DNA from: Apostichopus japonicus
Lineage: Eukaryota > Echinodermata > Holothuroidea > Aspidochirotida > Stichopodidae
Direction of reading: 5' to 3'
DNA length: 64,000 bases
Assembly: GCF_037975245.1 (NCBI RefSeq)
Contig: NC_092564.1
Location: forward strand, 27,510,984-27,574,983
Every line of letters begins with the position of its first letter. Position 1 is the stretch's first letter. The translations under genes and the position numbers were made by a program. Below, piece after piece: positions 1 through 64,000 of this stretch. Under the pieces are notes generated by a model, which was not told the DNA's origin, did not search any database, and saw only the letters and a list, made by a program, of their open reading frames with translations.

Positions 1-590
1 CTTGGATGCAGGCGAATTACTATCAAAGCGGAGCGCCACCATTGGTTGGCGCGCAGCGTACAAGAAATTTTTTGGTTTTGATAGCCCCCCAGATCACTGG
101 AAATGGCACTTCTCGGGCTTGAAAATGACCAACCAGATGTACACTTTTGCCTGAGAACCAAGTTTTACCTAATAGATTTTTTTCTTCATTCATCATACCT
201 TTTTTCAAGATTGTCACCAGTCACACATCATGTTCGACCTCATTGCATCTCCTGTGGATCATTGCTTTTGTAGGTAATTCTACGTAACGCCCCTTAATAC
301 CCGTCAGCCCCACTTTTCAAGGTTTTAAGCCCATTATTTGTTCAGAATTTGAATAATAAATTCACTTCAAAACATACCCATAATGTTGCACAAAATTTAA
401 TCTATGGACAACCAATATAGAAAACCCCCCTCAACCCCTAACAGACCGGTCAAAATTGCACGAGTAGAGGGAAGTATGATGAAGAATGTTGTTCAAAGAA
501 TTTTCGAAAATTCAGACACAGTTAAATTATTGAAAATATTGAAACCTCTTATAACGGCTACTATAAAACTTTGATATCATAGAAAATACC
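1..590. repeat. Interspersed repeat family A, left-truncated copy
   Basis: This stretch aligns by eye along nearly its whole length with 2875-3460. Shared landmarks are the AAGCGGAGCGCCACCAT module near the start, CCAACCAGATGTACACTTTT, ACCCGTCAGCCCCACTTTTC and ACAGACCGGTCAAAATTGCA. Its true left end is outside the window. The small open frames across it are by-products of the repeat, not genes. Confidence 0.8.
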
Positions 591-867
591 AAAAAAAATA
601 TGCTCGAGGGGGAGGGCGGTCTCCACCCTTCACCCCCCCCCCCTCCCTTGGCTAAGCACCTGCGGTTAGAAATCTTGTAGGAAACAGGCCAAATGGAAAC
701 CCAGTGAACCCATATCGATGTGGATCATATGTGTGATTGTACGTACTTACACTCATACACAAGATTCCAACCAAATTTCATTACGGATGCGGTCCGTCTA
801 GCTATTCATTTCGAAAAAAAGTAAAAACTACTTTCGGTCATATATAGTAACAAATTGTGACATGGTT

Positions 868-1110
868 AAACAGGCGCCTTGTGAGGAATTTGCCAAGGGA
901 GGGGCAAAGCTTGTACCTAGACTATCTAAGCGTAGCGCCACCATAAGTTGGCGCGAAGCGCAAAAGAAAATTTTGGCCGAAAATGCCTCCCAGATTGCTG
1001 GAAATGGCACTTCCCAGGCCTTTAAAGTTGCATCTAAGCATTTTCTATTTTGAAATTACTAGCGATATCATAAATGATACAAAACATATGCTTAAAAAAA
1101 AACTATGCCA
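868..1110. repeat. Interspersed repeat family B, copy 1
   Basis: It starts CAGGCGCCTTGTGAGGAATT, carries the AAGCGTAGCGCCACCATA module, and continues through GTTGCATCTAAGCA and GCGATATCAT. The same order of blocks recurs at 4158-4460. It is non-coding and probably a non-autonomous DNA transposon, judging by the CAGGCGC terminus typical of the elements in this window. Confidence 0.7.
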
Positions 1111-1119
1111 CCAAATATT

Positions 1120-1205
1120 GGGGGGGATATTTGATACTATATCCCCCCAACAAAAATATTGGGGGGGACATGTCCCCCCCGTCCCCCCCATGATCGCCGC
1201 CCATG
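1120..1205. repeat. G/C-tract inverted repeat (transposon end remnant)
   Basis: Runs of seven to nine C or G alternate with AAATATTGGGGGGG-type blocks and close with GATCGCCGCCCATGAG. On the reverse strand this reads CTCATGGGCGGCGATC, like the ends near 5780 and 6620 and the left end of the 52711-56365 element. It looks like a fragment of the same hAT-like group. Confidence 0.5.
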
Positions 1206-1821
1206 AGTGTTATACGGGAAATAACCTTTCTTATCAATAGCTTTAATGAAATTTAGTCTGTGAGTCTGTGAGAGGTTAATAGTTAACAACACCCTTGTAT
1301 GGGCAGTTGACTAAGAGTCACTACAGGCGTAGTACCAGTATAAAGAAATATATAAGAAAAGGAAGTTTTGGAAGTCAAGTAATGCACATGATTATTTATA
1401 CATTATAAATTAAATGAGCTGAAAATGTTAAGTATTGACTGCTTTTAGAGTAGATGAGACAACAGTGAAACGTTTTTACCGCCACAATGCAACCAATGTA
1501 TTATCCGTCCGATATGGGTTTTTATTGAGTAAGTTCTTAGTTGCTAAATACCATGACATATTGAGTATATGCGTATAATAATACCTCTGGTGCTTGGATA
1601 AATATATATGATAATATTCATGCCTTCTATACATTTTTAATTTGGGGGCACGACGAAAGTTTTAATAATCGCCTCTGTCATCTCCAACTAAAGTTCCTCC
1701 TGCACCAAGAAACAACGGGAATTTTGCACTCAAGTTAGGGTATCAATGTGAAAACTATGTGAGATCCTACGATTCCCTTCGTCATATGGTGGTGTGTAAC
1801 AGTTTGATACCATGCGCATGG

Positions 1822-1853
1822 CACATACACACACACACACACACACGCACACA
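1822..1853. repeat. (CA)n microsatellite
   Basis: An almost pure CA dinucleotide run of about 32 bp with a few interruptions. Confidence 0.9.
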
Positions 1854-1967
1854 GTTTATCAGTCCTCTCGTTTACATTGGTCATTGGAATCAGTCTAAGC
1901 TATTAGACCGAATTTTCAGTCTCTTTAAAAGAGTGAAAGAGAGAGAATGAGAAGAAGAACGACTCAC

Positions 1968-4900
1968 CATCCAATCTTCCATCGGTAAATTTACAATCGT
2001 TGCCGGAGAAGCCTTCGGGACACCTGAAAGAGTAAAAGATACATTATCTTCATATATATTCCATAAAAAGGATTCATTTATATATGATAAACATTTAATT
2101 TAGTCCTGTTTTTATTAATTGAAAGAATAATATGAACGAGGCGTTGAAACGCAAACAACATGAGAAACTCACTCGCATCGTATGACATCTGAGAAAGGCA
2201 TGCACGTTCCACCGTTCAGACAATATTCGGTATTTTCATCGCAGGTCGCCGTACAGGAATGTCCTTCGCCGTTGCAATGAACACCAGTGGGGCAGCCCCT
2301 ATCGCTGATATTGCAGTAGTTGTATGCATACATTCCGCCTTGAATAAGAAGAAACGACAATTAATTTATATATCTCGTGATTTCATAATTAATCAGCATA
2401 TTTCAACATGTAATAAAACGAACAAACAGTCCTCGGAGTATCACGTTGTAATAGCCAATCAACCTGATTAAATATAACTTAACTCAGGCTCTCACTACCA
2501 CTTTAACGATGATCATCAAAACCACCCATTAACACCTCTATCAACAATACTAAATTAGCATCACTACCATTGTTATTAACACTGTTAACACGTACCAACA
2601 TCACAATCCGCACCCCTACCAACACCACGTCATCGCAAGTTATAGCACTGCGTATACACTACACCATTCTGTCGCATAACCGCACTCTACGATATCAAGC
2701 AACACCACTATTGATGATAGTTTTATCGAGTACCGCTTTGGTTTATTGATGAAACACTATAGGTTATAAAATCGATATAGTGAACCTCATGTTCTTCTAC
2801 CTCGAGCTTGCTTCTTCGTCGACTGTTCATGTTACATAACAGGCGCGTATCCAGGATTTTCTAACCCGGGGGGCGCGAACTACTATCTAAGCGGAGCGCC
2901 ACCATCGGTTGGCGCGCAGCGTACAAGAAAATTTCTGGTTTTGATACCCCCCCCCCCCCCCAGATCACCGGAAACGGCACTTCTCGGGCTTGAAATGACC
3001 AACCAGATGTACACTTTTGGCCTGAGAACCAAGTATCTCCTAATAGTTTTTTTTTCCATCCATAACCTTTTTGAAGATTGTCAACCCGGCACACGTCATG
3101 CTCGACCTGCTCGCATGTCCTGTGGGTCTTAGCTTTTGTAGGTGATTCTACGTCGCGGCCCACAATACCCGTCAGCCCCACTTTTCAAGGTTTTAAGCCC
3201 CAAATTTGTTCAGAATTTGAAAATTCACATTTCTCGTGAATAAACTCGCTTCAAAACATACCCATAATGTTGTACAAAATTTCATCTATGGACAACCAAT
3301 ATAGAAAAACTACCCTCAACCCCTAACAGACCGGTCAAAATTGCACGAGTAGAGGGATGTGTGATGCAGAATGTTGGTCAGAAATTGTCGAAAATTCAGA
3401 CACAGTTAATTTATTGGTGTACAAATATTAAACCTCTTATAACGGCTATTATAAAACTTGGTTGAAGGAAATGAAAAAATAGCAGATATTTCCGAAACCG
3501 AACACTACACACATAGGCGTAGGAGGCGCGGCGGCAGTGGCGGAGCTAGGGGTATTGGTCAGGAGGGGCGAGAATGGTCTGTAGGGGCGCTTTCGACACT
3601 ATCTAAGCGGAGCGCCACCACTGGTTTGCGCGTAGCGCACAGACAAATTTTCAGTAAAGATACTCCCTAGATCGCCGGAAATGACCCTTTCAGGGCCTGG
3701 CTAATTTGCAGATAAACGAAGAATAGGGTGTCATGGCCAAATTACACCAACAAAATGTGAGAAATGTCAATAAGTAGATGAGAGCGCAATAAAAAAGTCA
3801 ATAATCTAGAATAAGTAAAAAGTGGTAAAGAGCTGAAAAAGGCGCCAGCAGTCCATTTGAGTCCGTCAGGGGGCGCATCCGCCCCCTGACCGTATGGACG
3901 CTCTGCCACTGCGCGGCAGGGGTGCAGCCCCTAATTCGCAATTACTAATGTAAAAGAGAGTTTTGACATAATTGGACCTCCATGCTTTTTATACATCTAC
4001 ATGAGACATGTCGTTGTTTACATTAGCATCCCGCGGTATACTGCGTTTTTGGTTATTTTTTCAGGCAAGTCGGACAGTTTTGAGGATTTTCATCCTGGAA
4101 CGCCATTTTCACGCTCACTGATATGATGTGATATCTGCTGTTTGCGTTACAAATTCGAACAGGCGCGTGGCGAGGAATTTGCCAAGTGAGGGGCGAAGCC
4201 TGTAGGCAAATTATCTAAGCGTAGCGCCACCATAGGTTGGCGCGAAGCGTACAAGAAAATTTTGGCCGAAAATGCCTCCCAGATGGCTGGAAATGGCACT
4301 ATCCAGGACCATTTGTTAGCGCGAAGCGTATAGGCAAATTTTGGCCGAAAATGTCTCCCAGATCGCTGGAAATGACACTTCCCAGGCCTTGTAAGTTGCA
4401 TCTAAGCACTTTCTAGTTTGAAATTACTTAGCGATATCATTTAAAAAAATGCTAAATGGGGGGGGGGGGCGGTCGCCCCCATCCCAAAATGCGTCATGTT
4501 CCCCGACGACACGGTCGAGTTCGAGACCAGCCACAGTTGGTTTCATAGCACAATTCTACACACGCGTTATGATAGACCATATATAGTATATATATAGATC
4601 ATTAGTGAGAGAGGAAAATGGAAACGTAAAAAAAAATGGAGTTGTCGGTGTAAGGGGTAGGGTGAGGCACACTTTTACGAAATCATTGATCCGTCACTGG
4701 TTACCCTTCAGCGCTGTAATGATGTCACTGTTCCTCTTTCTCTTCCCGGTGTCTTCGCGTTTTCTTTTATTCCCTCCTTTTCTCCTTCTTCTCTCTTTCT
4801 TCTTTTTCTTTTCCCTTCCTTCCTCTCCTCCTCTTTTTCCCCTCTTTTTTCCTTTTTTTCTTCTCTTTTTTTTCTCTCCTCTTTTTCTTACCCGGGGGGC

Positions 4901-7900
4901 GCGCGCCCCCAACGCCCCCCCCCCTGGATACGCACCTGCATAATGAGTAAAGTAATAACATCTTTAAACATGTTATTCGAATACGTTCTCCGATACTCAC
5001 CGTCATTGTTCGCAGATACTGCGAAATTATCTACGGACAACTCTCCAACAGAACCAGTTATCTCGATTAACTCGTACAACATCTTGAAGATTTCTTGTTT
5101 GGTCGAATCGTTTAACTTCTGGTTGAAATGAAGATCAATAGTGACAGACACTTCCTCCTGCTTTCGAGGGCTAGATGGCGAGAGAACGATGAAATGTAAG
5201 CAGAAATGCCAAGAGGCATTTAGTGATTTCTTGCCATATTTAACAGTCTATACATATTATGAGAACATTAATTGTAAACGGTGCACATGTAGTCTTAAAC
5301 TTAACAAGGTGGATACAGAAACCAAATATGAAGTCAAGCCAAGCTATAACTCTTGGAGTTGTCGTGTTTAGAATGTTTCAGACTTTCACCAGTGCTGACC
5401 TCAAAGTACCTTGTCCTTTTTTACTTCCGCAGAAAGCAACAACTATAGTCTTCTTTTCAGTAAGGCGGATACACATATCAAGTGAGTAAGTATAAATTCA
5501 TGATTTGTTATTGGAGTAATCGTGTTTGAAAGAAAGGACCTCTGTTGACCTCAAATGACCTTTGACATCCGCAGAAAACAGTAGGGATCTTCTACTAAAT
5601 AAGGTCAGTCAACACACTGAGTATATGTTGTAAATCCAGGGGCGTATCCAGGATTTTCCAATAGGGGGGGGGGGGCGCCAGGCATGAATGATCGCCGTCC
5701 TGGGGGATGGGTCTAAGGGGAGGGGTGTACAATTTTTGCTTTCAAAGAAGGGCTGAAATGCAAAATGGTGTCATATGCATGGGCGGCGATCCGTACTTCC
5801 CAGGAGGGGGGGGGGGGATATGACCTTGTTGACTATCTAAGCGTAGCGCCACCATAGGTTGGCGCGAAGCGTACAAGAAAATTTTGGGATTAACAAACCC
5901 TCTAGATGGCCGGAAACGGCACTTCCCGAGGTTTCCAAGCGGCATATACCCAACTTTAAAATAGGGATGTCATGTCCGAAATATCTCATAATCAGGATCC
6001 AAAATACTTTTTTTTTAATTTCGGGTGTTATTTTGGGAAAATTGCCCCTGTCAATCTTGTTTCAGGCGCAACGTTAGAATGTTCGAGAGCTCTGTTATAT
6101 TATTCGATGAAGAAAATGGCCTCATGCAGGCTATTATAGGCCTATACACATGCAATACACAATTACACATAGTTACATTCCTAGGTACCGATTGCTAGGG
6201 CATCCAGGTGAAACGTGTATTAAGCATTACCCTGGTTACATGAGATTCTCAGCTGTTCGAGGGAACATGTACGTGTGTAGGCCTACTATAGGGCCTATAT
6301 GGATACTATGAGGGTGCATATATGTACTATATCAATACCGTGGGCGCAATAATACATTTTGTTGTTATAGGGCTAATGAAGCCTACAGTCAACTATTTTT
6401 GCTTTATAAAGACGCTTTATTTGAAAAGATCGCACTGCGTTTATGGTAGGCGAGAAATGAAGCTAAAAAAGAGCCGTACATTAACGAAGATGCATAAATG
6501 TAGGCATGAAAATATTCTTATCCCTGGCATTTGGTGGGGGGGGGGATATGGTGCATTACATCCCCTCCACCCATTTTCATGGGGGGATATATCCCCCCTC
6601 CACCCAGGATCGCCGCCCATGGCCATATTTGATCCATTTTTCGACCTCAATAATAAGTAACATTTCCAGTAAATATGGACACAAAATGCACAATTTAGTA
6701 TGGCTGGCATGTCATTTAGTGTTTATAGTGATAATACAAACACAATTACCATCTATGTTTCTAAAACTATTATGCCGCCGAACTTCGCCAGAACCTTTTT
6801 TTGGCAAACAAAACCTAAAGCATACGGGAGGGGGGGGGGGGGTTGAGCGATCACCGACATCTCACATAAAGGTCGTCATCAATTTTTTTTTTTTTTGCTA
6901 AACTTTTTTTTTTTTTGGTGACGGCCAATAGGGGGGGGGGCGCGCGCCTGTTGCGCCCCCCTGGATACGCCCCTGTAAATCCAAGCTTTACTTTTGGAGT
7001 TTTGCAGTCATCACCCTGCACCAAAGAAGTATCAACCACACCACAGCTTTTAAGTCTGTAGTCATCAGGAACGCATGCATAAGTAATGTGTGACTCATTT
7101 ATCATATAAACTGTAGAACCGACACCTGTTAGCAAACATCACCCAATGAGATGTGGTAAGGTAATTTCAAAGTTGCGTAAAGAAAACCGCAGTCTGTATA
7201 TCAGCTCACCACTGCAGAACCACAATTTGGTTAACACTGAAAGTTCAATCTGGTTGCAAACTTAATGAGCATCGGATCAGTGAATAGAGAAGAAGACTCG
7301 AGATGACCGCCCCATGCATATTCATAAAACGCATAGATAGGCTATATATATCGTAATTCTAACTTCTTGCCCAAATGCCCAATTTGAAATCTCTGATATA
7401 AATAATTAATTAAATATCGTCAAACTTACTTAAATGACACTAATTCAACTTTCCGAAAGTAAGTCAGGTTTCTCGACAGATACCCGCTGATCTGTTTGAA
7501 AAGAAATAAAATATAAATAATTCGTCTATTTCGTCCAATGGCTTAGATGACGATTCTAATACAATTGTAACTGTCAAGCACGGTTGTGGGTTTAAAGGTC
7601 TTCAATATTGGCTCCGAAAATGCTAGAAAGTCAAATAATCGCCACTGATGCTCAAACTTCAACCAGCATTTTACTACCACCGTAGAAGTACTTTTCCTGA
7701 ATGAAACATTTAAATAATTTAACACTCATCAATGACTGGAAATTAAGTTGGAATTGCAGAACCACCCGGAAATCAGTTCTACATAGTTTTAGTTTTAGCA
7801 TACCTCCTACATTAAGAATAACGTGTAACCTTTCAGCCATCCTCCCTTACTCAACTTCTCGCCGATAGCAAAAGAGAAGCCCCTTATTCACAAATCTACC

Positions 7901-10900
7901 TAAAAAAATTGCCAATTTGTACAAGCCAACAGTTACCGATATCAGTTTCGATGTCAATTTGATTGCCCGATAATATCGGATAGAAAACAGACCCGAATTA
8001 TAGTATATATATATTTAAGCGGGGTATGTGTGACAGTGGCTGTGTGTTTTAACACAAAGAAACACTGACTTTCAGAGAATGGACCACGCATTACTAGCTG
8101 CATGCAGCGCAATTAATTGGACCAACAACTCTCCTGATTGGACAATAGCCATTGACATCTGAAGATGTGCCCCGGGGGAAATAAGGACGTGGTGCCAACA
8201 GGTTTATCCCAGCTTCCTCATAAATGTTAATAATTGACAGGTATTTCAATCGGAGATGTTATCAGTTATTCGTGTACCTCTCTTTGGATTCATTGATAAG
8301 TAACGCAATACAACTTTTTCTTTTCGGACCATACTGAACAGAGAAAGTGTAAATATGCAGAGAACTATGGTAGATGCATATGATGGGATAGGGTAGGATA
8401 GGATAGTATAGCGACAAAATAATTTGTCCATGTGTTTGTAAATATAGCTGCTTCATTCTTATGTATTATAGTGGATGTATGGGATGACACTTTTCCCATT
8501 GACAAAAAGAAAAAGGTTACTTCTATAAATGAACCTAGCGTTACAAATTCTAATTTCTAAACGAATAAGGAACACGAAAAAAAAAAAAACACGTTGTTCC
8601 AACTCCCATCTTGATATACCGTATAGCTTGTGCCACTATAGTGAGATAGGTAAGAAAGTTTGAAATGTCTTCCTTCATGTGGTAAATATAGCCTATTGCG
8701 CAAATAATTTGAGATGTCATATATTCATACGAAAGGCTGCACAGAAAACTATCGATTGAAGCAAAGAGCCTGCAGACAGAATCATAAACTCTCACTATAG
8801 TGGCCGGCTATTTGTATGTCCATGACTAAGGCCTTAAGAGTCTGCATACCCGATTAGTGCAGGATTATGGGCCTTTTCTTCCACGGACCGGATTGAAACC
8901 TATGGCGGGCCGAATTAGGCCCACAGGGCGCCTATTGAGAAGACATTTCATTATGGACGCCAAATAAAACTGTCTTTATTTTTCGTTGTCTGATATTGAC
9001 GCAATTATTGAAAGCAAAAATGTTATTCTTATAAAATTATACTTGATTTACCTCATGAAGTTGAATTATTTTCCGATGATATAGAACCATTTCCAATTTC
9101 ATAGACAAAAGCAATTGTTAGTCATGTATAGTCCCATGTATAAAATAAATGGATTATTATACACAAGGAGCTGGTCCATAAAGTGACTAATATAACAATA
9201 TTTTAATTTGTCATCAACGGACGAAGATTATGACGCTGTAGGCCATTGGATAAAATCGTGCTTCGTCTCACACGCTCTTTATCATTTCTAAATCTCAGGA
9301 CTTCCTTATCAAGTTATATTTAAGATTTATGTTATGAAGCCCTTCATACAGAGTCAAATTTTGAATGTGTTTCTCTTACTATACAGTTTACTGTTTCATA
9401 CTCAAATTGTTTGTTACCTCAGAGGCGATTTCATCTTCCAAGGCACTAGAAATATGAGAAACAGTCTTCTTCAGGATAGTAAACCGGATTCTGATGACGT
9501 CACCTGTAGACAGATCAAACAGTTTAAATACGTCACAGAACATTTGGGCGCAAGAATTTCCCCAAAGTTTTAATATGGCCACCGATGATACGTCGCGATC
9601 TTCATTATAGCTGCTGCCATCCGTTGTTTACAGGTGCTGCTTATAAAACATAGGAGGTGAAATATTTTCTCTTTGGTGTAGATTTCATGCTAGAATTAAG
9701 CAACGTTGCTTCTGTAAATGATGCATGGTATAATATTATGAGAATATGCAGACGAGATTCTCAACCTATGACCACGGATGACTTTTAGTAACCAGTATGG
9801 GGTTAATACAAATATGATGAAAGCCCGGTAAACACAGCAATTTCTCATAAAGCAATAACCATTCTAGTAGTCTCTGGAGCTATCTGAACTTCTGAAGTTC
9901 ATCCAAGCTTTACTTCTGGCGTTTGGTGTTATCGACCCTCATGTGACCTCTGAGGTATACAAACCCTAAATGATTTTTGTATAAATGTACTTAAGTGTTC
10001 CACATACCAAAGACTCAGGTTTATTTAAATGTTCGCTTTGGAAATTGTTATGATGACTACAAGGTTGTCGGAATTTGAGGTTTGACTTTATATTGACCGC
10101 AGTGACCTTTGACCATAATGGCAGATATGAGATTGATCAAAGCTAGAAGTTTTATGCTAGGTTGTTTTCACGGTATTCAGATTTGGCCTAACGTATATAT
10201 AAACGTATTCAATCAGTTGATTTAACACGTGTATATTCGAATTAATACGCGTATTATACCCGAGTTCATACGTGTATATATTCGAATTAATACGCGTATA
10301 TATTTCGATTTAATACAACCATATAAATCGCCGGCTTTCTAATTGGCTGCAATAATATGTACGTGTACATATCTATTCGATTTAATATCTCTTCGCTATA
10401 CACTGGTGAGTATTCACTGGCAGGAATACATGTGCATATTGTGGCTTGGCAAGAGGGATTGTAGTAAGGACACCATGAATATTACGAAAAAGAAGCCTTC
10501 AGGCACCAACAATATACACAATAGTATATAAGTAACCAGCCTATACATGTAAACTATAACGTATAGTTTCACGGCGTGTCTTCCGCAATATATATAAAGT
10601 ATAAGTTCACCTGGTCGAGTGTCTGGTCCAACGTCTGGTCCATTGTCAACCACCTCTGTTGCGAGTACTGTAACTTCTGATGAAAAGATGTGAAAATAAT
10701 TGAAAGTATGCATTATATGTAGATATAGGGTTTAAATTTATTTAGGTTGTTCGCTTGATTTATCTGCATTTCAAGATCCATATATAGCTACCATGGGCGC
10801 AACCAAACACGTTTGTTTCCTGGAGTGAGGGGGGGGGGAGGAGGTTCCCCGTCCCCTCTGGCCGACAGATAAATAACAAAAAAATCCTAGTGTATAGTTC

Positions 10901-13900
10901 ATAAAAATACAACATGTATAATTATGTGCAGTACAACTTATACAGTCGGAAATTCTTCAACATTGTCTCATAAGTTGCAAAATATATAGCACCATTTTAG
11001 TTTACATCTCTTTAGATGCACCTTCCATTTTACAAAAAAAAAAAAACCATAATATACATTTTTTCGGTCAATTGATTTGTCATTTCGCTTATGCTACTTC
11101 TTATGATAATTGGAAACTCCATACATAATAATTCTTGTAAGCATTTCTGTAGACAAATAATGATTTCTATAATCATACTGGCAGGGATCGATAAATAAAA
11201 ACAATTACTACATGAAGTGGGACCGTCTCTGTGATTTTCATTCAAAACTGTTCTTCCGTTCGCTTTGAAAGGCTTTCAAAGTTATACACGGTAAACGATA
11301 TAAATATAGAACCTACATGCAATGAAAGTTATACACATAACAAGCTATGATTATAGACTCACAGCGGTGTTGTAGTATTTTAATTTTCCATTGCCTCCCG
11401 AACTTCATTCACAAGCCAGTAATTTAGTCGTTTATAGACGTTCCCGACAGCACACCAGGGTGCACCAACGGCGCCCCATGAGTAAATCTTTCAAGGTATA
11501 ATAACCAGGGTATAACATAATATGTTGATATCGTCAATTTGAACGCTGTTGGTATCATCAGGTACAGCAGATGACGTACGGGAGCGCATTCAAATACGTA
11601 TACAGAACCTCTTGGATGCTAATATTTTCCTTTAAGCGAAGCTCCATATCATTGAATTCATACTGTGCCGTGACAGCTGCAATAGCGTAACTATATGACG
11701 GGGAATGCTATAAGGTACATCAAGAATGTAATACACAGCAAACCATCTTTGCAGAAACGAAAATAACGTATTGATCAGGATGCTAATGCATAATGAACAC
11801 CTCCCACAAACATGTTAGGATAAGTTTTCCCCTATTGGATGATACTGGGGTTTTTATAAGGGTTCGTGTGTGATCAGAAATCGGAGGGAACTTGCCATGC
11901 CCAGGCTAAAAGTGGCATCACTGCAGAACTTACATACATTTTAATACTGCAGCACTATACAGGCTGATGATTTTGTGCGGGTCTGATCTGGGGATCGGGG
12001 AGCGGAAATTTTCCGCCTCTTTCAAGATGTATGGGGGTAAAGGATTGAGGGTGTAGACTTGTAGTATCTGATGTGGGGATATGGGGAGGGGGGTGCAGGC
12101 TACATATAATCATTATTATTAGGTCTATGGGTGACTTTTCTTTAAAAGGTATCACCGAGCTGGAAGTGTTTGTTTACATTAATTCCCATTCTTCACTTTG
12201 GAGTTCTTTCAAATATTTCTATACTGTACTGTTATAAGTCCCGCTTCAGAGCACTCGTAGTGTCATTATGAGCTGCAGTATGAATATTATGTTTATATCA
12301 GATAAGGTTAGGAACTGTTTGTACTGCCAATACGGGTGCTTTGAAGCATGGTATTGGAGGACAGTTTAGAGAGGTATTAGCATTTGGGATATTGTCTCAA
12401 CTGACTGGTTTCTATAGCAATATATTTCTCATTTAGGATCAATAGGTCTATAGCCTATATGGAATGTATACTGAGATTTGAGACGATATTTTGGCAAGAC
12501 TTTCTATACTATGTTGGTCCTGTAAGTGGGCCTCATTTATAAGGTATGACAGCAAAGCCATCACGAACAGTTTAACCTAATTCCCATGTCTCCATTCCTC
12601 GATGACGTCATCAATGTGTCTGCATGGTACTCACATTACAACAGGTTCTATAAAGGTATACACGTCAGGAGAGACGCTTCCGACATGTGCATGTTTACCA
12701 AAACACAACCCATATCGTATCATTGTGACATAAGCGGTGCATAGGTGATATCTCTGTAAATGATCTTAATGTTCTTTCACCAAATGTGGGTTAATGATAA
12801 AGGTAAATAAATCAAAGAATGATTTCATTCACTTTTAAATCTTTCGTCGCCCACACACTTTTCGTATACATAATATTAAATACAGGCATGTCTATTATCT
12901 GGAAAAAAAACCTCCGAACTCGACAAACTTGAAGGTCTGCATGTCACCCGTAATACTTGAAATAAAACTAGGCTATAGACACTATACAGTCGACAACCCT
13001 AAGGAAGTATATGTTTTGTAATGGAAAGTAAGCATCGGAAAAATGATCGATAGCCGGCCTCGGTACAGGCCCATTCAATTCATTGTCTTCTAGCTGGGGA
13101 TTTTAAGGGGGTTATGTGTGGGGGGGGGGGAGGTGAGGTGGGAGTAGGTGTGGGGAGGAGTTACAAAAATAGCAACCAAAATAAGCACACAATGTTTAGA
13201 TGCTTATGATTTGCCTTTTATTCTGATTTAAACTTCAAAGGTCTCTGAAGAAAATATGTCGACTAGTTTTCTGTTTTGAGGGAGACTGATAACCTGATTG
13301 AAAAATATACATGATTCTCTTCAGTGAACTCAACATGGTAAAATCGGGGTTCTACATTATTCGTCACCTTCTCCACTGGTTTGGGCCACTGTGTAAATCT
13401 TACACAATGTACAGTAATAAATAGTGCACACTTAGAACTGACGTTATAAATTACCGTGAGGTGGTCAGGACAATGACTGTCTGTTTATAATATCAAGTTT
13501 TAGCGTTGGTCACGTCCGTCAAGTCCGTCAAGCTCACATTTAGCCTCCAGTTATGAAGCACTTCCATAACGAGTCTATTTTCATTACTTCGCCGCAAAAA
13601 ATTGTGGCGCTCGCTACCAAAATGCGCCCTGCGGGGTTAGGGTATTTAGTTAGTTTTATGCTATTTATCAACACAAAACAAAACCCATCTGCTGTCAAAA
13701 TACCACTCACCGGCCTCCATTCAATAGGGTATACGGTCTCACAGGGTAGAAGGACTTGGCTAATATGGGCAAAGACTTTGTAGTTCCATCAGGCAGGGGA
13801 CTGCTATTCTAATGACAACTCCCTGGTTCAATATAGCTATTATGTGTACATATGTCTTTATCAAAGGCAGCTCCCAATATACAATTTGGGACACACGTCA

Positions 13901-14978
13901 GTTCAAACAAACATCTGCATGCAAGCTTTAGTGCATGCGTGCTATAGCCTACCGGGCTAAAGGTATAGGCTAGGGCAACTCGATGATTTGAATAGACACA
14001 ACTGTATAGTATTCTATTGTGTTGCATTATTGCCCCCCCCCCCCCCCACCGCATACACACACTACACGGTAAGGTTCCTAACGTTTTGAAAAGTATTTTC
14101 CTCGACGTTCTGACTCTCCAAAGTATTCACTGAACGTGAAAGGTGCCCAATAAGACATTGCGAGGAAACATGCTTCAGAGGTTGCAACAAATTAGGAAGT
14201 TTGACCTTTGAACCTGTGCGATCATTATTTGACTGTCTAGCATATTTACATATACTACTGACCTTTAATTCTCTGTTTTTGTTTTTAATAGTTCCCTATA
14301 ATTTAACGTAAGGTCAATCAGGGTCAATTCAACCGCTAAACTCAGTTTTTTAGACTAAACATTGGGAGGGGTGGAGTGGGAGGGAGAATGGGGTGCGGGG
14401 TTGGGTTGTATGGAGACGACGGTCCGTGGGAGGGACGGTGGAGAAGGAGGGGATGGTTGGGTGGAAGGATGAAATATCAAAGTCCAATGCAACTGAAACA
14501 TCGCTATTGGATATAACCATGCACTTTAGGTAACACGGTATACTACGATATAACATTGTAACATCGAAATTTATAACTATAAACTTCTCATTCACAAGAG
14601 AGATGAACGTGATCTTGTATCAAATCACCTTGTGTATAATGTACTATATAGCCTATTATTAACGATGTACCCTTCATGCCCGTAAATCTTATTCATTGCG
14701 TGCCTTCGACAGACGGCTTTATCTACTACAAAATACATTTAAAGGACTCTGGTAAAGGAGACACAGTCTCCTAACTTTCCTCGGGAGGAAAACACCTACA
14801 CTGAGTTGAATAACTTATAAAAGTTTGACTTACCAATCAATGTATCCGTTGTCATGTCCGCTGTGGCGGTAGGTACAGTGCTCACTCCTATGAACAAGAA
14901 GAGTAAAAGTGCAAATACTAAGTATTCACAAAGATGTCCGCAGAAATGACGATCCGTAATTGTCTTCACATGAGCCAT
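1968..14978 (-). CDS. Putative secreted or membrane protein with SEA-like and EGF-like domains (partial)
   Basis: Candidate minus-strand exons are 14834-14978, 10611-10676, 9418-9503, 7015-7125, 5001-5170, 2173-2338 and 1968-2023. The first begins at ATG 14978 in a good context (AAAATGG) and encodes a signal peptide or anchor: a hydrophobic run of about 17 residues, then a small-residue site near ATA. Its phase-1 end (G) joins the 10.6 kb exon, rich in Asp and Pro, and that exon joins either the 9.5 or the 7.1 kb exon. The 5.0 kb exon (VSVTIDLHFNQKLND) resembles the second half of a SEA domain. The last two exons join to an EGF-like domain whose tail reads CECPEGFSGNDC, with six or more cysteines and GGTC. 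Phases agree for 14.9 to 10.6, 10.6 to 9.5 (or 7.1), and 5.0 to 2.2 to 2.0. At least one exon between 9.4 or 7.0 and 5.2 kb is missing from this model. The 3' part lies off the left edge. A SEA plus EGF layout is known in membrane mucins and adhesion receptors; the exact family is not recognised. The EGF exons are the firmest part. Confidence 0.55.
3535..3911. mobile_element. Nested MITE, hAT-like
   Basis: The termini are CAGTGGCGGAGC and the inverse of CAGTGGCAGAGC. The flanking octamers CGCGGCGG (3527-3534) and CGCGGCAG (3912-3919) match at 7 of 8 positions, as expected for an aged 8-bp hAT target duplication. The interior carries the AAGCGGAGCGCCACCA module near 3606. It lies inside the larger 2840-4938 element. 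Confidence 0.65.
4158..4460. repeat. Interspersed repeat family B, copy 2
   Basis: It has the same block order as 868-1110. Here the module with GCGCGAAGCGTA and AAATTTTGGCCGAAAATG is partly duplicated in tandem (4230-4300 and 4315-4380). Confidence 0.7.
4735..4892. repeat. Polypyrimidine tract
   Basis: About 155 bp are almost purely C and T on the plus strand (TCCTTCCTCTCCTCC-type units). Such tracts can adopt triplex structures. The open frames on both strands here (poly-Lys/Arg/Glu on the minus strand) are compositional artefacts. Confidence 0.85.
5190..5637. repeat. TGACCT-rich interspersed repeat, interrupted copy
   Basis: Recurring phrases include AAGGTGGATACAGA, CCAAATATGAAGT, CCAAGCTATAACTCTTGGAG and TTGACCTCAAATGACCTTTG. 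The last block continues after the insertion at 5638-6974 with AAGCTTTACTTTTGGAGTT, so this copy extends to about 7010. Related copies lie at 9895-10170 and 27640-28230. Confidence 0.7.
5638..6974. mobile_element. Non-autonomous DNA transposon with perfect TIRs and target duplication
   Basis: The ends AGGGGCGTATCCAGG (5638-5652) and CCTGGATACGCCCCT (6960-6974) are perfect 15-bp inverted repeats. GTAAATCC flanks both sides (5630-5637, 6975-6982). If the terminus is read as CAGGGG the duplication shrinks to TAAATC; the sequence cannot separate the two readings. Removing the element restores an older repeat unit (TAAATCCAAGCTTTACTTTTG). The interior holds another copy of the GCGCCACCATAGGTTGGCGC module and further G-run repeats, but no transposase. 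Confidence 0.8.
7130..9415. other. Intronic or intergenic sequence, no gene seen
   Basis: AT-rich unique sequence apart from the GGATAGGATAG short repeat near 8390-8410. Open frames are short with no recognisable product. A segment at 8870-8950 (GGCGGGCCGAATTAGGCCCA) looks like an old repeat fragment. Confidence 0.5.
9895..10170. repeat. TGACCT-rich interspersed repeat, diverged copy
   Basis: It starts CATCCAAGCTTTACTTCTGG and later carries GTGACCTTTGACC. It is the same family as 5190-5637 and 27640-28230. Confidence 0.6.
10185..10325. repeat. Short palindromic AT/CG repeat cluster
   Basis: The phrase ATTCGAATTAATACGCGTAT occurs twice exactly and once in altered form, with ACGTGTATA before the two exact copies. 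ATTCGAAT and ACGCGT are palindromes. Function unknown. Confidence 0.6.
10720..14825. other. Long intron of the SEA/EGF gene, no exon recognised
   Basis: AT-rich sequence with a G-rich patch at 13105-13155, a C-run at 14033-14048 and a GGGAGG-rich patch at 14365-14465 on the plus strand. No domain-bearing frame was found. If the gene model is right, most of this is its first intron. Confidence 0.45.
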
Positions 14979-15737
14979 TTTGTATTCCTTTTCTTCTTCT
15001 TCTTTTTCTCCTTTTTAACCGATTTGAGAGACCTTGTAATGTTTTCTCGCCTCGCCCAATCTAAACGAGGGCTCTGTTTGTAGTCCCAGATATAAAACCA
15101 AACAATATGGACATTAAGTGTATGCAGGTGGAATTCGATTGAGACAACTGTACCACCAACGTGTCAAGAATCCCTCTATAAAACGCTAATAACTACGATG
15201 ATATCGCGTTCTATCATAAGATAGATATGTTGTTGTACACATGGAATGTGGCAGCCCTGATGTTACTGCGTTATGCATGCAGAAATCCTATATATTCTCC
15301 ACTGAGACCTCTGAACGTTCAAGTGGGGTACTATACACAAGTTGTCAGACTGATTTCTGGTTGATTCTGCTCGGGGAGCTGACCTTTTCGTGGGCGAGTC
15401 AGATGCAACTTGACACCATCGTAGCACAGTTTATACAAATAGCTCTTTCATCCCATTACGCGGACAGTTAAATCGCTGGGGAAAATGGGAGATTGTTTTA
15501 GGGCGGGGCACTGTGAAAATAGATAGATGGTGACAAATGCGAACTTGAGGTAAAGTGTCGGGGAAAGATTGTTTGCAGAGACAGAGGTGAGCGATGTTCT
15601 TTATCTGAACCGGAAGAACCTTATCGGTGTGATGGGTGTTTCATGGATCACTTGCGGTTCTGGAATTCCAGGGCTTAAGAACCAAACTTTCACCGTTTAA
15701 AGCCCAAATGGTAATTTGACCTGAAAGTCTAAAGTAG

Positions 15738-16065
15738 GTAAGTAACGTTTGTGTTGGAGAAGAAAGGGTTCGGCGGAGCGGAGGGTTGGAAGGGTGGGCG
15801 AGGGGTAGAATGTCGGAGAGGAAGGCCGAATCCTCCTCGTGGGTGGAGAAATTTCATATCCACCCGTCCCAACACCCGGAGTGTATTAGTATAGGTAACG
15901 TTTGTAGAAGAAAGGGTACGGGGAGAGGAAGGTTGGGAGAGTGTGGGGGTGGTGTGTCGGAGAGGAAGCCTGAGTCTTCCTCGTGGTGGAGGGATATCAT
16001 ATCCACCCGTCTCAACCTAGGGTGGATGAGGATCCACGATTTTAAATGGAGGAGTGTATTAGCAT
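15738..16065. repeat. Two-copy tandem duplication of about 150 bp
   Basis: Unit 1 (about 15738-15885) and unit 2 (about 15895-16020) share GTAACGTTTGT, GAAGAAAGGGT, TGTCGGAGAGGAAG, TCCTCGTGG and CATATCCACCCGTC in order. GGAGTGTATTAG closes unit 1 and recurs at about 16050. Confidence 0.75.
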
Positions 16066-16514
16066 ATTAAGGTATAAAATTAGATCAAAACGTTCCACTC
16101 GACACACCCCTTGGTTCGCGCCTACCAACCCCCCCCCCCCCTCCCCACCCTTCCATCCTCCTCTGAAAATATGACTCGTGTGTCCCGAATCTTCACTCAG
16201 CAGGTTAGTGTTTTCCTTTAGCTCAGTTCTTTAAAGCCAGTATTACTATATAGTTCAGTATCTTATCTCTGCTCTTGTCAAGCTAATATTTTGAGCATGT
16301 TAGTATTTCTAGGCGACCTTCCCTATACAGTATTAAGTTATTATGCGCATGTGCACATCATTTCATTTCGTTCTCTTTCAAGTTGTATATATACAAATGC
16401 AAATATATGCATATACAGTAACATACTAAGCGGTCAAAACTTTTATTTTGTTGATAAAGACACCCGGTCTGAATGAAACACACTCTGAAAGGAATTGTAT
16501 ATTGTGACATAAAA

Positions 16515-16605
16515 TAGAGATATAGATAGCCTATGCTATATGACATAGATATGATATAGATATGCTATGATATAGATATGCTATATAGATATGCTATAGA
16601 CATGC
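16515..16605. repeat. GATATAGATATGCTAT microsatellite
   Basis: Imperfect tandem copies of a 14-18 bp AT-rich unit. Confidence 0.8.
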
Positions 16606-17665
16606 TAAATTGCCTCCAAAGCTTTCAAAGCTTATAAATACTCCTTTTAGCATTTCTTTGACAGTTTGGGAAATACATCTTTGGATGCAGGTTTTCGCAA
16701 CTTTGGGATAACCTTTGTGTTAACGTGTTTTTATGCCTATGTACAAAAGGTGCAATGCACTATCGTTGAAATTTGGTAGCGTACCACGAGAAGGCCAAGC
16801 TTTCATGCCCCATGATTTGCAAGTCTCTTCGGTAATATAAGAAAGCATTGGAGTAAATTTGCTTCACGTTAAACCATATTTTATGTTTTTTAAAGCTCAT
16901 ATCTCTCCTGTAACAATACTATTTTCTTTTACATGATAATACCTCTCATGTTTGGGGGGGGGGGGGGGGGTATGTGCAGGGTATACTATATAAGGTCACC
17001 TACATGCCAAAATGTTCCCCTGGGCATCTGCTGTATCGCATAATATATTAAATAACATGTGTGTTAATGTGGACATTATACGTGCAATGTATGTAGAAAA
17101 CGTTATATACAGTGTATATGGGCTTGTGTGTGTCTGTTATTCATACGGACGTCCTTTTCTGCCGGGGAAGTTGGCAAGGGTAGGGGGCAATCTGACAATT
17201 ACCTATAGCCGTGTGTGCATTCAGCAGTGCATAGATCGAATACCCGGGGATAACTCAGCTGGAATTGGTCATATGTGCAAATATGCTGCTGGATGTGAGA
17301 AACGTTTTCAAAAAACAAAATGGATTCAAATTTGTAGATATACATATTTTCACCTTACAAAGGTTTTATGTTTCTATTGCTCGGTTCGCACTATATCAAT
17401 GTATTTTGTGGATTAACATTAGATCTTTTGGTGAATGTGTTTACCGCTATTGTGGACAGAATACAACATAACTGAGGAAGAGAAGTGGAAGCAAAATATG
17501 CCAACAATGTTTTCCTGTAACGGTTATTATTTTAACCTTCTCTCCATTCAACATGTCAATAAAAAAAAGTTTGCATAAAGAATAAATTCTAAAGAAAGAT
17601 TACAGTAGAGTTTTCTCACATTTCGACGCAATTGCCTTGGTAACATTAACGAAGACGGCGCTCAC

Positions 17666-18556
17666 CGACACGAATACACAACCGACACAATATAAAACAG
17701 TTAATGCCGTCATTCTGCGCTTGCTCTTTTTAATTCTTTCCCGTCTCCTTTCTTCTGGAGTTGGTGGCGGCTCAAATTTTGCTTTCTTCCTGAACAGTCC
17801 CCTCTTGAAACGTTGGAGCAGAGTGTCTTCATTCTGAAAGACGATATATATATGTTAATTGACCTCTGGTAATATTGTTGGTAGAAATTAGCATATACGT
17901 GTTAACAATGTTATTATACATTGGTTAAAATTAAAAACATTACGTAAGGGTCACTTTGACAAGGATGTATATACTAATATTGCCACAACAACATTCTGTG
18001 GAGTTGGAAAGCTGGGCGGGGATGGAGGGGAGGAGGGGGGGGGGGGGGTTGGCTGAAGACGATAGAGCCAATGTGTATGCGTCATGGGGAAGGTGATGTT
18101 AGTAGAGGCCAGTACGAATTTGGCCCTTCTCAAGACTGCAATGGCGCCAAGAATAATTTTGTCAACAATTACCTCGTCGCGTAATACCACTCTATACTGG
18201 CTGTTACCTCCTTACGATGCCGTTTAGGTATAGTGGATAAAGGTTCTGACAGAGGGAGGGAGTTCTGTTGTTAGCAAAGCAACAACGTATTTAAAAAGTG
18301 GCCAGATGCAAAAGTATTCAATAGTGTAACCTTTACTTTAAGACATATTTTATCTTCATAATGAATTGAATTCCGAATTGCTATATTTTCTTTTATGTAT
18401 ATGGTTGAGTATCGGTATAGAACTGACATAACTTAATGACGTCATAGTTAATTAACATATTCAGACTTACTAGTGCTGTAGTCTTGTCGTCTACACGTAA
18501 GGCTGGCATGGATATGTTGCTTGGAATGTAAGATTCAAGTGGAATGAGGCTTTGTT
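17666..18556 (-). CDS. Candidate membrane-protein exons (two, partial gene)
   Basis: Two minus-strand exons have good splice sites. Exon 18471-18556 has acceptor TTTAACAG and donor GTAAGT; only one of its frames is open. Exon 17666-17833 has acceptor TCTTTCAG and donor GTGAGC. They join in phase 0. The second encodes a strongly basic stretch (QRFKRGLFRKKAKFEPPP, then a run of Arg, Glu and Lys) followed by a hydrophobic membrane segment (TALTVLYCVGCVFVS). If the donor is not used, the frame stays open through VSAVFVNV and stops at TAA 17602-17600, giving a short tail-anchored-like end. The phase-0 end does not fit the phase-1 exons of the SEA/EGF gene below it, so it is probably a separate gene. 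Family not recognised. Confidence 0.4.
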
Positions 18557-18599
18557 CTGTTAAACAAGATGTAAACAAATTATGATGACGGAGACGACG

Positions 18600-20390
18600 A
18601 TGATGATGCCGTTTGAGATTATGATAATGATGTTAATTAATTAAAACAAAATCTGTTTAATGGCGTCAAATATAGTGTGGGCTTTAATGGAAGACTCGGG
18701 TCATCTAGCATACGGCAGATTCAACTCCAATTACACCTTTCATGTTGGATGTGAAAATTAGCGTCACTAATGATTAAGCAGCACGAGAACTTTTCAATGT
18801 TTTCTTAAAATTATTATTTACTACAATTTGTGTGCATTTTTTGTGAGGCATTTAGTTTCGAGAAACGAATATGTTGAAAGGTGACGGTAACCCATACATT
18901 GTTGAAAGAAAGCATCCAGCAGTAAAAGGCATTGACGATGTGCATGTATAGCCTGGGTGCACGGATGTCCTATTTACGTACGTCAGACTTAAGCAGCTTT
19001 GTCCTGTTGTTGTTGCTGTTTATTTACTGTTGTTAGTTTGTGCATCAATGTTGAAATAGGTGCTGTGGTCCTAGGAACATCGAATGTCGGCTATAAGTTA
19101 GATTTAGGGGCATGGGATTCGTGCCTCATAATAGCAAACCAACTTCTGACGTGAAATGGTGCATCCCAGTCATATTTAGGCAATAAATGTTGTAATTATT
19201 AATTTATAATTAGGTGCACACGCAAGGATGTGCTAATAACTACTTGAAGATAAAGAACAGGGGATGTAACCTATACACCCCTAAAGCCAATGACTGATTA
19301 AGGGCGAGTCTACTTGTGGAGTTAACAAAAAGAAAAACCTTTCAGACCATGCAACGAAATTGGTGCCTGCTTTGTACAGTTTTAACTTTCAGAATACCCA
19401 ATACAAAATGATATTCCCTAAGATAGCTGTCGCCAGTAGTAGGATGCAAATGTCCTGAGTTGGGGTGCAACCTCACGCAAATCGGTAGACTAAATGCATT
19501 TATGCGCTAACATTGAATAGGCCTATGTGGTTACATTTCGGAAAAGTCAATTAATCAATATTATATAGGCATAACAATGACGTTACCATATGTTCCAGCT
19601 ACAAGTTTGTTGGCCGAGGCTGAAGAAGTCCAAAAAAGGCATACCATAAGAAAAACACAGTAAAACAAAGCTTGTAAATCGTCATTCATGCTGGTTTTAT
19701 GATGACATTTGCTGTGTCGTTAACGATGAATTCTGTATGGCCGCGATTCTACTGCTACAATGTAAGCTAGCTACTGTACATGTAAACCTGTTCGTAGCAT
19801 ATTGTGTGAAGCATATTCAAGTTTGTTCCTGAAATACCGTACGCGCACAATATGAATCTAAACGTAATTGACCGTGCTATATATATATATATTATATATA
19901 TTGCCATTTATGTGCAAGGATATTACTTAACTTTCACACATATAGAAATGCGTCTGCGCGCGCATGATATGCGCAAATAAATGTATTGCAGCACGCTGTA
20001 CAAAATCTTTGTGTACACGTACATACTTACGAAGCCAATCTGCGCATTTGGGCGCATATTTACATTGCGTTGAGTGTTCGTAGCCTATCCAGAGGTAGTC
20101 TTGTTCAGACCCTATAGTATATGAACAGCCTAGTGTTCATTTCTTTTTCCCAATTTTTTTTTTCCCCGTATTTATATGCTGTACTGCCCAAAGAACGCCC
20201 GCGGCAACGCTTTCGATTGACAGATCCTCGGGAATGTCAAATACAGTGGGCAAGCACATTCGTGGTAGGCAGAAACGGACTCTGAAGCATGTACAGTTTG
20301 CACGCGAGAAAAAGAGTATTACAAACGACTTGGCCAAGACTGAGCCAGAGGCAGAGCCGTATATACGGCTCAGGCCAGAAGTATTCCTTA
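18600..20390. other. Intergenic sequence, no gene seen
   Basis: AT-rich with a TATATA run near 19880-19900. A minus-strand frame at 20160-20250 (MCLPTVFDIPEDLS) has no convincing splice sites and is not called. Confidence 0.5.
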
Positions 20391-20403
20391 CTGAAAATGA
20401 ATC

Positions 20404-20768
20404 AAGGGCGTAGGAACCGGGGGGCTGGGGGGCGCCAGCCCCCCCAGTGAAAAATATGGGGGCGGAAGTATCGTTCCGCCCCCCCCCCCCCCGCTCCGCA
20501 AGTCAGAAAACCCCTTTTTCATTTCCAAATGAGAAAAAAATCTCATTCGAAGCACCAAATTGCATCTAAGGCCAGGTGAAAATGCAAAATTCTTTACAAA
20601 ATGGAGTGGGTGTTGAAGTGTGCCATATTGCATCAAACTGCATCTGAGGCCACCTGGAAATGCAAAAAAATTCCAAAGGGGAGGGGGACACCCCCTCCCC
20701 TTAGACCCCTCCCCAGGCCGGCCATCAGTCTTCAGCCCCCCACTCAAAAGTACCTTCCTACGCCACTG
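20404..20768. mobile_element. MITE with 9-bp flanking duplication
   Basis: The core inverted repeat GGCGTAGGAA lies near both ends (left about 20407, right about 20755-20764). AAATGAATC flanks the element on both sides (20395-20403 and 20769-20777). The interior contains C and G runs and AAAGGGGAGGGGGAC followed by CCCCTTAGACCCCTCC, which it shares with the element at 48633-48976. It is non-coding; the minus-strand open frame through it is an artefact. Confidence 0.75.
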
Positions 20769-21524
20769 AAATGAATCCTTAATATTAACTTTTGTACTGG
20801 CTTCACGTTTTGGTGTGTAAAAGTCATCAACCTAGCGTCTTCTGCGCTATACAAAATCTTCATTGGAAGCAGATACCAAGCGGCTCTGAGCCCTAAGGCT
20901 CTGGGCAGTATATGTAGAGGTATACATGCTACAGAGCCGATGGCGCTCTTTATACAAAATCTTTGGTTTCATTCACGAACGGTATTTGCTAGACGTCTCA
21001 AAACTTACGTAGTTTTTCGGAGCTTATATCGACGGAGCCTGATGAATTCAGTTATTTTCTTATCAGGGAGTCCATAGCCCGAGCTATAGTTTTCATGCAT
21101 TTTGGGCAGTGACTTTGAGGGGTGGCAGCAGGGGCGTACATGCGGGGTGCATGGAGGTTTTTCACACCGTCTCTATTGAATTAAATTAAGGTCCCAAATC
21201 GGTCCCAATTAATTGGGCCCGGAATTCAACGTGGTTTTTCCTTTACATCTACAAGACAGTAAGGTAACATTGCGGTTGCAAATTGCTAGAGATTTTGGGG
21301 CTTAGCTCGGCTTTCAAACACCATCCACTTATATTAAATCATCTCTGAAATGTATCTTGTGCTTTATAATCTCATCAGGAGAACAAAAAGCCTGCACTGA
21401 AGTCCCAGGAGTCGACCATGCAGGGCATAAAACACATTCCAGAAAACTGGCATGTAACTGAATTGCTCTTTATTAAATGTGGTTTAGTTGGGATAAAAGT
21501 TGCTACGAGAGAAACAAGAAATAT

Positions 21525-21960
21525 CTCTATATGGGGGGGGGGGGGCTGTAACGACTTGCCCGAAAAATATAACCAAACTTTTTCGCGGGCTCCGCGCGCA
21601 TTCAACATCTTGATGTGCATATCATATAGGCATTCATCGGTTTTTACATCGCATGCCAATAACATACAGTCATTTTCCGTGTAAATTTGTATTGGTTATA
21701 ATTATTGGGGAAGTCCTTACAATATGACAATAATAATAATATCAGTTTTACAATTGATACACATTGTAAATTATTTTTCTTCCAGTAGGTGCCCGAAAAA
21801 TTCTCAGCATATTGCCCGAATTTCACGAAAAAAATTGAAAACACATTGCAAATTATTTTTTTTTCAGTTGGCGCCCGAAATCAGCATATTGCCCGAATCT
21901 TTACAAACAATTTTGGTTGGGGGCTGCACCCCCCCCCGCCTCATACGCCTATGCCCGCAG
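21525..21960. repeat. Interspersed repeat family C, copy 1
   Basis: Shared landmarks with 53530-53840 are TGTAACGACTTGCCCGAAAA, TTTTTCGCG, TGTGCATATCATA, TTTTTACATCGCATGC and GCATATTGCCCGAAT. It is non-coding and ends near a C-run and CATACGCCTATGCC. Confidence 0.75.
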
Positions 21961-21999
21961 GTAGCCTATTAAGAATCCCATATTTATTTAGATTGTCTG

Positions 22000-22660
22000 G
22001 TCTTGGTCTTGGTGTAATACTGCACAAATCGCCCCTGATGTGGCTGTTGACGTGCAGTCCTCCAAGCTGGCTAATGGCGCTGCTGACTTCCCAGCATTAA
22101 CTTGAAGGAGGCGGTGTTTGGTGCTGATTTTAGATCAGGTGGGAGTGAATGAGGAATGGTGCGAGGATAAAGCGAATATTTATAACAGTTCTATTGAGCT
22201 TGAGGAATTTTATAATTCAAACTGTGAGATTGACGTGTAGTTGGTTTTTCTTTGTCTTCAAGAAGGTTATTCATGTTGCTTGGGATCAGGCCATGAGTCT
22301 CTTTGTATATGGTAACAAGTCGTGCTTTGAATCTTCTGTTTTCAAGAGTATCCCAGTTGAGATCTTTTAGAATGTCTGTGACACTACTAAAGCGACTATA
22401 CTCATTTTTGACGAACCTGGCAGCTCGTCGTTGAACTTTTTCCAAGGATTCTGTTTGGATTTTCTGATGAGGGTCCCAGATTACACTGGCATATTCCAGT
22501 TTGGGTCTAACAAGAGCTTTATAAGCTCTTTCTCTTGCCGATGATGCACAATTCCAAAAATTACGTTTGATATGACCAAGGATTTTATTGGCACTGTTTA
22601 CCGACTGTAGAGGGACTCTTATCTTTCTACTTCAAGGCTGGGGTTTGTCTTTAAAGGGAC
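22000..22660 (-). mobile_element. Non-LTR retrotransposon fragment (3' part of reverse-transcriptase ORF), decayed
   Basis: On the minus strand a frame runs from about 22650 to 22190 with phrases typical of the region after the RT palm in CR1/Jockey-like LINEs: YKALVRPKLEYASVIWDP, then LEKVQRRAARFVKNEYSRFS and RRFKARLVTIYK. After a stop near 22190, later blocks (YPRTIPHSLPPDL-like, SFKLML) continue in another frame, so the end is frameshifted. The RT catalytic domain and 5' part are absent. It is a dead 5'-truncated copy. Confidence 0.85.
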
Positions 22661-22809
22661 TATCATTATGGTCTACACAGAGAACCCAGTCTGCTTCATT
22701 CATTCTTTGTGGTACCTCACATGGGAGAGAGGAGCGGTGTCTTTTACGGTTGAGCAACCTCAAATTGCGTAAGCGTAGCTCGAATTTATGGCGATAGCCT
22801 GATAGTGTG

Positions 22810-24490
22810 TGAACGAGCCTCCATTATATTAGTAATAGTACATGCTATAGCACATAACATGATATTTGTTGATACACAACAACCTCTACTGAGAAGCTTC
22901 TATTTGCTCGGTGACATTCAGCCTGCACAGTTTTGTTGAGTCATATGTTAGTATTTTGTTCAAAGAACATTTACTGCAGTAAGGCCTTCACTACGAACGA
23001 TTTCTTATCGATGTAGGAAGGTTTATCGTTTGTCCTAAATTTACATTAAGTTGAATTAGGACTAGGCTTAAATAGTACTTGCGTAGCCTACCATTTGTAG
23101 GCTTGCGACATAGTAGTATAGCCTAAGATGTTTCCTAGGCTGTACTCTAGCCAAGTGCGGCTGATATAGTTGTCACTGCCCAATACTATTGTAGCGGTAT
23201 TGTATTGACATTTTGAAGAAAGAATCAACAGAAAGTGTACTGTGTGATGATCTTGTATTGTATCACTAACTTAGGTCTATTCACAACAAGCAGAAAGTAA
23301 AAGTTATGCCTAAATGAGGTGCTACTGTAGTTTCACTTTCAGTGTTAGGCTTAGGCCCTACTCCGAGTCTTAGTCTAGCATGTAAATGTTTCTGGTCAAG
23401 GATATGTTTTGACACAGGAGATATAAATGCCAGCGTAACCATCCTGTTAGATCCCTGTTAAAATTGAGACTCACACTATTCTTTCTTAAGTGCCTGATGT
23501 ATTTATGTAGGCCTAGACACATGTCCTAATGAAATGTACTATATATAATTGAAGTCCCAAGGTCAACATGTGTCAACTTTGTATTCTAATGAGACAAAAG
23601 TAGTAGTAACAGGAAAAACCTATCACTGGAACATTATGTGTAATGCAATATTCAAAATAAAATAAAACTGTTAGTAAACTGCTTTTCCACTAGAGAGCCT
23701 GTGTAGGAGAATGTGTAATGTAATGCAATATTCAACAGAAAAGAGGTGGCATTTCTGTACAATGCTAAGCATCCACAGTTGTATCCATGATTGGAAACCA
23801 AAATAGTTTGAAGCTTACGCATGATCATGGCGTAAAGCTTTGCGATTGTTTCATAGTTTCCAAACAGCCTTACCGATATGAAGTATTGCACAAGTCACGA
23901 TATCACACTTCTATGCAAAATACAATGTTGTATGAACTGGCTTTCTTGTGCTGACCATGTGGTTTTATCAGAGAGTTTGCTGCTCATATTTAGTGTGTTG
24001 AATAGTTACCATATTACAATTACACATACTGTATTAACTTAGTCACAGCAAGGCTTGAATGGACACAGGACTTAAGAACATTTCATGTTACAGTTTGGGC
24101 TAAATGGCAATGGTATGTGGTTCTCACAATGCTAGACTAGCTCTGTTCTGTGTTAAAATCAGCAAGCACCTGCTCCGGTTAGATTCATGCGTTTACTTGT
24201 CAGTAATCTATTGTTCTGCAGTGCAACATTCAGTCCTAGCAATGTTTAATCATTGCACATAATCGCAAATTGGTAATTATTATACTTTTACGGTTGCCAA
24301 AGTATTTGTCATTTCTTCAAACATGTTTACAATTAATTTATTACTAGCCTGGTTCACATTTATCAGATGCCTGATGGAGTGTGTTGATTGTGGTGTAGTT
24401 TAATTTCAATGTGCAAAATAAATGCCTGCTATTGTGCTAGGCTAGAGCCTAGCCTAGAACTTTGAAGGTCCTTCAATAGAAAACTCTTGC
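22810..24490. other. Intergenic sequence upstream of RFK, no gene seen
   Basis: AT-rich, unique-looking, with no supported exon. A 5' untranslated exon of RFK could lie here or at 24.8-25.6 kb but cannot be told from sequence alone. Confidence 0.5.
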
Positions 24491-24493
24491 ATA

Positions 24494-24784
24494 CTATTAC
24501 AAAAATAAGAAAAAATCAATGGTAATGCAATTGTCTCTTTCACATCATCCATTGCATATTAACATACAGAGATGCCACTCTTACGATTATCGGCAAAATG
24601 CCCTTTTCTTAACTTTTACCGCCATCTTCCATGTCGATTTTTATATTTATAAAGAAACTTCAGGAATATGTTTCAGACAAAAAAAGAGGAAGCAGAAAAG
24701 GTTGTCATATGAAAGCACTTTTTATGTAAGCCTCCATTATTCAGCTGTTTTCCTACAGTGGGATTTCATGTTCTGTGGTTCTGC
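24494..24784 (+). pseudogene. Partial duplicate of RFK exon 2 end plus intron 2
   Basis: This stretch matches 26694-26966 almost base for base with a few indels, including the last coding bases of RFK exon 2 (YYKNKKKSM) with its GTAAT donor and about 250 bp of the following intron. It lies 1.2 kb upstream of the RFK start. It has no acceptor or other exons, so it is a non-functional fragment duplication. Confidence 0.8.
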
Positions 24785-24879
24785 AAGGTGTTACATCTAT
24801 TCATTGTTTTACACGTTTGCTATTATTAAGTGCTAGTAGCCTCGTAGATTTGTTCAAAAGTTATTGATTTACTATGAAG

Positions 24880-25600
24880 GATTTTAAGAAACGTTGTAGA
24901 TTGAAATTTGTTCACAGTTTTTGTTTGGTAGATGTTTTAACATGATCCAGACACCACACGTTATGACACGAAAGAATAAATAAATAAAGACACTGCAAGA
25001 TGGGGAAAAATTTGTTTTGACCACATTTCTGCAACGTAAAAATGACAGTGATGACAGCATAACTGTAACCAAGTAATCGCAAGAGGAGCTATGCGATTAA
25101 TCGACTACAAAAGAATGAGTCGACTATCAGCACTACTGTCTACCTAACTACACACCTTCAGCAGCCTGTTATTCATCAAAAGATAAAGTCTACTAACATG
25201 CTGTCTAGATATAGTACAGTATGTTGCCTTAGAAGCTACTTTAGAATCAGGACCTGGTAAGAACGGCTAGTTTCTCCTTTTGGAGGGATACGAAGTACAA
25301 AGAAAGAGGATTGCCCTAACCCTGTGAGTGGACTCAAAATGAAACAACCAGTTTAGAGTAATGACTGTTTTCTGTTTCTCCAAGGATGCAATGACTTGTG
25401 TTTCATGATAGAGTCCTAGTAAATTAACAATTAAATACAAGTTCCATGCAGCTTTGCAATTAATCTGAACATAGATCAAGCAACTGTCTTTGAGTAAGTT
25501 TGGCATTGATACCCACAGATTTAATTTAAGTGGTATTGTGGCAAATAATTTAATTGGCTGTTGTATTCATTTGCATTATTTTGTCTTGTTTGTTTTTCTC
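24880..25600. other. RFK upstream region
   Basis: Between the duplicated fragment and RFK. A splice-acceptor-like TTTTTCTCGATGCAG ends at 25606, so a 5' UTR intron probably ends here and the promoter would lie further left. No TATA box or CpG-rich patch stands out. Confidence 0.4.
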
Positions 25601-25712
25601 GATGCAGAAAGCCATTTGAAACAGTTGACAGATTTCATCGCTGCTTCTTCGCCATCAAGTTAGTTGCGGGGGGCAAAAGAACGTCTGCATGTTAAGATCA
25701 TCTTTCTCTACA

Positions 25713-28700
25713 ATGAATGAGTGCCTACCATACTTTACCAGAGGACAGGTTATCAAAGGTTTTGGAAGAGGGAGTAAAGAACTTGGTATACCTACAGGTA
25801 AGGAAACACATTGTTGATACAGAGGCCACCTATGTTACCTGAATGGTCACCAAGGGGTTGAATGTATCAAGTAGTCCCCAAAATGACTGTCTGTGGGCTT
25901 CATGATAGGTGAACACCAAACTATAGTCAGATTGGTCATTATTGTAATTAAAATCAGCGTTGTTTACATGTACACACAAAGTCAGGTGGGATCATCTGTT
26001 CAAGTTAGGAGGAGGCATACTACCTGATAGCCTGCCAGGGTGTTCTATGTTCTGATATATGTTGGCCTCAAATGAATTTTGACCTCCATTACACACAGTA
26101 ACGCTTTCTTTGTACTCATAATGAGGCATCCTCATAGTTCATACTAGGAATTAAAATCCTCCAAGATTGCCTTGTTGAGATGAGGAGTTAAGAATTTTCA
26201 TGGAAACCAAAAAGTAAACTGAAGGGGACATCCCAGGTCAAAGAATGAACTAAAGGCTGTTTTGTGGAGCCTAGTTTACTTGTAAATGACCTACCAGTAA
26301 GTATGTATGTTTGTATAGAAATAAAGAAAACGAACTTGGGAAATTCACTTTAGTGTAGCTGCCAGCATAATTTGGTTTCACCAGGCTAATTAAAAAATGT
26401 ACACTATTATTTTAATTTTAAGTCAACTTGTACCAATGGAATATTCCTTTAAATGTGGTAAAAGAGTGCATAAGATATCTGCTTCCAAATGCTTTGTTAC
26501 TAACATATATGTACATACATACATTTAGTTATGCAGTTACAGTTGTTTTATTCTGTTGTTTTACTTTAGCTAATTTCCCTGAGGATGTTGTGAGTAAGCT
26601 TCCTGCAGGGTTCTCTACTGGTGTTTACTATGGATGGGCCAAAGTGGACGATGGTACTGTGGAAAAGATGGTCATGAGTATTGGCTGGAATCCCTATTAC
26701 AAAAATAAGAAAAAGTCAATGGTAATTGCAATTCTCTCTTTCACATCATCCGTTGCATAATTGGATTAACATACAGAGATGCCACTCTTATGATTATCGG
26801 CAGAATGCCCTTTTCTTAACTTTTACCGCCATTTTCCATGTCGCTATGTGATTTTTATGAAGAAACAAAGAGAAAGCAGAAAAGGTTGTCATATGAAAGC
26901 ACAGTTTGTGTAAGCTTCCATTATTCAGCCGTTTCCTACAGTGGGATTTCATGTTCTGCGGTTCTATGTAATAGATCTCTGTTGATCACCACAAAGAACC
27001 ACTGGAGTTGAGTTAAAACCTTATGCCAAACTTGCAACATTATATATATATATATGTAGAAACCTTTCCAATCCCAGGTCAAAACAGTATAATCCAATCA
27101 GAACAAAAAATGTTGCTGTCAGTGTACAATGAAGACATTCAACCTGTTTGCTTTAAGTTCACTATATTGTAAAAACTAAATATTTCAACCATCAAAATCT
27201 TAAAAGAAGAAGTTAGGAATTACTTGCAAATGTCATCCGGAGCCATAGCAGCATTTGTTTCAGATTCATCAGTCAAAAATCAGTTACCCCCTGAAGTATC
27301 CTTTTAATGTTTTCTGACATTTCTTTCTACATACAGGAAACCCATATATTACATTCCTTTAAGGAGGATTTCTATGGCTCAGTACTGAGTGTTGCAATTC
27401 TTGGTTATATACGAGAAGAGAGAGGATTTTCCTCATTAGGTGAGATATTTTCATGATTGTTAAATGAAAAGCTTCACATTGGTTGTTGAAGAGCTTGGAT
27501 TTTATGTATGTCAAGGATTTCAGCTTTTGTGCACCCGAATTTTATTGTTTGAAATTTGAGTGACAAGAGATTTGATTACATTAGATAGTACAAGAAGGCC
27601 ATTTACATTTAAGTTACCTATTTAGACTGTGCACACGGGGATCTAGTCCATAAAAAGGTACATCCATATGACATGTATAAAGTTTATCCAAGCTGCGCTT
27701 TTGGAGTTATAGTGATTTACATATCAAGAAAACAGTTCATTTAAATTTTACTTTTAGAGTTACTGTATTGTTTTAACAGCGTTTTCAGACTTTGACCTCA
27801 GTTGAATTCAAGTTGACTGTTGACCTCCACAGAAAAAAGCAACATAATTCTTGTACTCGACAAGATGAATCTACATATAAGAAGACTAAGCTCATCCCCC
27901 CCCCCCCCCAGTTTTAATATTGGTATTATTGTGTTCACAAGGTTTCAGGATTTGACCTTTGTCAACTTCATGACCTTCGACATCTACATGACATGATAGG
28001 GTACGTACTATGATGGATACACATAATTAGTACGAACTTTATCAAAGCTTCAGTTTCTAGCTATTGCTATAATATTTCCATACTTACAGTGTTGACTTCA
28101 AATAACTTTTGGCCTCTATCAAGAACAGTAGCATTCTTGTACTGAATAAGGTGGATCCATATACCAAATATGAAGTTATTCACTTTTGGAGTTATGTTGT
28201 TTACAATGTACTCAGATTTTGAGATTTGTAGTCTCATACTTAGCATGTGAATGCTAGTGTTTTAATGGCATTCTGTTCCACAATGGTGCAAATATACTCC
28301 AGAATTTCACAGACACAGAAATTTGTTATCTACATTGGTTGATTTGGTAAGAACGTAAATGTTTGCCCATATTGGATGGATGTTATGAGTGAATTAAATC
28401 AAGTAGGAAATGCGCCATTTCCACAAGTAGTTGTGTGGACTTGTTCATACTAGTAGTGATGGACTTAAGTGTCATTTGAAAGAAATAGCAGCTTGTGGTA
28501 TTTTTCATCTCTTTGTATCATTTATAGCTCTTTGTATCTTTGTATCATTTATACCAAAACCATATTTTAATATCGTATTTCTTGTTTGCTTACAGATGAA
28601 TTGATAACGGCTATAAAGTCTGATATAGCTGAAGCTGAAAGGCAGCTAGAGAGGCCAGAGTGGAAAATATTTATTACAGATAACTTTTTTCAAGATCAAA

Positions 28701-28714
28701 TCAATTCCAGTTGA
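25713..28714 (+). CDS. RFK: Riboflavin kinase
   Basis: ATP:riboflavin 5'-phosphotransferase, the enzyme that makes FMN from riboflavin as the first step to flavin cofactors. Exons are 25713-25797, 26570-26721, 27337-27439 and 28596-28714, with GT-AG borders and matching phases. They give a 152-residue protein; the family is about 150-160 residues in animals. Key motifs are RGQVIKGFGRGSKELG and then PTANFPED across the exon 1/2 junction, the PTAN flavokinase signature that binds ATP-Mg. GVYYGWA and SIGWNPYYKN come from exon 2, then HSFKEDFYGSVLSVAILGYI from exon 3. The C-terminal helix (exon 4) ends IN-SS before the TGA stop. The chosen ATG matches the usual animal start (MxxLPYF). An in-frame ATG at 25689 would add eight residues, and the frame stays open back to an acceptor at 25607, so a longer isoform is possible. 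The TGACCT-rich repeats lie in intron 3. Confidence 0.96.
27640..28230. repeat. TGACCT-rich repeat array in RFK intron 3
   Basis: About three diverged units of roughly 190-200 bp contain ATCCAAGCTGCGCTTTTGGAG, TTTGACCTCAG, GTTGACCTCCAC, AATAAGGTGGATCCATATAC and AAATATGAAGTTAT. It is the same family as 5190-5637 and 9895-10170. Confidence 0.7.
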
Positions 28715-30017
28715 TAAATGTTTCTGTGGTAGGAAAATAAGGTTCACCTTAACGGTGGAGAGGAAACATCAGGGAGACTTGGGAAGAGTAAGGACCAGTA
28801 ATGGACGACCAGGGAACCTGATTTGAGCCTTTGGTTTCCATATGGTTGGCTGATGCTACAAACTGACTCTAACCTGCACATTCATTCCAAAGTATGCATG
28901 GTTCTGTTGTGCACATATTGGTAATGTATGCACTTCACTGCCATACTTACCAGACTCACAACAAATCATGCTACCCCAACGTTGCTCCATGTTACATTGT
29001 GAGAGTAAATGTGTACTACTCAAAAGCTGGTTAAATCAATTGCAAGTATACATGGTGGTGGTTCTCTTTCAAAAACAAATTGTTTTGTAGAGTTGCGATT
29101 GGTGGTTCTCTTGATGCTAGAACCAGCGTCAAATAGTTTACTGGCGTTCATCAGCAAACTTGTCAAGACGTCCCAGCTGCGATCAAATGGTAAATGTCAG
29201 GAGGGGGAATAGGGAAAGCACCTCCAGTGGTTTATTTTTTTAACTGGCCATCAAACTTTTGGATCATAGTCTGTTTTTTATCATTTGAATTCTCTAAAAA
29301 GATTGTCGCTGGCCCCCTCTCTTCCTTATCACAAATAGGGTTATTGAGAAAAAGTAAGTTACGGAAATATAATTGTAGGGTACTTACTTTCCAAAGTGAT
29401 ATGGAATTTTAACTTTCTCTGGTGATGTATATCAATTTTGTTTTCCTTTTCTATATGAGTTGTATAATTTCCGGGTCAGCTTCCTATTAGGCTAGGGGGG
29501 TATTGGCTTTAAGATCATCATTGTGAATGATGATATGTTAAAATTGAAATATGTAATTATGAAAATTATTCAGAAATGGTTGGCTTTTTTTCATTTTAAT
29601 CAAACAGGATTATACTTTTTATAATTATCTTGGTATATTGGAGGTGTTTATGATATTGACCACAAATTAATTTGACATGTTGCACTTTGAAATTGCACCC
29701 TGTCACTAAGAGCACTCAGGATACCTTTATGGCACAATACCTAAAACAGTCTTGAAGTGGCACATTCTTGTAAAAAGTTTAAATATGGCTATGATAATAA
29801 TACATATAGTGATTTGTGTAACATTATGGGCCAGACCTATAGCTGCCCATACACATTTTGTTATCCTCAGTATTGATTCCCAGCTTAAAGCTGCAGTTTG
29901 CATTGATGAGGCCACAATCTGGTGGTAGTTAAGCAAGGTGCATGAAAGCATACCAGCAAAATGTTCATATTGGAATATTAATACATAACATGGTATTTGT
30001 GGGACACAAAATTTTCT

Positions 30018-30078
30018 GAAGTGGTTTAATGGTTAGCAGCTCACTAATTAGAGTCAACTGGTTGTGACCCCACAGAAT
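30018..30078 (+). repeat. tRNA-derived SINE-like fragment
   Basis: GTGGTTTAATGGTTAGCAGC resembles a tRNA A-box head, and GGTTGTGACCCC follows at B-box distance. It does not fold into an intact tRNA and is probably an old SINE head. Confidence 0.35.
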
Positions 30079-30384
30079 GGGAAAAGTTTGAAGAATTTTC
30101 ACGTGTGAACATTTCATGGCTTGATGAAATGGCAAAATGCATCGTTATCACACAAAAATGTTCTTTTGAGCAAATTGAGGGTAATACCAAATGAGTGCTT
30201 TAATGTGTAATGATGTCTTCTGTTCATGAGCCATCGATTCTTAGTAATGCATATTGGACAACTAATCAAGATGAAGCTCTCAAGTTTTATGTGAAGAGTA
30301 GACTAGGGATTATTTTAGTGTGACACAAGGTACTATTTCTCTGTAATTGTGCAATTTATATCAAATTATTTTAGTGGACTGCAA

Positions 30385-30390
30385 AATAAA
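30385..30390 (+). terminator. Poly(A) signal AATAAA, RFK side
   Basis: AATAAA is followed within 30 bp by a T/G-rich stretch (TGCGACTGTTTTC). It is read in the RFK direction. Confidence 0.5.
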
Positions 30391-30424
30391 ATAAGATAAA
30401 TCTCTCATTGCGACTGTTTTCTAT

Positions 30425-30430
30425 TTTATT
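30425..30430 (-). terminator. Poly(A) signal AATAAA, MRPL9 side
   Basis: TTTATT on the plus strand is AATAAA for MRPL9, about 545 bp beyond its stop. A T-rich stretch lies downstream on that strand. Confidence 0.5.
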
Positions 30431-30973
30431 AAGCGATATCACAATACAGTTCTCTTCTCGGTTTATCAACCTGTGATAGAAACTGCTATACATTGCCTCC
30501 CATTGAGAGAGGATTTCATGAATCATTATGGTATACAACAATATCAGATATACTACTCACTTTTCACCACAGCACACTTTACTGTACTAACATATAGGAT
30601 ACTAACATATGGTAATGTATGACATACTTCGCAAATACTGACAAAGCTCTTTCATGCTATATCATGATTATGTAGATAGCAGATTGACTTGATTACAATC
30701 ATTTTTCACCTAGTGCAAAAGTGTTGTGGCTTTTCCCAAACTATTCCATGATCAACTCATCAATTTATGAACACAGATGAGGTCTGGCATGGAGGTCACA
30801 TACTGGGTGCCTATGTTAATGCAATGCAAAATGAAGGTCTGATGGCCATGTCACAGTTTTCAAGTAATGCCTGGATAACACTTTCTCTCAAGTTTCATGG
30901 CTTGTAGCATTTCTATGACCTCTGGAAGCCTGTTGTATTCTCTATTACTTTCATCTGCTGTCCTTTCTTGGAG

Positions 30974-33900
30974 TCAGATATCGTCCAGAGCAACGTCATC
31001 TACTTTCTCTCTTTCCTTCTTGATGAGATGCATTTCCACAGGGACTGTCTTCACCCCATTAACCTGAAAGGAGAGACCAGCACACGTAAAATATGTATGG
31101 TTAAACAAGTACTACCATCTTGCCAGAGTCAAAGGTCAAGGGAATCAGAAATGCTACTTTGTACTTACAATTGTATGTGGAATAGGTAGAAAGAACTAAT
31201 GCATTGATATTCTAGCTAGTTGATTAAATCCATGATTCCCACAAAGATTTGGGGAAGAAGGGGAAAAAGAAATGCCCTTTTTCTGGGTTGGAAAGTCCTA
31301 GAATGATATAGTATGGAAAAACAAAAATCCTCATTTGAATAGCTTGTATTGATATGTTTTCATAATTACTCATAGAAAGTTTCTTTTTTGGCAAAACTTT
31401 AGCAGTGATTTGGATGTTTTGTTATTATTCAGCCTTTTGTGCCACCTTTTGTGCCATTTATCGAAGACTTTGTGTAAGCATACAATTTTACAAGAGTACT
31501 TAGGTCTACTATATGTAGCCTCACATTTAGGTACTCATAAGTGGTTAGGCTACATAGTAAACTGTAAAATATGTTTTGATCTTGAAAAGTGTGGAAACCA
31601 TGTAATTCACTTTAAACTTCTCAAGGAGATGATAGATATGCAGTATTGTTTTGATACTGCAGTCAGTGCAGTGAATGCTTCAATTGGTTTTGTGACAAAT
31701 GATGTACCAACTCACCGTAACCTGAAGTTGGTACACTCCAAATTCTGTGATTGGCTCATCTGGTAATTCTAGTGCATACTCTGGAACAAACACACCATCC
31801 TAAAGAAGAAAGAGTAAGCGAGAGATACAACATGAGATGGATAACTTATCCTTGAACACCTCCATCCTGAGTTCTTTGTTACCAAACACCAATGCTTGTA
31901 GATTCCAATGCAACATGAAGGTCACTATTCCTTTGATGTTAAATACATCTATAATACTAAATTGCAACAATGCTCCACTATTTTGATTTTATTTGAAAAA
32001 GTAAAGAAAACGTGAACCAGTAAGACAAATGACTGATTTTTCTGATTTCGTAATGCATATCTGTGACTCTAAACACTGTAGCAACACTGCACACAATATT
32101 TTCAAGTGTTGACCAAATGTTGACCACAGTGATCAGCAATATGTTGACCAACATATATATGAATTTTATGGTCAACATTTATCAAAACTTAAAATAATTG
32201 TGAGTCCAAGATTAAATGTTTAGTGCTACAATCCTGTGCATGTAACTAGATGTATCTTTACCTTAGTATAATAATTTTGAAAGTATTACCTTCTTAAAGG
32301 CTTGAAGAATCGGTTCTTTGGGTAGAACTTCCCACTCTTGGTCTTCGTGTAGAACCAAACGCAATGGTTTCGACTGCATGTGATGTATCGTCTGCATGTA
32401 AACAGTATAAGTATAGTTATCTGCCATTTAACCTTCGAACTATTCTAAAATATCTTACTTTCTCATAAAAGCCAGTTTGATTCCGTTTGCATTATCAAGG
32501 AAAATGAAGTTGTTTCAGGTCCACAATCTTTATTTTCTTAAAATAAAAAATTAGGCAAGTTTGTGACAAGTTGGGCCTTTTCACACAATACAATGTTATG
32601 ATTTCAGAATGTAAATAACTTGGCACTAAAATCTGACTTGCAAAATGAAATTACACATTTATGATATTAGAAACTATATAAAATTAATGTAAAACTTTCA
32701 AGAAAATCTGTAGCACAAAAATGTCTCATGAGGCCAACAGCTATCCCAAAAATTTTCGCCCACTAGGAATTTAGAATAACAACATAATTGTGAGAAGTAT
32801 TTTCAATCATTCCTTGACATGCATGCAACATTAAATCTCACAGGTTAAATCATTTATGATCAGTACTGGACTACTTGAAATTTCTTTAAAGAGCCAAATT
32901 CAACTGACAAGTCATGCCATTTTTAGAACAGGTCTGCACTTTTCATATCAATTTTATTCATGCCATATCTATGCTTGCTTATTCTAGATGTGGGAGTCCA
33001 TACTTTGAAGCAGGATCTGAAATGCCGATACAAAAGTAACACACAGAACTGCGTGCACCTATCCCACCAGGAGTTTAAAGGTAAAACGTAGCAAAATGTT
33101 GTTACCAACCTCTTGAGCTAGAAGAGATAATCTCTTTGGTCCAGAGGCATCTTCCTATAAAGTTAAAATTATTACAAAACAATGTTTGGATATTGAAACT
33201 GCTTATGTATGTACTGTATGTGGAAATATTATGCATGCTTGTATGGATACAGTCCAGTCAATATAATATATAGGTGGTCATGGTAGGTAGAAAAGTCTAA
33301 GTGGACCACTGTACTATATATATGTGGGTTATTATACTTCAATACTGTAGGTGAGCTAACTATTAAAGTATGTTAACAAACTGTACTCAGGGAGTAATTT
33401 ATCCAGCATCAGTTGTTTAGCAGCTTTTACTACACAGGGACTATATTGTATAAGAGACAGTGTAACTGCCTTCAAGAACTGCTACACAAAATATAATGCT
33501 AGATTATTCCTTGTGTACTTCTACACTATCCATGTGGATAGCTATGACCACCCAGTTGTGTTGTGTATCACTTGCCATCTAATAAACACAATTGTGTTAC
33601 ACTGTACTGAATTCTTGTTGAGTCACAAATCTTTGAAGGCTAGCTGAAATTACTCAACAGGGATTTCTATTGTAAGAAAAGAGAGGATTTTTTTCTCAAC
33701 TGTTAAGGAACGGAAGCAAATGAGTCAACAAAGTTCCAATTTAATAATTTTTCTTATTAACCAATATCCACTGACAGCATCACAGTATACATGCCAATTT
33801 CTCAAAATGTAAATTGAAATACAGCCTATAGCAAACCTGCCATTGACCTTGAACATTGCAATTTTTGGCAGATGCACATAGTTGTGTGCCACTGCCTATT

Positions 33901-35295
33901 TGCTAGGATTGTTCATGAACTGGATTAAACAGGTATGCCCAGGCTCACCTCACACTCTTTCAATTTATAGCTGTCATATTGATGGCCACATGGTGGAAAA
34001 TGCATAATACAGACTTAACAATGAAGCTTACTGCAAATGTAATTTTCTTCTACAAGTGTTCCCATTGTCGAATGGACTGTTTGAATATTTTTCTCCGTTG
34101 TGAAGGGTAATGTACACCACCCTCCCCCTTCCCACCCTACCCTGTTCAGGGTGTTATAGTTCAGTTGGAGCAGCTTGCTACCCTGTAGTCTATGAAAGAC
34201 CAATATTTTTGTCCTACCATAGTACCTGTAATCTGGAAGCTCTTTCCTTCAAGTTTTCTAGAGATGCATAAACTGCTAGCTCTCGTGGTATCAGTTTGTT
34301 TCTCACCAATCCTTTCCTTGCAGCAACGATGTCATCTTTCAAACCGACACCTGTTGATGTGAAACAAAAGAAGAAGTTCATGGAGAGTACTTGTATCAAA
34401 TATGAAAGCAAACCTTCTTCATTCTTGGGTCAGGTTATGATCAGCACTCAAAATGAGTAATTTTTGTCTGAGGATTATAAGTTAACAATTTTTCAGAATA
34501 ATTTTGAAATCATGGCTGAAATATTCTTTTACAATTGCATACATGTGGGTACAATATGGGGGTTGGGGGAGGACAGTTGAGTCACCAAAACAGTATTCTT
34601 TACCAGGTTTCCTAGGTAGTTTGGGGCAGAGAACTCCCCACTTGCCTCTTGAGGTACCCACCTGGTACATCCTCTGTCAAGATGACCTTGATAGTCTTGG
34701 TAGCCTGATGCTGCGTGTCCTCTACAAATTCATACAACTCTTCCTTTTCTTTGAAAGGATTCTCTAGGTCTGTCTTCACCCATCTTTTGTTCTCACGTTT
34801 CCGTTCTCTCCGTCTGACAATTACAACCGACTGACAAAGAAAAGAAGAATTATTACAATTATGTAATTAGTTTTATAGAGGCTTTTTGTCTTTGATTCAT
34901 CAATTTCTGCAATTTTTTTCTCCAAACTTAGCAGATGTAGAGCGAAATGACACTATTGATCAAACCAGGTCATCCATCTAGATTTTGTTTTCACCAAATG
35001 AACCACAATTATGAATAGCTTTTTATGATTCTGTTTTTGCAGCTGTTCAAACCTCATTGCAACATTTTTTAACTGCATCATTATTGCCACCAAATATGCT
35101 AGAAAGTTAGATTATGGTCAGTTATGTTCATACTCATTAAGATATTTTACTGCATTTTAACCAGGGCCACTTTTCTTTACTCACCCTTCTTTGCTGCAAG
35201 TTGATGGCTGACTGTGCAGCCGTTGATCTACAAACAGATGACAATAGCTGTGTAAGGGCAGGTGTGACTTGAAATATGTTCTTCACATGTGCCAT
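30974..35295 (-). CDS. MRPL9: Mitochondrial large ribosomal subunit protein bL9m
   Basis: A structural protein of the mitochondrial 39S ribosomal subunit. Seven minus-strand exons are 35185-35295, 34662-34830, 34226-34350, 33110-33154, 32290-32391, 31716-31799 and 30974-31063. All phases agree, and the TGA stop lies at 30976-30974. The product is 241 residues; vertebrate bL9m is about 267. The start ATG has a strong context (AAAATGG). The first 37 residues hold Arg, Lys and Ser/Thr but almost no acidic residues, fitting a mitochondrial targeting sequence. The bL9 core is plain: LYEFVEDTQHQ, then VGLKDDIVAARKGLVRNKLI and PRELAVYASLENL across exons 2-3. Exon 6 has LELPDEPITEFGVY, the C-terminal PEEPIT-like block. 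The exon 4 donor (GTTGGT) is weak but keeps the frame. It runs tail-to-tail with RFK. Confidence 0.95.
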
Positions 35296-35299
35296 TTTG

Positions 35300-38200
35300 T
35301 GACTAATAGTGATCTGAAGATGAAACATGAAGTGTTGGTAAGTATCAATCATGTAGACATACTTAGGTTAGTTAATTGCAATACTGAATGGGACTTAGGG
35401 GTTGATAGGTATGTCTAACACCTCAGGCTCTAACTTTGGCACACAGATTTGAAAATGAATCCCTTCAACCAAAATGCAGACCCTTACTTTTGGTGGAATG
35501 TTTAAATGCTAATGTGTCACGTTCTGCTTAACTAAATTGACCTATGATTAAAATTTGCTTGCCATCTTTGATTTGTATGAAGAGGGGCCTAGGCCTATGT
35601 GCTTCAGATTCCCTAGCATTAAAATGTTGCCTAGAATCAAGATCCCTAGGCTTCTATTAGTTTTTAGTATTACTACTTACTAGAAGTAGCAATAAGCTAA
35701 GTAGCCTAAGTGAGCTTAATTATAACTAAGCCTAAGTTAGTCCTACCTTCAGACCAGAGATGGGCTGGTTAAACTCAAGTTAAAACGTTAACACATTAAT
35801 CATTTAACTGAACATGACACACTGCATATGTCGACGGTAGGCCTAAATACCGACTACATGAATGCCTAACTTTTAAGTTAGGCTCTGGTCTGACTATGTT
35901 TGTTAGGCTGTTGTCTAGCCTTACAACTTAGTTGTACAGTACTTGTAGGTATAGGCCTAGGCTAGGCTAACGTTCGGGCCTAAACCATTGCACTTCTAGA
36001 GCATAGGAGTTAATGCAACGTTCACACTGGATTACCTTGTGAAGAAAACCAACAGAATTTTGACTGTTTGGGTCTCAAGACTCATCAGCTGAGCCAGCTA
36101 CTTTATAGAAGATGTTCCCATGCCTGACTTACCTGCGGAAAATATCTTTTTGATGGTAGCAGATTGTAGAAGCAGTCACCATTAATATTAATTGTAAAGT
36201 GTAATTGCGCCACCATACAACAAACGAGCGATTTTGTTTCAGATCATCGAAACATGATGCCAAGGACTAAATTTGCGACTGAGGATTATCTGTCTAATGT
36301 ACCTCTACGTCCAAATAAAGTGTTCCGAAACCTTCGTTTTTATCTTATGTGTTGATGTTCTAGTCACATGTTATTTGCTAGTGATGAACAACTCAGTTAA
36401 GATAAAGTTTGGGTTCCGTTTGAGAGCTGTAATGTCAAACATTTTTTGATGTCGTATAGTTGGTTAACTCACTTAGTTTCTCTATTTTCTTCGTATATTA
36501 TTTATGTAAAAGGTATAAAAAGAAAGAAGGAGCATTGTTATCAACAGAAGTTCAGAGGGCCGCCAGGGGAAAGAACTCTGTCTGAAGCATTTTCAAGTGT
36601 TTATTGTTCTCTTCGTTGTTGTTTTATTTAAGGACTTACTCAGGCCACTGTCTCAGCCCAATAGTACTACATCCTAACTTACATGAAGTTTCTATTTCGG
36701 ACTGAGGGTTTGCCAAAAAAAATCGGTTGTCAATGGAGAACATGCTCAAGCCCATGAAATTTGTAGGCCTATGTATGTATTGTATGTATATGTATTTTAG
36801 ATCCTCCTGCAAGCAGGAACTCGCGAAGAAGCCATTATTGGCATATAGCTGACAGAGTCAGTCTCTTAGATTCATACTTAACGTCCATGATTATGAATTG
36901 TCAATTGTCAACAACTCTGTAACTGGACGACATACATTAATCTTGGAGTGACTCTATGTTGTTCTCTCATTCACAACGCTCTTACTTGGTCAAAGCGAAT
37001 GCGATTACGTTGGGGCCAAACGGTAAAAGATTTTGTAAGCTCTACAACCATGTAAAACTACCGAGTCAGTGGTTCAGTAGTTCTATCGGACTTTCTTTTT
37101 CCGGAATATAGTGACATTTCTGCCAGTTAATACAGAACAACGAATCATAGAAATTGATAATCAATTTCTATGCAGCTAATAGATATCCAACAGTTGTCAA
37201 CAAAAATCACGTGACGAAGCTCTTAAATTTTCGTTTAGTGTTTGTTTATTTACATAAGTATTCTTGAAATGCTTTAACAAATGTTAAGTTGTTGTCAGTC
37301 AAACTTATCTACTTATGATCGTCTCTTGTAAACCAGATAGTGAAATTCTGCCCAAAAGATTACAAGTTTACATGGTTATGCTGACTTGGGCGACTGCATT
37401 CTGCTGCGGGAAACTTTACTGCTCTAAAATACACACGTGCACATTTTGTCCGTACGTGCAAAGTGCACACGACCATATACAGCAAGTTTTGGCTGCCGAA
37501 CGAATGCGGTTGCCATGGGATTAAACGATAGTTTTAATCGCTAAAACTGTAAAGAATGTCACTGCAAGACACGGTAACATGGTAACACGGTAACATGGTA
37601 AGTGCAACTAGTGTATCAAATAATATTGTACTGATAGATAGCAGTTGGATAAGGAAATGAATATCGCTTCGTTTGATAAATATATATTAGACTACTAACA
37701 TATAGTCTAGTAAAAAACGAAAGTGGCATAATTATATACCCAAGGTTAGGCCTAGGCCTATAAAGTAGTCGAAGGACCTATTATGTCAATGGATCTAGGC
37801 CTAGTATTATTGGCGATTGCGAACTTTCCGAAATTACATGACAAGTAAAACTTGCAAATTGCTCGCAAATTTCCCAAATGGTTTTCATAAAAGTGAAGAC
37901 AAGCGATGATGTAAATTTGCAAATGTAGGCGTAGGCTATGTACAAATCATCACAATCAAACTCAAAGTAGGCTAGGCCCTATGCCTAATTAACAATATGG
38001 TTAGGCCCTCTTTTGTGTTGACTTACATACATCTGCTAAACTGTTATTTGTATGTGTCCAATGGAAAGAATGACAGAAGTATCCACATTTTATGATTCCT
38101 AGAACTTTCTTATTGGACTTGTAATATTTTCCAATATATGATAGTAGGTTACTTTAACTTATTTGAGATTGTTCAATGAATTCCGGACGCATTCCGCCCT

Positions 38201-39070
38201 TTTCATGTAGGGGCCTAGGACTTAGTCATAATATAGGTCCCTGTATGGCACCTTTTTCTTTTGAAGATGCTACTACGGAAATCGTCTAACATTCGTCCAA
38301 ATTTTATCATAACAAAAAATCTTGAAAGGTCGTACTGTGATGATCGATGCATCTGTACATAAAAAATATTTTATGTTAAAAAACATGAGTCCCCATATGA
38401 ATGAGCTTGTAAGTTGTGAATTATTATAGTATCGCAGAATCGGTGGTGTTTTTCGCACTGTTTCATAAGACAAACGAGCCAAAGCGTTTCCAAAATGGCA
38501 CAGGCGGGCGGCAGGGAGATGTCGATGATTTTAGTGAGACTGATCGAGTGGCACATGCTGATAATGTATACTAAATTCTTCAATAACCAGATTGTCAAAT
38601 TCATACATATATGGCAATTTCGTCGGTATTGATTTAAAGTCGCTTGGGAATGAGCCCATCAGGGCAGTCAAAAATCTTCATGAAAAAATTCATTAAAGTC
38701 TATGAAAAAAGAAAGAAAGAAAAGAAGAGAAGAGAAAGATAGAGAAAATGGGAATATGTTCTTCTAAACTTTTCTGAATGTTATAATCTTCTTGGTGATT
38801 TATCTTAAAAGCCTGGTACAACGTTTGTTTTGCATGCAATATTCTATGCTACAAGAATTTCATTAATATTTCAACTCTTTGTAGAAATAGTAATGTGGAT
38901 AGATGATTGACATATTATTTAAAAAAAAAATAATAAGACGTTTTGAAGGAAATTGCCTTGATGACATTATTCACTCTGCTGTTGTCAGATGCATAATTTA
39001 CAAACAAACAAAAATGACCGCGGTTAGAATATTCATATCTTTGTGATACAAAATCAAGCTATATGTGGAT
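35300..39070. other. Intergenic region, no gene recognised
   Basis: Contains the probable MRPL9 promoter just above 35.3 kb and many TAGGCCTA palindromes (35.6-36.0, 36.77, 37.75-37.80). Purine-rich AAAGAAAG runs lie at 38705-38750 and TGGTAACA direct repeats at 37575-37600. A 69-codon plus-strand frame at 37315-37524 has no recognisable homology and no clear splice sites. Confidence 0.5.
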
Positions 39071-39077
39071 GCAGTTT

Positions 39078-41805
39078 TCACCCGAAGATGCATATTTTTT
39101 GGGGGATATTTGCGGAGCCATCAGCATCAGCCACCGATCCCTTTAACAGGGCTGCTGAGAGGTCGTCGGCGAATCCTACAGGTATCGCACCACAAGTAAT
39201 TGCTCCCAATGACTTACAAACTAAACTCGTCACTTTCCAAGGACTATAGAGATAGACGTTTTCTAATGACAAGTCCTACCCAGTATATGATAGCTAATGG
39301 CTTGGGCTATCATAAAACGTTCAACTTTTGCCACCATGAACGTTTAGATTTTGAGCTAGAAGAGCTCAAAGTGTATCATAGTTCTCCCCCATCCAATCTG
39401 CCAGCTGTTGCTGCGGAATCTTTTGTTTCACCAACAATTTTCTAAAATACCTTAAATCACCTTCAATCCTCCAGATTGTAGACCATCAGTAGTTTATTTC
39501 AGCCTCTTCAACATCCAAGCATCTAAAAAAAATGTTGACGACTCAGAAAATGCCCAAACAAGTAAATACAGTAGGACACTTAAAAGTGCTTTTTTTTCCG
39601 ACGAACGTCTCAGGCGGACGTGCACTACTCTAATTGTGGTGCGATACCTATATAGGTGGCGTTTTTTTTAAAGTGTATAAACAGGATAATAATATAAAAA
39701 CTTACCCTTAGTAGCGATTGCATCCGCCCAAACTTTGTCCAGCATTACATAAGCATTTTCTCTCGACAGGAACGATGTAAAGAAATACTAAAAATAAAAT
39801 AAAAACATGGACACTATCTTAGTATGTGCAGGGCATGCATGGTAGAATCACCGAAGGTATTGTGTAAACTTTCAAATAGGCCTATCCTGCGAAATTCCTT
39901 ACCAGCTGCATTTCAGACACGTCACTACACTGCATTGCCGTCGGAATATGCTCTGAAAAATCATCGACCTGATCAGCATAAAACTTTAATATCATATTTA
40001 AGTGTAGTTGATTTCAGTTACATAGTAACATATGTTGTTTGAACATATATCTATTCTGTCCTCGGCGTTATACGTTATATTTCTATGGTGCAAATAAACT
40101 GTGCAAAGCCAAAGCAAAACATGGCAAATATACAAGAAAGTATATCTTTACAAAAAACGTTACAAACTTGCCTGCTTAATTTGGGTACCTACCAAAGTAA
40201 ACTGCTTCTGGTTACTACACAACTCAAACAGGTATACGTTTCTATATTTGAAGCGGAATTTTCTCAGTTGAGTTTCCCTCCTGTATCTGTCGGTTATGCT
40301 CATAATTGTATGATATTGTTATTGACCGTATAGGGAGGTTTTTTTTTTTTAAATTGCGGTAAATAACACTATATATGTTTATCCCCTTGATGACATGTCT
40401 TTGCATTGTGGGAAATATATATACCTATTGCTTTTACAAACAAAGAAGATCGTTAATAACGTGTACCTTCTCCCCATCTTCGGTGACGACTTCAATGGAA
40501 TTTGGTATTAGTCCAACGCTGTACTGTCTTGTTATTTTTGTAACATTTGACAACGAGATAGCCTCCTATAATGAAAAGAGAACCAGGGGCGCATCTAGGA
40601 CTTTTATAAGGAGAATATGTGACAGTGGAGTCGTTAAAGTCGCAATGGAGTGGGGGGGGGGGTTACTCATATGTCTAATGTAACTATGTCCGCCCGTCTT
40701 GGTGTCTCTTAATGTCTTCTACTTTCGCTTCAGTTACTGTCTGAAGCAGATCTTACTATGATATCATGTCAGGTCCTCTTACAACTTGAACACCAACCAT
40801 TTTGCAACAGAAAAACAGTTTGCTACCAGTATTTTCCCTCTCTAATAAGATTGTCTGTTACATCAGAGGGAAACGATATACATTCATCATAAAAAATCTT
40901 GTGAATTGTATAAACAAATATGATGGTATTTTATGGAAGTTTCATGTATTAAACATTTGAACAGCTAAGACAATTTCTAATAACTGTTACGGTAAGTTAT
41001 AAATGTTCACATATCTTCATTATTTTAAAGACAGAATTCGCAAATGTACTTCAAACCAAAGAAACTTTCTATTATTATTAAACAGACGGGTTATTTTTTT
41101 ATATTCAACTTTGACTTTTCTTTCGGAAAATTGATAAAACAGGACTCACCTCAGTCTTAAAACCAACTATATTTGACAAGAAATAGATCGTTTTATTCGT
41201 TATGTACATACTCCCGTAAATGTGGATTTGCCTCAAGAGAGCACAGGAATATTCTGAAAGTAAGAATGTATAAAGCTTCAAACCAGTCATTATTTGTTAT
41301 TTGCAATGCGTATATAGGACAAACTTGAACGAACTATGGAAGAACTTCGAGTCTCCACCACGGGATTCGAACCAGGCCCTCCCTCTCTATATATGCAGCT
41401 GTCGCACTTACTATAACTCCATAGGTAATGGGTAAAGGAAGGTCTGAATTGTTGCATACACGTCACTCCTTTGGTCAGACAAATATAAACGTTATTAAAC
41501 CCTGTGATATCATTTTAACAGATATGGTTTAAATGTGGACTATACTATAATATCTGTTTTTATGTGGCGCTCGTCATCAGTGATACGTTTAGGATGCGCT
41601 AGATTTTCCGATTTGAAATGGCCAGTCTATATCACCATTATATTTGGTTCACGTTATGTCAAGCAGGATGGATTCACCAAGTTATAACATTTAGAAAAGT
41701 TAATAAAAACTTTACATTGAGAAATAACGTCACACTTACCCTGCATCATTTTCTCATCATCTTGTACACTATCGAAAATGCCTTTCAAATAATCCAGTTT
41801 TTGTT
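39078..41805 (-). CDS. GRAM-domain protein (GRAMD1/2-like), 5' end not found
   Basis: Minus-strand exons are 41740-41805, 41150-41253, 40467-40565, 39706-39787 and probably 39078-39175. All join in phase with clean GT-AG sites. Together they spell a GRAM domain in order: QKLDYLKGIFDSVQDDEKMM, then EYSCALLRQIHIYGSMYITN, YFLSNIVGFKTE, ISLSNVTKITRQYSVGLIPN and SIEVVTEDGEK. The domain ends YFFTSFLSRENAYVMLDKVW. YSCAL, the IPNSIEV block and FFTSFxxR are hallmarks shared with GRAMD1/Aster and GRAMD2 proteins, which bind lipids at membrane contact sites. The last exon (GFADDLSAALLKGSVADA, stop TGA 39080-39078) is phase-compatible but has a weaker acceptor and no known domain. If it is right, the protein ends soon after GRAM and lacks the ASTER domain and membrane anchor. 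Upstream exons must exist beyond 41.8 kb. Confidence 0.8.
41335..41425 (-). repeat. tRNA-derived SINE-like fragment
   Basis: On the minus strand CCTGGTTCGAATCCCGTGG is a perfect B-box (GGTTCGAATCC) in a tRNA-like setting, preceded by a weak A-box-like segment. No full cloverleaf could be drawn. It lies in an intron of the GRAM gene. Confidence 0.45.
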
Positions 41806-41849
41806 CTGATGACTATAAAACAGAAAGATAATGCACAAAACAAATAACA

Positions 41850-44800
41850 TCGGTGAACATGCAGAAAATAAGAATATGGCTTAAATAACACTTTACAATA
41901 GCTTGAGCATAAACGGCCTTTAAACCCAATTTAAAAAAAAAACTTATGCCACCCTAAACGCAATTCATTGAGGCTGGTTCGATTGGGGGCCGGGAAAACA
42001 ATAGATAAATTATAATTATTTTCATTTGTGATATATAGTTTCCCCGGGCCCGGCCTGGTTCTCGACGCCACTGGTAAGACACTCCCATGCAAGTATTTGC
42101 ATAGATTAGTTCGAGTGGATTCCTACGCCATTGTGGAATATCCTCGTGGAGGTGTTACCCTATTACCAAACCCCCAGCCCATCCTCCCCTCGACGCCATT
42201 AACAGTTGTAGGGGGAAATTCTATACTGTTACACGGTCATTTCGACCATGCACTTGAAGGATTTGCTTACTCATGCGGGCGTCAGCATCTATCCAAAAGT
42301 TAGGCGATGTGTGTAGTTGTATACCTGTCCAGCGTCACCCCCCCCCCCCCATGTATTGGTACCTTACCGTAGCCTCTTATACAGTATAAACTGTATTTCT
42401 CAGGAACGTAGTGTTCTCCCATCAGCATAAACCACCGAAGCAAATATAAACAGATGCATGCACTAATATAGGAACACTTACAACGGTATTCCCCATTGTG
42501 TTTTTCCCCCTTCGGTGCGAGTATAAATATATACACAGCGGACAGTAACCATCAACCAACCAGGGCTCGTCCCTATCTGTATTCAAAATAAGTATGCGAT
42601 ATAAAATAAATGGTTAACAAATAGTGTAAGATATTACAAGGCATATTAGAATAAAGTATTTTAAATTACATTTTTTGTTACAATTTTTGCAATAAACTGT
42701 TTGTCTGTTTGTAGCATCATTTGGCAGTGAAGAGAAAATAAATTTCTGTGAAGAATCGTTGAAAAACATCAACATATATGTAATGCGGGTGACGATTTTT
42801 TATTTTACCAGCCATATTAATATTTTTTTCTATATACTGCTTCATATATAGTATACTTGCTACACTAATATTCTCCGCTAATCTATACTAATATGGCTAT
42901 TGCACGTGATGATTACATCATTTAGTTGAGTGTCGATAACTATTTACCGCTGCACCCAAAGCATGGGTCTAGCCCCTTTTTTCACTGTGTGCACAATACG
43001 GATACGCGATCATCAAATGTGAGATATAGCCTTCCCCTTAAAGTTGCAGATGATACTGCCATGATTGTTTTTTTGGCAACGAGAGACCAAGTAAATCATT
43101 TCGTCATCTTACGAAGAATTTCTTGACGAAGACGAAAGAGATCTCAAAGAATAAGTTGAAAGGTAACTTTGTACCCAATTTAGGTAATAATTAAAGACAG
43201 TATCGTGGAACGTGTTTCATGCTATAAATATATTGCCCTATCAATTGGTGTAGGCTTTGATGATCAACTTGGTCCGTGCACGACCGCATTACTTGTTGAG
43301 TTACAAAGATCAATCCGAGATTGCCTTACCTTCGAAAGGTTAATAATAAGTTTAATGTTGAGACACTGTTACAAAATCCCGTAAATTAAAAGTGACATTT
43401 AGACGTAATATTACTGGGGCATGCCGTTTGCACAATATAACATTGTTGTGTGGCTAAAATATCAGTAAAACATTATTTAGCATATGCATTCATCGTTGTA
43501 TAACGTTCATGTCCCGTTCTGCATACAATAGGACGTTATGGGCGTTAAAGTACCGAATATATAATACCGTTAAATTAACAAATTCACCGTTGATCGTAGA
43601 ATGACAGTTGAATGTACGTTAATTGGGTAACGTTGATTAGTGTGAATGTAAATATTAGTAAAAAATAGTAATAATGGTTGTGATGAAAACTCCCCAAATA
43701 GCTGCGGACATCTATATCTCTGTTTAGGAGATATCCTGGTTTACAAACTTATTTCATGGCCGGTTGCCATTTTGTAAATACGTGATGTGATGTGAGTTTC
43801 CGTCCATTTATATATATATATATATTATATATTTCAATGTGAATGTTAACCATTACCATCACTATAGGTCTTTCTGATAATTCAATATTTGAAAATTAGC
43901 ATTGGCAAAATCCATCTCTTATATATTGAAAATAAACATATAGTGAAAAAATCAAAGAAACCAATTAAAATTCAAACATTTGTGGCTATCTTATATCATA
44001 TTATGACTTGGTCAATTCTTCAACCATGTATGTGACGGAATATTAACACTGTTGTTATCTACCTACAAAAGTACGATGGAATGAGTATAGGTATCTCTAT
44101 CACATATAGATCCAGGGGAGTCCAGAGCCAACTTGGGCCTCGGGGTCAATGATATGTCACTTACCCCTCCCCGTCCGGGTTTTTGCCCTGTTCATATATC
44201 CCATATTTCCCGACCCCCTCCACATTTTCCCGGGCCCCCAAATTAACCCCCGGGTCTGCATAGGTCAATGATATGGTTAGGTTTGGTTATCCGTTAAATA
44301 TTCAACTGCTAATTTTTAATGTCATGAATGTTGTAACTGGAACAAAAAGAAATTGATGATAGAAGTCCTTCACATGATGCATGAATAGAAATTTAGCGAA
44401 ACATGCACAGTATAATACGCTAGTGTCCAACTACTGGGGATCATGGTAGAATGTTTAATAACGCATTATATCTGCTAAATTTACACGTAGCAATATCTAG
44501 ATATGAAATACAAGAAGAAACGTTCTGTTATAAGCATTTATGAAACGTAGAAATTAAAGCATGTTAGTATATATAGTTTTGATACTTACACTATATATAG
44601 AGAAATACACAGGAAAGGAGCACGTCCCGTAGTCACTTCGTGCAACATTAACGATTTGTTTGGTATTTACTGCAACAATTTCCAAGCCATGTGTATAATG
44701 TGCCAGCCCAGTTGTTTTGTCGTATGATAACTGATTGATATGTATACCAGCGAGTATATACATATCTATATAATCCTTGCACATGTTTACTTTTTCTGTA

Positions 44801-45100
44801 AGGGCAGTTTTAGTTAGACTAAAGTCAATTGACGATGTTAATGTTCAACACAAAAGTGATGATTGTTTATGGAACGTGAAGGGACATTCTAATGTCATTA
44901 TCACCATTGAGCTGAAAAAGTCTTACCTTTTTTTGGGCTTCAGTGATAAGATATATTTTATCCAACGAGGAAAATAATGTAAACAAGTTGTATAGTGATT
45001 ACATTCTAAATGAAGACATCAATGAGAATCAGGAAACGTTCCAAATGTATCCAATTGTTTTCAAGGACAAACCATAACAACAATATTACGATATTGTTAG
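41850..45100. other. Region between the GRAM exons and the MCM6 upstream array; no exon recognised
   Basis: Holds a GC-rich transposon-end fragment at 41973-42075 (GTTCTCGACGCCACTG), a C-run at 42338-42351, a (TA)n run at 43810-43835 and a small flanked insertion at 44157-44262. The first exons of the GRAM gene should lie here but were not found. Plus-strand frames such as 42028-42303 have no recognisable product. Confidence 0.45.
44144..44275. repeat. Short insertion between 13-bp direct repeats
   Basis: GGTCAATGATATG occurs at 44144-44156 and 44263-44275. The 106 bp between them is C-rich (CCCCGGGTCTGC, CCCGACCCCC), unlike the AT-rich surroundings. Confidence 0.55.
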
Positions 45101-45970
45101 TTTCTCGGTCGAAAATCCAGGTTTATCTAAATTACTATAAACATGGATTATAAATGCAAATCTGGAATTTTCTGTTGATATTTCAAAAATACTCGAAAAT
45201 GGTTGCAATAAACAGGGTTTCTCGAATGATAAACCTGGATTCTCGATTGACTTTCAAGATGCTTTGATAATGCAGGTTTTCAATTGATCAATCCAGTTTT
45301 ATTGCCGACAATCCAGAATCATCAATTGAAAACAATCTAGGTTTATCGTCGACAATTATCAGCCACAAACAGGGTTTATCAATCGACAGTCCGTGATTAT
45401 CAACAGAGAAGTCCAGGATTATGGATCTATAAACCTGGATTGCCACCGATATACTTGGATTTTCTGGTCGAAAATCCAGGTTAATCGAAACAACTTAGAT
45501 AACCTGGACTCTCAGTTGGAGAACATGGATTATCGATCGATGATCCAGGATTATCGCCGAAATCATTGATTGTCAATTGAGAATCCAGGTTTATCAAAAT
45601 TCAAAATTAGTTTGGTAAACCAAGTTTATCAGTCGATAATTCTGGATTTTCAACGTTTTTTTCGACAATCCAGGTTTTCGACCGATGATCTGGGTTTATC
45701 ACTGACTAGTCCAAGATTTTCGATTGATAATCCAGTTTTATCGGTCGATTATCCTGGGTTGTCACCGATTACCGGTAACCTGGATTTGATCATCCAGGTT
45801 TATCAAAATTACTTGATAAACCTGGATAATCAATTGAAAATGTTGATGTTCCAAGTTTTATTCGAGAATCCAGGTTTATCAGCGAAAATCCTGATTAATC
45901 GATCGATAAACTGGGTTTCTAGACTGTTTAACGTGGATTATCAACCAATAACCCGAGTTTATTGCTGTTT
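45100..45970. repeat. Degenerate array of CCAGG-cored motif in both orientations
   Basis: About 0.87 kb is built almost entirely from variants of AATCCAGGTTTATC and its reverse complement GATAAACCTGGATT, separated by ATCGAT/TCGATTGA-like spacers of about 10-15 bp. At least a dozen exact CCAGG/CCTGG cores occur among many decayed ones. A perfect 15-bp inverted repeat with a 6-nt loop lies at 45792-45806 and 45813-45827. A plus-strand frame (45570-45980) stays open and repeats ENPGLS/DYPGLS; it is a by-product of the repeat. Family unknown. Confidence 0.75.
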
Positions 45971-46074
45971 TTCGATTTAACGGGCATTTGGCGTGCCATA
46001 CATTTGGCTTGGGTGTTTCAACATAAAAACAGGGAGGAAGTACCACAGATTCAATATCCAAAACAAACCATGTG

Positions 46075-46140
46075 ATATGTGGCGCGAAAACTTGCATGTG
46101 TCTATCAAGTTTTTACGAGCCCGCGAAATATTGGCCATTG
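46075..46140 (+). promoter_or_regulatory. MCM6 promoter elements: E2F sites and inverted CCAAT box
   Basis: GGCGCGAAAA at 46081-46090 is a consensus E2F site (TTTTCGCGCC on the other strand), 145 bp before the start codon. A second E2F-like GCCCGCGAAAT lies at 46119-46129, directly joined to ATTGG (inverted CCAAT) at 46129-46133. E2F control of MCM genes at G1/S is well established in animals; that it applies here is inferred from the motifs. Confidence 0.65.
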
Positions 46141-46234
46141 TTCAATACGTTACCTGTTTAGATCGAAATTTCTGTACGTAAATCAACGTTGCTTGTGGAC
46201 CTAAATTGAGCCGTGTTTTCAACGAAAACATAAA

Positions 46235-62522
<16,288 letters not shown>

Positions 62523-63004
62523 GTAAGCTACTATGGTTACAAAACTAGGGTCTTAAATATTTAAATCTTAACTTAATTGTCTCTTTTCTGTCCATTCTCT
62601 GAACAGATTTTTCTTCTAATTGTCTTAGCAAAGGGATTTTCTGAAACTCCACTAAAAAATAAATATAAAAGACCCTGTTGTATTTAACACATGTAATTTG
62701 TGAAGACAGGTAATAAAAAAATATAATTAGGAATGAAGCAGCTCTCATTGTTAGGGTTTTCTGTTTCTTAAGTTTGTCGCTTTATTGGACACGGTTTTGT
62801 ACGTAATATTACCTAGCTATACCAAGATGGTTCATGTTACAGTTAGCATAGACTTGTACACAGAGGAGGGTGGGTCCTATTGTTTAATAACCACAGGAAT
62901 CCATGGTAGGAGTCGCATAGCTTTCAGCATGGCACCTCATCTATTTAGCAGCAAACCAATCACTTACAAACCAATCACTTTTGTCAACGTATTTATATAG
63001 CTTT

Positions 63005-64000
63005 TATATAAAAAGGATGGGGGTAGCTACCATGTTAGTTTATTTAGAATGCTTTATATAGCTCTATGTACAATGGATGGGGGAATCTACCATGTTAGTT
63101 TATTTAGTAATGCTTTTATAGCTCTATGTACAAGGAATGGGGGTAGCTACCATGTTAGTTTATTTAGAATGCTTTATATAACTCTATGTACAAAGGATGG
63201 GGGTAGCTACCATGTTAGTTTATTTAGAATGCTTTATATAACTCTATGTACAAAGGATGGGGGTAGCTACCATGTTAGTTTATTTAGTAATGCTTTATAT
63301 AACTCTATGTACAAAGGATGGGGTAGCTACCATGTTAGTTTATTTAGAATGCTTTATATAACTCTATGTACAAAGAATGGGGGTAGCTACCATGTTAGTT
63401 TATTTAGAATGCTTTATATAGCTCTATGTACAATGGATGTGGGTAGCTACCATGTTAGTTTATTTAGAATGCTTTATATAGCTCTATGTACAAAGGATGG
63501 GGGTAGCTACCATGTTAGTTTATTTAGAATGCTTTATAAAGCTCTTTGTACAATGGATGGGGGTAGCTACCATGTTAGTTTATTTAGTAATGCTTTATAT
63601 AGCTGTATGTACAAAGGATGGGGGTAGCTACCATGTTAGTTTATTTAGAATGCTTTATATAGCTCTATGTACAATGGATGGGGGTAGCTACCATGTTAGT
63701 TTATTTAGAATGCTTTATATAGCTCTATGTACAATGGATGGGGGTAGCTACCATGTTAGTTTATTTAGTAATGCTTTATATAACTCTATGTACAATGGAT
63801 GGGGGTAGCTACCATGTTAGTTAATTTAGAATGCTTTATATAGCTCTATGTACAAAGGATGGGGGTAGCTACCATGTTAGTTTATTTAGAATGCTTTATA
63901 TAGCTCTATGTACAATGGATGGGGGTAGCTACCATGTTAGTTAATTTAGAATGCTTTATATAGCTCTATGTACAATGGAATGGGGGTAGCTACCATGTTA
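63005..64000. repeat. 60-bp tandem satellite running off the right edge
   Basis: About 16-17 head-to-tail units of 60-61 bp, each with GGGGGTAGCTACCATGTTAG, then TTTATTTAGAATGCTTTATA and TAGCTCTATGTACAATGGAT. Copies differ at few positions; several carry AGTAATGC in place of AGAATGC and shift by 1 bp. It lies in the MCM6 intron after exon 13. Because 60 is a multiple of three, a 20-residue period (SYHVSLFRMLYIALCTMDGG) stays open for nearly 200 codons, but this has no sign of being a gene. Confidence 0.95.

Follow-up and report, generated by a model that had tools for sequence, protein, structure and literature searches.

A Decayed Transposon End with a 21-bp Near-Palindromic Array Upstream of MCM6 in Apostichopus japonicus, Most Likely of the IS3EU/GingerRoot Superfamily

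Introduction

Families of the IS3EU/GingerRoot superfamily are described as possessing TA..TA termini and usually 6-bp target-site duplications (PMC10045372), and for one fungal IS3EU set the termini TAYGG..CCRTA are given together with 6-bp duplications (PMC12730594). Foldback-like elements, such as Galileo, Tetris, and the foldbacks of sea urchins, are non-autonomous and have long, internally repetitive inverted ends; their units measure approximately 210–220 bp, and their duplications are 7 bp long in Galileo and 8–10 bp long in Tetris (PMC3573991, PMC4079207). The tandem repeats of Galileo hold secondary transposase sites (PMC3573991). The En/Spm (CACTA) elements of plants, including Tgm of soybean, combine CACTA termini and a 3-bp duplication with clusters of short motifs of 12–20 bp behind each end, which are capable of stem-loop formation; the subterminal repeats of En/Spm are bound by the transposon protein TNPA (PMC2613891). 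Dada elements, finally, generate target duplications of 6-7 bp and contain subterminal inverted motifs, while terminal inverted repeats are absent and small RNA genes are strictly targeted (PMC3706591).

The present analysis concerns a stretch of 64,000 nucleotides of the sea cucumber A. japonicus, referred to as the window, in which a degenerate repeat array lies beside the replication gene MCM6. We regard this array, with considerable confidence, as the decayed remains of an old, non-autonomous cut-and-paste DNA transposon, which most likely belongs to the IS3EU/GingerRoot superfamily. An unexplained array by a replication gene would thereby become a defined mobile element, of which the ends, the target site, and the repeat architecture can be measured.

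The Array and Its Terminus

The following features were assigned in the window:

45090–45963, no strand assigned: subterminal array of 36 near-palindromic 17-mers (GATAAWCCWGGWTTATC), mostly at 20–22 bp spacing, defined by motif count and symmetric profile
45786–45833, no strand assigned: inverted repeat with 21-nt arms and a 6-nt loop, formed by two adjacent near-palindromic units facing each other, defined by inverted-repeat and fold analysis
45964–46000, forward strand: right-hand element end with the conserved terminus ...GTTTTTCGATTTAACGGGCATTTGGCGTGCCATA, last base 46000, 31 of 34 positions identical to the family consensus
46001–46006, forward strand: expected place of the 6-bp target duplication (CATTTG), adjoining the terminus; putative, the left end being unrecognizable
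46235–46327, forward strand: first coding exon of MCM6, a neighbour outside the element, human MCM6 being matched at E 4e-4 (chain residues 17–36)

The array of about 0.87 kb that a preliminary description had placed beside MCM6 is real. With a symmetric 17-bp profile, which had been trained on related loci including the window locus itself, 36 units were detected at 45090–45963, compared with approximately 0.5 per 900 bp in other parts of the window and at most three when the array was shuffled 200 times. The 13-mer ATCCAGGTTTATC, allowing up to two mismatches, occurs in 17 copies within 45090–45975 and in three copies in the other 63 kb. The repeat unit consists of GATAAWCCWGGWTTATC plus a 4-bp spacer. 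It is nearly palindromic: of its 8 arm pairs, 4.75 are complementary, compared with 2.1 in the background. Its period had been estimated at 25–30 bp; according to the profile units it is 21 bp, with 15 of the 35 spacings between adjacent units being exactly 21 bp and 22 of 35 falling between 20 and 22 bp. Units had also been reported in both orientations, and both are indeed seen, but with so nearly palindromic a unit there is, for the most part, no defined orientation. Since the array is too decayed, Tandem Repeats Finder detects just two copies over its length (45208–45250). A coding origin was set aside, the ORFs spanning the array being accounted for by the repeat structure.

The array closes at the conserved terminus ...TTTTTCGATTTAACGGGCATTTGGCGTGCCATA (to 46000). 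The window version of the family end is GGGCATTTGGCGTGCCATA, its last base (46000) lying 234 bp ahead of the MCM6 ATG, so that the feature reaches beyond position 45970, where it had been thought to end about 265 bp before the start codon. That MCM6 adjoins the array is borne out by the match of the first coding exon to the human protein and by a further exon matched after it; the likely ATG is at 46235. On the left, the best match to an element end within the window is no better than in random window segments, so that a target duplication of the window copy itself is putative.

The arms of the inverted repeat (45786–45806 and 45813–45833) are 95% complementary and enclose, as their core, the perfect 15-bp inverted repeat with 6-nt loop that had been noticed before; the fold z-score is -6.8. 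The hairpin is a consequence of two neighbouring near-palindromes facing each other. Within the unit, no covariation beyond column composition was detected, the two arms varying independently. This points to protein binding on the duplex more than to a hairpin maintained by selection, and selection on a hairpin or cruciform was rejected.

A Dispersed Family with Inverted Ends and 6-bp Target Duplications

When the genome of the same species (671.6 Mb in 35 contigs) was scanned for similar arrays, as had been proposed beforehand, with the array as query, related arrays were obtained from at least approximately 40 scored places scattered across most large contigs; E-values and counts of this search are lower bounds, and part of the family was read at sequence level. 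Most of these arrays finish in TTATTGGGCATTTGGCTTGCCATA, which is directed away from the array, and in several of them the opposite end is closed by the same sequence, inverted. Genome-wide, the family terminus has 23 exact occurrences and, with up to three mismatches, at least 309, with zero occurrences of the reversed control in either case. Six of the loci (L003, L008, L011, L015, L023, and L030), all on contig C12 at 7.69–8.16 Mb, contain element copies with long common flanks; to judge from these flanks, they are segmental duplications carrying one insertion. Five ends with identical matched sequence on contig C9 (23.37–23.80 Mb) suggest segmental duplication likewise.

Elements of the family start with TATGGCAAGCC and end with GGCTTGCCATA. 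Their terminal inverted repeats of approximately 28–30 bp, TATGGCAAGCCAAWTGCYCAATAAATCG, are inverted at the two ends, which read TATGGC..GCCATA at paired loci. Facing end pairs are 0.2–2.5 kb apart, often with the same arrays between them, and spacings of 20 and 21 bp predominate across loci (680 of those counted). In a younger subfamily (TTGAGCAWTTGGCTTGCCATA), copies measure about 2.4 kb; an array lies inside either end, and the non-coding middle of 1.3 kb that they have in common is 91–95% identical between copies. Some other copies are nearly all array, for example, the one at L089 with 38 units. At L005 (1435–1492), L020 (1168–1471), and L029 (1719–1830), ends are tandemly duplicated or directly face an inverted second end, which suggests nested or rearranged termini.

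Among 26 facing pairs, the six bases to the left of TATGGC are exactly those to the right of GCCATA in nine cases, and 14 of the pairs agree in at least five of the six flank positions, versus a mean of 1.5 and a maximum of 6 in 2000 shuffles of the partners. Exact flank duplications of 3, 4, 5, 7, 8, or 9 bp were found in none of the 26 pairs. The consensus of the duplicated target site is NACGTN, by which a 2-bp CG duplication initially suspected from the flanks is superseded; most pairs without matching flanks consist of ends that are old, nested, or incorrectly paired. The exact 6-bp duplications demonstrate that these elements transpose by inserting at a target site cut with a 6-bp stagger. 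Of the origins considered earlier for the array, that of a decayed transposon subterminal repeat region is supported by the common termini, the inverted pairs, and the 6-bp duplications at other loci.

A free-standing degenerate satellite, with the terminus as a chance neighbour, would share with the array a 21-bp period and the strong decay of an old minisatellite. Some young copies, moreover, have runs of identical 20-bp units, as satellites do; in one young copy such a run is as expected from recent tandem duplication. This explanation is nevertheless extremely improbable, as one and the same terminus closes arrays at many loci, both ends are inverted, exact 6-bp duplications are present, and the rest of the 64-kb window holds no further array of these units.

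Superfamily Assignment

The transposon is assigned to IS3EU/GingerRoot because the combination of TATGG..CCATA termini and 6-bp duplications matches the published signature. The TA..TA termini, the terminal inverted repeats of approximately 30 bp or more, and the 6-bp duplications of the described families all find their counterparts here. Long arrays of near-palindromic 20-21-bp units behind the ends do not appear in the excerpts considered (PMC10045372, PMC12730594). Superfamily membership, which is most likely on the sequence data at hand, is drawn from the termini and the duplication length only.

In the longer elements examined, neither a transposase gene nor an autonomous copy was found between matching ends, the interior consisting of non-coding DNA or nested insertions; the longer C15 element contains a nested non-LTR-like reverse-transcriptase fragment and no transposase, and the ORFs beside ends with few units did not reveal an autonomous partner. 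An integrase-like transposase of the IS3EU type would be expected in an autonomous copy; the genome contains integrase-core genes (Pfam family PF24764), none of which was found between family ends in the part of the family covered. The sole such gene near a matching end (L097) lies about 3 kb off and is without family termini. PF24764 integrase-core genes show a concentration on contig C17 at 15–27 Mb.

With no transposase recovered to decide the superfamily, it has to be considered that a non-autonomous transposon of another superfamily (Ginger-, Polinton-, or Dada-type) could have come by its TA termini and 6-bp duplications by chance, all the more as duplications of 6-7 bp are also made by Dada (PMC3706591). 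We consider this unlikely, since terminal inverted repeats are absent from Dada elements, which insert into small RNA genes (PMC3706591), and since TAYGG..CCRTA with 6-bp duplications is described for IS3EU (PMC12730594) and TA..TA for IS3EU/GingerRoot (PMC10045372). Membership in Dada itself was rejected in view of the clear inverted ends and the dispersed NACGTN sites of the present family. CACTA (En/Spm) membership, for which CACTA termini and a 2-3-bp duplication are characteristic, was rejected in view of TATGG..CCATA and the 6-bp duplications; what is shared with En/Spm is that short motifs able to form stem-loops are clustered inward of each end, the motifs themselves being unrelated in sequence (PMC2613891).

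Foldback-like features are present in the elements at L084–L091, the long inverted ends of which are mainly made up of short repeats with little or no coding DNA; they denote a structural class only and not descent, and unit size, duplication length, and termini differ from those of Galileo and Tetris (PMC3573991, PMC4079207). If the assignment to IS3EU is true, the superfamily gains a foldback-like form whose subterminal arrays consist of phased palindromes.

Possible Function of the Arrays and the Position at MCM6

A two-fold symmetric unit repeated every 20-21 bp, which is about two helical turns, suggests that a dimer binds at successive units along a single face of the DNA. A dimeric transposase or an accessory protein, supplied in trans, would bind the 17-mer units side by side on this face; once loaded on the arrays, the protein would help to recruit the enzyme and to pair the two element ends, and the arrays themselves would grow through local tandem duplication. 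The view of the arrays as protein-binding platforms is taken from TNPA on En/Spm (PMC2613891) and from the secondary sites of Galileo (PMC3573991), by analogy with which the subterminal palindromes are probable transposase-binding sites. Under the IS3EU assignment, a concrete binding-site prediction would be GATAAWCCWGGWTTATC every 20-21 bp.

The window copy would have inserted upstream of MCM6 and subsequently retained one end and approximately 0.9 kb of array. Its units score 14.7 bits, compared with 15.9 bits (sd 1.9) in other copies, which indicates that it is without extra conservation; the earlier proposal of a binding array or chromatin boundary for MCM6 is therefore unsupported. In addition, the array recurs at numerous places in the genome as part of a defined transposon, an outcome that the preliminary description had named in advance as speaking against function. 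It is conceivable that the element was exapted, that is, that the transposon-derived array now acts at the promoter of MCM6, either as a chromatin boundary or as a cluster of binding sites. Its location about 234 bp upstream of the ATG and the retention of 36 recognizable units, which is among the longest runs found, would fit this idea. We rate it as very unlikely, because the units are of a quality usual among old copies, an array of similar length exists elsewhere (L024, 35 units, 14.9 bits), and most large contigs have related arrays scattered along them.

The position of the decayed transposon copy upstream of MCM6 is thus most likely incidental. The array is probably no special switch for MCM6, a role in the expression of this gene not being indicated by its sequence. 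A wider scenario, in which an IS3EU-like lineage evolved very long, helically phased arrays of palindromic binding sites onto which a dimeric transposase is loaded in a multivalent manner, and promoter-near arrays such as that at MCM6 were reused as host binding clusters, appears quite unlikely as a whole. As a caution, degenerate arrays near promoters may be old transposon ends.

Other Repeats in the Window

Another dispersed repeat is present in the window at 769–1033 and 4159–4401. The young elements also contain it in their middle part (L085, 1335–1620), and the genome contains more than 4000 first-look candidates for it. In the MCM6 gene region, an (AT)n microsatellite with 96% matches extends from 48570 to 48632. 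A tandem array with periods of 60 bp and 181 bp (94% matches) occupies 62992–64000 and continues past the window edge.
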